Below are positions 1 to 46,809 of a stretch of 46,809 bases of DNA, in pieces. The notes beneath the pieces are model-generated. The model did not search any database. It saw only the letters and a list, made by a program, of their open reading frames with translations, and had not been told where the DNA came from. A program made the translations under genes and the position numbers. The stretch spans positions 1 through 46,809 of the forward strand of contig JAAYPO010000107.1 of the NCBI GenBank assembly GCA_012519745.1. Reading direction: 5' to 3'. The first letter of the stretch is position 1. Every line of letters starts with the position of its first letter. Source of the stretch: Clostridiaceae bacterium. GTDB taxonomy: Bacteria; Bacillota; Clostridia; Acetivibrionales; DTU013.

Positions 1-210
1 AAGCGGTATGTTCAATATAAGCATGATCGTCCCTACGGGGAGATATTCCTTTATCAGGTAGAAAATAACCGTGGCGATTCCTGTCACTCCGCCCGGTGCG
101 ATCTTGTATGGCACAAGAAAAATGTTGATCGCTCCTGCAGTGACCACAGAACCAAGTATTATCCATAAATAATCTTCTATCTTCTTTTTGAGATTGCCAT
201 CTGACTTCAT
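1..210 (-). CDS. YitT-family membrane protein, N-terminal fragment
   Basis: Seventy codons of an open frame run off the left edge of the window, so only the N-terminus is visible. After a short charged start (MKSDGNLKKKIEDYLW) come hydrophobic segments containing LVPYKIAPGGVTGIATVIFY, the pattern typical of the first two helices of YitT/DUF161 membrane proteins (N-[IL]FL-P--IAPGG-TGI). The function of that family is not firmly established; members are integral membrane proteins usually followed by a DUF2179 domain, which would lie outside the window. The ATG start is supported by an AGAGGATGG ribosome-binding stretch just upstream. It is divergent from the tagA-like gene to its right. The family call rests on pattern recognition of a 70-residue fragment. 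Confidence 0.75.
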   Translation of the reverse strand, partial: MKSDGNLKKKIEDYLWIILGSVVTAGAINIFLVPYKIAPGGVTGIATVIFYLIKEYLPVGTIMLILNIPL

Positions 211-424
211 AAAATAACCATCCTCTGACCGCCTGTTTTTCAGGTGCTCATATCATTTATCATTTTACCCGGTTTCATGGATATAAAACCTCTGCATATA
301 TATTCTACATCAAATTTTACAGTTTCCAACCCCCATCCTCGAGGCAGTTTCGTTCTCTTTGACAAAGCAAACCTCTTATAATATCATCTATATTATCAAA
401 CAAGCTGCAAGGGGACTCCGGACG
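211..424. other. Divergent intergenic region between yitT-like and tagA-like genes
   Basis: This stretch should carry the promoters of the two divergent genes. A TATAAT hexamer sits near 378-383 on the plus strand, but the best TTGACA-like element (about 360-365) is only 12 bases away, so no convincing sigma-A promoter can be assigned. A purine-rich AAGGGGA shortly before 425 is the likely ribosome binding site of the tagA-like gene. I see no operator palindrome or RNA element here. Confidence 0.4.
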
Positions 425-1159
425 ATGAGAAAAACCGTAGATATATTGGGTATACCAGTTGATGCGATCACCATGAAGGAAGCTGTCGACAGAGTAGGCG
501 CATTTGTCAGTAAAGGCGGGGCACATGCAATATATACTCCTAATGCTGAGATAATGATGGCAGCCCAAAGGGACCCCGAGTTGAATGAGATTCTGAAGAA
601 TGCGGATATGCTTGTAGCTGACGGGGCAGGCGTAGTACTGGCCTCAAAGCTTTTAGGCAGGCCTGTCCCGGAAAAGGTTTCAGGCATCGACCTTGTCCGC
701 GAGATATTCAAAACGTACGCTTCCACCGGGCTGAGCTGCTATTTGTTAGGAGCAAAACCCGGAGTCGCGCAGGAGGCTGCAGACAGAATAAAAGCAAAGT
801 ATCCCGGTTTAGTGATCGCGGGTGTCCGTGACGGATATTTCACAGAGCAGGAGGAAGCTGAGATCATCAATGATATCGGCCGTTCTTCCCCGGATCTGCT
901 TCTTGTGGCCCTTGGCGCACCAAAACAGGAGAAATGGATATACAAGCTGCTTGGCAGGCTGAACGCCAAAGTATGCATAGGAGTGGGAGGGACCTTTGAT
1001 ATCCTGTCCGGAAGGATGCGGCTCTGTCCCGACTTTTTCAGAAGAAATGGCCTTGAGTGGCTTTACAGGCTCTGCAAGGAGCCTCGCAGGGCACGGCGCA
1101 TGCTGGACCTTCCCAGGTTCATACTACGGGTCCTGTATGCCAGAGTCACCGGCAGATGA
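425..1159 (+). CDS. tagA: WecG/TagA/CpsF-family glycosyltransferase
   Basis: A 244-residue protein of the GT26 WecG/TagA/CpsF family. These enzymes transfer N-acetylmannosamine (or a related sugar) from a UDP-sugar to undecaprenyl-diphospho-GlcNAc on the inner membrane face, an early step in wall teichoic acid or polysaccharide linkage-unit synthesis. Visible family motifs are TPNAE (about residues 38-42), ADGAGV with the candidate catalytic Asp66, ALGAPKQEKW (162-171), GVGGTFD (186-192) and an Arg-rich C-terminal tail (RRARRMLDLPRF), which in TagA completes the active site at the membrane. An upstream in-frame ATG exists, but 425 is chosen because AAGGGGA precedes it and homologues begin at this point (MRKTVDILGIP). 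Its last 36 bases overlap the end of the convergent FAD-protein gene. No other teichoic-acid genes are adjacent, so the acceptor polymer is unknown. Confidence 0.88.
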   Translation: MRKTVDILGIPVDAITMKEAVDRVGAFVSKGGAHAIYTPNAEIMMAAQRDPELNEILKNADMLVADGAGVVLASKLLGRPVPEKVSGIDLVREIFKTYASTGLSCYLLGAKPGVAQEAADRIKAKYPGLVIAGVRDGYFTEQEEAEIINDIGRSSPDLLLVALGAPKQEKWIYKLLGRLNAKVCIGVGGTFDILSGRMRLCPDFFRRNGLEWLYRLCKEPRRARRMLDLPRFILRVLYARVTGR

Positions 1160-3037
1160 ACACTGAGGTAAAATGTCCGAAACATCCTTCCCTGTAAAGC
1201 TGCGGATGCTATATGCCCCTATATAGTAAACCATATCCATTGTTATTATTTCTGCATTTGTTTTCAGCTTACCGAGTTTATCAGCAAAAACAGTGTTTAT
1301 GCGTTGCTGTTCGTGGAGCTTTTGGTAAACAGCATCCGGTTCTCCCTCAACACCATAAAGTGCGCCGATCATCTTCACCATGCTGTCGAAGGTAAGACTG
1401 TCATCATTTATGTATGGTTTCAGGTTCTCATGCAGGTCCTCGGTATAACTGTCCCTGTCCAGCCGGTAAATACCATTTATCAATATGTATGCCAGATCCT
1501 TCTGGGCAGCATGCCGGTCAACCCTCATGTCATTCTCGGCTCCGCCTGCCAGGAGGCCCAGCGATACCAGCTGACTGAATGATTCATAGGCCCAGTTGTT
1601 CCTGTACTTGAATTTTGAAGTTTTATCCGGCAGGTACATATCCTTTTTGGCAAGAGTGGCTCCAAACTCTTCAAAATACTCGTATCCTTCTTCTATGAAC
1701 ATGGGGCTTTCATTTCTTGCCACACATATTACAGCAGCCGCACCTGCAGCCTCACCGGTCCCGATACATGTACCGATCGCCGCCGCACTGCTTGAGACCA
1801 GAGATGAATATGATATCCTCGGCCCTGCCATCAGCAGGTTCTGCACTCTGTCGGGAACAAGACATCTCAGCGGTATGGAATATCTGTCAGGCTTCCCCGC
1901 TATATATGAGCCCTTTACAGCCAGCTTGCTTATCATTACAGGATGGGAGCCCATAGCCGCTGTATCTGCAAAGTGCCTTCCATCCATTATATCCATTACA
2001 GTCAGCATGTATCTGCCCTTATAGTGCTTGGATTCCATTACACGCAGGCTTTGAGCGGTCCTTGAAAGCTTATAGTCCTTCAGTTCGACAAAGGTTTGGG
2101 AAAGATATTCGCTTAGCTTTTCAGCTTCCCCGGCCGCAAGTTCGTAGGCTTCCTTCATTTCGCCGCTGTCAAAGGGATCCACTCCGGCCACCCGGAGACC
2201 GCTGATGATGGCCCTGTTGTCCGGCATAAAGTAAATGGCCGGCTCCTCGAACCTCACCCTTCTGTTCTCAGGCTCGTATCTGATGGATATATCATCAAAT
2301 ACAGCTCTGCCTGTTTTCCGGTCCTTCCCGGCTGAAGGGGAGTCCACCAATGCCATTTCAAAATTCAGTCCAACATGCATATAACTGTTCTCCAGATTTA
2401 GATCCTCGGAGCCCTTGAAGTAGGGCACTGCGCAAAAGTCGAGCAGCGTTCCGTCATCAGATGCATCGATATACATCCTGGCGGAGATATCCATCAGTCC
2501 GTCCTTGGACCGCACAGTAACAGAATCGATGCGGTTTCCGGTCATATTCACACCTGTGACAGTGGAGCCTGCGACCACTCTCAGATCATCTTCCGCCTGC
2601 AGCATTTCATTAACTGCTTCAATGTATTGCTCCGGGCTGAAACTATCGCCGACCTTTTTTGACAGCTCCTCCATTATGCCGCCATTGAGCTTTTTGCCAT
2701 CTTTATCAAATGGGATCTCAAGTTCAGGTATAAGACACCGGGCAATATTTCCGCCCATATCATAGTCCTGGCTTATGAGCAGGGTACCGGCACCAAGCCT
2801 GGCTGATGAAACAGCGGCTGCGATCCCCTGGGGATCGGAACCGTATACAATGACATCATAATCATAGCTGTCATCTCCGGGCAATAGCTCCGACCAGTAC
2901 TTCCTGTCTGCCTTTATCTTATTTTTGTCTCTAAAGAAAATCGGCCTTAATCCGAACTGAAATGTAAGAAAAACCAGGGATGCGATCATAACGACCCTGA
3001 ATATCTTATCCTTGTTGATCATGCCCTTGTTTGCCAT
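1124..3037 (-). CDS. Membrane-anchored FAD-dependent oxidoreductase (FAD_oxidored-like) with C-terminal SLH-like segment
   Basis: A 637-residue protein with one N-terminal transmembrane segment (about residues 13-33) and no lipobox. It is followed by a dinucleotide-binding beta-alpha-beta start DVIVYGSDPQGIAAA (61-75) and a conserved YIDASDDGTL-type region, as in FAD-dependent oxidoreductases of the PF12831 type. The Rossmann signature is GxDPxG rather than GxGxxG: an Asp replaces the middle Gly. Around residues 500-545 the sequence (ESFSQLVSLGLL, then RVDRHAAQKDLAYILING) resembles an S-layer homology repeat, suggesting the bulk of the protein faces the wall. The substrate is unknown. The ATG at 3037 has GAGGT about 8 bases upstream. 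The gene's 3' end overlaps the convergent tagA-like gene. Family-level confidence is good; the role is not inferable. Confidence 0.75.
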   Translation of the reverse strand: MANKGMINKDKIFRVVMIASLVFLTFQFGLRPIFFRDKNKIKADRKYWSELLPGDDSYDYDVIVYGSDPQGIAAAVSSARLGAGTLLISQDYDMGGNIARCLIPELEIPFDKDGKKLNGGIMEELSKKVGDSFSPEQYIEAVNEMLQAEDDLRVVAGSTVTGVNMTGNRIDSVTVRSKDGLMDISARMYIDASDDGTLLDFCAVPYFKGSEDLNLENSYMHVGLNFEMALVDSPSAGKDRKTGRAVFDDISIRYEPENRRVRFEEPAIYFMPDNRAIISGLRVAGVDPFDSGEMKEAYELAAGEAEKLSEYLSQTFVELKDYKLSRTAQSLRVMESKHYKGRYMLTVMDIMDGRHFADTAAMGSHPVMISKLAVKGSYIAGKPDRYSIPLRCLVPDRVQNLLMAGPRISYSSLVSSSAAAIGTCIGTGEAAGAAAVICVARNESPMFIEEGYEYFEEFGATLAKKDMYLPDKTSKFKYRNNWAYESFSQLVSLGLLAGGAENDMRVDRHAAQKDLAYILINGIYRLDRDSYTEDLHENLKPYINDDSLTFDSMVKMIGALYGVEGEPDAVYQKLHEQQRINTVFADKLGKLKTNAEIITMDMVYYIGAYSIRSFTGKDVSDILPQCSSAGDSGIQDP

Positions 3038-3058
3038 ATCGAAGATACCTCAAACAAT

Positions 3059-3080
3059 GCCGGCATATATATCAGCCGGC
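3059..3080. terminator. GCCGGC hairpin between mazF and the FAD gene
   Basis: GCCGGC at 3059-3064 and its complement at 3075-3080 enclose a ten-base AT loop downstream of mazF. It lacks a clear T-run on the minus strand, so it is at best a weak terminator or an attenuating hairpin before the FAD gene. Confidence 0.3.
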
Positions 3081-3169
3081 TTGCAGCGGCCTAAAGATTA
3101 AAGGCTTTTTGTATGTTACAAATGATTTTTCAGTATGTATAAGGGTCCAAGCCTTTTCAGCCGTTCAAA

Positions 3170-3520
3170 CTATATATCGGCCAGTCCGAAGCTAATGCTT
3201 AGCGCTTCATTCACCTTTTCCATCAGCTCTTCGTCCATGTGTCCGATCTTTTCCCTGAGCCTCTTTTTATCAATGGTCCTTATTTGTTCAAGCAGTATCA
3301 CCGAGTCCTTCTGCAGTCCATAGTCCAGCGCACTGATCTCGATGTGGGTCGGCAGCTTGGCCTTGTTGATCTGAGATGTTATAGCCGCCGCAATGACCGT
3401 TGGACTGTACTTGTTGCCTATGTCGTTCTGCACGATCAATACCGGTCTGACCCCTCCCTGTTCGGAGCCGATCACCGGACTGAGATCGGCATAATAAATA
3501 TCACCACGTTTTATGATCAC
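3170..3520 (-). CDS. mazF: MazF/EndoA toxin, sequence-specific mRNA endoribonuclease
   Basis: A 116-residue PemK/MazF-family toxin, full length for the Bacillus EndoA (NdoA) type. In that family it cleaves single-stranded mRNA at short specific sites (UACAU in Bacillus subtilis; the site here is not predictable). Hallmarks are [19 protein letters not shown] at the N-terminus, Arg25 in [11 protein letters not shown], and Thr48 in AAITSQ; Arg25 and Thr48 match the catalytic pair described for B. subtilis MazF. The start is GTG at 3520, two bases after the stop of mazE, and the GGAG used for initiation lies inside the last mazE codons, so translation is probably coupled. The mazE-mazF pair next to alr is the usual arrangement in Bacilli and Clostridia. 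Confidence 0.95.
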
Positions 3521-3522
3521 GT

Positions 3523-3798
3523 TTACTCCAACTCCCCAAGACGTTCTTCATATTTTTGCTGTTGGTCGCTGTCTGCATCCATGCACAACTGGGCTAACCT
3601 GATGTTGATCTCAGCCATCTCCTGATAGCCTTTTTTCATTCTATCCCTCATCTGTATCTTTCTCTTTTCACGCAAATACAATCTCATCGCTTCTCTGACA
3701 AACTCGCTTCTATTGGTCTTTTCAACAGACACAATACTGTCTACCTCTTTCAATAGATTATCAGGAAGGCTTATAAGTATTTTTTTCAATTCTGCCAA
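3523..3798 (-). CDS. mazE: MazE/EndoAI antitoxin, ribbon-helix-helix
   Basis: A 91-residue ribbon-helix-helix protein. The N-terminal strand ([12 protein letters not shown]) and helices ending in [14 protein letters not shown] form the dimeric DNA-binding fold; the charged C-terminal half is the part that binds and neutralises MazF in this family. The start codon is TTG at 3798: no in-frame ATG occurs before the second helix, so a shorter protein would lose the DNA-binding strand. GGGGGA lies six bases upstream of the TTG. A TTGACA-17-GATTTT promoter is found at 3826-3854. The TTG start of the antitoxin and the overlap with the toxin ribosome binding site probably help to set the toxin/antitoxin ratio, which is inference. 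Confidence 0.93.
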
Positions 3799-3825
3799 AA
3801 TAAATCCCCCATTTTTTTCTGAGTT

Positions 3826-3854
3826 AAAATCGTATCAGAGAAGAAATATGTCAA
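3826..3854 (-). promoter_or_regulatory. Promoter of mazEF
   Basis: On the minus strand TTGACA (3849-3854) is followed after 17 bases by GATTTT (3826-3831), about 30 bases before the mazE TTG start. The -35 element is perfect, the -10 weak. A long AT-rich tract lies further upstream toward alr. Confidence 0.6.
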
Positions 3855-4057
3855 ACCAGGCAGCATGCTCAACAGAGCAATACTATAATTTTTTGCTGCC
3901 GCGATAAAAAATATGTGGGTAGTATATATAAAATTATATATTAAGATATATATTCGGTCAAATTAAAATTCTATTACGGGGGACAGTTCTCCCAAATCAT
4001 CGGACCACACTCTTTTTCCGGCACAGCTTTATTAACACATCTCTATTATATTCGGCG

Positions 4058-5227
4058 CTAAATCAGATAATTCAGGACGCTGCATATTTCCCCGCCCTTG
4101 AGATATACACGTGGTATCCTTTTGCCTATGATGCATACCAGTTCATAGTTGATAGTCCCAACTTCGGCAGCGATTTCATCGACGCTTATGCTGGCTCCGC
4201 CCTGGCTGCCGAATATGACCACTTCATCTCCGACACGTACTTCATTCTGAAGGTCGGTTACATCTATCATGCACTGATCCATGCATATACGTCCCACTAC
4301 AGGTGCAAATTCACCGTTCACAAGCATGCGCCCCTTATTCGACATAAGTCTGGTATATCCGTCGGCATATCCAATAGGTACAGTAGCAATCCTACTTTTG
4401 CGTGAAGTGCGATAGGTCCTGCCATAGCTTATGCATACATCCTTATCCACATCCCTCACATGGACAACATTGGCCTTTAGTGTCATTGCAGGCTTCAGGT
4501 CTATGCTGCTCCTGCTGACCTCATCGGATGGGTACAGACCGTACAGGATGATCCCGGGTCTGACCATATCCAGATGCATCTCGGGATATTGTATGATCCC
4601 GCCGCTGTTGCAGGCATGCTTGATGGGTATGTGTATTCCCACCCTAGCCAGCTCGCTGCACACACTCATGAAACGTTCAAACTGCATCATCGTGTAATCT
4701 CTTTCGGATTCATCGGCGGAAGCAAAATGTGTGAACAATCCTTCTATAACAAGCCCCGGCATCCTGCCGATCTCCATTATGTTCTTTACTGCGCTGTAAC
4801 CGGGCATAAAGCCCAAACGGGTCATTCCCGTATCGATCTTGACATGGATCCTGGCATTCCTGCCGAGCCTCACCGAGGCTGCAGAAAGAGCCTGCGCCAG
4901 GTCAAAGCTGAAAACCGTCTGGGATACATCGTTCAGTATGACCTCCTCGGCCCTGGCCGGATCCGTGTAGCCCAGGATCAGTATGGGCACGCCGATCCCC
5001 ATTTTCCTTATCTGGATCGCCTCATCCAGCATTGAGACCGCCAACTGGTTGACACCGCTGTCGAGCAGTGTTCTTACAACCTCCAGTACGCCATGGCCGT
5101 ATGCGTCCGCCTTGACAGCTCCCATCAGCTCTACTCTCTTGCCTGTTATCTTCCTTATTTCACGAGCATTGTGGGCGATGGCGTCCAGATCTATCTCTGC
5201 CCATGCTCTGTTAAGCTTGTATTCCAT
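4058..5227 (-). CDS. alr: Alanine racemase
   Basis: A 389-residue fold-type III PLP enzyme interconverting L- and D-alanine for peptidoglycan. The PLP-binding lysine is Lys39 in GAVKADAYGHG; the second catalytic base is Tyr268 in CISYGRTY; TGMTRLGF (about 134-140) holds the Arg that contacts PLP, and VPIGYADGY and CMDQCMID are the usual C-terminal-domain motifs. Length matches the family. Translation could be read from further upstream, but ATG 5227 is preceded by GGAGG at seven bases and agrees with homologues (MEYKLNRAWAEIDL). It follows nnr by about 38 bases on the same strand and precedes mazEF, which has its own promoter; nnr-alr is probably one transcript. Confidence 0.96.
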   Translation of the reverse strand: MEYKLNRAWAEIDLDAIAHNAREIRKITGKRVELMGAVKADAYGHGVLEVVRTLLDSGVNQLAVSMLDEAIQIRKMGIGVPILILGYTDPARAEEVILNDVSQTVFSFDLAQALSAASVRLGRNARIHVKIDTGMTRLGFMPGYSAVKNIMEIGRMPGLVIEGLFTHFASADESERDYTMMQFERFMSVCSELARVGIHIPIKHACNSGGIIQYPEMHLDMVRPGIILYGLYPSDEVSRSSIDLKPAMTLKANVVHVRDVDKDVCISYGRTYRTSRKSRIATVPIGYADGYTRLMSNKGRMLVNGEFAPVVGRICMDQCMIDVTDLQNEVRVGDEVVIFGSQGGASISVDEIAAEVGTINYELVCIIGKRIPRVYLKGGEICSVLNYLI

Positions 5228-5265
5228 TTCATTTCCTCCGCAAAATACACAGACCAAATATATTT

Positions 5266-6816
5266 CTATACCACAGCTTCCTTTATCGTGACCGGCAGAA
5301 AATCCACAAGATCACCTGCTGTGATCCCATACATTCCTTTATAGTCGGCTGCAGCATCCCCTGCCAACCCATGCAGATAGACCCCTGCAACCGCAGCATC
5401 CCCGGCGTCAGCTCCCTGGGCGGCGATCCCTGCGATAATACCTGTGAGAACATCTCCGGTACCGGCAGTAGCCATCCCGGCGTTTCCGGTCATATTAATA
5501 AAGGCCTTGCCGTCGGGATATGCCACCACTGTCCTGCTGCCCTTCAGCACGACAGTCACTCCATACTCCGAAGCAAATCTCGATGCATTCCCGATCCTGT
5601 CAGCCTGCACTTCCTCTATACCGATGCCCATGAGCCTGGCCATCTCTCCGGGATGAGGCGTCACGACAGCGCCTGTCTTCAGCCTTTTCAGCACCGAAGG
5701 ATCCGATGAGATGGCATTGAGTGCATCTGCATCCAGTATCAGCGGTGCTTTACAGCTGTCTATTACAAGCATGACGATCTTTTTTATATCCTCCGTCACC
5801 GTCAGTCCCGGACCGACAGCAACAGCATCCATCCTGTCCAGCCTCTCAAGTATGCTCCCGGCACACGATGCTGTCAAGCAGCCTGTACCGCAGTCTTCCA
5901 GCGGGATCACGATAGGTTCGGTAAGTCTGGAGCAGTATATGGGGGCCAGACTGGCCGGTACTCCTGTATATATCAGGCCTGCACCCGTTCTAAGGGCAGC
6001 GGCTGATGAAAGGCAGCCGGATCCTGTCATCCCGGTGGAGCCGGTGATTATAAATACTCTGCCGCAATCACCCTTATTGCTGTCAGGCTTTCTCACCGGC
6101 AGTATGGATGCCGCCATCTGTCTGTCGATCACCCAGGTCCTTATATCCTGCTTGCTTATAGCCGAGGGGGGTATTCCTATATCTGCGGTCAACAGCCTTC
6201 CTGCGTGTTCACACCCCGGATTCAGCAGCAGACCGGTTTTTGGCAGGCAGAAGGTAACGGTTGCTGCGGCATTGACGCATGCTCCATTTGCCTTTCCGTA
6301 TGTGCCATCTATACCGGATGGGATATCAATAGAAAGTATAGGTACTCCGGATGCATTCATCATGCCGATGACCGCCTCCGCAAGACCTGTTACTTCCCTG
6401 CTGAGACCTGTACCAAATATGCCGTCGATTATGAGGTCTGAAGCAGCCAGTGCCTCTGAGAACCCTTCGAAGCAGCATTCCTCAGTAAGCTCATAAATAT
6501 CGATCCCTATCCTCTCAAGGATATTCATGTTTACCAGCGCATCTGCTGATATACCATCTTTACTGCCGATCAGGTATGTACTTACCTCAAAGCCCTTGCT
6601 GTGGAGCAGCCGGGCTGCCGCAAATGCATCACCGCCATTATTGCCCCTTCCGGCGACAATCGTTATCGTACTGCCTGAGCGGCCTTCGACCATGATTGCC
6701 GCTTCGGCAGCCACCGCGGCTGCAGCATTCTCCATAAGCAAAATGCCCGGGATGCCATACTCCCTTATTGCACACTCATCGATTCTTCTCATCTGTTCCG
6801 GTGTTGCAACCTTCAT
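5266..6816 (-). CDS. nnr: Bifunctional NAD(P)HX epimerase/dehydratase
   Basis: A 516-residue fusion of a YjeF N-terminal epimerase domain (about 1-215) and an ADP-dependent NAD(P)HX dehydratase of the ribokinase-like fold (about 230-510). Together they repair hydrated NADH and NADPH. Seen motifs: MRRIDECAIREYGIPGILLMENA at the N-terminus, GRGNNGGD (56-63) of the epimerase, then TPHPGEMARLMG and NAGMATAGTGDVLTG of the dehydratase, including the catalytic Asp in GTGD. The ATG at 6816 has AGAGGTG nine bases upstream. The nnr-alr-mazEF order is conserved in many Clostridia; the holo-ACP synthase often found upstream is absent here. Confidence 0.95.
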   Translation of the reverse strand: MKVATPEQMRRIDECAIREYGIPGILLMENAAAAVAAEAAIMVEGRSGSTITIVAGRGNNGGDAFAAARLLHSKGFEVSTYLIGSKDGISADALVNMNILERIGIDIYELTEECCFEGFSEALAASDLIIDGIFGTGLSREVTGLAEAVIGMMNASGVPILSIDIPSGIDGTYGKANGACVNAAATVTFCLPKTGLLLNPGCEHAGRLLTADIGIPPSAISKQDIRTWVIDRQMAASILPVRKPDSNKGDCGRVFIITGSTGMTGSGCLSSAAALRTGAGLIYTGVPASLAPIYCSRLTEPIVIPLEDCGTGCLTASCAGSILERLDRMDAVAVGPGLTVTEDIKKIVMLVIDSCKAPLILDADALNAISSDPSVLKRLKTGAVVTPHPGEMARLMGIGIEEVQADRIGNASRFASEYGVTVVLKGSRTVVAYPDGKAFINMTGNAGMATAGTGDVLTGIIAGIAAQGADAGDAAVAGVYLHGLAGDAAADYKGMYGITAGDLVDFLPVTIKEAVV

Positions 6817-6899
6817 TTATCAGTACACCTCTTTATCTTCAAATAGCCGTACGGAAATCATCTCCCAATGACGCATCCTTCCCTCCCGGCCCATGCATT

Positions 6900-7514
6900 T
6901 CAAAAGAATTCTCTGTCCAGCTTCTCAATTTCCTCGCCTCCCAGAAGGTCATGGAAATATGAGTAAATGTCAGTATTGTCCTGAGAAAGCGTTTCCTTCT
7001 CGTCTATATATTCCTTCAGCTTTGACCTAGTTTCCTCGATCAGCTTTTCAAGCTCCTTTACCCTTTTCCTTGCAGATCCTATCTTGTAATATACAACATT
7101 GACAGTCTTCTCAAGGAGCTCCAGGTTGACCTTCCTTTTTCTGTCCGGCATTTCGTCGAGGAGTTCCTCTATATGCTTTGCCCTGTTGTTGATCCTCTTT
7201 ATCTCTCGTTCCGATTCCTTCATTTCCTTTTTCGCAGCCACATCCCCCATCTCAAAGACTTGGGGCGTGAGCCTGATGATCCTGTCCATATGGGTTTTCT
7301 TGGCGGCAGCTATTTCCTTTTGCTCAGTTATCAGACGCGCTTCCTCCTTCAGAAGTTCCTTCAGCTTCTGTTCGCTGCGCTCGATGGACGGAGTCTTGGG
7401 AGCGTTGACAAAAAGCTTGTTCCAGCGTTCATCGATGATAAGAAGAGATATATCATTCTTCCTCAGTGTTCTGGCACCGAATTTTATACCGCTCTGAAAT
7501 CTTTTAGGCCACAT
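6900..7514 (-). CDS. Uncharacterised coiled-coil protein
   Basis: A 204-residue hypothetical protein. The first 40 residues (MWPKRFQSGIKFGARTLRKNDISLL) look like a compact basic head; from about residue 50 to 190 the sequence is almost entirely Lys/Glu/Leu/Ile heptad-like helix, so a long alpha-helical coiled coil is very likely. There is no signal peptide or membrane segment, so it should be cytoplasmic or membrane-peripheral. The start at 7514 is chosen because GGGAGGAG lies eight bases upstream; a longer reading has no ribosome binding site. It sits downstream of the pyruvyl transferase with a 170-base gap. I do not recognise the family; a structural or chain-length partner of the polysaccharide genes is possible but unsupported. 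Confidence 0.7.
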   Translation of the reverse strand: MWPKRFQSGIKFGARTLRKNDISLLIIDERWNKLFVNAPKTPSIERSEQKLKELLKEEARLITEQKEIAAAKKTHMDRIIRLTPQVFEMGDVAAKKEMKESEREIKRINNRAKHIEELLDEMPDRKRKVNLELLEKTVNVVYYKIGSARKRVKELEKLIEETRSKLKEYIDEKETLSQDNTDIYSYFHDLLGGEEIEKLDREFF

Positions 7515-7685
7515 ACATCCAACTCCTCCCGGCTGCATGACATATGCATCGTACAGCCGATATAACCTATTATAACGCATCGTTCAAAGATAGTTTTCAT
7601 TGGTAGAAAAAACCATGCCTCAGCAGATATCCGGCTCTGTTGTTCTATAGTATATATATCGGCATAAGAACCCCGTGTTCATAAT

Positions 7686-8813
7686 CTATGAAAGGGAATC
7701 CTTCAGGTATTTGAGAGAAATACTGCGCTCTTTTGCAAGGATCCGCCCCACCTCCGAATAGTCTATGTCTGTGGTATTGTCCGACACAAACCCGCAAAAC
7801 TCCTTTGCATCGGTTGCTGAAAAAATACGGGGAAGCAGCCCTACCTTGTCCAATATATTATGCAGTCTTGAATTGACAGCCTTTTCAGAGCTTGCGGAGG
7901 ACTCGAAACAGAAAAACTCCTTGTTGTAATTCAGCGAAAAAACAGTGCCATGGAATGAATCCGTCATCACAGCCGATGCCCCTGCAAACAGTCCAAGAAA
8001 TTCACATGGGCCTGCGTCCAGTACCTTGTACCTTGTCTGAGGGACCACTCTTCTCGAGCCGCAGAGCGTTACCACCGGGAGCCTGTATTTATCCGACACG
8101 GCCTGTACATGTCTTGTGTACTTTCTGGCATCGGTTATAAAATAGCACAGGATATAGGGCTCCCTGATATCAGGCACAGCCGCCACGGTGCTCCACTCAT
8201 CCATTGTCAGCAGTAATGTAGGGTCAAGTACGGTGATGGAATCCCTGCCCGTTACTTCCTTCAATATTTTCTCCCCATGCTTTTCCCTGACGGAAAGATG
8301 GTCGAATTTTTCAATATATTTTTTAAGCAATTCTCTTTTATCCTCAGGTATCGAGCTGATGCCAAAACTCGGCGCATATGCCACACGTCTCCCGCATTGT
8401 GCAAATTCAGCAAAAAATGCCGGATCATAAGTCTTCTCGCCGAAAATAAGAGGATTCCATATCTGGTCGCTGCCGCAAACATAAGCATCGTATTCAGGCG
8501 GATCTGCACACAGCTCTTCATATGATCCGTAGAATCTTTCGGAAAGCTTCATCTTTTCCTGTACAAACAGGTCATACCTCTCATGCCTTCTTTTGAGCTT
8601 TCCATAATTCATCAGCGTGTTGGCGTTTGCCAGGAGCGAGCCGGCAGAAAGTCCCTTCTTGAAAATCCTGCTCCCTTCGATATTGTCCTTCCTTACATAG
8701 TTTATGATCTCGCATTTCATCCCCAGCATCTCTATCGCTCTCATGAGGGCATAGGCCTGGAGCTGGGCTCCGTAATGATGCGCATAATGGAATGTCAAAA
8801 TGCCGGCCTTCAC
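7686..8813 (-). CDS. Polysaccharide pyruvyl transferase family protein
   Basis: A 375-residue protein of the PS_pyruv_trans (PF04230, CsaB/WcaK-like) family, which attaches ketal pyruvate from phosphoenolpyruvate to sugar residues. The N-terminus KAGILTFHYAHHYGAQLQAYAL has the typical glycine/histidine pattern; VCGSDQIWNPLI, RRVAYAPSFG, LDPTLLLT and the C-terminal VMTDSFHGTVFSL (with the family's conserved His in SFHG) are clear hallmarks. GTG 8813 is preferred because GGAAGG lies eight bases upstream; a GTG nine bases earlier would overlap that site. It is third in the minus-strand arm after the FrhB-like and flippase genes, a combination repeatedly seen in exopolysaccharide loci. A run of 17-bp repeats lies immediately upstream. 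Confidence 0.9.
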   Translation of the reverse strand: MKAGILTFHYAHHYGAQLQAYALMRAIEMLGMKCEIINYVRKDNIEGSRIFKKGLSAGSLLANANTLMNYGKLKRRHERYDLFVQEKMKLSERFYGSYEELCADPPEYDAYVCGSDQIWNPLIFGEKTYDPAFFAEFAQCGRRVAYAPSFGISSIPEDKRELLKKYIEKFDHLSVREKHGEKILKEVTGRDSITVLDPTLLLTMDEWSTVAAVPDIREPYILCYFITDARKYTRHVQAVSDKYRLPVVTLCGSRRVVPQTRYKVLDAGPCEFLGLFAGASAVMTDSFHGTVFSLNYNKEFFCFESSASSEKAVNSRLHNILDKVGLLPRIFSATDAKEFCGFVSDNTTDIDYSEVGRILAKERSISLKYLKDSLS

Positions 8814-8865
8814 TAAAATCACCTTCCGTTCATCATCTTTCTTATGCCTGTATCAAGCAATTCGA

Positions 8866-8967
8866 TCTGCCATGCGGCTCGGTCTTTCATGTGACTCAGT
8901 CTGCCATGCAGCACGGTCTTCCCTCCGATCCTGCCTTCCATACGACACAGCCTTCCATTCCCACGTC
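8866..8967. repeat. Six imperfect tandem copies of a 17-bp repeat
   Basis: Units start at 8866, 8883, 8900, 8917, 8934 and 8951. Unit 1 is TCTGCCATGCGGCTCGG and unit 3 is TCTGCCATGCAGCACGG; units 2, 4, 5 and 6 are more diverged (TCTTTCATGTGACTCAG, CCTTCCATACGACACAG). They fill the gap between the flippase stop and the pyruvyl transferase start. No hairpin dominates, so a slippage-generated minisatellite in a leader is the simplest reading. Confidence 0.7.
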
Positions 8968-8980
8968 GTTCCTCAAGCTT

Positions 8981-10519
8981 CTATTTTCCTGCTGCTGACC
9001 CTGTTCCGGCCCTTCTCCCCAGCAGCAGCCTTATTCTCTCATATACCTCTCTGGCGGTTTCCCTCTCTGCCAGTATATTACCGCCTGTGATCACCAACAG
9101 CGCCCAGATGCCCACAGGCATGGCGTACAGTGCCCACTGTACATAGCTTGCTGCACTGATATCTACAAAATACAAAGCTGGGATCACCACAGCAGTAAAC
9201 AGCAAGCACAGACGCAGGACTCTTCTGATTGTCATCATTGGCTTCAGCTTTGTTACCGTTTTGGGAATGAAGAAAATAAGATCGATATCGCGGTAAAGGT
9301 TCGAAAGCAGCGATGCGATCAGCACGCCTGTAATGCCCATCAACGGCGCAAGAATGACCGAAAGCACAACGATGATCAATGCCTGTATCAGTGACTGCAG
9401 CCTTGTCTCCCTGTACAGCCCGGCCGATATCACGAGCATTCCCTGCGGAGTCTTTATGTTGGAGATCACACCAACTGCTACAAATAAAGCTGCGATAACA
9501 GGTCTGATATACTCAGTGTCGGTAAATCCGGCTGTGTATATCTTCATAAACGGCATTATCATAATGGCCGCAACTGAGTAACCCCAGGCAACCAGTGCAT
9601 AATAAAGGTATTCATATTGCCTGTATGCCTTCTGAAGTGTTCCAAGCTCGTTTCTGACGAGCAGGTCACCAAAAATCGCACTCAAACCGTTGCTGAATGT
9701 GGTAAGCAGAGCCAGCACACTTGTGAACACCATATTATATACTCCAAATACACTGGCCTCCTTCAGGCTGATCATAAGAGAGATGACCACTATAGGAGTT
9801 GCCGAAGATGCTACTCCCAGCACCTGCAGGATGAGCGAATCCCATCTTTTATCCAGGGCTTCATTCATTGGAGGCGCCTTGAAATTCAACTCCCTGTATT
9901 TCAGCCTTCCATAGATAATGTAAAGAGCCGATCGGGCAAAAAAGCTCAGCAGTGCCAGTAATTGCACTATAACGATATCATATCCCATGCTTGCCAGCAC
10001 CAGTATGATGATGGCGTTCAGCGCCACTGCAGCCGCATTGATGATGGATATCACATAGCTTTTCTGATCGGCAGTGTACAATACCTTATACTTGCCGACG
10101 GCAAAGAACTCCAGCGCCCCCGATGCCCCAATGATCAGCACCAGCGCCGCAATGGAAGCAGTGTCTATGCCCTGACCCGAGGTAAACATAGGGTACATGA
10201 ATGCTGTCACAAGAACCAGGGCTGAAAAAATAAATCCTGAAATATTATAGAATCTGTTCGATGCGGAAAGTATACCGTTTATATCATCCCTGTTCTTATC
10301 GGCCAGCGGCTTGTAAAGCGCATATACTGCCGCTCCCGCCAGACCTGCCTCCACCAGGTTGAAATAAGTGATAAACTGTCTGATGGAGGTTACGAGACCG
10401 TTTACCTCGGAGCCGTACACCTTTATCATCACAGGCGGCAATATAAGATTTACGATCAGATTGACGATTTGAAGCGCAACCGCGCTTATTGTATTGTATA
10501 GTGAAAGCTTTGTCCTCAT
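8981..10519 (-). CDS. Polysaccharide flippase (Wzx/MATE-like)
   Basis: A 512-residue polytopic membrane protein with roughly 12-14 hydrophobic helices and the N-terminal pattern of oligosaccharide flippases (SLYNTISAVALQIVNLIVNLILPPVMIKVYGSEVNGLVTSI). This family moves undecaprenyl-linked repeat units across the cytoplasmic membrane. It is distinct from the SpoVB protein at 16904. The start at 10519 gives an 8-base gap after the upstream gene and has GAAGGGA close before the ATG; an upstream reading from 10561 would overlap the neighbour by 34 bases. With the FrhB-like protein and the pyruvyl transferase it forms one transcriptional unit of the exopolysaccharide locus. Confidence 0.88.
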   Translation of the reverse strand: MRTKLSLYNTISAVALQIVNLIVNLILPPVMIKVYGSEVNGLVTSIRQFITYFNLVEAGLAGAAVYALYKPLADKNRDDINGILSASNRFYNISGFIFSALVLVTAFMYPMFTSGQGIDTASIAALVLIIGASGALEFFAVGKYKVLYTADQKSYVISIINAAAVALNAIIILVLASMGYDIVIVQLLALLSFFARSALYIIYGRLKYRELNFKAPPMNEALDKRWDSLILQVLGVASSATPIVVISLMISLKEASVFGVYNMVFTSVLALLTTFSNGLSAIFGDLLVRNELGTLQKAYRQYEYLYYALVAWGYSVAAIMIMPFMKIYTAGFTDTEYIRPVIAALFVAVGVISNIKTPQGMLVISAGLYRETRLQSLIQALIIVVLSVILAPLMGITGVLIASLLSNLYRDIDLIFFIPKTVTKLKPMMTIRRVLRLCLLFTAVVIPALYFVDISAASYVQWALYAMPVGIWALLVITGGNILAERETAREVYERIRLLLGRRAGTGSAAGK

Positions 10520-10527
10520 GAGTCCCT

Positions 10528-11742
10528 TCAGCCTCTGCCCAGCATTCGCTTGAGCATGCATTTCATCTTGTATTTCATGCTTGTATTGTCCATATACTTT
10601 TTCCTAAGCCTGTCAAAATCATAGCCTGCAGCCATATCGGCAAAAAAGGCTTTTCTGCCTGCCGGTTCTGCTGCCGAAGAAACCAGCCTTGGATTGTACT
10701 TTACGGCCTCATCCAGATCGCAAGGGCTGATGCGCACATTATCAGCTATTTCACTCAGGGCTTCCTCCCCTTTCGGGCTGTGGATGATCGTCAGCGATAC
10801 GCCCTTATTGTCATCCTCTATGATGCCTCCCATTCTCTCTATCCCCCAGAAGTCTGCCAGCGTTATGTCCGCACTGGAATTCCATACCCTGAATTTACAG
10901 TCGAAGCATGAGGTCCTGTTGAATATGTTTTTGCTGAAGCCCATGAAATAAAGCTCTTTTTTTGTCTCAACAAGATATCTGTCTCCGTTTTCAAAGGCGA
11001 TATCCATACGGTTGTTCTTCCAGCCGCCGGATTTATTCCTGAAGGATACAGACTTGACCTTGCTTGCGTATTTGTTTTCAAGGTACTCCAGATACATGCT
11101 CCAAACCTTGGGGGAAGGTACTCCATAGCATGCCAGATCACAGATGAGAAGCCTTTCATGGTCACCGCCCAGATAAGAGCTGAGCCCTGCGGTTTGACAG
11201 GGTGTACCGCAAAAAAGCACATGCCTTCCCTCTCTCAAAAATTTATTTACATCCCTGAAGGTGTCTTCCATGTCGCTTTGCACATATTTCGATCTTCTCA
11301 GCATGTCAAGATCATCTATACCCTCAATATGGCTGTGCCTTACACGAAAATCGCTATCAAACCCGGCACCAAATACGACACCATTTTTTTCAAGAGTCTT
11401 TTCTGCAAGCTGTGAGAAAATACCTCCGGATGAGCTTTTATCTCGGATATCGTCATCTTTTGCATAGCAGGCAAAGGCCTTCTTCTTTGATCCATCGCCT
11501 TTGACATTACCAGCTGAGTCTGCACCCTTATGGGTACCCATTGGCGCTCCCGCCACACCCAGCGCCCTGTTCACAGGACATGTCCTTATGCACAAACCGC
11601 AGTCGCTGCATTTATCCTCATCAATTAAAGGATACAAGAACCCCTCATCATTTGCCGCCATTGCCACAGCGCCCATCGGGCACACCTGGCTGCAGGCCGA
11701 ACAGCCTGTACAGGACCGGCTGTCTGAGACTATCTCCCTCAT
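10528..11742 (-). CDS. Ferredoxin-domain FrhB/FdhB-family protein (coenzyme F420 hydrogenase beta-subunit-like)
   Basis: A 404-residue protein. The N-terminus carries two 4Fe-4S clusters (CTGCSACSQVCP and CSDCGLCIRTCP); the rest matches the FrhB_FdhB N- and C-terminal domains (KSSSGGIFSQLAE, VLFCGTPCQTAGL, CFDCKFRVWNSSADITLADFWG). In methanogens relatives oxidise F420H2, but in bacterial capsule loci this type usually accompanies pyruvyl transferases and flippases, where its reaction is unsettled. The promoter at 11793-11801 would start RNA about 11 bases before the first ATG (11775) with no ribosome binding site, whereas ATG 11742 has AAAGGA about ten bases upstream; hence the shorter start. 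It heads the minus-strand arm. Confidence 0.87.
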   Translation of the reverse strand: MREIVSDSRSCTGCSACSQVCPMGAVAMAANDEGFLYPLIDEDKCSDCGLCIRTCPVNRALGVAGAPMGTHKGADSAGNVKGDGSKKKAFACYAKDDDIRDKSSSGGIFSQLAEKTLEKNGVVFGAGFDSDFRVRHSHIEGIDDLDMLRRSKYVQSDMEDTFRDVNKFLREGRHVLFCGTPCQTAGLSSYLGGDHERLLICDLACYGVPSPKVWSMYLEYLENKYASKVKSVSFRNKSGGWKNNRMDIAFENGDRYLVETKKELYFMGFSKNIFNRTSCFDCKFRVWNSSADITLADFWGIERMGGIIEDDNKGVSLTIIHSPKGEEALSEIADNVRISPCDLDEAVKYNPRLVSSAAEPAGRKAFFADMAAGYDFDRLRKKYMDNTSMKYKMKCMLKRMLGRG

Positions 11743-11792
11743 GCTGATTGCATCCTTTCCTTTTGGTTTGCTCATGAAAATTGTTTATGCTA

Positions 11793-11801
11793 ATTATAAC
11801 A
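11793..11801 (-). promoter_or_regulatory. Extended -10 promoter of the FrhB-like/flippase/pyruvyl transferase arm
   Basis: On the minus strand TGTTATAAT is a perfect TGnTATAAT extended -10 element; the -35 region is poor, as is common with extended -10 promoters. RNA would start near 11786. Confidence 0.6.
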
Positions 11802-11899
11802 TATCGAACAAAATGATATTTACCCATCACAAAAATTTTATCTCCCATGATACTGCGAAGCTGCTCCGGATTGCACCATTATTACAAGGAGAATACAAC

Positions 11900-11928
11900 T
11901 TGATGATATCCTCGACTCCACATATACC
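11900..11928 (+). promoter_or_regulatory. Promoter of the GT4/DUF4330/polymerase arm
   Basis: TTGATG (11900-11905) and TATACC (11923-11928) are 17 bases apart on the plus strand, about 55 bases before the glycosyltransferase ATG. Together with the minus-strand promoter it makes this a true divergent control region. Confidence 0.55.
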
Positions 11929-11982
11929 ATGTGATAAAATGTTGCTGATAATGAAAGATGATATCCCATAGGAGGCGGCAGG

Positions 11983-13116
11983 ATGCACAAGGTGCTGCAC
12001 ATGCTGAATTACCTTGGAAACGGCGGATCGGAAAAATACATATACTCGCTGGCCAAAAGGCTCCACGGCAAAACATGCAGCTTTTACTTAGTATATTCCC
12101 AGGACGGTCCCGGCAGAAGTGCCTTTGAGGAGCTGGGCATCAGCCTGCTGCCGCTTTGTATGGACAACCCTTTTGACATAAAGGCCGCCATCCGGCTCAG
12201 AGAAATATGCAAAAGTCTCTCCATCGATACAGTTCATACCCATTTTCTCAGAGAAAATTACATCGGTGCCATATCAAAAATCCTTGGCAACAATATACGA
12301 TTGATAAATACACGGCACATGCTCTTTGATAACCCAAAGCGGGTAGCATTTGCAAACAGGATATTCACAAGGTTCAACTACAGGATCATCGCCGTCAGCT
12401 CTCATGTACAGGACAGCCTTATCAGAGAGGGTATCAGAAAAGACAGGATCGTAATGATACATAACGGGATCGATCCCGATGAATGGGGCAGCACTGAAAA
12501 AGAGGGCCGCGCCTGTCAGGCTGTTGAAAATTCCTTCAGAAAGGACCATGGCATTGCAGACGACGAGATCCTTATTACATCTGTTTCAAGATTTTCGCCT
12601 GAAAAAGGCCATGCTTTCATACTAGAGGTCATCAGATATTTCAACGATAATCTGCAAAAATATGGTCAGCCCAGCGTGAAATACAGATGTGCCCTGGCCG
12701 GCGACGGCCCATTGCTTGGAGAAATAAAGGAGAAAGCAAAAGAATATGGGCTTGAAAACTGCATTATTTTCACGGGCTATGTGGATAATGTCAAAGAGTT
12801 GCTGAAAAGCTCGGATATATTCATTGCCCATTCAGAAAGCGAAGCCTTTGGGATAGCAATACTCGAGGCCATGGCTTCCGGGCTTCCTGTGATAACGACG
12901 GCCTGCGGAGGCACTGAGGAAATCGTGAATGAAGAGTACGGCAACGGACTCCTTACGGATTTTGGTGATATCCGGGGCTATGCAGACAGTATATCTCTGC
13001 TTGTCAACAATGAGAGCCTGAGAAGGCAATATGCCGACAACGGACTGTCTGTCGTCCGTGGTCACTTCAGCCTTGATAAGATGGCAGATGAAACATATAA
13101 TCTTTATAGCACATAA
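11983..13116 (+). CDS. GT4-family glycosyltransferase
   Basis: A 377-residue GT-B retaining glycosyltransferase. The N-terminal acceptor domain begins MHKVLHMLNYLGNGGSEKY, with the GG-SE loop typical of GT4. The donor-binding half contains SRFSPEKGHAFILEVI and the EX7E signature within SESEAFGIAILEAMASGLPVI, followed by the nucleotide-sugar loop TTACGGTEEIV. It is cytoplasmic and probably acts on undecaprenyl-linked intermediates. GGAGG lies eight bases before the ATG. It is the first gene of the plus-strand arm, divergent from the FrhB-like gene, and is followed by two DUF4330-like genes. The sugar donor and linkage cannot be told from sequence. Confidence 0.92.
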   Translation: MHKVLHMLNYLGNGGSEKYIYSLAKRLHGKTCSFYLVYSQDGPGRSAFEELGISLLPLCMDNPFDIKAAIRLREICKSLSIDTVHTHFLRENYIGAISKILGNNIRLINTRHMLFDNPKRVAFANRIFTRFNYRIIAVSSHVQDSLIREGIRKDRIVMIHNGIDPDEWGSTEKEGRACQAVENSFRKDHGIADDEILITSVSRFSPEKGHAFILEVIRYFNDNLQKYGQPSVKYRCALAGDGPLLGEIKEKAKEYGLENCIIFTGYVDNVKELLKSSDIFIAHSESEAFGIAILEAMASGLPVITTACGGTEEIVNEEYGNGLLTDFGDIRGYADSISLLVNNESLRRQYADNGLSVVRGHFSLDKMADETYNLYST

Positions 13117-13209
13117 ATCAATAGAATTTTTTTCAAGATGTGCCCGACGCCTGAAAGGCATTATTTGCCTCGTTATATGGAAATACAAAAAGCAGGAAAG
13201 GAGACAGGG

Positions 13210-13704
13210 ATGATCGATAAAAGCGGCAGACTCTTTGGTAAATTGAATATAATCGACCTAATTTTTATTATATTGATGCTGGCTGCGGCAGTATTCGCCA
13301 TGAGCAGATTCGGAGTTTTCTCACCTGAAAAGGCCGCCGGCACGGCTGATAATAAGATGCTTCTGACAATGTACCAGGAAGAAGCGAATACCTTTACAGT
13401 ATCAAATATCAAGCCTGGGGATCCGGTATCGGAATCCTTCCAGAACACTGACTTCGGCAAGGTATCCGGGATAGAGATCGGCGAACCGGTCAACTGGGGA
13501 GCCGATCAGGACGGCAGACAGACAGCGGCGGGAAGAGACGGATACTCATCCATAAAGCTTGAAATAGAAGCTCCGGGGACCGTGACCTCATCAGGGCTCA
13601 CCATCAGTGGCGCGAAATACTATGTCGGACAAATTCTTGTCATCAGGGTCGGCACCTCCACATTATACGCAAGGGTGGAAGGCGCCGAGCAAATAAATCA
13701 ATAA
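13210..13704 (+). CDS. DUF4330-like single-pass membrane protein (copy 1)
   Basis: A 164-residue protein: short cytoplasmic N-terminus (MIDKSGRLFGKLNIID), one transmembrane helix (about 16-37), then an extracytoplasmic domain. This layout and the GRLFGKLNIIDL start match DUF4330 proteins, which often occur in polysaccharide loci; their function is unknown. The domain contains GDPVSESFQNTDFGKV, a Trp in EPVNWG, GRDGYSSIKLEIEAPGTV and YYVGQILVIRVG, all echoed by the next gene. AAAGGAG before 13210 fixes the start; longer readings into the upstream gap lack a site. It probably assembles with copy 2 and the polymerase. Confidence 0.8.
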   Translation: MIDKSGRLFGKLNIIDLIFIILMLAAAVFAMSRFGVFSPEKAAGTADNKMLLTMYQEEANTFTVSNIKPGDPVSESFQNTDFGKVSGIEIGEPVNWGADQDGRQTAAGRDGYSSIKLEIEAPGTVTSSGLTISGAKYYVGQILVIRVGTSTLYARVEGAEQINQ

Positions 13705-13718
13705 GGTGGGATCGATAC

Positions 13719-14192
13719 ATGTTTAGAAAAAAATCCACATGGATAATCATAGCAATTGCTTTAGTCATTATTATTGGAATCGCAGGCATCTCAGGCAAAT
13801 TTGCCAAGGCAAAGGTAGGTGCTCCGGCTGCTGCCCAGGACAAGCTGATCGTGACATTTTATCTCGAAAACACTCCTGACTCCACTATCGACGCGATAAA
13901 GGCCGGCGATCCTGTTAGGGAAACCGTACAGAACTCCAACTTCGGCAAGATAACAGATATTCAAAGCGGCGAATCCATATTCTGGGCCAACAAGGATTCT
14001 GGCGAATTCGTGGCATCACCGAGAGAAGGTTACTCTTCATTGAGCCTGACAATGGAAACAATGGGCACCATCAACAATAACGGTGTTACCATAGACAAAT
14101 CCCCATACTATGTGGGACAGACAATATCCCTGTATGCAGGGAAAAGCTTCCTCAAGGATGGAAGGATATCAAAAATAGAAAAAGCTGATTGA
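13719..14192 (+). CDS. DUF4330-like single-pass membrane protein (copy 2)
   Basis: A 157-residue paralogue of the preceding gene: basic N-terminus (MFRKKSTW), one membrane helix (about 8-26), then an external domain with GDPVRETVQNSNFGKI, a Trp in ESIFWAN, SPREGYSSLSLTMETMGTI and YYVGQTISLYAGKSF. The order and spacing of these motifs equal those of copy 1 although overall identity is modest, so it is an old tandem duplication. AAGGTGG lies 8-10 bases before the ATG. Its stop lies 14 bases before the start chosen for the polymerase-like gene, so the two are probably translated from one message. The function is unknown; a periplasm-facing subunit of a polymerisation or export complex is a reasonable inference. 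Confidence 0.78.
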   Translation: MFRKKSTWIIIAIALVIIIGIAGISGKFAKAKVGAPAAAQDKLIVTFYLENTPDSTIDAIKAGDPVRETVQNSNFGKITDIQSGESIFWANKDSGEFVASPREGYSSLSLTMETMGTINNNGVTIDKSPYYVGQTISLYAGKSFLKDGRISKIEKAD

Positions 14193-14206
14193 TAAGGAAA
14201 ATGATC

Positions 14207-15634
14207 ATGAAGGATTTTATCAAAAACGCAATAGCCGGCAGCCTTGTCCTATCTTATTTCAGGGGTCCGGACAAATCGCAGCAAAGCTGGTCCGACAGCC
14301 TGCTGCTTCGAGTCCTGCATACCGTTGTCAATTTCCCAGGAAAGCTGCTTAAAGCTATTTATGACAAATGGGAAACAGTATTTGAAAACAGCTATGCAGT
14401 AAAGCTGCTTAGATATGCGACAGAAAATCTTCATATTGTTATCGGGCTGATATTGATAATTTTTATGATAGTCCCCTACCACATATGGCAAAACGAATAC
14501 GGCGTGATGCTTACAGCAGGACTGTCGGTACTATTCTTCCTTCGTCTGATGATAAACAAACACAGTCGTATCGAGACACCTGCAGTAGATTATTCGGTGG
14601 TTCTTTTCTTTGTAAGCATAGCAACAGCTGCCGCCGCATCTTTGTTCCCAGGGGAAAGTCTGCGTTATCTTGTCCATTATCTGGTGGCATTCATATTTAT
14701 GATCATAATAGTCAGCATTGTCGATTCACAGAAAAAACTGGATTTACTCATCAAGCTTATTTCAGCGGGGACATTTCTGACTGCGCTTTATGGCATTTAT
14801 CAGTGGAGGGTGACAGGTATCGCAGTCGATCCGTCCACCACCGACCTGACGCTGAACCCGGACCTGGGCGGAAGAGTGTATTCCACGATGGGAAACGCCA
14901 ACGTATATGGGCAAATGCTTGTACTGACGATACCGTTTTTCATAGCGATAATATTCAACGAAAAATCCATCCTTAAAAAAGCAGCTTGGTTTATCGGACT
15001 TCTTCCGGTGATATTAATGCTGTTCAAAACCGGCTCCAGATCCGCATGGATAGCTCTTGCCGCTGCGATCCTGGTGTTCGTATTTTTCTGGAACATAAAG
15101 TTCATACCCGTTATATTCATTGCAGGACTTATAGTAATCCCGTTCCTGCCTTCCTGGATAACCAACAGGATAATGACAATATTCAACGGGCAGGACAGCT
15201 CGATAGGATACAGGAGCAAGATCCTTACCTCAGCGATACCCATGCTGAAGGATTATTGGGTCACAGGCGTAGGCCTTGGCCCCGGCGTCGTATCTACCAT
15301 ATTCCAGCGGTACAAGATCTTCGGCCTCACAAAAGTGGCACACACGCACATACTGTACCTGCAGCTTTGGCTTGAAGCCGGTCTGGCTGCTCTTGTGAGC
15401 TTTCTGCTGATTATCTTCAGGATGGTACGAAATGCATTTGAGGCAATGATAACAAAGAAGGACCCCGAAACAGAGAAAATCATGTTTGCCGCCCTAGCAG
15501 GCATAGCAGGCCTTCTGACCATCGGCCTGGCCGACCATGTATTTTTCTTCACCCGCATCATGTTCCTATTCTGGATCAACATCTCCATAATACTCGCAGG
15601 AAATAAAATAAGGGACTGTCTTAAAAGAAGGTAA
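14207..15634 (+). CDS. O-antigen ligase/polymerase family (Wzy_C) membrane protein
   Basis: A 475-residue polytopic membrane protein with about 11-12 hydrophobic helices. The long external loop with GGRVYSTMGNANVYGQMLVLTIPF and the following FKTGSRSAWIALAAAILVF are typical of the Wzy_C (PF04932) family, which polymerises or ligates undecaprenyl-linked repeat units; the Arg in GSRSAW and the later His-containing TKVAHTHILYLQLWLE are the usual conserved polar positions. Three in-frame starts are possible (TTG 14189, ATG 14201, ATG 14207); 14207 has AAGGAAA at seven bases and is preferred. It closes the plus-strand arm; a hairpin overlapping its last codons is followed by T5. Confidence 0.88.
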   Translation: MKDFIKNAIAGSLVLSYFRGPDKSQQSWSDSLLLRVLHTVVNFPGKLLKAIYDKWETVFENSYAVKLLRYATENLHIVIGLILIIFMIVPYHIWQNEYGVMLTAGLSVLFFLRLMINKHSRIETPAVDYSVVLFFVSIATAAAASLFPGESLRYLVHYLVAFIFMIIIVSIVDSQKKLDLLIKLISAGTFLTALYGIYQWRVTGIAVDPSTTDLTLNPDLGGRVYSTMGNANVYGQMLVLTIPFFIAIIFNEKSILKKAAWFIGLLPVILMLFKTGSRSAWIALAAAILVFVFFWNIKFIPVIFIAGLIVIPFLPSWITNRIMTIFNGQDSSIGYRSKILTSAIPMLKDYWVTGVGLGPGVVSTIFQRYKIFGLTKVAHTHILYLQLWLEAGLAALVSFLLIIFRMVRNAFEAMITKKDPETEKIMFAALAGIAGLLTIGLADHVFFFTRIMFLFWINISIILAGNKIRDCLKRR

Positions 15635-15660
15635 AAATCTGATTTTGAGACAGCCTTTTT
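15613..15660 (+). terminator. Intrinsic terminator of the exopolysaccharide plus arm
   Basis: The left arm (15613-15626, GGACTGTCTTAAAA) pairs with the right arm (15643-15655, TTTTGAGACAGCC) and is followed by TTTTT. The left arm lies within the last codons of the polymerase gene, and the right arm is part of the first copy of a 34-bp repeat. Confidence 0.7.
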
Positions 15661-15706
15661 ATCGTTCAAGTGAAAATCTGATTTTGAGACAGCCTTTTTA
15701 TCGTTC
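15634..15706. repeat. Two identical 34-bp direct repeats
   Basis: Copies at 15634-15667 and 15673-15706 are identical over 34 bases and separated by five. Each contains GATTTTGAGACAGCC followed by T5 and ATCGTTC, that is, the 3' half of a terminator. The duplication therefore gives one left arm two alternative right arms with T-tracts. Confidence 0.85.
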
Positions 15707-15794
15707 GACAAAGGCTTCGTCTCGGATCAGAAGCTCACTATTTCAATGGCGATACAGTTCACATCTTTTTTCTCCTGGGCAATAAAGTATCGGT

Positions 15795-15860
15795 CTGTAC
15801 AAATTTGCAAGTAAAGGCCGTTGATCGCTCGTCAACTGTACAAATTTGCAAGTAAAGGCC
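15795..15860. repeat. Two identical 25-bp direct repeats
   Basis: Copies at 15795-15819 and 15836-15860 begin CTGTACAAATTTGCAAG and end TAAAGGCC, with a 16-base spacer. Two units with a short spacer are not enough to call a CRISPR array and no cas gene is present. Confidence 0.8.
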
Positions 15861-16000
15861 CGGTAATAGCGTAGTTTTAGGAAGAATGGTGAAATAATGC
15901 AATGATATACCGTATTATGTTAATGGAAATATAGTATTTATATATTTACTTACCCATTAGTTGATATTTTGTACACCCCAAAGCAGCAAGTCTTTCGGCA

Positions 16001-16034
16001 AAAAAGAACTGCCTCAAAATTCATCTTGAGGCAG
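16001..16034 (-). terminator. Intrinsic terminator, probably of hsp20
   Basis: CTGCCTCAA (16009-16017) and TTGAGGCAG (16026-16034) form a nine-base stem with an eight-base loop; on the minus strand it is followed by TTCTTTTTT. It lies about 170 bases beyond the hsp20 stop, with the two 75-bp repeats in between. Confidence 0.7.
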
Positions 16035-16041
16035 CCCTCCG

Positions 16042-16200
16042 AGGACATTTCTTAGCTTCTTGTAATTGATTTATCAATTGCAATCCGTTACACCCGCTGT
16101 AAAGAAGTGTCCCCTTACCTCTCACAGGACATTTCTCGACCTCTTGTAATTGATTTATCAATTACACTCCGTTGCACTCGCTGTAGAGAAGTGTCCCCTT
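16042..16200. repeat. Two 75-bp hairpin-forming direct repeats (REP/MITE-like)
   Basis: Copies at 16042-16116 and 16126-16200 match at 66 of 75 positions by my hand alignment. Each begins AGGACATTTCT and ends AGAAGTGTCCCCTT, which are near inverted complements, and each holds an inner palindrome of the form TAATTGATTTATCAATT. They look like REP or MITE-type units; no transposase is present in the window. Confidence 0.75.
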
Positions 16201-16206
16201 TCCGCT

Positions 16207-16656
16207 TTAGTTTATATCGATTCTGTGGGTCTTTGGCTTTGCTTCTTCAGATTTGGGAAGCTTCACAGTGAGCACGCCGTCCTTGTACGCAGCTGTAACA
16301 TTCTCCTGATTGACACCGTCAACCTGGAAGCTTCTGCAGTAAGAGCCGTACCTTCTTTCCTTTCTGATGTAGTTCTCCCTCTTGTCCTCCGACTCTTCAT
16401 TGCGTTCAATGCCGACTGTAAGTACGCCGTCCCTGAGCTCGAGCTTGATGTCTTCCTTCTTTACACCGGGCATATCCGCCTCAATGAGGTACTCCTTTTC
16501 TGTCTCGCGAATATCGGCCTTGATTGGATGTGACGCCTGGAAAAAGCCTGTGGTAAAAGAATCATTGAAGAAATTATCAAAAAAGCTGTTCAGATCCAGG
16601 AAATCATTCCTCGCCGACAATCCGTTTTTTCTGCTAAATGGTACCAATCCGAACAT
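16207..16656 (-). CDS. hsp20: Small heat-shock protein, Hsp20/alpha-crystallin family
   Basis: A 149-residue ATP-independent holdase chaperone. The alpha-crystallin domain spans about residues 43-140: KADIRETEKEYLIEADMPGVKKEDIKLEL opens it and AYKDGVLTVKLPK is the family's A-x-x-x-GVL-x-x-x-x-PK signature; the tail RIDIN is the C-terminal I-x-I anchor used in oligomer assembly. The start at 16656 (MFGLVPF) is chosen because GGAGG lies eight bases upstream; a GTG nine bases earlier overlaps that site. Two CtsR operators flank a strong promoter upstream, so expression should rise when heat inactivates CtsR; ctsR itself is not in the window. Confidence 0.95.
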   Translation of the reverse strand: MFGLVPFSRKNGLSARNDFLDLNSFFDNFFNDSFTTGFFQASHPIKADIRETEKEYLIEADMPGVKKEDIKLELRDGVLTVGIERNEESEDKRENYIRKERRYGSYCRSFQVDGVNQENVTAAYKDGVLTVKLPKSEEAKPKTHRIDIN

Positions 16657-16758
16657 ACAAAACACCTCCGAATATTTATTGATCTATGTTTATATCAGAT
16701 AGTCCAGCCTATGCACCCACATCAGTATTTGCAACACTGCATTTGTTGTGGTATTGTC

Positions 16759-16777
16759 TTTGACTATCTTTGACCTT
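16759..16777 (-). promoter_or_regulatory. CtsR operator, downstream box
   Basis: On the minus strand this reads GGTCAAAGATAGTCAAA, an exact fit to the CtsR heptad pair (A/G)GTCAAA-NAN-(A/G)GTCAAA. It covers the predicted transcription start of hsp20. Confidence 0.85.
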
Positions 16778-16783
16778 AATGAT

Positions 16784-16812
16784 ATTGTAAGACATCCGGC
16801 AGTAATAATCAA
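16784..16812 (-). promoter_or_regulatory. hsp20 promoter
   Basis: TTGATT (16807-16812) and TACAAT (16784-16789) are 17 bases apart on the minus strand, about 130 bases before the hsp20 start. CtsR boxes sit immediately on both sides. Confidence 0.75.
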
Positions 16813-16820
16813 AATTTGTT

Positions 16821-16839
16821 TTTGACTATCTTTGACCTT
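16821..16839 (-). promoter_or_regulatory. CtsR operator, upstream box
   Basis: Identical over 19 bases to the box at 16759-16777, 62 bases away and just upstream of the -35 element. Two boxes about six helical turns apart could allow cooperative or looped repression. Confidence 0.85.
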
Positions 16840-16903
16840 CAGCGCTGGAAAAACATTGCCCGAGTCGAATAGGTCCGTAAATCTTAATCTGTCTTCGATT
16901 TTC

Positions 16904-18445
16904 TCAGTTTTTCGTCCCTGCCAAATTTTTGATATCATCCAGACCAATAACACCGGTGATAACCATCAAAGACGCACTGATCAGCACATTTGCACCCAGT
17001 GCCAGCAGAGTGGTGACAACTGTCCCCAATCTGAATATATCAAAGAAGTGGTACACATACCTTGCGGATAATATAGTCAGGATGCCTGCCAGCCCGGGCT
17101 TGAGTATCCATCCCTTCAAATCAGGCACCAGACCTGTGGCCTTGTTTATCGCTGCCAGGTTCAGGCACTCTGTAAGAATGAGACTCGCAGACAGGCCAAG
17201 GATATATACTCTTATCCCTGATATGGGTATCAGTACGCAAACGACAGCGATCCTTAGTGTGGAGCCAATGATCGTGTTTCTGAGCAGAATGCCCTGCTTG
17301 CCAAGTCCATTCAATACACCGGTGAGTGTTTGCTGGAGGTATATGAAAATGCAGCCAAACGACAGCAGGAACAACAGATCACCGATTTTCTCCCGCCTGT
17401 ACAGCAGGGCACCGATTTCATTTGAGAAACATAGAAAAATCGACGTAAAAATCACACCAATAATGAAAGTGATCTGTATCGACCTGGATATCTGATAATT
17501 GAGAGCTTTATGTCTCTTAAGAGCAACTGATTCGGATATGGCCGGTACAAGAGTCGTTGCGATCGAATTTGTGATGATCGAAGGAAACATTATCAGCGGC
17601 AATGCCATGCCTGTCAAGCGCCCAAATGTCTCCATGCTGGTTTTTTCATCGAGCCCTCCGGCTGCAAGCATAACGGGTATCAGGATGAACTCAGCTGCAG
17701 CAAGTGCAGACATCACGAGCCTGTTGGCCGATACAGGTACAGCCGCTTTAAGAAGCTCCTTTACAATAAATATTCTACCCATCATCCTGGGTCTGCGTCC
17801 TGCCCTTTCCCTTTCCTTCTTCCTTAATGCAAACACCAGTATAAGGATAAGCATGTTGACTATCTCTCCTGCCGCAGCCGAAAAAACAGCAATGGTGCAG
17901 GCATACTCAGGTCCCCTTTCCAGTATCCGGGCTGAAGCGATAAACAGAATCACTATCTTTACTGTCTGTTCAGCCGCCTGGGAAAAAGCCGTTGGTATGA
18001 CCTTTTGCATACCATAGAAGTAGCCCTTGAGCGCTGCAGCCGCCACAACTGCCGGAAGACATGGCACAAGCGCAAGAAGTGCAGCATGTGTTCTGACGTC
18101 TCCAAGCATCCTCACGCTTAGGAATTCCGAATTCATTGCGATAAAGAGGGATACCAGCATGCCCGCCGCAGCTGTCAAAGCCAGTGCACAAAGTGTGATT
18201 CTCCTGGGATTGACAGTATCGAGCCTGGCATTCTGTTGGGCCGTCATTTTGGATACCGCTATGGTGATACCTGATGTTATTGTCAGTACGACAGCTGTGT
18301 AAACCGGCACGACCAGCTCATACAGGCCCATTCCTTCTGCTCCGACAAGATTTGATAGAAAGATCCTGTATACAAATCCAAATATCCGGGCAACAAGTCC
18401 GGCAATCATCAGAATGACTGCACCGCTAACAAATGATTTTCTCAC
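16904..18445 (-). CDS. spoVB: SpoVB-type MATE/MurJ-superfamily flippase
   Basis: A 513-residue polytopic protein (about 14 helices) with the SpoVB/YtgP-type N-terminus RKSFVSGAVILMIAGLVARIFGFVYRIFLSNLVGAEGMGLYELVVPVY and the following SGITIAVSKMTAQQNA. In Bacillus SpoVB is needed for spore cortex synthesis and is thought to flip lipid-linked peptidoglycan precursors in the outer forespore membrane. Closely related YtgP/Amj paralogues act in vegetative cells, so the sporulation role is likely but not certain. GTG 18445 is preferred because GGGGTGA lies just upstream; the ATG at 18472 lacks a site. It is divergent from the large signalling gene at 18570 and followed by hsp20 on the same strand, which has its own promoter. 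Confidence 0.85.
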   Translation of the reverse strand: MRKSFVSGAVILMIAGLVARIFGFVYRIFLSNLVGAEGMGLYELVVPVYTAVVLTITSGITIAVSKMTAQQNARLDTVNPRRITLCALALTAAAGMLVSLFIAMNSEFLSVRMLGDVRTHAALLALVPCLPAVVAAAALKGYFYGMQKVIPTAFSQAAEQTVKIVILFIASARILERGPEYACTIAVFSAAAGEIVNMLILILVFALRKKERERAGRRPRMMGRIFIVKELLKAAVPVSANRLVMSALAAAEFILIPVMLAAGGLDEKTSMETFGRLTGMALPLIMFPSIITNSIATTLVPAISESVALKRHKALNYQISRSIQITFIIGVIFTSIFLCFSNEIGALLYRREKIGDLLFLLSFGCIFIYLQQTLTGVLNGLGKQGILLRNTIIGSTLRIAVVCVLIPISGIRVYILGLSASLILTECLNLAAINKATGLVPDLKGWILKPGLAGILTILSARYVYHFFDIFRLGTVVTTLLALGANVLISASLMVITGVIGLDDIKNLAGTKN

Positions 18446-18467
18446 AGTTTCACCCCATAAACTTCCC

Positions 18468-18525
18468 ACCATAATTCTTATTATTGAAATAACTTTATAT
18501 GCTTTCTTTCTTTAAAAATTATGGT
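18468..18525. repeat. 9-bp inverted repeat in the spoVB/signalling-gene divergent region
   Basis: ACCATAATT (18468-18476) and AATTATGGT (18517-18525) are perfect complements 40 bases apart. A TGGTATGAT extended -10-like element on the plus strand begins in the right half. The repeat could be a shared operator or chance in an AT-rich gap. Confidence 0.35.
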
Positions 18526-18569
18526 ATGATAATGAATAGACATTAGACAAACGTATAGCTGGGGGTAAA

Positions 18570-21329
18570 ATGTCTCAACTCAAAAAGGGCATCCTGAATG
18601 CGAGCGTACTGATTGCGGCGTTGGCAGCCATTGTATTTGTCGCAGTCTTTACTTCAAATCTGAATATGGACTATTCATATGCTGCTCCGGCATCCCGCAG
18701 CGGGCAGATTTACAATCTGAGCCAGTGGCAGTATTGCTGGGGGGACTCGCCCGTCAAAAGCGACGGCAGCTTTGCCTGGATGGACAGCGATTACCCTAAT
18801 GAGGGCTGGATCGATTATGAATTTCCCGGAAGACCGCAAAATGCAGGCGGCTTCGTTTCAATTTGGGTAAGAGCAGTTCTTCCTGAAGACTATATGGCAC
18901 GAGCTGTTTTTAGGTTCCGCTCTCCGCAGAACACTGCAGAGGTATATCTGGACAATGAACTGATCTACAGCTATGGTGTTCACAACACGACAGAAAAAGT
19001 CAGGACTCCCGGAAGCACCTGGCATTTTGTCGAGCTTCCATCGGATTATGCAGGTAAAACCATCTACATACGGATGAGCACTCCGTTTTCACATCTTGCA
19101 GGCTATTTGACACAGGTGGCCGTAGGCTACAAGAGCAATCTGTACATGGATATATTCCAAACAAACCTGTCATTTTTAGTATTTGGAGTTGCATTTATCT
19201 TCGTTGGGATAGTAATTATCATCTTTCAGGCAGCTACACTATTCAAGAGAAATAATGACATGTACCTGGGATTGGCAACTGCCTTTCTTGGCGGATGGAT
19301 ACTTTCAGAATCCAATCTGCATCAGCTGTTTATTTTCGGACCGGTCTCATCCACCTATTGGGCCAACTTCTTTATATTCCTGATGCCGGTATGGCTTCTG
19401 ATATATATAGAGAGAACATACATATCCAAAAACTCGCTCCAGGGCAGGCTTATTAAACTGCAGGCAATTGTACATATTGCGTTTGCCCTGATATCATTTA
19501 CCTTTGACTTTGCAGGTGTTGTTTCTATATTGCGTTCAGTAATGGTTTTCCATGTGTTGCTGGCAATATCGCTGGCAATATCGATATTCGCTTCAGTCAA
19601 GTCTGCGCTGGAAGGCAGGAAACGAGCCAGTGTCCTGGTCATTGGGATACTTGCCCTCGGTATGTCCGGAATGATGGATACTTTTTCATTATTCTACAAT
19701 ACATCACCATTACTAAAATTCTTTTCATTCTCCCTTATAGGCATGCTTATATTCTTCGCAGTGCTTATGGTAAATGCAGCCCGGGATTTGAAGCGCTTCT
19801 ATCTGCAGATAGAGCGGCGTTCAAAAGAAACTGAAACCAACTACAAATCGCTTTTTACCAACATGAAAGACGGCTTTACACTAAACCGTCTGGAATATGA
19901 TGATTACGGACACTTAAAAAGCTGCACGATACTTGAGGCAAACGATGCATTTGCTGAAAGGGTCGGAATCAGCAGAAAGGAGCTGATCGGCTCCAATATT
20001 TTATGGCTTTTCCCTGAATTGGGCGCATTGTGTCTGGAACATCAGGATACTATGGATGAGGTAGCCTCAGCCGCCGAGATCAAAGCTATTGATGATGCTG
20101 TCAGGCTTATGGGCAGATGGTACAAGCTGTCTGTCTTCTATCCAAAACGCGACTTTATAAGTATCATCTTCTCTGATGTGACAGTAATGAAGGATGCAGA
20201 GGAAACCATCAGACGCCAGGCTTATACTGACAGCATGACGGGCTTCTACAACAGGACCTTCTTTGAAGAGGAAATATCCCGGATGAACGAGAAAATGGAC
20301 GAATTGAAGCCCATGAGCATAATAGTGATAGACATTGACGGCCTCAAAATAACAAACGATACCTTTGGCCACAATGCAGGTGACGAATTGCTTAAAAAAG
20401 CATCCGATATCATCAGGTCAGCTATCAAATCCCATGGGTTGATTTCCCGTGTCGGAGGGGATGAATTCTGCATCCTGCTGCCGAATACGGATCAGAAAAC
20501 AGCTCAGGAAAAGGCCGAGGCCATCGTAAAGATCACCGATTTGATGAACAGCAGCAATACTCTGATACCTATAAGCATGTCCGTAGGGCTTGCCACCTCC
20601 GAGGATGATGTCGATGAGGATATCTATAGCATATACCGCAGAGCTGACGATGATATGTACAGATATAAAATCAGCCAATCCAGCAGCGAAAAGAGCAGAG
20701 TTATAGATATGCTGCTTTCTGCATTGTCAGAGAGGGATTTTGTCACCCAGGGACATGTTGAGAGGATATCGCAGCTTTCCATCCAGATGGCCGACGCTCT
20801 TGGCCTGCATGACAACCAGAAAAGGAATCTGGTACTCTTGTCAAAGGTACATGACCTTGGAAAGATAGGCATACCTGATGACATACTCAACAAGCCCAGT
20901 AAGCTGACCGCAAGGGAATATGAAAAAATGAAGACCCATGTAAAGGTGGGCTTCAATATCGCCAGCCGGTCTAAGGAACTGGTAGCCATAGCTCCTCTTA
21001 TCCTCCACCATCATGAGTTCTGGAACGGCAATGGCTATCCAAGCGGTCTGAAGGGAGAAGAAATACCCCTTGAGTGCAGGATCCTCGGGATCATCGATGC
21101 CTTTGACGCAATGACCAATGACAGGCCGTATCATAAGGGAATAGAAATGAAAAAGGCTATAGAAGAGATCAAGAAATATGCCGGCCAACAATTCGATCCT
21201 GTCCTGGCAGAAAAGTTTATCGAGATAATTCTACAGAATACTGCTCATGACAGCTTTGCCAATTCTGCTGCAAGAAACGGTCCGACCGGGGAAAGTATTG
21301 TTTCTCAAGAGCATGGATCAGCTTCGTGA
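18570..21329 (+). CDS. Membrane sensor with 7TM, PAS, GGDEF and HD-GYP domains (c-di-GMP turnover)
   Basis: A 919-residue protein. Order: N-terminal membrane anchor (about 8-28), extracellular beta-rich sensor (about 40-195, jelly-roll-like as in 7TMR-DISM proteins), seven or so helices (about 200-405), PAS-like region (about 425-540), GGDEF domain and HD-GYP domain. The GGDEF motif is intact (VGGDEF, Gly629-Phe633) and lacks an RxxD product-inhibition site. The HD-GYP domain keeps His761-Asp762 in KVHDLGKIGIPD, HHHEFW (813-818) and GYP (822-824). It could therefore both make and degrade c-di-GMP, with the balance set by the sensor. GGGGG lies before the ATG. It is monocistronic and divergent from spoVB; the ligand is unknown. 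Confidence 0.93.
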   Translation: MSQLKKGILNASVLIAALAAIVFVAVFTSNLNMDYSYAAPASRSGQIYNLSQWQYCWGDSPVKSDGSFAWMDSDYPNEGWIDYEFPGRPQNAGGFVSIWVRAVLPEDYMARAVFRFRSPQNTAEVYLDNELIYSYGVHNTTEKVRTPGSTWHFVELPSDYAGKTIYIRMSTPFSHLAGYLTQVAVGYKSNLYMDIFQTNLSFLVFGVAFIFVGIVIIIFQAATLFKRNNDMYLGLATAFLGGWILSESNLHQLFIFGPVSSTYWANFFIFLMPVWLLIYIERTYISKNSLQGRLIKLQAIVHIAFALISFTFDFAGVVSILRSVMVFHVLLAISLAISIFASVKSALEGRKRASVLVIGILALGMSGMMDTFSLFYNTSPLLKFFSFSLIGMLIFFAVLMVNAARDLKRFYLQIERRSKETETNYKSLFTNMKDGFTLNRLEYDDYGHLKSCTILEANDAFAERVGISRKELIGSNILWLFPELGALCLEHQDTMDEVASAAEIKAIDDAVRLMGRWYKLSVFYPKRDFISIIFSDVTVMKDAEETIRRQAYTDSMTGFYNRTFFEEEISRMNEKMDELKPMSIIVIDIDGLKITNDTFGHNAGDELLKKASDIIRSAIKSHGLISRVGGDEFCILLPNTDQKTAQEKAEAIVKITDLMNSSNTLIPISMSVGLATSEDDVDEDIYSIYRRADDDMYRYKISQSSSEKSRVIDMLLSALSERDFVTQGHVERISQLSIQMADALGLHDNQKRNLVLLSKVHDLGKIGIPDDILNKPSKLTAREYEKMKTHVKVGFNIASRSKELVAIAPLILHHHEFWNGNGYPSGLKGEEIPLECRILGIIDAFDAMTNDRPYHKGIEMKKAIEEIKKYAGQQFDPVLAEKFIEIILQNTAHDSFANSAARNGPTGESIVSQEHGSAS

Positions 21330-21378
21330 GATGGATTTTCCAAAGCGGTCTGATTCCTATAGCAGGCATTCCCATATG

Positions 21379-22635
21379 TTAATCAGCTTCATGAAGCGTA
21401 CCGTTTTTCTGAGGCATATCTGCTCCCCGGTGCAACTTTTTCCTCAGTCTGTCTCTGCGTTTTTTAAGCTCCTCCAGACTCCTGTCTGCTGATAGACCGG
21501 CCCAAAGACAGATTTGAAGAGCTTTTTCCACTATTCGCAGCGCCTTTCCGGGATCCTTTTCCTTCTGCTCAAAATATTTCGCCATCTCTACCAGATGAAA
21601 CAGCTCAAGCCCCGGATTTTCCGACTCCACGGCCTTCCAGTGTTCCAATGCCCTGTCATACCGGCCTTCCCGCTTGTATATCCTTGTCAAACGTTTGACG
21701 GCCTGGATCCTGACGTCGAATCTCTGCGAATCCGTACACGCCTCAAGGCATTCTACCATATTGTCCATTTTACCGGTTGCTTCGAATAACCTTCCCATAC
21801 CCAGCAGTTCAAATCCGCCGTCTGTCTCGGACAATGGTCTTTGCAGCATTGCCTGCAGCCTGACCAGCAGTGATACCATGGACAGTATGTCAAGCTCATT
21901 ATGCTTTATGACCCTGACTATTTCTGTGGCATCCCGGTCATCCAGATACTCAAAATATACAGACGGTATCAGCGCTCCCGGTATGTCGTCATGCCTGACC
22001 TGTCCCAGGACATTTTCTTCTAAAGAAGACAGCCTGCAGCTTTCGAGCTTTTGTCCCCATACCCTTCTGGAAGGGTAAAGAAGATCTATGTTGGGCATTT
22101 CCGAAAATGGCGGTCTCAGCCTATTGGATATGAATCGGCTCTGAAGCAGATTGATGTCGAAGGCTTTCCCGTTGAAGGTCACCAGCCCGCAGGCGCCGGA
22201 GACAAGCTCATCCAGTTCTGCCAGCATGGCCGGTTCCTCATCGTAATCCCTGACAAAATACTGTCTGAGAACATAACTGCCATCCTTGAAAAAGCCCGTA
22301 CCGACTAAAAACGCAAGAGTCCCTGTACCTCCGGATAGGCCTGTAGTCTCCGTATCTAGGTACAGCAGCCCTCCTGCCTCCAATCCGGAACAATCCTGCC
22401 CTCCGACAGCAGCCAGCACATCGCTGTCGATATCAAGGGCAGTTCCTATTTCACAGCCCCCGTGGATATAGTCAAGAGAGTATCTGTTTTCAATAACATA
22501 ACAGCAGCCATATTCGTTTTTGCATACTCTTCCCGGAACCAGGACCTCGATGTCCGATTCCTCTGTTTTGTTTACATGCTGCGGTGCTTTTTCGATGCTT
22601 TCCCGATAGAGGCCAAGCTTGCTCCTGATATCCAT
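21379..22635 (-). CDS. mrfB: MrfB/YprB-like exonuclease of the RNase H fold
   Basis: A 418-residue homologue of YprB. The N-terminal half is a DEDD-type nuclease: YLDTETTGLSGGTGT (the DxE motif), LVTFNGKAFDINLLQSRF (second Asp) and a third motif around HNELDILSMVSLLVRL. The C-terminal 130 residues are helical and TPR-like (GRYDRALEHWKAV). In Bacillus subtilis MrfB works with the MrfA helicase in a UvrABC-independent repair path for mitomycin C damage; the adjacency here (33 bases after mrfA, same strand) fits that partnership. AGGAG lies ten bases before the ATG. It converges on the c-di-GMP gene with a 50-base gap without an obvious terminator. Confidence 0.88.
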   Translation of the reverse strand: MDIRSKLGLYRESIEKAPQHVNKTEESDIEVLVPGRVCKNEYGCCYVIENRYSLDYIHGGCEIGTALDIDSDVLAAVGGQDCSGLEAGGLLYLDTETTGLSGGTGTLAFLVGTGFFKDGSYVLRQYFVRDYDEEPAMLAELDELVSGACGLVTFNGKAFDINLLQSRFISNRLRPPFSEMPNIDLLYPSRRVWGQKLESCRLSSLEENVLGQVRHDDIPGALIPSVYFEYLDDRDATEIVRVIKHNELDILSMVSLLVRLQAMLQRPLSETDGGFELLGMGRLFEATGKMDNMVECLEACTDSQRFDVRIQAVKRLTRIYKREGRYDRALEHWKAVESENPGLELFHLVEMAKYFEQKEKDPGKALRIVEKALQICLWAGLSADRSLEELKKRRDRLRKKLHRGADMPQKNGTLHEAD

Positions 22636-22668
22636 ATGATAGCTACTCCTGAAAAATGAATGGTGATG

Positions 22669-24942
22669 TCATTTATATGCGTTTCGGATGATGTCAATGA
22701 GCTTCATCGACATTTCCTTGGGATCGCCCGTACCGGTAAATTCAGTCAGCGGCCCCACACATGACGGACAACCCGTCTCACACCCGCATTGTGCGATCAT
22801 CGACGCAGCCGTTTCAAAAAGCTCTCCATGCAGTTCATACAGCTTGTCGCTGAAGCCGACTCCTCCGGGATAGCTGTCGTATATATAGACCGTCGGTCTC
22901 TGGGTGAAGGTTGCCCGCACTTGATGGACTACGCGTATGTCGCCCGGATCACACATAAGGTATATGGGCGCCGCATTGGCCAGCACATTCGAGATGCCCA
23001 GCAGGCCGTTCTGCACATCTGTCTGGGACATGCCCGGTATTTCCTCCGGCAGGCTCACCCAATAGGATGTGGTATGCATCTCAAGCTCCGGCAGCGTCAC
23101 CGGCCCTGATCCTATGTTTTCATGCGTATGCAGCTTGATCTTTTTAAACATGGTCACAAGTGAACTGACCGATACTTCACCGCTGCTCCTGTGCACAGGC
23201 TTTTCCCTGTCCTCGCGGAATACGTCGATCACCTTCAGATCCACCGCCAGGTTTGCATCAGTGTAATAGTCCACATTCACCTTGCGGACATATGCCTTTT
23301 TATCGTCAAAATCCAGCTTCTCCACCTGGTACTGTATGCCCTCGTGCATATAAATGGCTTCCTCATGCAGGAGCATGGGAGCGCTGAACCTGTCCGTCTC
23401 ACCGATCACCACCGGCTTTGGCTCAGATATATCTATTATGATGAAATTTTCATTGGAGGCGCTCCTGAGGCTGATGGCATCGGACGGGAACACATCTGAC
23501 ATCCAGTGCCACCGATTGCCCACATGTCTGACCAGCCGGGCCTCCTCCATAAATGACAGTATCTCGCCGGTGGTTTCGACTCCGAATTTTTCGCCGTCCT
23601 CAAAGGGCAGCTCAAAGGCAGCGCATTTCATATGATTGTAAAGTATCACCAGATTGTCTGGGTTGATCAGACCGTTCTCCGGGGTCTTTCCAAAGAAGTA
23701 GTCCGGGTTGTTGATGATGTATTGATCCAGCGGGCTGCTGTTAGCCACAAGTATCGCTGCAGACACCCCGCTTCTGCGGCCTGCGCGCCCGGCCTGCTGC
23801 CAGGTGCTGGCTATCGTTCCGGGATAGCCGCATATTATGCATGCCTCCAGCGCACCTATATCGATGCCAAGCTCAAGTGCGTTGGTCGATACTACACCTG
23901 TTATGCTGCCATCACGCAAACCTTTCTCTATCTCGCGCCTAAGGTTTGGCAGGTAGCCTCCCCTGTAGCCCCTGACCCTCTTGTCGCCGTCCTTGCTTCC
24001 ATGGTATATATCCTTGAGGTACGTGACCAGCACTTCGACATTCAGCCTGCTCCTTGTGAATACTATAGTCTGTACACCATTGCGGATCAGCGACTCCGCT
24101 ATACGTTCCGCTTCCAGCATGCTGCTCTTTCTGATGCCCAGTTCCTTGTTCACCACCGGCGGGTTATAAAAAATGATGTGCTTCCCCGAGGTTGGCGCGC
24201 CATTGTTGTCTATCAGCCTGATGTCGGTCCCGGTGATCCTTGAGGCCAACTCGGCAGGATTTGCAATAGTTGCGGAGCAACAGATGAACTGCGGCTTTGA
24301 GCCATAAAAATCACAGATCCTCCGGAGCCTTCTGATGACATTTGCCAGATGGCTCCCGAAGACGCCTCTGTAATGGTGGACTTCGTCTATTACAATGAAT
24401 CTGAGGTTTTCAAAAAGCTTGGTCCACTTGGTATGATGCGGCAGTATTCCGCTGTGGAGCATGTCCGGGTTTGTCACCACGATATGCCCCGCCTGCCTGA
24501 TAGCCCTTCTGGCGGATTGCGGAGTGTCGCCGTCATATGTGAAGGTCTTCACATCCACACCGGCCTCCGTTATGAGCTCATGGAGCTCCGATGTCTGGTC
24601 CTGGGACAAAGCCTTTGTAGGGAACAGAAAGAGCGCTCTCGATGCCTCATCCTTTAGGATGGCATCCATGACCGGCACATTGTAGCACATGGTCTTGCCG
24701 GAAGCAGTGGGGGTCACCACCACTATGCTGCTGCCGTCATGCACCGCCTCTATGGCACTGGCCTGGTGAGAGTAAAGCTTCCTTACGCCTCTTCTTTCAA
24801 GGGCTGTCCTTATCCGCTCGTCTATGAAATCCGGGAATTCGGCATACACAGCCTCTTTTGCGGGCATTTCCACCCATGATGTTATGTTTTTCATCATCTT
24901 TTCAGACGCTTTAAAATGCTGCAGCATTTGCTCCAGGTTCAT
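22669..24942 (-). CDS. mrfA: MrfA/YprA DEAD/DEAH helicase with DUF1998 domain
   Basis: A 757-residue superfamily 2 helicase. Motif I is VVVTPTASGKT, motif II VIDEVHHY, motif III SATIANP, and the second RecA domain ends with GIDIGALEACIICGYPG and QQAGRAGRR. The C-terminal DUF1998 region carries a four-cysteine cluster at Cys719, Cys721, Cys725 and Cys728 (CGCETGCPSC), which in the family binds metal. B. subtilis MrfA is a 3'-5' helicase repairing mitomycin C adducts together with MrfB. GGGAGG lies before the ATG at 24942. It is the first gene of an mrfA-mrfB operon. Confidence 0.93.
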   Translation of the reverse strand: MNLEQMLQHFKASEKMMKNITSWVEMPAKEAVYAEFPDFIDERIRTALERRGVRKLYSHQASAIEAVHDGSSIVVVTPTASGKTMCYNVPVMDAILKDEASRALFLFPTKALSQDQTSELHELITEAGVDVKTFTYDGDTPQSARRAIRQAGHIVVTNPDMLHSGILPHHTKWTKLFENLRFIVIDEVHHYRGVFGSHLANVIRRLRRICDFYGSKPQFICCSATIANPAELASRITGTDIRLIDNNGAPTSGKHIIFYNPPVVNKELGIRKSSMLEAERIAESLIRNGVQTIVFTRSRLNVEVLVTYLKDIYHGSKDGDKRVRGYRGGYLPNLRREIEKGLRDGSITGVVSTNALELGIDIGALEACIICGYPGTIASTWQQAGRAGRRSGVSAAILVANSSPLDQYIINNPDYFFGKTPENGLINPDNLVILYNHMKCAAFELPFEDGEKFGVETTGEILSFMEEARLVRHVGNRWHWMSDVFPSDAISLRSASNENFIIIDISEPKPVVIGETDRFSAPMLLHEEAIYMHEGIQYQVEKLDFDDKKAYVRKVNVDYYTDANLAVDLKVIDVFREDREKPVHRSSGEVSVSSLVTMFKKIKLHTHENIGSGPVTLPELEMHTTSYWVSLPEEIPGMSQTDVQNGLLGISNVLANAAPIYLMCDPGDIRVVHQVRATFTQRPTVYIYDSYPGGVGFSDKLYELHGELFETAASMIAQCGCETGCPSCVGPLTEFTGTGDPKEMSMKLIDIIRNAYK

Positions 24943-25026
24943 AACTGCCTCCCGAACATATATTCTGCTATTATTTTAATTCAAATCGGCTGTAATGTAA
25001 AGAAAGGAATGGGGTGACCGTATCTA

Positions 25027-25243
25027 CTGACCTCCGGTACCGTTTGTGGAGGCTGTGTTTCTCGCTCCAAAGCCCTTCTGCCAAGCGGATAGTAGTGTGA
25101 GAGGGACTGCAATACACGTGAGACAGGACTGCTAGTACAAAGTGAACTACATCGCCATTGAAATGGCGATGTAGTTCACCAGATGGGGCTCACTGCAGAT
25201 AGTGCTTGGAAACACAGCCGAAATAAACGGTACCGGAGGTCAG
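25027..25243. mobile_element. MITE-like element with terminal inverted repeats
   Basis: The left end (25027-25060) and the inverted right end (25210-25243) share 19 identical bases (CTGACCTCCGGTACCGTTT), five different bases, then ten more identical bases (GGCTGTGTTT). The trinucleotide CTA flanks both ends (25024-25026 and 25244-25246) as a possible target duplication. The 217-bp element has no coding capacity and contains an internal perfect palindrome at 25142-25179. No matching transposase lies in the window. Confidence 0.8.
25142..25179. repeat. Perfect 18-bp inverted repeat inside the MITE-like element
   Basis: GTGAACTACATCGCCATT and its exact complement are separated by GA. A 23-base segment including one arm recurs with two differences at 15740-15762, so the palindrome arm exists independently of the element's ends. 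Confidence 0.85.
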
Positions 25244-25263
25244 CTATAAAGAGCCCTTCCATT

Positions 25264-26229
25264 TCATACCGTACTGCTTCCGAATTCATTTATAAGCCCC
25301 GCCATTTCCTCCTGTGACACCGCTCTGAATACGCGGTCCTTGAACCGGCTCGAATTCCTGCAGCCTTTAGTATACCAGGAAATATGCTTGCGCATCTCAC
25401 GCACGCCTGTATATTCGCCCTTCAGTTCAACAAGCATATCCAGATGCCGGAGCATCATGGATTTCTTTTCTTCAATGTCAGCCACAGGCAGAATTTGACC
25501 TGTTTTGATATAGTGATCGATTCTTTTAAATATCCAGGGATTCCCCTGCGCGCCCCGTCCAACCATCACTGCGTCACAGCCGGTATACTCCAGCATACGC
25601 ACCGCATCCTCCGGCAAGTATATATCACCGTTCCCGATAACCGGTATAGAGACGGCCTGCTTGACACTGCGGATGATATCCCAGTCAGCCTTGCCGCTGT
25701 AAAACTGCTCCCTGGTCCTGCCGTGCACGGCTACGGCGGCAGCGCCGCTCTTTTCCGCCATTATGGCAAACTCGACTGCATTGATATGCTCATCATCCCA
25801 GCCCTTTCGCATTTTGACCGTCACAGGCTTTTTCGACGCAGCAACAACTGACTTGATGACTTCACCGGCAAGCTCCGGCTTCAGCATCAACGCGCTTCCC
25901 TCTCCGTTTTTCGTTATCTTTGGCGTAGGGCAGCCCATGTTTATGTCAATAACAGCGGCAGCCGAATCATTCAGCTTATCCGCGGCATACGCCATAATAT
26001 CCGGCTCCGAGCCAAATATCTGTATCGCCGCAGGCAGCTCAGCCTCACTGAGCTCGGCCAGCTTCCAGCTTTTTTCGTCCTTGTAGTACATGCCCTTGGC
26101 GCTGATCATTTCGGAATATATGAACCCGCATCCCTGCTCCCTGCACAGCACCCTGAAGGGCTGATCCGTCACTCCCGCCATAGGCGCCAGGAATATGTTG
26201 TTTTCAAATGCAACCGAACCGATTTTCAT
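25264..26229 (-). CDS. dusB: tRNA-dihydrouridine synthase B
   Basis: A 321-residue FMN-dependent Dus enzyme reducing uridines in the tRNA D-loop. The TIM-barrel start is ENNIFLAPMAGVTDQPFR; the catalytic Cys is in DINMGCPTPKITKNGEGSALM; VTVKMRKGWDD, AVHGRTREQFYSGKADW and MVGRGAQGNPWIF are FMN- and substrate-binding motifs; the C-terminal helical domain ends in RNSSRFKDRVF. Length and start (MKIGSVAFENNIFLAPMAG) match DusB. The ribosome binding site is weak (GAAGATGGT well upstream). It is flanked by a tRNA gene on one side and a MITE-like element on the other, and appears monocistronic. Confidence 0.96.
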   Translation of the reverse strand: MKIGSVAFENNIFLAPMAGVTDQPFRVLCREQGCGFIYSEMISAKGMYYKDEKSWKLAELSEAELPAAIQIFGSEPDIMAYAADKLNDSAAAVIDINMGCPTPKITKNGEGSALMLKPELAGEVIKSVVAASKKPVTVKMRKGWDDEHINAVEFAIMAEKSGAAAVAVHGRTREQFYSGKADWDIIRSVKQAVSIPVIGNGDIYLPEDAVRMLEYTGCDAVMVGRGAQGNPWIFKRIDHYIKTGQILPVADIEEKKSMMLRHLDMLVELKGEYTGVREMRKHISWYTKGCRNSSRFKDRVFRAVSQEEMAGLINEFGSSTV

Positions 26230-26461
26230 TTATGTCTACCATCTTCATCATTATTAACTGCATCTGAGTTATTTTATCATAATCTGATAGTAATAATCCA
26301 CGGTTGGCACCTGGATCCGATCGAATAAAAAGTTGTTCATCGCTCATTTGTTTGAACGGTATACAAATTTCCATCTTACCGCTCTGACAGTATGTCCATT
26401 GTATCAAGTTCTGCTGATTCATACCCGCAACGATGCAGCCATGCTCCATTTACCTCACTTG

Positions 26462-26510
26462 CAATAAAAAAGAGACCCCCGCTGCTGTTCACAACGAAGA
26501 CCTCTCCTGT
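26462..26510 (-). terminator. Possible terminator after tRNA-Arg
   Basis: Downstream of the tRNA on the minus strand a G/C-rich imperfect hairpin (GAGAGGTC opposite GGGGTCTC) is followed by TTTTTT. Pairing is imperfect, so this is tentative. Confidence 0.4.
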
Positions 26511-26511
26511 C

Positions 26512-26586
26512 TGGCGTCCCGAGCAGGAATCGAACCCGCATCAATGGAACCGGAATCCATTACCTTATCCATTAGGCCACCGGGAC
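26512..26586 (-). tRNA. tRNA-Arg (anticodon CCG)
   Basis: The minus strand folds into a full cloverleaf: acceptor GTCCCGG/TCGGGAC, D-arm GCCT-AATGGATA-AGGT, anticodon arm ATGGA-TTCCGGT-TCCAT with anticodon CCG, T-arm GCGGG-TTCGATT-CCTGC, discriminator G and an encoded CCA (26512-26514). It reads the arginine codon CGG. Confidence 0.95.
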
Positions 26587-26759
26587 ATTTATCGCCTTGC
26601 TATAGTATTATAGCCCAATATAAGTAATTTGACAACTGTTATGGAACGGCAAAACAGATTCATCATGTGAAAACTTCTTCCACTTTCTCCAGCCGTTATT
26701 ATTTCCGACAGCCGTAATTATCTCCATCTGCCGATTATTTCCCACCAGCCGATGTAGGG

Positions 26760-26903
26760 GTGTGCAAAAACCTCATCATCTGGGCGCCATATCATAGGTT
26801 TCATTGAAATTATTCCGTGAAAACATAACATAATATGGTGATTTAAGAGTTATGTAGACATTTGAATTGTACTTTGTGCCCAGATGATAGCTTTTTTGCA
26901 CAC
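26760..26903. mobile_element. MITE-like element A (144 bp)
   Basis: The ends are 26-bp imperfect inverted repeats (26760-26785 and 26878-26903; 22 of 26 match) starting GTGTGCAAAAA and ending ATCATCTGGGC. The interior includes TTTCATTGAAATTATT (26799-26814) and CATAATATGG-like sequence also present in element B. There is no coding capacity and no clear target duplication. Confidence 0.75.
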
Positions 26904-26949
26904 TGCACTCCTTCTTGTACAGTTTCCAGCCCTGCTGTCAGATAGAAGG

Positions 26950-27091
26950 GTGAGTAAAATTCTAAGTTCTGGGCACGATTTCATTGAAATTATTGAAAGT
27001 ATTATATGATAAGAACACATAATATGGGTATAGTGGAGTTATGGAAACTTCCCAATAGTTCAAGGCGCCCATAACCTCGAATTTTACACAC
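26950..27091. mobile_element. MITE-like element B (142 bp)
   Basis: The ends are 25-bp imperfect inverted repeats (26950-26974 and 27067-27091; 21 of 25 match) of type GTGTGTAAAATTC...TGGGC. The interior shares TTTCATTGAAATTATT (26979-26994) and ACATAATATGG with element A in the same orientation, so both descend from one family. The termini recall IS256-type ends, which is only a guess. Confidence 0.75.
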
Positions 27092-27164
27092 CGCCCTCCT
27101 TCACGCGCGCTGCAGATGTGCTTAGGTGTACTGGAATGGGTTGCCGGTATAGCCTTCCGGCATT

Positions 27165-28166
27165 TCATTCGATCCACTCCCTCTTGCAGGACAGATATTT
27201 AAAAGCAAATTCAGGGTCGTCAGACAGTTTGAATGTGATATCCACACGTTGGTCCACGTGCATTATTTCGGAGTAATCGTCCCTGAGAAAGATCTCCAAT
27301 ACCAACTCGCTCCTCCGGGTTTCTGCTTTTATCTCACCTGCATAATCGAACAGGGCTTTCATGTTTTCACTTACATGATCATACTGCTCCTCAAAGCTGT
27401 CAAGTTCATGAAAGGAAAATCCATCAAATGACGCCTTGAACATACCGTCACTGTTCCTTGAGATCTCTCTCAGCCTGTAATACATACCGCCATGATAATC
27501 CCAACCAGTAGCAGTGTATCTGTCATCTGCAAAATCAAAAAGGCTGCTGCTTCTGTGGGTATATTCCAGGTCGGAGAAAAGCCTGTTGACCGTCTTTTCA
27601 AAAGTTTCCTTTGGCATATAGGAATATCCCTCAGCATTGGTCTCATGCTGAGATAACATAAAGGCAAACAGTACCAGACCATCCCAGTCAAGCTTTGTTT
27701 TGTTGCCGAAATCCGGCAGTGCCCTCAGTTCATACCGATGATAAGGGCCCCTGTATCCATGGTCTTCCATGTAATAATTGAAAAATGATTCGACAAGCTC
27801 ATCATTCACGACAAGCGGGTCATCTTTAAGAAGTGCATGTCTGATCCTGTCAACGGCATTGATATCAGCCTCAGCAGGCTTTACATCACTGCCTGTGTCT
27901 GAAAGATTTTCACCTGGCTGGATATCCCTGCTTCCGGACGGCCGGGTATCTCCGTTTCCGGACGGCTGGATATCCCCGTTTCCGGACGGCTGAGCCTGCT
28001 CATCGCCATCCTGCTGCATGTCGGTATTATCGCCCTGCCTGTCGACCTCTCCGGCCGGCGGCATATCAGCCTCATCAAGTGCCGGATTTGCCGCTGTACA
28101 AGATGTGAGCATACACAAGCAAAGGATCAACAAAACTATGATATGCAAATTTCTATTTATCAGCAA
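27165..28166 (-). CDS. Lipoprotein with tandem Pro-Ser-Gly-Asn repeats, function unknown
   Basis: A 333-residue secreted lipoprotein. Residues 1-23 are a signal peptide ending in the lipobox LTSC; the Cys would be lipidated. A disordered linker (about 25-100) contains octapeptide repeats of type QPSGNGDI encoded by a 24-bp DNA repeat. The globular part (about 105-333) is rich in aromatic and charged residues (DHGYRGPYHRYELRALPDFGN, YSYMPKETFEKTVNRLF) and not recognised. The start is a TTG at 28166 with GAGGTG six bases upstream; no in-frame ATG lies before the signal peptide core. It is the last gene after the ABC/Yip1-like set, 143 bases from its neighbour, so it may have its own promoter. 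Confidence 0.8.
   Translation of the reverse strand: MLINRNLHIIVLLILCLCMLTSCTAANPALDEADMPPAGEVDRQGDNTDMQQDGDEQAQPSGNGDIQPSGNGDTRPSGSRDIQPGENLSDTGSDVKPAEADINAVDRIRHALLKDDPLVVNDELVESFFNYYMEDHGYRGPYHRYELRALPDFGNKTKLDWDGLVLFAFMLSQHETNAEGYSYMPKETFEKTVNRLFSDLEYTHRSSSLFDFADDRYTATGWDYHGGMYYRLREISRNSDGMFKASFDGFSFHELDSFEEQYDHVSENMKALFDYAGEIKAETRRSELVLEIFLRDDYSEIMHVDQRVDITFKLSDDPEFAFKYLSCKREWIE
27930..28001. repeat. 24-bp tandem repeats within the lipoprotein linker
   Basis: Three adjacent units start at 27930, 27954 and 27978; the cores read TTCCGGACGGC with a following GGATATC or variant, and a degenerate unit precedes at about 27906. On the coding strand each unit encodes one octapeptide, so copy-number change keeps the frame and alters linker length. 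Confidence 0.8.
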
Positions 28167-28202
28167 TCAATACACCTCTCATCATAAAAGCAACTATGAG
28201 TA

Positions 28203-28225
28203 CTCACCAATGGCTGACAGGTGAG
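28203..28225. promoter_or_regulatory. Small hairpin in the lipoprotein leader
   Basis: CTCACC and GGTGAG enclose 11 bases, about 40-60 bases upstream of the lipoprotein TTG start. It is a possible leader stem-loop with no T-run; its role is unknown. Confidence 0.3.
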
Positions 28226-28309
28226 CCAAAGTTATCCGTCCTATGATTTATTATGACGAAATGCAAAGCAACAAGTTCCCTTCTTGCATTTTGAAGAGGC
28301 GGCCGACTA

Positions 28310-28975
28310 TCACCTGAACAGCTTCATCAGCCATTTCACGATCATTTCGGAAAACACGGTGCCAAAGATGAAATTCCAAATGTACACGATAATGAACGTC
28401 AGCCTGTTGAACAAAGGGCTGAATCTGAAAATAGTATTGATCCCCCGTGCAATTATTGATGAAAACCAAATATTCATCACTAATGAAAACGCAACTGCCA
28501 GGCTCACCAACCAGTCGGGGCTGTCGTTGATATAGCCGGATACGGCAAAATAGAATGCCGTAGTTATTGGAGTTATAATGAAATGAGTCATTATATATAT
28601 CTTCATGACCTTTATATACGATGGTTTGAGCTCAGTTGCCGGATCCACCTTCAGCTCCGTATTCTGGCTTATTTTCAGTTCCTTTATTTTCAGCGCCCTG
28701 AAAATATCAAAGAGAGGAACGGATATGAAAAGCACATCTATAAGGCCCAGCAGCAATATCATCACTGCCATCATACAAGCATTGTAGACAATATCGGCAG
28801 TCTGTTTCCCGGAAAACAATGTTTTGAAAAAATATGCCACATCGGGCAGCAGCAGGTCAACGGCGCCTATGAGCACTATTCCTGCTATCAATGTTTTTTT
28901 ATTGTCTGTCAGATTTTCAAAGCTCTTCTTCGGGAAAGCAAGAATATCCAACAGCCGTGATTTTTTATCGTTCAT
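28310..28975 (-). CDS. Yip1-like multi-pass membrane protein
   Basis: A 221-residue protein with a cytoplasmic N-terminus (MNDKKSRLLDILAFPKKSFENLTD) and five or six hydrophobic helices: IAGIVLIGAVDLLLP, a MAVMILLLGLIDVLFISVPLF segment, IMTHFIITPITTAFYFAV, LVSLAVAFSLVMNIWFSSII and a C-terminal helix. The FPKKSFENL start and helix spacing resemble bacterial Yip1/YIPF-domain proteins, often associated with ABC exporters; the function is unknown. The start at 28975 has GGAGA five bases upstream; a longer reading would include a tandem-repeat copy. Gene order suggests it belongs to the ABC operon. Confidence 0.65.
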   Translation of the reverse strand: MNDKKSRLLDILAFPKKSFENLTDNKKTLIAGIVLIGAVDLLLPDVAYFFKTLFSGKQTADIVYNACMMAVMILLLGLIDVLFISVPLFDIFRALKIKELKISQNTELKVDPATELKPSYIKVMKIYIMTHFIITPITTAFYFAVSGYINDSPDWLVSLAVAFSLVMNIWFSSIIARGINTIFRFSPLFNRLTFIIVYIWNFIFGTVFSEMIVKWLMKLFR

Positions 28976-29002
28976 AAATCTCCTCTGGACCACCTTCTCA
29001 TT

Positions 29003-29143
29003 TGCCTGAGCTGTGTCCATATCTCCCGCTCTCAGGCATTCAGCCTGTCCGGGCGTTGTTTTTTCCTGCCTGAGCTGTGTCCATACCTTCCGGCCTCGGC
29101 GATCAGTCTGTACGGGCGGTGTTTATGCCCGTCTGAGCTGTGT
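29003..29143. repeat. Imperfect tandem repeat of about 64 bp, 2.3 copies
   Basis: Copies begin at 29003 and 29067, with a partial third at 29126. The shared start is TGCCTGAGCTGTGTCCATA, and a second conserved block CAGYCTGTMCGGGCG occurs about 40 bases into each full copy. The partial copy is the 3' end of the permease gene, so the repeats look like duplications of that gene end. Confidence 0.65.
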
Positions 29144-30337
29144 ATTTATTATAACATAACTAACCGGCAATAAAACCAGCGATATTGCAAATAGTACCAA
29201 AACAGGCATTACCGCAGCAGAAATCGCGCCCGGTTCCAGCAGCAGCGCATTCACGGCGCTAAGCGCCCATCCCTGCGGGGTGAGCAGTGACAAGGTCCTG
29301 ATTCTCTCGGGCATCTCAATGAAATTCCAGAAGCAGCCTCCCGCAAACCCCGTCAGCATCGCTACAATGGGAGCACCCGCTTGCAGCTGGGTCTGCGTTT
29401 TCAAAACAGATGAAAGGAACATACTGATGCCGATGACTGCAAGAAGGTAGGCAGCCAATACCAGATATGACCAAAAACCTGTGAACAGGACGATTCCAAA
29501 AAACAGCTTCAGTACAACACTAAACATCAATATTTGGAGGGCACCCGCTGCAAACAGCGCCAGCACGCTGCCCTGGAACGATACGGCCAGAGCCCTGTTC
29601 CCTGCCCCAAGCCTTTTGATGGTGCCGTTTGTCCTTTCCTCGACCAGCCAGCCGCTGCTGAAAAGCATGAAAAACATTATGAAGGCAATGATCAGCCCGG
29701 TAGATGAAGCAGAGGCCGCAGGCATCGACACGCGCTCCACTGACTCAGTCTGATCTCCCCGCATCTCCCTGTAGTCTATTGTAAAAATGGGCTCCGGCTC
29801 CCAGAAGGTATCTGCATATGCAGTCACCTCTTCTCTGAAGCCGCTGTCTTTCTCTATCCCCAGCTCGTCATATTTCTGCAGCACATTGTCAGCTGCCGTA
29901 TTTGTCATTATGATCCTGATCGCTTCGGCTGCCACCACTTCCCGGGTAAATCCGTCAGAGTATGAGGAAGGCGAGCTATGCATTTCTATCAGCCCTTTGC
30001 TTTCGCCCTTGAGTATACTGTCTTCAAATCCCTCGCTGATGATATACACCTGCTCAGCCTCATGATCCTCAAGCATCTCCATGGCATTTGCCCTGTCAGT
30101 CCTAGTCAGGCTGATGCCTTCCTTACCGCCAAGCCTGTCCAGCAGCAGCTTGGAGCTTACGCTCATATCCTCATCCACAACAGCCAGCGGTATGGTATTG
30201 AGCTTCTCATATCTCAGTGCATATCCGGCAGCAACTGTTATTAGCAGCGGTATGATAATCATTGCAGCAAAAAAGAGCCTGTCTGCAAGCAACATTTTCA
30301 GTTTATAATAAGCAACAGTAAGTAATCTGATAATCAT
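29123..30337 (-). CDS. ABC-2 type transporter permease (second subunit)
   Basis: A 404-residue ABC-2 membrane subunit. One N-terminal helix (about 20-40, ADRLFFAAMIIIPLLITVAAGY) precedes a large external domain (about 45-215), then five or six helices with SAVNALLLEPGAI and VERTNGTIKRLGAGNRALAVSFQGSVL, the cytoplasmic loop typical of the YhgE/YhaP-like ABC-2 family. The start at 30337 overlaps the stop of the preceding permease (ATGA) and has GAAGGAGG upstream; the open frame continues much further upstream but only as an alternate frame of that gene. It forms a heterodimeric channel with the upstream permease, by inference from pairing. Confidence 0.88.
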   Translation of the reverse strand: MIIRLLTVAYYKLKMLLADRLFFAAMIIIPLLITVAAGYALRYEKLNTIPLAVVDEDMSVSSKLLLDRLGGKEGISLTRTDRANAMEMLEDHEAEQVYIISEGFEDSILKGESKGLIEMHSSPSSYSDGFTREVVAAEAIRIIMTNTAADNVLQKYDELGIEKDSGFREEVTAYADTFWEPEPIFTIDYREMRGDQTESVERVSMPAASASSTGLIIAFIMFFMLFSSGWLVEERTNGTIKRLGAGNRALAVSFQGSVLALFAAGALQILMFSVVLKLFFGIVLFTGFWSYLVLAAYLLAVIGISMFLSSVLKTQTQLQAGAPIVAMLTGFAGGCFWNFIEMPERIRTLSLLTPQGWALSAVNALLLEPGAISAAVMPVLVLFAISLVLLPVSYVIINTQLRRA

Positions 30338-31545
30338 TGCCTCCTTCTTGCCGACCTCATTACAACTGCGGATAATCCAAACATCACAAATCCCATCACA
30401 GCCAGTACAAGTGCATGGGTTCCCGTATGGGCCAGGCTGCTGCCTGAAAACAGGATCATAAATCCATCCATTGCCCATCTGTTTATGGTCAGCATACTGA
30501 CATTCCGTACCAATGCCGGCATTGATGACAGGGGGTAAATACTTCCGCCGATCACCGCCATGAGCAGTATTCCCAGATTTCCTATTATATCTGCGGCAGC
30601 AGGGGATCTGGACAGTGATGCTATAAATACCGACCACGCGCTGACAGCCAGAACGATCCCGCCAAAGAGCAGCAGCACATCCTTTATGGACGCTCCCCAG
30701 TAATTGTTGAAAATCTTCGATGTCAACAATATTATGATCCCGAACTGAATCATAATGAGCATTACAGAAACAATCAGCTTCGAGAGCACGACCTTCCACA
30801 AGCCGACCGGCGCTGCGGCCAGCCTCTGCGTTATCCCCTCGCTTCTTTCGGTCACCATCATTTTCACTCCGGGCATCCCGGCAAACATCATGAAAACTGC
30901 GATCAATGCTGCAGTAAAGTACTCTGCAGGAGTCAAAGCACTTTGAACTCCGGCCTCAGTGTCTGAGAACACTGCTGTTCTGGCAAGTGCCTGAAGCATA
31001 TACTCCATAACAGCGCTGTTGAACCTGGTATCCAGTTCATCCCCCGTGATACCGGCCTGGGTGTCGTAATACCATATTGTATTGATAGCGCCTTGTGCCG
31101 CTGTTACCAGACTGGCCGCGCTTTGGGAAATATTTTTGACTATAAAGGCCTGAAGGGGTTTGGAGCTATTGCCTATCACGGTGGCAGGATTGTTTTCCCC
31201 GTAGGCAATGCTGTTCGTAAAGTCCTCAGGAATTATCACGATGCCGCCGATCTCGCCTTCCTTGAGGCTCTGCAGAGCTTCCTGCTCGTCCATCCGCCGT
31301 ATTTCACTGAATATGCTTATCTCCTCGAACTGATTGATCAGTATCCTGGTCTGAGTGGTGTTCTCCTTGTCCACCAGCGCTATAGGAAACGGCTCGATAA
31401 AGCTGCTTTTGTCAAGATAAGGCGAAAGGGCATACATAAAGAAGGAAATGAAAACCACCGGCGCTGCCAAAAGCAGCACGCAAGCCTTCCAATCCTTCAG
31501 AAAAAGCCGTATATCATTCTTGAGCAGCGCTGTGAACGAAGTCAT
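30334..31545 (-). CDS. ABC-2 type transporter permease (first subunit)
   Basis: A 403-residue ABC-2 permease paralogous to the next gene: N-terminal helix (CVLLLAAPVVFISFFMYAL), external domain (about 45-195) containing VALVDKENTTQTRILINQFEE, then helices with MMFAGMPGVKMMVTERSEGITQRLAAAPVGLWKVVLSK, the conserved ABC-2 loop (ER-EG-L), and SGSSLAHTGTHALVLAVMGF near the end. Family exporters carry drugs, lipids or peptides; the substrate is unknown here. GGGGA lies immediately before the ATG. It is translationally coupled to the second permease and follows the extracytoplasmic protein by 16 bases. Confidence 0.88.
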   Translation of the reverse strand: MTSFTALLKNDIRLFLKDWKACVLLLAAPVVFISFFMYALSPYLDKSSFIEPFPIALVDKENTTQTRILINQFEEISIFSEIRRMDEQEALQSLKEGEIGGIVIIPEDFTNSIAYGENNPATVIGNSSKPLQAFIVKNISQSAASLVTAAQGAINTIWYYDTQAGITGDELDTRFNSAVMEYMLQALARTAVFSDTEAGVQSALTPAEYFTAALIAVFMMFAGMPGVKMMVTERSEGITQRLAAAPVGLWKVVLSKLIVSVMLIMIQFGIIILLTSKIFNNYWGASIKDVLLLFGGIVLAVSAWSVFIASLSRSPAAADIIGNLGILLMAVIGGSIYPLSSMPALVRNVSMLTINRWAMDGFMILFSGSSLAHTGTHALVLAVMGFVMFGLSAVVMRSARRRQ

Positions 31546-31561
31546 CCCCTATATTTCTCCC

Positions 31562-33298
31562 CTACTGGCCAAACAATGCATCAAAAATGTACCTGTTATT
31601 CAGATAAAATGCTCCGAATGAGGCCATGACCTCCATCTCCAGATCCTTCAGCTCCTCATCCGATACTGCATTCAGGTCGGCAACATTCTCCCGTTCCATG
31701 TCGGGCAGTGAAAAATCGGCTATATCAAAGCTATCCTCATCCGCAATGTCCAGGCGTGCTGAAAAATCATTAATGTTCAGGAAAGGCAGATCGGCACTGA
31801 TATCGATGCTTGTTACATTATTTGAAGTCTTGAGCTTCTTGTTTCCCCAGGACATATTGTCCAGCGTACCGCTCACTCGCCCGTCCCCGGTCTCACCTGT
31901 TATCCTGGCATCAAGCTTTATTGTTTTGTTGTTCCGCTGAGTTTTCTGATCGATTCCCCCGGAAACATCCAGACCGATGTCTATCTGGTTCCTGATGCCG
32001 TTTGCACCGGTCACGGCATACATTATATCGACATTTCCTTTGGTATCGGTGCCGGAACCGCCGGTTTTCTCAAACACTGGAACTACCGAAAGCTCTGTGG
32101 TCCTGTCCTCTTCACTACCGTATTCCACAACGGAAATACTGACCTTTCGGTTTCTGATGTCGTCAAACACTGCATTGCTGCAGGCGGCAAACATATCGAG
32201 CTTAATGGATGTTCCTCCCTTTATACTGTTGATATCCAGCATTATCTCACGCTGCAATATGTTGCTGTCCTTATCGATGACTACCTTCATCAGCAGGCCG
32301 TCCTTTAGGCGGTAATCTGCCGCAAGCTGCTTCAGCCGGCTCCTGAATCCTTCGATATCCTTGCTCTCGCTCAGCTTACTGACTATTTCCCTTTCATGAT
32401 CGCTCAGCGTCATGTCTCCGGTTTCATCCAAATATTCAAACAGACCAAACAGGCCTGCATCGTCCAGCAGCGTGGACAGATTGGCATAGCTGCCATAAAG
32501 GTGTTTCAGCAGCACCTCGTCTTCCGATACTGCTGTGAGCAATTCTCTAAAAAGCGATGAGGCCTTTTCCTCATCGAGAAAGATGTGCATTTCATCTCCC
32601 TCAATGGTCTTCTCGCCTGCTGTAGAATTATACTTGCCATTATATGTGACAGTCTCATCAGTGAAATTCTTGGTGAAAATGTCCCCCAGCTTTTTTGAGG
32701 AAGTCAACAGCGGTTCCTTGTCAAAGACCAGGCTCTCCACGATCTTTACACCGGTGATGGCATCCAGCGGCCTTACAGGTATGGAAAACCTGTCATACAG
32801 GTCGTTTAGGCGATCCCGCTCCGTGCAGAAGTATCGGGAAGGCATAATGTCAGGTACCGCAAACCAAATTGTCCTATTGTCCGCATATAGCTCCGCATTT
32901 AAAAATGGCGCTTTTTCCAGCAGCAATGTGGCATCTGTAGCCGATATCTCCTTTTGGGGATGGGTCCTAGTATCTATTATGAGCTTTGTTTTGTTCAGTA
33001 TCCCGGATAACTGCCCTGCATCACTGAACCCCAGCAGTGCTTCGACGCCTTTTATGTCAGCGGTTATCTCGGTGCGGCTCCTGCTGGGGCCTTCCATATA
33101 TGGCTTCTGCTTATCCAAAAGAGAAGTGTGATACTCTCCGATCTGGTTTACTATCCTTTTGAAATTTTTGCTCTCCGCTTCAAGATACAGCTCAGCAGTA
33201 CTCTTCTTTGTAAATGTTGTGTATGCAATGTATGCCAGTGCTGCTGCAAATACGGCAAACAGCAAAATGGCGATGGTTTTCTTCATATTCTTGCTCAT
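31562..33298 (-). CDS. Large membrane-anchored extracytoplasmic protein in the ABC operon (DUF6583-like), function unknown
   Basis: A 578-residue protein with one N-terminal helix (MSKNMKKTIAILLFAVFAAALAYIAYTTF, about 7-28) and no lipobox; the rest is external. It is rich in beta-type repeats with frequent Lys/Glu/Asp (TEITADIKGVEALLGF, DEMHIFLDEEKASSLFRELL, DKDSNILQREIMLDI, DARITGETGDGRVSGTLDNM), reminiscent of LolA/LolB-like or DUF6583 proteins seen beside ABC-2 exporters. Its place between the ATPase (13-base gap) and the permeases (16-base gap) makes it very probably a component of the transporter. GGAG precedes the ATG. The domain name is from memory and tentative. Confidence 0.7.
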   Translation of the reverse strand: MSKNMKKTIAILLFAVFAAALAYIAYTTFTKKSTAELYLEAESKNFKRIVNQIGEYHTSLLDKQKPYMEGPSRSRTEITADIKGVEALLGFSDAGQLSGILNKTKLIIDTRTHPQKEISATDATLLLEKAPFLNAELYADNRTIWFAVPDIMPSRYFCTERDRLNDLYDRFSIPVRPLDAITGVKIVESLVFDKEPLLTSSKKLGDIFTKNFTDETVTYNGKYNSTAGEKTIEGDEMHIFLDEEKASSLFRELLTAVSEDEVLLKHLYGSYANLSTLLDDAGLFGLFEYLDETGDMTLSDHEREIVSKLSESKDIEGFRSRLKQLAADYRLKDGLLMKVVIDKDSNILQREIMLDINSIKGGTSIKLDMFAACSNAVFDDIRNRKVSISVVEYGSEEDRTTELSVVPVFEKTGGSGTDTKGNVDIMYAVTGANGIRNQIDIGLDVSGGIDQKTQRNNKTIKLDARITGETGDGRVSGTLDNMSWGNKKLKTSNNVTSIDISADLPFLNINDFSARLDIADEDSFDIADFSLPDMERENVADLNAVSDEELKDLEMEVMASFGAFYLNNRYIFDALFGQ

Positions 33299-33310
33299 AT
33301 GCTCCGCCCC

Positions 33311-34048
33311 TTAATCCTTTCCTTCCCCTGAAAGCTTCTCCAGCACTGATTCCAGACTGTCGGCCCCGTATGTGCTTTCAAGCTCTGCCGCCGGGCCTGA
33401 TGCCAGCAGTCTGCCCTTATCCATAACACCGATCCTGTCGCACAGCGTTTCAAGTTCATCGGTATAGTGACTTGTGAACAGTATAGTCCTGCCTTCCTTC
33501 CTCAATCCGTCCAGCATATCCAGTATATATCTGCGCGACTGTATATCGACGCCTACAGTGGGCTCATCCATCACAAGTATCTCCGGGTGGTGCATCAATG
33601 AAACGGCAATATTGAGTCTTCGCTTCATTCCTCCGGAATACTCCGAGACCCTGTCCCTGATCCTGCCCTCGAGCCTTGTCACGGCAACGGCCTCGTCGAT
33701 CCTTTCCTTCCTGAGCTTTCCCCTCAGACCATATATGCCTGCCCAGAAATCCAGATTGTCCTTGCCGGAAAGCATCGGATACAGCGCAATGTCCTGGGGC
33801 ACAAAACCTATCACCCTTTTGACCATGTCCGGCTGCCTACATACGCTGTGGCCGTTGACGATGATGTCGCCGGAAGTCGGTTTGCAAATCGTAGCAAGGA
33901 TCGATATAAAGGTTGATTTTCCTGCCCCGTTTGGCCCGAATAAACCAAATATTTCACCTTTTTCTATGTTTAGCGACAGCTCTGAAAGCGCTGTGAGCTT
34001 ACCATATTTTTTTGTAAGTTTTTTGACCTCTATAGCTATACTGTTCAT
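33311..34048 (-). CDS. ABC transporter ATP-binding protein
   Basis: A 245-residue nucleotide-binding subunit. Walker A is GLFGPNGAGKST, Q-loop GFVPQDIALYP, signature YSGGMKRRLNIAVSL, Walker B ILVMDEPTVGVD, and the switch His is in LFTSHYTDELE. The similarity class is the CcmA/DrrA-type exporter ATPase that partners ABC-2 permeases. GGAGAGGAT lies directly before the ATG. It leads an operon: ATPase, extracytoplasmic protein, two permeases and probably the Yip1-like protein. A TTGACG-18-TATATT promoter lies upstream, and a TetR gene follows on the far side of that promoter region. Confidence 0.95.
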   Translation of the reverse strand: MNSIAIEVKKLTKKYGKLTALSELSLNIEKGEIFGLFGPNGAGKSTFISILATICKPTSGDIIVNGHSVCRQPDMVKRVIGFVPQDIALYPMLSGKDNLDFWAGIYGLRGKLRKERIDEAVAVTRLEGRIRDRVSEYSGGMKRRLNIAVSLMHHPEILVMDEPTVGVDIQSRRYILDMLDGLRKEGRTILFTSHYTDELETLCDRIGVMDKGRLLASGPAAELESTYGADSLESVLEKLSGEGKD

Positions 34049-34081
34049 ATCCTCTCCTGCTGATTATCTCCGCACAGTATG

Positions 34082-34111
34082 AATATAGCAAAAACAGGCA
34101 GCACCCGTCAA
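34082..34111 (-). promoter_or_regulatory. Promoter of the ABC exporter operon
   Basis: TTGACG (34106-34111) and TATATT (34082-34087) are 18 bases apart on the minus strand, about 35 bases before the ATPase start. I see no ACTAACA-type palindrome near it, so control by the adjacent TetR protein is not supported by shared operators. CTTAAGGAA/TTCCTTAAG inverted halves occur further upstream (about 34168-34252). Confidence 0.65.
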
Positions 34112-34290
34112 TGGTGCAGACCGATGACAGGCGCTGGCCGTTTCAATCTTTGATATCGGCAGAGCACTTAAGGAATTCCTAATTCACAAAACACGATGGA
34201 TTTTCTATCCGCCTCTGTGTACTCCTTTGCGAATCGATACTTTCCTTAAGGCAATTCTCCATAAATGTAAAACCATACCGGAAACTGTAT

Positions 34291-34932
34291 TTAAACAGTG
34301 AACGCCCTGCGCAAAAAATCCATATGCCCTTTTATCATTTCCTGTATCTCAGGGCTGTCAACAGGATTCACCGCCTCCGGACTATCTGCTTCTGTGATAG
34401 AGTATTCACTGCTGTCCACTTCAAAGTAACGCATATATATAAAGAGAATGAACGAGTAAAAGGCCCTGGCCAGGACCTTGGGATCAGCATTCACCATAAT
34501 CCCTTTTTTTATCATCGCTTCAAAGACCTTGGACTGGTAAAGCAATGGATAGTCAACGAGGTTTTTTGTGAAAAATTCGTTTGCACGTGCATTCCTGAAG
34601 CGTTCTATTGAAACGATCCTCCAGATTTTTATCAACCTGGGCTTTCCGAAGTACATCTTAAAGTTCATGATACACATATCCATAAACTGTGCCGGATCCA
34701 TTACCTCTATCAGCTTTGCCGCCTCGTCCTCCGGTATGCTCATGCCACTGAACTCCCTGTCGAGATAATTGAATATTTCATCGAGTAGCTGCTGCTTGCT
34801 TTTGAAATGATTATAAAGCGAGCTCTCCTTGATCCCTACTGCTCCAGTTATATCACGGACGGACACATCATTGAAGCCATGCTTTGCAAACAGTTCTATC
34901 GCTGTCTCGAGGATCCTCTCCCTTGTGTTCAT
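34291..34932 (-). CDS. TetR-family transcriptional regulator
   Basis: A 213-residue regulator. The N-terminal helix-turn-helix is RERILETAIELFAKHGFNDVSVRDITGAVGIKESSLYNHFKSKQQLL (about 3-49), a textbook TetR DNA-binding domain; the remaining helical part is the ligand-binding/dimerisation domain (AKLIEVMDPAQFMDMCIMNFKMYFG). The start at 34932 (MNTRERI) is preferred because AGAGGA lies nine bases upstream, whereas the ATG at 34941 abuts that site. It lies downstream of the flavodoxin-like gene on the same strand, so the twin palindromes in that gene's promoter are its probable operators and would also autoregulate it. The ligand is unknown. Confidence 0.93.
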   Translation of the reverse strand: MNTRERILETAIELFAKHGFNDVSVRDITGAVGIKESSLYNHFKSKQQLLDEIFNYLDREFSGMSIPEDEAAKLIEVMDPAQFMDMCIMNFKMYFGKPRLIKIWRIVSIERFRNARANEFFTKNLVDYPLLYQSKVFEAMIKKGIMVNADPKVLARAFYSFILFIYMRYFEVDSSEYSITEADSPEAVNPVDSPEIQEMIKGHMDFLRRAFTV

Positions 34933-35062
34933 ATCCTTCATTCCTCTATATCTCCTATCTCGCTTATCTCTTTTATATCGCTAAGATATAAGTACTGCAT
35001 ATATCATCTATATCATTCATAAACCCATAACACCCATATCTCTCGCGTATACCTCATTTATC
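34933..35062. other. Pyrimidine-rich AT spacer between flavodoxin-like and tetR genes
   Basis: The plus strand is a low-complexity run of TATCTC, TATATC and CATACC-like words with few G residues. No promoter, operator or hairpin stands out. Confidence 0.4.
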
Positions 35063-35851
35063 TCATACCTCATCATACCCCACATAAACTTTTTTCATAA
35101 AGCTTCTCGCGATCCTGAATATAATACCGGTTACAGTTTTAACAAATATATTGATTTTCACAGGATAGTAAAAATCCTTGTCAAACAGATCATTTTCACT
35201 CCAGTAGGCATAGTCGGCGGGATTATAGTCCTTGCCGGCTTTTGCGTTCATCTTCCAGATATTGAACATCATCAGCCTGCCTATACCGGGAACAGGCCTC
35301 TTTTTTACTTCCATTGCCTTTGTAAGCATCCCGGCTTTCTTATTGAAATCCCGATCACACTTTTTCCTGAACTTCGCAGTCAGCGAATCATAATGAGGAA
35401 CACCAAGCTCACCGACCCATGTACCTCCCCAGCTCTCCACATTGGATCTCAGCAGCTTGAATACTTCCTTGAATATGCCTCCTCCGCTGGAAATCCCAAA
35501 GAATTTTACATCGAACATTTCAGGCCGATGCCAGAGGAATGTGAAATAATCCAGGAACTTTTTCATCAAAGCTGTGACATGTTGGTTATAAACAGGTGAT
35601 GCAAGTATGACTGCATCGGCAGAAAGTAACTTATCCTGGAGCTCCCTGACCTTCAGGGTCTCCCTGCAGCTTTCCCTGCCCTTGAGTATACAGTTGTGGC
35701 AGCCCGTGCAATCTTGCAGAGCAATACTGCTCAGCATTATGTATTCTACCTCTGCGGGTCCGAAATCATTCAAGGCCTTTTCAAATTTCATTACCGCATT
35801 ATATGTTTCACCCTTGCGAGGGCTTCCGATGATTGCCAGAATTTTTTTCAT
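35063..35851 (-). CDS. Flavodoxin-like NAD(P)H-dependent oxidoreductase
   Basis: A 262-residue protein of the flavodoxin-like FMN reductase/WrbA superfamily. The N-terminal KKILAIIGSPRKGETYNAVMKFEKAL holds the FMN phosphate loop (GSPRKGETYN); CTGCHNCILKGRESC (about 50-65) is a Cys-rich segment typical of the clostridial multimeric flavodoxin group; ADAVILASPVYNQHVTALMKKFLDYF is the second flavin loop. The last 80 residues are an extra C-terminal extension. The start at 35851 has GGGGTG upstream. The promoter holds two TetR-type palindromes and tetR lies next downstream, suggesting a redox or detoxification enzyme induced by its substrate, which is inference. Confidence 0.87.
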   Translation of the reverse strand: MKKILAIIGSPRKGETYNAVMKFEKALNDFGPAEVEYIMLSSIALQDCTGCHNCILKGRESCRETLKVRELQDKLLSADAVILASPVYNQHVTALMKKFLDYFTFLWHRPEMFDVKFFGISSGGGIFKEVFKLLRSNVESWGGTWVGELGVPHYDSLTAKFRKKCDRDFNKKAGMLTKAMEVKKRPVPGIGRLMMFNIWKMNAKAGKDYNPADYAYWSENDLFDKDFYYPVKINIFVKTVTGIIFRIARSFMKKVYVGYDEV

Positions 35852-35873
35852 GTAAATACACCCCTTCAATTAA

Positions 35874-35889
35874 ACTAACACTTGTTAGT
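35874..35889. promoter_or_regulatory. TetR-type operator 1
   Basis: ACTAACACTTGTTAGT is a 7-2-7 palindrome (ACTAACA/TGTTAGT) overlapping the predicted transcription start of the flavodoxin-like gene. Confidence 0.75.
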
Positions 35890-35892
35890 TCC

Positions 35893-35922
35893 ACTGTAAA
35901 CTAACAAGTGTTAGTCTGTCAA
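35893..35922 (-). promoter_or_regulatory. Promoter of the flavodoxin-like/tetR unit
   Basis: TTGACA (35917-35922) and TACAGT (35893-35898) are 18 bases apart on the minus strand. Operator 2 fills the spacer, operator 1 covers the start site. Confidence 0.65.
35900..35915. promoter_or_regulatory. TetR-type operator 2
   Basis: ACTAACAAGTGTTAGT, the exact reverse complement of operator 1, lies between the -35 and -10 elements, 26 bases from operator 1. Confidence 0.75.
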
Positions 35923-36034
35923 GTAATGAAGAAAATTATTTCATACTATATTCACACATTGAATGGTGTATTACAATAGTAATATAACGTTTCCAAATTA
36001 TGCGTTCGAGGGAATGCAGTCTGAAGGTGCAAAA

Positions 36035-37093
36035 ATGATTTATCCGCTGAAGTTCAAACCCTTGTACAAAGATTATGTATGGGGCGGCAGAAACCTTGGA
36101 TTACTTGGAAAGCTCCTTCCCCCAAAGGGAGTCGTTGCTGAGAGCTGGGAGGTGGCATGCCATAAAAACGGCTCCAGCATAGCAGCGAACGGTGAATATG
36201 AAGGGACCCCGCTTCCTGAGCTTATAAAGCTCCTCGGCAGAAGGCTTGTCGGTGATTCCCTGCCTCAGAGGGATATGGAAAAATTCCCGCTGCTGCTGAA
36301 ATTTATTGATGCAGAAGGCAATCTCTCCGTGCAGGTACACCCTGATGATGCATTTGCAAATGCATATGAGAACGAGGAGTATGGAAAAAACGAAATGTGG
36401 TACATCATCAGCGCCAGACCCTCAGCAAAAATCGTATATGACGTATTGCCGGGCACGACCCGTGATGGATTAGCCCGGGCCATAAAAGAAGGCAGCATAG
36501 TGGACTGTCTGAAGACCGTGTATGTATCACCGGGCGACATTATCAATATACCGGCAGGTGTCATACATTCAGTAGGAAAAGGTATCATCCTTGCGGAAAT
36601 ACAGCAGAGCTCCGATACCACATACAGGATCTATGACTATGGCAGGACCGGCAGAGAGCTTCACATTGAAAAGGCTTTGCAGGTGATCCGTTTTGCAGGT
36701 ACCGGTATCAGAGAAAAATACACAGGCCTGGATGTGACAATATCTGATTGCTGCAAAAGAAAAATTGCTGCCGCTAACGAGCACTTTTGCACGGAAATCT
36801 ACAGCGTCGACGGGCAGGTCCGTGAAATTGCTGATGGCAGCAAATTCTACATCTATATGTTTATTTCAGGAGAGGGCACGATAATCTGGGGGAACAAAGA
36901 ACTGCCGGTGAAGTCGGGTGAATCTGTATTGATGCCTGCGGTATTGGGAGAGTATGCTTTGAAGGGGCGATTTAGAGCCCTGAAGGTTTATAAGCCAGAC
37001 TTGCAGGCAGACATAATCAGGCCTTTGAGAGCGGCCGGTATTGCCGATGATGTGATGATCTCCGAAATCGCAGGCTTGAAAATTTCTAATTAA
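36035..37093 (+). CDS. manA: Class I mannose-6-phosphate isomerase
   Basis: A 352-residue zinc-dependent isomerase converting fructose-6-phosphate and mannose-6-phosphate, supplying mannose for glycans. The cupin core starts YPLKFKPLYKDYVWGGRNL; NLSVQVHPDDAFA contains the zinc-binding Gln and His; AEIQQSSDTTYRIYDYGR holds the catalytic region; the C-terminal cupin half (GEGTIIWGNKELPVKSGESVLMPA) completes the fold. A longer reading starts at 35963, but GAAGGTG is eight bases before 36035 and homologues begin there (MIYPLKF). The promoter is not obvious: TACAAT near 35972 has only a poor -35. It appears monocistronic and is divergent from the flavodoxin-like gene. Confidence 0.94.
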   Translation: MIYPLKFKPLYKDYVWGGRNLGLLGKLLPPKGVVAESWEVACHKNGSSIAANGEYEGTPLPELIKLLGRRLVGDSLPQRDMEKFPLLLKFIDAEGNLSVQVHPDDAFANAYENEEYGKNEMWYIISARPSAKIVYDVLPGTTRDGLARAIKEGSIVDCLKTVYVSPGDIINIPAGVIHSVGKGIILAEIQQSSDTTYRIYDYGRTGRELHIEKALQVIRFAGTGIREKYTGLDVTISDCCKRKIAAANEHFCTEIYSVDGQVREIADGSKFYIYMFISGEGTIIWGNKELPVKSGESVLMPAVLGEYALKGRFRALKVYKPDLQADIIRPLRAAGIADDVMISEIAGLKISN

Positions 37094-37185
37094 CAGAGAT
37101 ATACATCCGGTTCCTAAATTCATATATTTTGTCGAATATTTGTAATAAAAACCCACAATTTTATTTACTCTTTATTTCTTTATTG

Positions 37186-37194
37186 TGATATACT
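37186..37194 (+). promoter_or_regulatory. Extended -10 promoter of the degenerate-GGDEF gene
   Basis: TGATATACT fits TGnTATAnT; the -35 area is AT-rich without a clear hexamer. RNA would start near 37201, 75 bases before the gene. Confidence 0.45.
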
Positions 37195-37275
37195 ACCGTA
37201 TGGCGTATGAAAATGTTGCTGGTATTTTTCGTAATGTTTCAAAAGCTGCCATTCTTTTAATCGGAGTATGTCATT

Positions 37276-38007
37276 ATGGAGATAAAACTGGGTCAAAGGC
37301 TGCCTTTACTGGCGTTTATAGGGTCGATCTCGGGGATCATTGTGTTCCTTGTATCAGGATATATGGCAAATAGCGGCTACACTGCTGTCCGCGTGATCAT
37401 ATCACTATTGACCGCCCTTCTGATTTTCTCATCCTCGTCATCATTGATGCTTCTGCGATTGTACAATGAAAACAGTTCTTTTATCCGTGAGCTGAAAAAC
37501 AGGTTTTCAAAGGACAAGCTCAATGATCTGTACAACAAAAGCAGCGCGAGCAGAGCGCTGAATGCCGAGATCGCCTCGGCAAAGGAGAAGAAATACCCTG
37601 TCAGCATCATAATGCTGACTCTTGACCATTTCACCGAGATCAGAGAGTCTTATGGTCAGACCATCGGCAGTCATATACTTTCTATTTTCTGCATGGCTGT
37701 GCTAAAATGTGTCAGAACTACCGATATCATTTCATTGTACAGGGGTGACGAAATCATAGTCATCCTTCCCGATACGGATGTGGAGACGGCTAAAGCCCTT
37801 TCCGAGAAAATGTGCCGGGAAGTCGCAGGCACCTACATTCCGCCGCTGGACGGTGTCACCATCTCATCGATCCATTGCAGCGCAGGTGTGTCAGAGTATC
37901 CTTCATGTGGTGATGACGGGTATTCTCTTATAAGCACTGCCGACCTGGCTCTGTTCCTTGCAAAACGTTTCAGCAGGAACTGTACCAGAGTATATGGAAA
38001 GATTTGA
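37276..38007 (+). CDS. Membrane protein with degenerate GGDEF domain
   Basis: A 243-residue protein. Two transmembrane helices (about 9-30 and 37-62) are followed by a single GGDEF-fold domain (about 78-243). The signature is RGDEI (156-160) instead of GGDEF, preceded by SLY; the metal-binding Asp117 in LTLDHF is kept, but the N-terminal DxLTxLxNR element is eroded to NDLYNKSSAS. RGDEF variants elsewhere can be active, but the additional Phe-to-Ile change and the altered first motif make cyclase activity doubtful; a c-di-GMP receptor or a partner of another cyclase is possible. GGAG lies before the ATG. A strong bidirectional terminator follows. Confidence 0.88.
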   Translation: MEIKLGQRLPLLAFIGSISGIIVFLVSGYMANSGYTAVRVIISLLTALLIFSSSSSLMLLRLYNENSSFIRELKNRFSKDKLNDLYNKSSASRALNAEIASAKEKKYPVSIIMLTLDHFTEIRESYGQTIGSHILSIFCMAVLKCVRTTDIISLYRGDEIIVILPDTDVETAKALSEKMCREVAGTYIPPLDGVTISSIHCSAGVSEYPSCGDDGYSLISTADLALFLAKRFSRNCTRVYGKI

Positions 38008-38021
38008 ATCGACCGGGTTAG

Positions 38022-38057
38022 AAAAGACTGTCTTTAGATATCTAAAGACAGTCTTTT
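38022..38057. terminator. Perfect 36-bp palindrome, bidirectional terminator
   Basis: AAAAGACTGTCTTTAGAT is followed immediately by its exact reverse complement, ending in T-rich sequence on both strands. It lies between two convergent genes and should stop transcription from both sides. Confidence 0.9.
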
Positions 38058-38088
38058 TTTAACTGATTCCAGTATGTAAACCTGTGGA

Positions 38089-39090
38089 TCACTTATTCAT
38101 TGCTTCTTCTATCGCAACCGCTACCGAAACAGTTGCACCGACCATCGGGTTGTTGCCCATTCCGATCAGACCCATCATTTCAACATGGGCCGGAACTGAA
38201 GATGATCCTGCGAACTGAGCGTCCGAATGCATTCTTCCCATGGTATCGGTCATTCCGTAGGAAGCAGGTCCTGCAGCCATGTTGTCCGGATGGAGTGTCC
38301 TGCCGGTGCCGCCGCCGGATGCAACTGAAAAATATTTCTTTCCGAGCTCGCCGCATTCCTTTTTGTATGTTCCTGCCACCGGATGCTGGTATCTCGTCGG
38401 GTTTGTCGAGTTGCCTGTGATGGAAACATCAACCTTTTCAAGGTGCATTATCGCAACACCTTCCCTTACATCATCAGCGCCATAGCATCTCACTTTTGCT
38501 CTTTCACCCTTGGAGTAGGCGATCTCTTTCACTATCTCCAGCTTGCCGGTGAAGTAATCAAATTTTGTCTCTACATACGTAAATCCATTGATTCTTGAGA
38601 TGATCTGAGCAGCATCCTTGCCAAGGCCGTTGAGTATTACCCTGAGGGGTTCTGTCCTGACCCTGTTGGCTGACCTTGCTATACCGATAGCACCCTCTGC
38701 AGCTGCGAAGGATTCATGTCCTGCAAGGAATGCAAAGCATTTGGTCTCATCACGAAGCAGCATTGCCCCGAGATTTCCATGACCCAGTCCGACCTTTCTG
38801 TCATCGGCTACAGATCCCGGGATGCAGAATGACTGAAGGCCCTCTCCTATGGCTTCTGCCGCATCAGCAGCCTTCCTGCAGCCCTTTTTGATGGCGATGG
38901 CTGCGCCGACAGTGTATGCCCAGCATGCATTTTCAAAACATATGGGCTGTATACCCTTTGTTATATTGTGTGCATCTACGCCCTTATCGTCGCAGATCTT
39001 CTTTGCTTCTTCCAGCGAGGCAATGCCGTACTTTTTCAAAACGGCATTAACCTGGTCTATCCTTCTTTCATAACTTTCAAACAATGCCAT
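38089..39090 (-). CDS. GGGtGRT-family protein
   Basis: A 333-residue protein of the family named after its motif, seen here as SVASGGGTGRTLHPDNMAAGP. Other conserved blocks are GIQPICFENACWAYTVGAAIAIKKGCRKA, RKVGLGHGNLGAMLLRDET and the C-terminal VEMMGLIGMGNNPMVGATVSVAVA. It has no signal peptide or membrane helix and should be cytoplasmic. The biochemical role is unknown, but the family is regularly paired with a NifU-like protein as here (18-base gap, same strand), suggesting metal or Fe-S handling. The conserved Cys, His and Gly-rich loops suggest an enzyme rather than a structural protein. It ends against the palindromic terminator. Confidence 0.92.
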   Translation of the reverse strand: MALFESYERRIDQVNAVLKKYGIASLEEAKKICDDKGVDAHNITKGIQPICFENACWAYTVGAAIAIKKGCRKAADAAEAIGEGLQSFCIPGSVADDRKVGLGHGNLGAMLLRDETKCFAFLAGHESFAAAEGAIGIARSANRVRTEPLRVILNGLGKDAAQIISRINGFTYVETKFDYFTGKLEIVKEIAYSKGERAKVRCYGADDVREGVAIMHLEKVDVSITGNSTNPTRYQHPVAGTYKKECGELGKKYFSVASGGGTGRTLHPDNMAAGPASYGMTDTMGRMHSDAQFAGSSSVPAHVEMMGLIGMGNNPMVGATVSVAVAIEEAMNK

Positions 39091-39108
39091 GTCTTTGACC
39101 CTCCCTCT

Positions 39109-39801
39109 TTATTCTTCTCTCGGATCGATGACCCTGACTGCATCATCGAACCTGCCGTACTTGCTGGTTGCCTTCTTGACAGCTTCATTGGCATCCATGC
39201 CTTTTTTGATCATATCCATCATTTTGCCGAGGTGCACAAATTCATAGCCTATGATTTCATTGTTCTCATCAAGAGCGGTACGGGTCACATAGCCTTCTGC
39301 CATTTCCAGATACCTGGGTCCCTTTGCCAGTGTTCCGAACATAGTGCCCACCTGGCTTCTCAAGCCCTTGCCAAGATCCTCAAGTCCGGCTCCGATGGGG
39401 AGACCGCCTTCGGAGAATGCTGTCTGTGTCCTGCCGTAAACGATCTGCAGGAACAGCTCTCTCATCGCAGTGTTGATGGCATCACAGACTAGGTCCGTAT
39501 TCAATGCTTCAAGTATCGTTTTGCCGGGAAGTATTTCAGATGCCATTGCTGCCGAATGAGTCATACCGGAGCAGCCGAGGGTTTCCACCAATGCTTCCTG
39601 TATAACTCCATCCTTTACATTGAGAGTCAGCTTGCAGGCTCCCTGCTGCGGTGCACACCAGCCGACTCCGTGCGTCAGACCGGATATATCCTTGATCTCC
39701 TTTGACTTTACCCATTTTCCTTCCTGGGGAATCGGCGCAGGACCGTGATTGGGTCCCTTTGCCACACACGTCATTCTTTCAACTTCATGTGAATAAATCA
39801 T
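39109..39801 (-). CDS. NifU/IscU-like Fe-S scaffold-related protein
   Basis: A 230-residue protein related to the IscU/NifU N-terminal scaffold fold: VGWCAPQQGACKLTLNVKDGVIQEALVETLGCSGMTHSAAMASEILPGKTILEA aligns with the scaffold core (strands, then Cys-containing loop and helix). Cysteines are at positions 12, 49, 56, 77 and 106; Cys77 in LGCSGMTH corresponds to a canonical ligand position. The C-terminal 90 residues (MFGTLAKGPRYLEMAEGYVTR...) are an extension not found in IscU. AAAGGGG precedes ATG 39801; longer readings lack a site. It is cotranscribed with the GGGtGRT gene. Whether it assembles clusters generally or only for its partner is unknown. Confidence 0.88.
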   Translation of the reverse strand: MIYSHEVERMTCVAKGPNHGPAPIPQEGKWVKSKEIKDISGLTHGVGWCAPQQGACKLTLNVKDGVIQEALVETLGCSGMTHSAAMASEILPGKTILEALNTDLVCDAINTAMRELFLQIVYGRTQTAFSEGGLPIGAGLEDLGKGLRSQVGTMFGTLAKGPRYLEMAEGYVTRTALDENNEIIGYEFVHLGKMMDMIKKGMDANEAVKKATSKYGRFDDAVRVIDPREE

Positions 39802-40134
39802 TCTATGACCCCTTTCCATATAAATATTATGATCCGGTTGATCAGACGGATCATCTGTTAACCGGTTTTTGCCGGGTTTGCTTCGTCTTGCGGACCTTAT
39901 GCCGCATATGTGCAAAGCATGGCAAATATGCCAACAATTATTTTACTATAATATTTATAAAAAGTATATGTTAATTTTTTATCACAATGGCGATGCTGTT
40001 TTTTGGCTGAAAATAGTCCTATTCTCATGCAGCGGAACAGACAATTTGATATATCGAACATCAACCGGCATGTGATAGAATAGTAGTACACAGCATTCAG
40101 TGACTGGGTGCTTGGTCAAATACCGAGGTGCAAT
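39802..40134. other. Divergent intergenic region
   Basis: Apart from the 8-bp inverted repeat it holds AT-rich promoter-like sequence (TTAACA...TATTAT on the minus strand near 39945-39975) and, on the plus strand, a TAGAAT -10-like element near 40077. Neither promoter is strong. I see no gene. Confidence 0.35.
39829..39854. promoter_or_regulatory. 8-bp inverted repeat in the NifU-like gene leader
   Basis: ATGATCCG and CGGATCAT enclose ten bases about 30-50 bases upstream of the start codon. It could be a regulator site or a leader hairpin near the ribosome binding site; no known operator consensus is recognised. Confidence 0.4.
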
Positions 40135-40290
40135 ATGATAGGGAGCGAAAAAGATAAATGCCCCTGCAGGAAGAAAAGCTGCAAAAGGCATGGAAAATGT
40201 GAAGAGTGTATAGAGTATCATAAGACAAAAAAATGGGAGCCGTATTGCATTAGAAAAAAGGGCATCCCGATAAATGGGAAGGAAGGGTGA
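40135..40290 (+). CDS. Small Cys-rich protein
   Basis: A 51-residue, strongly basic protein with the pattern CPCRKKSCKRHGKCEEC followed by a single later Cys (WEPYC). Spacing of C-x-C, C-x5-C-x2-C type and a His suggests a small zinc-binding knuckle. Short proteins of this look are widespread in Clostridia but have no assigned role that I know. The start at 40135 is chosen because GAGGTG lies four to five bases before the ATG; an in-frame upstream start would lack a site. It is six bases from the next gene, so the two are cotranscribed. Confidence 0.7.
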   Translation: MIGSEKDKCPCRKKSCKRHGKCEECIEYHKTKKWEPYCIRKKGIPINGKEG

Positions 40291-40296
40291 CGAATA

Positions 40297-40494
40297 ATGG
40301 AAAGATGGCAGTATCAGACAGTACAGTTCGAAGCAACGGGATTTATGGGCGGTATCATAAACCTAGACAACTTCCAGGGAGAGCTGAACCAGCTTGGCTC
40401 AGAGGGTTGGGAGCTTGTGACCTGCTTTGACACCAATATGAACCAGGGCCAGTCCAGGTATGTTATAGCGGTATTCAAAAGAAAGATCGGCTGA
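40297..40494 (+). CDS. DUF4177-family small protein
   Basis: A 65-residue protein: MERWQYQTVQFEATGF, then LNQLGSEGWELVTCFDTN and a final beta strand YVIAVFKRK. The WEYK-like start and the LN-LG-EGWELV core are the hallmark of DUF4177 proteins, small alpha/beta domains of unknown function. A purine-rich GGAAGGAAGGG lies about ten bases before the ATG. It follows the Cys-rich protein by six bases and precedes glgB, which has its own promoter. Confidence 0.85.
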   Translation: MERWQYQTVQFEATGFMGGIINLDNFQGELNQLGSEGWELVTCFDTNMNQGQSRYVIAVFKRKIG

Positions 40495-40526
40495 ATCAGT
40501 CAAAGCGATACAGGCTTGGTAGATGA

Positions 40527-40555
40527 TTGGCAATATCAGGCACATGCTGTATAAT
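40527..40555 (+). promoter_or_regulatory. glgB promoter
   Basis: TTGGCA (40527-40532) and TATAAT (40550-40555) are exactly 17 bases apart, about 33 bases before the glgB ATG. This is the strongest sigma-A promoter in the window. Confidence 0.8.
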
Positions 40556-40587
40556 ATGCGTATAGACTTCATATCGAGGGGTAAAGA

Positions 40588-42522
40588 ATGAAAAAAGCTT
40601 CAAAAACAGGACATAAGAATCAGGAAGAGAAGCCGGCCCAGTTTATCACGGACTTTGATCTGTATTTGTTCAACGAAGGCAGCCATCACAAGATATATGA
40701 GAAGCTGGGTGCCCACCCCCATACCGTGGACGGCCGTAAAGGTATCCATTTTGCGGTCTGGGCCCCCTCAGCCAAAGCTGTCAGCCTGGTGTGCAACTAC
40801 AATTATTGGGATGGAAGGAGCCACCCAATGGAGCCTATCGGCAGCTCCGGAGTGTGGTCCGTATTTATTCCCGATCTGGCTCCCGGCGAGATGTATAAAT
40901 ACGAGATCAAAACCTCCTCGGACCAACTGCTCCTCAAAGCCGATCCATATGCTTTCTACAGCGAACTCCGTCCCGGCACCGCATCCATCGTATGTGACCT
41001 GGAGGGATACGAATGGCATGATGATGAATGGATCAGAAACAGGGACTCCGGCAGCACCTTTGACAAACCGGTATCCATATATGAAGTCCATCCCGGCTCC
41101 TGGGCAAGATCCCCCGGCAATGATTTCCTCTCCTACAGAGAGCTTGCCGACAGGCTGGTATCATATGCTGCAGATATGGGATATACTCATATCGAACTGC
41201 TTCCGGTCTCCGAGCATCCCCTTGATGACTCGTGGGGCTACCAGGTCACAGGTTACTTCTCTGTTACAAGTCGCTTCGGGCGTCCCGAGGATTTCATGTA
41301 CCTGGTGGATCAGTGCCATGTACACGGAATAGGCGTTATATTGGACTGGGTACCTGCCCACTTCCCAAAGGACGGTCACGGGCTTGCAAGATTTGACGGC
41401 ACAGCACTGTATGAGCATAGCGATCCGCGCCAGGGCGAACACCCTGACTGGGGTACACTGATATTCAACTATAACCGCCATGAGGTCAGGAACTTCCTCA
41501 TTTCAAACGCTGTCTACTGGTTTGAAAAATTCCATATCGACGGTATGCGGGTCGATGCAGTGGCATCCATGCTTTATCTGGATTATGGAAAGAAGAAGGG
41601 CGAATGGATACCCAATGAATTTGGCGGCAATCAGAATCTGGGTGCAGTGCAGTTTCTCAAGCAGCTGAACTCCACTGTCTTCAATTATTTCCCGGGAATA
41701 ATGATGATAGCTGAGGAATCGACCTCCTGGCCATCGATAACAAAACCGCCATACACCGGGGGTCTGGGTTTCTCATACAAATGGAACATGGGCTGGATGA
41801 ATGACTACCTCAGATATGTCAGCATGGACCCCGTATACAGAAAATATCACCACAACCTCATCACATTCTCGATAATGTACGCTATGAGCGAAAACTTCAT
41901 ACTGGTGCTCTCCCACGACGAGGTCGTCCACGGGAAGCGGTCAATGATAGGAAAGATACCCGGCGACTACTGGCAGAAATTTGCCGGCCTCAGAGTCACA
42001 TATGGGTATATGTTCGGACACCCCGGTAAAAAGCTGATGTTCATGGGCAACGAATTCGGCCAGTTCATAGAATGGAACTTCAGGCAAGGCCTGGACTGGC
42101 ACCTTCTGGATTACGAAATGCACAGCAAGCTGAAGGACTACATCAGGGACCTTAACAAACTGTACACATCACACAAGGCCATGCATGAGATAGACTTCAG
42201 CTATGATGGTTTCGAATGGCTTGACTGCAACGACAGCGACCACAGCATAATTTCCTTCCTGCGCAAAGGGCGCTGTAATGATGATGTGCTTGTCTTTGTA
42301 TGCAACTTTACTCCGATGGTATATAACAGCTATAGGATCGGCGTTCCTTATGACACTCATTATGCCGAGGTGCTCAACAGTGACTCAGAAATGTACGGAG
42401 GAAGCAACGTCGGCAATCTCGGTGGTGTGCACTCAGAAAATATACAGCACCAGCAGAGGCCGTACTCCATCAGCATAAACGTGCCTCCTCTTGCAATGGT
42501 GGTATTCAAGCCCGAATTGTGA
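40588..42522 (+). CDS. glgB: 1,4-alpha-glucan branching enzyme
   Basis: A 644-residue GH13 enzyme introducing alpha-1,6 branches into glycogen. An N-terminal CBM48 module (about 30-130; YEKLGAHPHTVDGRKGIHFAVWAPSAKAVSLV) precedes the TIM barrel. Catalytic residues are Asp323 (GMRVDAVASM), Glu376 (MIAEESTSWP) and Asp444 (LSHDEVVHGK); DWVPAHFPKD and FMGNEFGQFIEWN are further GlgB motifs. Length is normal. CGAGGGG lies before the ATG. No other glycogen gene is in the window, so it is an isolated glgB, possibly shared with a glg operon elsewhere. It converges on the response regulator with a 37-base gap and no clear terminator. Confidence 0.97.
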   Translation: MKKASKTGHKNQEEKPAQFITDFDLYLFNEGSHHKIYEKLGAHPHTVDGRKGIHFAVWAPSAKAVSLVCNYNYWDGRSHPMEPIGSSGVWSVFIPDLAPGEMYKYEIKTSSDQLLLKADPYAFYSELRPGTASIVCDLEGYEWHDDEWIRNRDSGSTFDKPVSIYEVHPGSWARSPGNDFLSYRELADRLVSYAADMGYTHIELLPVSEHPLDDSWGYQVTGYFSVTSRFGRPEDFMYLVDQCHVHGIGVILDWVPAHFPKDGHGLARFDGTALYEHSDPRQGEHPDWGTLIFNYNRHEVRNFLISNAVYWFEKFHIDGMRVDAVASMLYLDYGKKKGEWIPNEFGGNQNLGAVQFLKQLNSTVFNYFPGIMMIAEESTSWPSITKPPYTGGLGFSYKWNMGWMNDYLRYVSMDPVYRKYHHNLITFSIMYAMSENFILVLSHDEVVHGKRSMIGKIPGDYWQKFAGLRVTYGYMFGHPGKKLMFMGNEFGQFIEWNFRQGLDWHLLDYEMHSKLKDYIRDLNKLYTSHKAMHEIDFSYDGFEWLDCNDSDHSIISFLRKGRCNDDVLVFVCNFTPMVYNSYRIGVPYDTHYAEVLNSDSEMYGGSNVGNLGGVHSENIQHQQRPYSISINVPPLAMVVFKPEL

Positions 42523-42559
42523 AGGCGAAGGTATTCCCTGCAAAAACAAAAGCTGTCCT

Positions 42560-43300
42560 TCAGTTGAACAGCCTCTCAAGCTTCTCATAGCCGTCGCGGG
42601 TCAGCAGTGCATCCTTTTCGGTCCCCCTGAGCTTTACGATATATGTCCAGCGGCCGTATGGATACATTTTGCTGATATAGTTGATATTGATTATGTATGA
42701 CTTGTGACTCCTGAAAAAGATGCTTTTATCCAACTTCTCTTCAAGCTCGCTCAAACTATCCGAGGTGGTATGTCTGTCATGATGGGTATAGATGGCAGTA
42801 GCCCTGTTTTCACGCTGGATCAGTATGATCTCCTCCATATCCACAACACTGATGCCCTCTTTGTTTTTTATCATCAGCTTTTTATGTGTATTGGTGCTTT
42901 TGGGCTGCTCTTTCTCATACGGGTCCTGTTCAGCATCCTTTATGCTTTTGATCCTGTCCAGCGTTTGCTCGAGCCTGCGTATCCTGAAGGGCTTTACCAG
43001 ATAATCGAAAGCATATACCTCGAATGCCTCAGGCATGTATTCCTGATGTGCGGTAGCAAACACGATGATGGTCCTGGGTTCGATGTCCGCTATCCTTTTG
43101 GCACATTCAACACCGGTCATACCCGGCATTTCTACATCAAGGAATACGACCTCGGGACGAGAGGCCTCGAAAAGGCGGAGAGCGGCAGCGCCGTCCTCCG
43201 CTTCACCTACGATCGTGAAACCGCCTGATCTCTCAACGGCCTTTTTCAAAACAAGCCGCATTCCCATATCATCGTCAGCTATCATTACACTTTTTATCAA
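42560..43300 (-). CDS. LytTR-family response regulator
   Basis: A 246-residue regulator: receiver domain (about 1-120) with acidic pocket ADDD, phospho-acceptor Asp55 in VVFLDVEMPGMTG, and Lys near 105 in YLVKPF; then a LytTR DNA-binding domain (about 140-244) with ILIQRENRATAIYT, FFRSHKSYIININYI and the C-terminal strand. Such regulators (AgrA, VirR, LytR) bind direct repeats and usually act with a Spo0B/AgrC-type kinase, exactly the type encoded at 45674. The start is TTG 43300, three bases after the stop of the preceding gene, with GGTGG six bases upstream; ATG 43285 would truncate the first beta strand. It is the last gene of the kinase-nfeD-floA cluster. Confidence 0.93.
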   Translation of the reverse strand: MIKSVMIADDDMGMRLVLKKAVERSGGFTIVGEAEDGAAALRLFEASRPEVVFLDVEMPGMTGVECAKRIADIEPRTIIVFATAHQEYMPEAFEVYAFDYLVKPFRIRRLEQTLDRIKSIKDAEQDPYEKEQPKSTNTHKKLMIKNKEGISVVDMEEIILIQRENRATAIYTHHDRHTTSDSLSELEEKLDKSIFFRSHKSYIININYISKMYPYGRWTYIVKLRGTEKDALLTRDGYEKLERLFN

Positions 43301-43303
43301 TCG

Positions 43304-43843
43304 TTACCACCGGCCTCTTCTCATGCTTTTAGGTCTGCCGAGGAGCTCAGACATGATAAATCCCCTCATCAGGTTATCCCCTGAAAAATCCAACCTCAAT
43401 CCGCCAACTATACCACCGCCGGCTTCCTTCACCACAGCCTGGGTCTTTGCCTGCCCTCTGCCTTTTGTACTGCTGCCTGACGGCGGTGCCTGGTTACTTA
43501 CCGGCTTTCCATGACCGGCAGCCTGAGGCGGCGTATTACCGGCGGCAGGCTGGGGCATATTTGAACGCGGGGAAACTGTCGGAACCATAGCCGGGCGATC
43601 TGCTCCTGCAGGAGCTCTGCTGGTGGGAGCCTGTACCCTGTAGCCTCTGCTGCTGTCATTCCGTGGGACCGGAACCTGCTGCGGCCGCTGGACCCCTGGA
43701 TATGCAGGCCTCTGCGGTACCCTTACGACACCTCTTCTGTTTTCCTGCATCCTGACCTGGGGACGTATTATTCCGGCATCCGGTGAGAGACCAAACTTCA
43801 TTTCAGGGTTTGCCGCAAATGGATTGTTAAATGATTTTCCCAT
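43304..43843 (-). CDS. Pro/Gln/Arg-rich protein of the floA cluster, function unknown
   Basis: A 179-residue, low-complexity basic protein. The N-terminus (MGKSFNNPFAANPEMKFGLSPDAGIIRPQV) and the C-terminus (GGGIVGGLRLDFSGDNLMRGFIMSELLGRPKSMRRGRW) look conserved and partly structured; residues about 35-135 are a disordered stretch of Pro, Gln, Ala, Arg and Ser. There is no signal peptide or membrane helix, so it is cytoplasmic or membrane-associated through its basic surface. GAAGGGA precedes the ATG. It sits between floA (18-base gap) and the LytTR regulator (3-base gap), so it is almost surely cotranscribed and might be a client or scaffold of the FloA assembly (inference). I do not recognise the family. 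Confidence 0.75.
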   Translation of the reverse strand: MGKSFNNPFAANPEMKFGLSPDAGIIRPQVRMQENRRGVVRVPQRPAYPGVQRPQQVPVPRNDSSRGYRVQAPTSRAPAGADRPAMVPTVSPRSNMPQPAAGNTPPQAAGHGKPVSNQAPPSGSSTKGRGQAKTQAVVKEAGGGIVGGLRLDFSGDNLMRGFIMSELLGRPKSMRRGRW

Positions 43844-43861
43844 TCCAATATCCCTTCCGTC

Positions 43862-44854
43862 CTATTTCTCGCCTATTTTATCGGTTCCTTCGGTTTTATT
43901 GAGCTTGGAGATGGACTCTCTCATATTTGTATCCGAAGCGATATTCTGCATATTGTAGTAATCCATGACACCCATATTCCCGTTTTTGAGAGCGCTTGCC
44001 ATTGCCTTGGGCACCTCTGCCTCGGCTTCCACGACTCTTGCCCTCATTTCCTGGACCAGCGCCTTCATTTCCTGCTCCTTTGCAACTGCCATAGCGCGCC
44101 TTTCTTCAGCCTTCGCCTGTGCTATGTTCTTGTCTGCCTCGGCTTGGAAAGTCTGTAGCTGGGCACCTATGTTCCTGCCTACATCCACATCCGCGATATC
44201 GATGGAAAGTATTTCAAAAGCAGTTCCTGCATCAAGACCTTTGTTCAATACCGTCTGAGAAATCAGATCCGGGTTCTCCAGCACATCCTTATGCGATGTG
44301 GAACTTCCGACAGTTGTGACTATGCCTTCACCGACCCTTGCAATAATAGTCGCTTCACCTGCGCCTCCTATCAGTCTGTCAAGGTTTGTCCTGACTGTCA
44401 CCCTTGCCTTGACAAGCAGCTCTATACCGTCTTTTGCAACAGCTGATATGTTCGGTGTCTCTATCACCTTGGGATTGACACTCATCTTTACTGCATCGAG
44501 GACATCCCTTCCTGCCAGATCGATGGCGGCAGCCCTTACGAACTGCAGATCCATGTTGGCTCTGTACGCGGCGATAAGGGCGTTGACCACCTTATCCACG
44601 TTTCCTCCCGCCAGATAGTGCGCTTCCAGCTGGTTGACATTGATGTCAAGTCCTGCTTTTCTCGCCTTGATCAACGGCAGTATGATCCTGCTTGGGATGA
44701 CCCTCCTTAGCCTCATTCCTATAAGCGTAAATATCCCGACACGCACTCCGGCTGCAAAGGCCGATATCCACAGCCCGACAGGAATGAAATTAAAAAACAG
44801 TATGAAAAAGATAACTATTACAAAAATGATCCCCACTGTTACTAAAACTTCCAT
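43862..44854 (-). CDS. floA: Flotillin-like protein FloA
   Basis: A 330-residue membrane scaffold of functional membrane microdomains. Residues about 2-27 form the membrane-inserting hairpin ([27 protein letters not shown]). The SPFH-like domain starts near [33 protein letters not shown] and includes [17 protein letters not shown] and GVEIL-type [19 protein letters not shown] coiled-coil EA-rich stretch ([42 protein letters not shown]) drives oligomerisation. ATG 44854 has AAAGGAG upstream; longer readings lack a site. NfeD lies immediately upstream, the classical pairing. Confidence 0.96.
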
Positions 44855-45016
44855 ACAGATCCTACTCCTTTCAAATTTTATTAAGGCCCTATCTATCGCA
44901 CCTGCCAAATGTCTTGATCGGCAGGTATTCGATATCATTATTTGAACTTGATGACTTTATTATGAAGTTCTGCACTATCCCTGCATATAACGTATCTGTT
45001 CAGTCATGATACGCTG

Positions 45017-45520
45017 TCAGGACAGCTTTTGTTTCACGACGATCCTGAGACCTTCGATCCTATCGATTATCACAGCAGTTCCTTTTTTAATGAACTCCCC
45101 TTCAGAGACAACATCCAGTCTGACTCCGTTGAAATCCGCCGTACCGGACGGCCGGAGCGCAGTAATGGCAATGCCCTCACTTCCGATGAAGTAGTTCAGA
45201 TCGTCAACCCCTGAAAACTTTATATCGTCATCGATAGAGTCGTTCAAAACAAGATGCTTTGACAGACGTCCCTTTGACGCAGATTGAAGTATCAGGGTGA
45301 GAGCCGCTCCAAGTATCGCCAGGATGATAACGATAAGAATCAGAGCCTGCAGCAGTGTCTGAGCGTAGAGTACGATACCGGCCACAAGCAGTATCGCTCC
45401 TATAATGCCCGGCGCTCCAAAGCCGGGATTGAACATTTCAATAATAACAAATACAAGTCCGCCAATTATCAAAAGCAGCGGTATCCAATTGATTCCTGAA
45501 AATACTGTCACTATATCCAT
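45017..45520 (-). CDS. nfeD: NfeD-family membrane protein
   Basis: A 167-residue short-form NfeD: three to four helices (NWIPLLLIIGGLVFVIIEMF, PGFGAPGIIGAILLVAGIVLY, LLQALILIVIILAILGAALTLIL) and a C-terminal OB-fold domain (about 105-165; GSEGIAITALRPSGTADFNGVRLDVVSEGEFIKKGTAVIIDRIEGLRIVVK). The serine protease domain of long NfeD proteins is missing, which is usual for the form beside floA. It supports flotillin function at the membrane. GGGAGGTG before 45520 fixes the start. A 162-base gap to floA and 153 bases from the kinase suggest one operon or closely spaced units. Confidence 0.93.
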   Translation of the reverse strand: MDIVTVFSGINWIPLLLIIGGLVFVIIEMFNPGFGAPGIIGAILLVAGIVLYAQTLLQALILIVIILAILGAALTLILQSASKGRLSKHLVLNDSIDDDIKFSGVDDLNYFIGSEGIAITALRPSGTADFNGVRLDVVSEGEFIKKGTAVIIDRIEGLRIVVKQKLS

Positions 45521-45546
45521 AAATACACCTCCCGTAAAACAAATGA

Positions 45547-45580
45547 CTATTATCTGCAAGTATATTCTATTACGACTGTC
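45547..45580 (-). promoter_or_regulatory. Possible nfeD promoter
   Basis: A TATACT -10-like hexamer on the minus strand is preceded by TTCATG at 18 bases, about 35 bases before the nfeD start. If real, the nfeD-floA part can be expressed without the kinase. Confidence 0.35.
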
Positions 45581-45673
45581 ATCATGAATAAATACATACT
45601 CTACGAACAATACATGTTGGTTGCTGATTTGTCACAAATGCTGATTGTTGGCTCGAAAGGTCAATATGCGGGA

Positions 45674-46531
45674 TTACCTGGGGATACTGCCCGCAAAAAT
45701 AGTCCGGCCTTCTTCCGTGGATACTCCTATACTGCCGCCGGCCCTCTTCATTATCTCACTGCAGATCGCAAGTCCCATTCCCTCACCCTTATCGCCCTTC
45801 GTTGTAAAACCCGGCTCAAATATCCTGCCTGCCAGCTTTTCTGAAATAGGATCCCCACTGTTCATGATTTTGAAATAATAATTATTCAAGTCCTCATAGA
45901 GCTCGATCCTGATCGATTTGCCGTCCTTACCCTCAATAACCGCATAAATCGCATTGTCTATCAGGTTTCCAAGCACTCTGCACATCTCCCAGGACGGAAT
46001 AGTCAAGTTCTTCAGCTGTGTCCTGACGTCAAGCTCCATACTGATGCCCTGCTTTTCACATGCCATGAGCTTCGCTTGAAGAAGTGCATTGACAGCTGCA
46101 ACGGAGGTCTTCATTATTTTGCTTACACGCTGGATATCGCCGTACACTTTTTCTATATACTCATCTGCAGCCTTATACTCATCCATCTCGATCAGTGAGT
46201 GTACCACCTGCAGGTGATTCATGAAATCATGCCTCTGAGCACGCAGCACAGCGTTGAGCCTCTCAAGCCTGTCCAGTGTGTCCTCCAGCAGCCTGATCTC
46301 GTGGCCGGAGCGGATAAAGCCGGCCTTGTACTTGAAAGCAGTTATGCTGTTGATTATCACTGCCCCAGCGATAACAGCAAGAAGGAGTATTATCCATGGG
46401 TCTGAAAGAAGCTCAGCTCCCATACCCATATCAACAATGTAGAACAAAACCGCAGCGATCAGTGCGGCCTGCACAAGGTTGATCGATACTATCAGAAGTG
46501 CAGTCATACCGGGATCAAATCTTCTTTTCAC
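45674..46531 (-). CDS. Spo0B/AgrC-type sensor histidine kinase
   Basis: A 285-residue kinase. Two hydrophobic helices (about 11-34 and 46-66) form a minimal membrane sensor with almost no external loop. The H-box is of Spo0B type: LRAQRHDFMNHLQVVHSLIEM with His101. The ATPase domain (GHKL, about 180-285) has LGNLIDNAIYAV (N box), FEPGFTTKGDKGEGMGLAI (F/G boxes). Such kinases pair with LytTR regulators, as at 42560. GTG 46531 has GGGGAGGG about ten bases upstream and is chosen over longer readings. With only short loops it probably senses something in or at the membrane; the nfeD/floA genes directly downstream fit that idea (inference). Confidence 0.9.
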   Translation of the reverse strand: MKRRFDPGMTALLIVSINLVQAALIAAVLFYIVDMGMGAELLSDPWIILLLAVIAGAVIINSITAFKYKAGFIRSGHEIRLLEDTLDRLERLNAVLRAQRHDFMNHLQVVHSLIEMDEYKAADEYIEKVYGDIQRVSKIMKTSVAAVNALLQAKLMACEKQGISMELDVRTQLKNLTIPSWEMCRVLGNLIDNAIYAVIEGKDGKSIRIELYEDLNNYYFKIMNSGDPISEKLAGRIFEPGFTTKGDKGEGMGLAICSEIMKRAGGSIGVSTEEGRTIFAGSIPR

Positions 46532-46563
46532 AGATAATATCCCTCCCCGACAATACATTATTA

Positions 46564-46592
46564 AGTATATCCTGTTTGACTGATACATTCAA
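46564..46592 (-). promoter_or_regulatory. Promoter of the kinase-nfeD-floA cluster
   Basis: TTGAAT (46587-46592) and TATACT (46564-46569) are 17 bases apart on the minus strand, about 30 bases before the kinase GTG. An inverted repeat lies directly upstream. Confidence 0.7.
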
Positions 46593-46601
46593 GACACCCG
46601 A

Positions 46602-46648
46602 CACGACACTTATGCGCATATTAGACCAATAAGTGTATAAGCGTCGTG
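46602..46648. promoter_or_regulatory. Inverted repeat upstream of the kinase promoter
   Basis: CACGACACTTAT (46602-46613) and ATAAGCGTCGTG (46637-46648) are complementary at 11 of 12 positions; an alternative inner pairing ACACTTAT/ATAAGTGT also exists. Its position ten bases upstream of the -35 fits an activator or autoregulator site; no LytTR consensus is claimed. Confidence 0.45.
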
Positions 46649-46653
46649 ACTGG

Positions 46654-46689
46654 TACTAAAAAAACCACCTTTTGATAAAAGGTGGTTTT
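46654..46689 (-). terminator. Terminator after tRNA-Val
   Basis: AAAACCACCTTTT (46661-46673) and AAAAGGTGGTTTT (46677-46689) form a perfect 13-base stem with a three-base loop, followed by T-run on the minus strand. Confidence 0.85.
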
Positions 46690-46764
46690 GGTGGGCACTA
46701 TAGGGCTCGAACCTATGACCCCCTGCTTGTAAGGCAGGTGCTCTCCCAGCTGAGCTAAGCGCCC
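46689..46764 (-). tRNA. tRNA-Val (anticodon TAC)
   Basis: The minus strand folds as a standard cloverleaf: acceptor GGGCGCT/AGTGCCC, D-arm GCTC-AGCTGGGA-GAGC, anticodon arm CCTGC-CTTACAA-GCAGG with anticodon TAC, T-arm ATAGG-TTCGAGC-CCTAT, discriminator A and encoded CCA (46689-46691). It reads GUA/GUG valine codons. Confidence 0.97.
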
Positions 46765-46809
46765 GTAATTGATTTAGTTTTGTTGAAACAGGAGGCCGAA
46801 GACGGATCT

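What the first reader, a model, noticed from the sequence alone, without database searches (positions are those of the whole stretch)
43304..43843. Unknown protein with conserved-looking ends and a disordered Pro/Gln/Arg core between floA and the regulator
The 179-residue protein has a structured-looking C-terminus (GLRLDFSGDNLMRGFIMSELLGRPK) and a roughly 100-residue disordered middle. It has no recognisable domain but is locked between floA and a regulator. Basic, disordered proteins often act as scaffolds or membrane-surface clients, so this could be a new FloA-associated factor.
Basis: partly seen in the sequence, partly recalled or inferred. Interest (0 to 1): 0.55.

Follow-up and report, generated by a model that had tools for sequence, protein, structure and literature searches.

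The report
Flotillin partner with conserved tail
The gene after the bacterial flotillin gene floA makes a floppy protein ending in a short conserved tail, and relatives of it turn up almost only in genomes that have floA, so it looks like an undescribed partner of a membrane-organising protein.

Summary
The 179-residue ORF (minus strand, 43304-43843) is real. Its middle is disordered and unconserved; its last ~26 residues are conserved. Pfam and NCBIfam give the window protein no match, and the tail profile finds nothing in PDB sequences. A tail profile matches 112 of 299 genomes of the window's phylum; all 112 carry floA, and none of the 94 floA-less genomes matches. 95 of 97 placed hits lie just downstream of floA. 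A broader profile finds weaker tails after floA in 34 of 52 inspected profile-negative genomes, against 0 of 627 antisense ORFs. In the phylum of an Ignavibacteria record all 25 tail-positive genomes have floA, although in 17 the gene lies elsewhere, so linkage alone does not explain the pairing. Homologues outside the window's order mostly start with a membrane-helix-like stretch (99 of 112); inside it 0 of 30 do. In a third phylum the gene was found after 29 of 84 long FloA copies and 0 of 12 short ones. I read it as an undescribed third component of the NfeD-FloA cassette. Direct binding is inferred; AlphaFold gave no support.

The parts
43304..43843 (-). FloA-partner ORF, 179 aa plus stop
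   Evidence: one match in its own genome
43307..43405 (-). conserved C-terminal tail, residues 147-179 (GGLRLDFSGDNLMRGFIMSELLGRPKSMRRGRW): helix, then PK, then RR
   Evidence: alignments A1 and A4; helix predicted, block pLDDT 87 and 82
43406..43768 (-). disordered linker, residues 26-146, P/Q/R/G/S/A-rich, not conserved
43769..43843 (-). N-terminal stretch shared by the five genus members; stands where most homologues outside the order have a membrane-helix-like stretch
43862..44854 (-). floA (PF12127, 1.5e-164), start taken at 44854
43907..43978 (-). FloA C-terminal segment after the coiled coil (GVMDYYN..N...DT.MR.SI); long FloA copies reach it in the Pfam match, short copies do not
45017..45610 (-). 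nfeD (PF01957 4.3e-15, PF24961 2.2e-8)
42560..43300 (-). LytTR response regulator; begins 3 nt after the partner's stop if its TTG is the start
   Evidence: terminator-like hairpin at 42576-42548 (no more such hairpins than chance in the region)
45674..46588 (-). SpoOB-type sensor histidine kinase, first protein gene of the same-strand cluster

Best explanation
The protein is an undescribed, dedicated third component of the NfeD-FloA flotillin system. Its C-terminal helix-PK-RR tail is the working part, and the disordered linker is a tether. In most lineages an N-terminal membrane helix anchors it beside FloA with the tail in the cytoplasm, and the tail docks onto the FloA assembly, most likely at or near the FloA C-terminal segment. 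There it would help position, cap or load the FloA cage. In the window's order the membrane helix has been lost, so the protein would be peripheral and held by the tail. Shown here: the family, its architecture, its co-occurrence with floA, and its association with long FloA copies in one phylum sample. Inferred: direct binding, the docking site, the orientation and the effect on FloA. I put functional coupling to FloA at about 0.93 and direct tail-FloA binding at about 0.6.
For: Co-occurrence in three phylum samples: 112 of 112, 25 of 25 and 36 of 37 tail-positive genomes carry floA. 95 of 97 placed hits lie directly downstream of floA on the same strand; 30 of 34 loci of an independent genome scan hold FloA too. 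Weaker tails lie downstream of floA in 34 of 52 profile-negative regions against 0 of 627 antisense ORFs. 16 degenerate tails compare with the family profile at probability 96.9, E 1.8e-10 for that one comparison. Co-occurrence holds where the genes are unlinked: 10 of 10 non-adjacent hits with E<1e-4, p 5e-7. Tail found in Bacillota, Poribacteria, an Ignavibacteria record and a Planctomycetaceae record. Membrane-helix-like start in 99 of 112 homologues outside the window's order. Tail gene next to long FloA 29 of 84 and short FloA 0 of 12; in fetched stretches without a profile hit 16 of 28 against 0 of 12 (p 0.0009). Same gene position in Paenibacillus (floA-X-yqfC-yqfD) and Listeria innocua, both with the tail.
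Against: AlphaFold did not show docking: the tail helix is as confident alone (blocks 87/82) as in a FloA read-through chain (87/69), and no PAE or coordinates were available. Mutual information over 85 FloA-tail pairs gave no hot spot. Not every floA genome has a detected partner: 93 of 205 in the first sample (52 of them inspected), 13 of 38 in the second, 57 of 93 in the third lack a profile hit; Parabacteroides has none next to floA. Exceptions to co-occurrence: G357 (1.8 Mb, no floA found) and G659 (the hit's contig ends inside the gene). G359 has the tail but only a short FloA found, and one of 7 FloA matches that did not reach the C-terminus (L216, a FloA matched in pieces) has the tail gene next door. 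Genomes are not phylogenetically independent, so p-values are overstated.
Confidence: 0.6

Rival explanations
1. The protein works with FloA, but its tail does not bind FloA: it binds the membrane surface or another factor (for example a membrane protease such as FtsH, or a client), and FloA only shares the location.
For: The tail is a short hydrophobic helix followed by basic residues, and AlphaFold shows no docking to FloA.
Against: A lipid-binding helix would not need near-invariant G, E and P at fixed spacing (80, 85 and 86 of 86 tails); the helix moment is low, 0.25; absence beside FloA copies lacking the C-terminal segment points to FloA itself.
Confidence: 0.27
2. It is an adaptor of the flanking two-component system (SpoOB-type kinase and LytTR regulator) rather than of FloA.
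For: In the window and part of its order the kinase and regulator flank nfeD-floA-ORF on the same strand.
Against: Outside that group the stretches held show FloA but, apart from weak matches of 28-29% identity, no matching regulator (most of those stretches are too short to show the kinase). Co-occurrence follows floA.
Confidence: 0.06
3. It is an operon passenger: conserved position without functional coupling to FloA.
For: In the window's phylum the gene is usually next to floA, so linkage alone could produce much of the co-occurrence there.
Against: Unlinked genes still co-occur with floA: 17 of 17 non-adjacent hits in the second phylum sample, 10 of 10 at E<1e-4; the tail is conserved while the linker is not.
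Confidence: 0.04

Closest known systems
B. subtilis YqfB (yqeZ-yqfA/floA-yqfB, sigma-W regulon)
   Same: Same operon position. In Paenibacillus the gene between floA and yqfC-yqfD carries the tail, and the B. subtilis operon is listed as yqeZ-yqfA-yqfB-yqfC-yqfD in PMC3498285 (passages seen).
   Different: The YqfB sequence could not be reached here, so homology is untested; PMC12563154 lists it among conserved proteins of unknown function (passage seen).
NfeD (PF01957), the known FloA partner
   Same: Encoded in the same cassette; acts beside FloA (PMC11222466, passages seen).
   Different: The window protein has no NfeD match and no other Pfam or NCBIfam match, and is predicted mostly disordered.
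Thermus thermophilus YP_144313, gene of unknown function in the SPFH5 (FloA) operon
   Same: A third gene beside SPFH5 and NfeD, noted in PMC2636767 (passages seen).

Membership tests
FloA-partner tail family (defined here) | C-terminal helix with near-invariant G, E and P and following K/R residues at or near the C-terminus | tested here: met
FloA-partner tail family (defined here) | gene directly downstream of floA, same strand (common, not universal, form) | tested here: met
FloA-partner tail family (defined here) | N-terminal membrane-helix-like stretch (common form) | tested here: not met
   0 of 30 in the window's order against 99 of 112 elsewhere; the window protein is a variant without it
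YqfB of B. subtilis | position between floA and yqfC-yqfD | tested here: not met
   in the window a LytTR regulator follows; the position is met by a Paenibacillus homologue
YqfB of B. subtilis | sequence similarity to YqfB | not testable with these tools
NfeD | PF01957 C-terminal domain | tested here: not met
any Pfam-A or NCBIfam family | match above curated cut-off | tested here: not met
   0 families for the window protein; for nine homologues only scattered hits below cut-off

The most novel reading that the evidence does not exclude
FloA flotillins have a previously unrecognised third subunit: a membrane-tethered disordered line ending in a short tail that binds the C-terminal segment of FloA and controls how the cage is closed, loaded or placed. 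Its presence separates two functional classes of FloA (long with partner, short without). In the window's order the subunit has let go of the membrane and sits within a two-component system operon, so that it could report FloA state to the kinase.
Probability: 0.3. Interest if true: 0.85.

Novelty: new variant of a known kind. Interest (0 to 1): 0.7.

Why it matters
Bacterial flotillins are described with one fixed partner, NfeD, and how FloA is placed and regulated is disputed. A tail family that goes with FloA in several phyla, even where the genes are unlinked, gives a concrete and easily mutated handle: a 25-residue peptide and a C-terminal FloA segment to test against each other. It also turns a 'hypothetical protein' beside floA in many genomes into a searchable family.

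Tried and rejected
AlphaFold of FloA and the ORF as one chain to look for docking: no support, because the ORF alone gave the same helix confidence. Foldseek of that model listed mainly SPFH-domain and vault-type folds, which come from FloA and say nothing on the tail. Mutual information over 85 FloA-tail pairs: top pairs scattered. PDB sequence search with the tail profile: no hit. Rfam at gathering scores: only a tRNA. A natural FloA-ORF fusion by stop read-through: in the window the two are in one frame with a TAG and six codons between, but among 30 loci listed only five (L090, L094, L105, L113, L114) showed a long in-frame segment after the stop (L100 was misread by the script), so I take it as coincidence. 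A further draw of 81 genomes (40 with a tail) repeats genomes of the first sample, judging by identical contig positions, and is not counted. Literature: searches for flotillin/FloA/YqfB, floA/yqeZ/yqfB, NfeD/SPFH/flotillin/operon, FloA/hypothetical protein/downstream/Clostridium, YqfB/YqfA/sublancin and FloA/NfeD/third gene showed no listing about such a tail; I saw listings, and passages of five papers only (PMC2636767, PMC8144471, PMC11222466, PMC3498285, PMC12563154); most subscription papers and preprints are not in that library.

Full report
1. The observation. The ORF is on the minus strand at 43304-43843 and encodes 179 residues. It follows nfeD and floA and precedes a LytTR response regulator; a SpoOB-type histidine kinase heads the same-strand cluster. 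A terminator-like hairpin lies at the end of the regulator gene (three such hairpins found in the region, 3.6 expected by chance, so weak). The linker is rich in P, Q, R, G, S and A (68% of residues 26-145) and the net charge is +18. AlphaFold gives low confidence over most of the chain and one helix at residues 155-167.

2. The tail is a family. With the whole protein, 20 of 60 genomes (own plus relatives) match, outside the genus mostly through the C-terminal part. Twenty tails align with G, E and P invariant. A profile of them matches 34 of 58 genomes of the order and 112 of 299 of the phylum. A scan of species genomes gave 34 loci, including Poribacteria, an Ignavibacteria record and a Planctomycetaceae record; 30 of the 34 stretches hold FloA. 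Of the other four, L086 is cut by a contig end and its upstream half lies after floA on another contig; L102, L103 and L109 are discussed below. The window protein has no Pfam or NCBIfam match; nine homologues have only scattered hits below cut-off; the tail profile finds nothing in the PDB sequences.

3. It goes with floA. PF12127 finds FloA in 205 of 299 genomes of the same draw. All 112 tail-positive genomes are among them and none of the 94 others has a tail hit, Fisher p 4e-25. Of 113 hits, 97 had a listed floA position; 95 were directly downstream on the same strand with 224-778 nt between the FloA match and the tail. The two others are G145, whose second floA copy is adjacent (L070), and a weak second hit in G061. 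Sixteen hits had no listed floA position; five of these are held as loci and four of the five show FloA next door (L053, L072, L073, L074; not L068, which is cut by a contig end).

4. The profile misses weaker tails. Ninety-three floA genomes had no hit; I fetched the stretch downstream of floA for 52 of them. A broader profile found the tail in 34 of 52 at E<=0.1, 30 at E<=0.01, against 0 of 627 antisense ORFs of the same stretches. Of the 18 left, by my eye 17 have an ORF after floA ending in a degenerate tail and one is cut by a contig end; this is judgement, not a score. Sixteen of these tails compare with the family profile at probability 96.9, E 1.8e-10 for that single comparison. The other 41 of the 93 were not inspected.

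5. It goes with floA even when unlinked. In 148 genomes of the phylum of an Ignavibacteria record, 25 have the tail and 38 have FloA; all 25 are among the 38. Eight are adjacent to floA and 17 are not; five of these lie more than 200 kb away on the same contig, the rest on another contig. For hits with E<1e-4, 10 are unlinked and all 10 genomes carry floA, p 5e-7. In 119 genomes of the phylum of a Planctomycetaceae record, 37 have a tail hit and 36 of these carry floA, p 5e-4; 29 of the 37 are adjacent to floA. Several hits in both samples are weak and some may be chance. These p-values treat genomes as independent, which they are not.

6. Which FloA. In that third sample FloA copies come long (profile end 305 or more) and short (end 285-295). 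The tail gene follows 29 of 84 long and 0 of 12 short copies (98 of 120 FloA rows used). I then fetched the stretch after all 12 short copies and after 28 of the 55 long copies without a hit; the profiles, at E<0.5, found the tail after 16 of 28 long and 0 of 12 short, p 0.0009. The part missing from short copies is the segment after the coiled coil that reads GVMDYYN..N...DT.MR.SI in the window. This suggests, but does not show, that the tail and this segment work together. In one search, among loci mostly found through the tail, 7 FloA matches did not reach the C-terminus: four Poribacteria short copies and two split ones have no tail gene next, and one matched in pieces (L216) has.

7. Architecture. 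Outside the window's order 99 of 112 homologues begin with a membrane-helix-like stretch; in the order 0 of 30 do. This is a simple hydropathy cut: two order members fall just below it (1.43 and 1.49 against 1.6), a few sequences are cut at the N-terminus, and some GC-rich frames may be misread. The window protein scores 0.22 and is an untethered variant.

8. Beyond Clostridia. Paenibacillus has the tail protein between floA and yqfC-yqfD, the position of yqfB in B. subtilis, and Listeria innocua has a weaker one after floA. Parabacteroides has none next to floA. PMC3498285 and PMC8144471 (passages) give the B. subtilis operon as sigma-W-controlled and tied to sublancin resistance. PMC2636767 (passages) noted a third gene of unknown function in the Thermus operon. 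The passages seen of PMC11222466 speak of FloA and NfeD.

9. Results against. AlphaFold gave no sign of docking. Mutual information gave no signal. Exceptions: G357 (record of L102) has the tail but no floA found (1.8 Mb); G659 has a hit whose contig ends inside the gene and no floA; G359 (record of L109) has only a short FloA; in the Selenomonadaceae genome of L103 the gene sits by what looks like gyrB with floA elsewhere (gyrB named by eye).

10. Verdict. A real, widespread family that goes with FloA and that my searches did not find described. Functional coupling is well supported; mechanism is inferred.

Noticed in passing
42560-46588: A SpoOB-type histidine kinase and a LytTR response regulator bracket nfeD-floA-ORF on one strand, here and in part of the order.
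   Followed up: partly
L108, L114: Poribacteria records carry tandem floA followed by two tail genes; L114 also shows two nfeD matches, and the first floA copy is the short form.
   Followed up: partly
genomes, e.g. G640, G661, G616, G679: A second, C-terminally short FloA lies elsewhere without the tail gene next door.
   Followed up: partly
L111: One tail protein carries a zinc-ribbon-like stretch in its linker, below Pfam cut-off.
   Followed up: no
46689-46764: tRNA-Val (anticodon TAC) on the minus strand next to the cluster.
   Followed up: no
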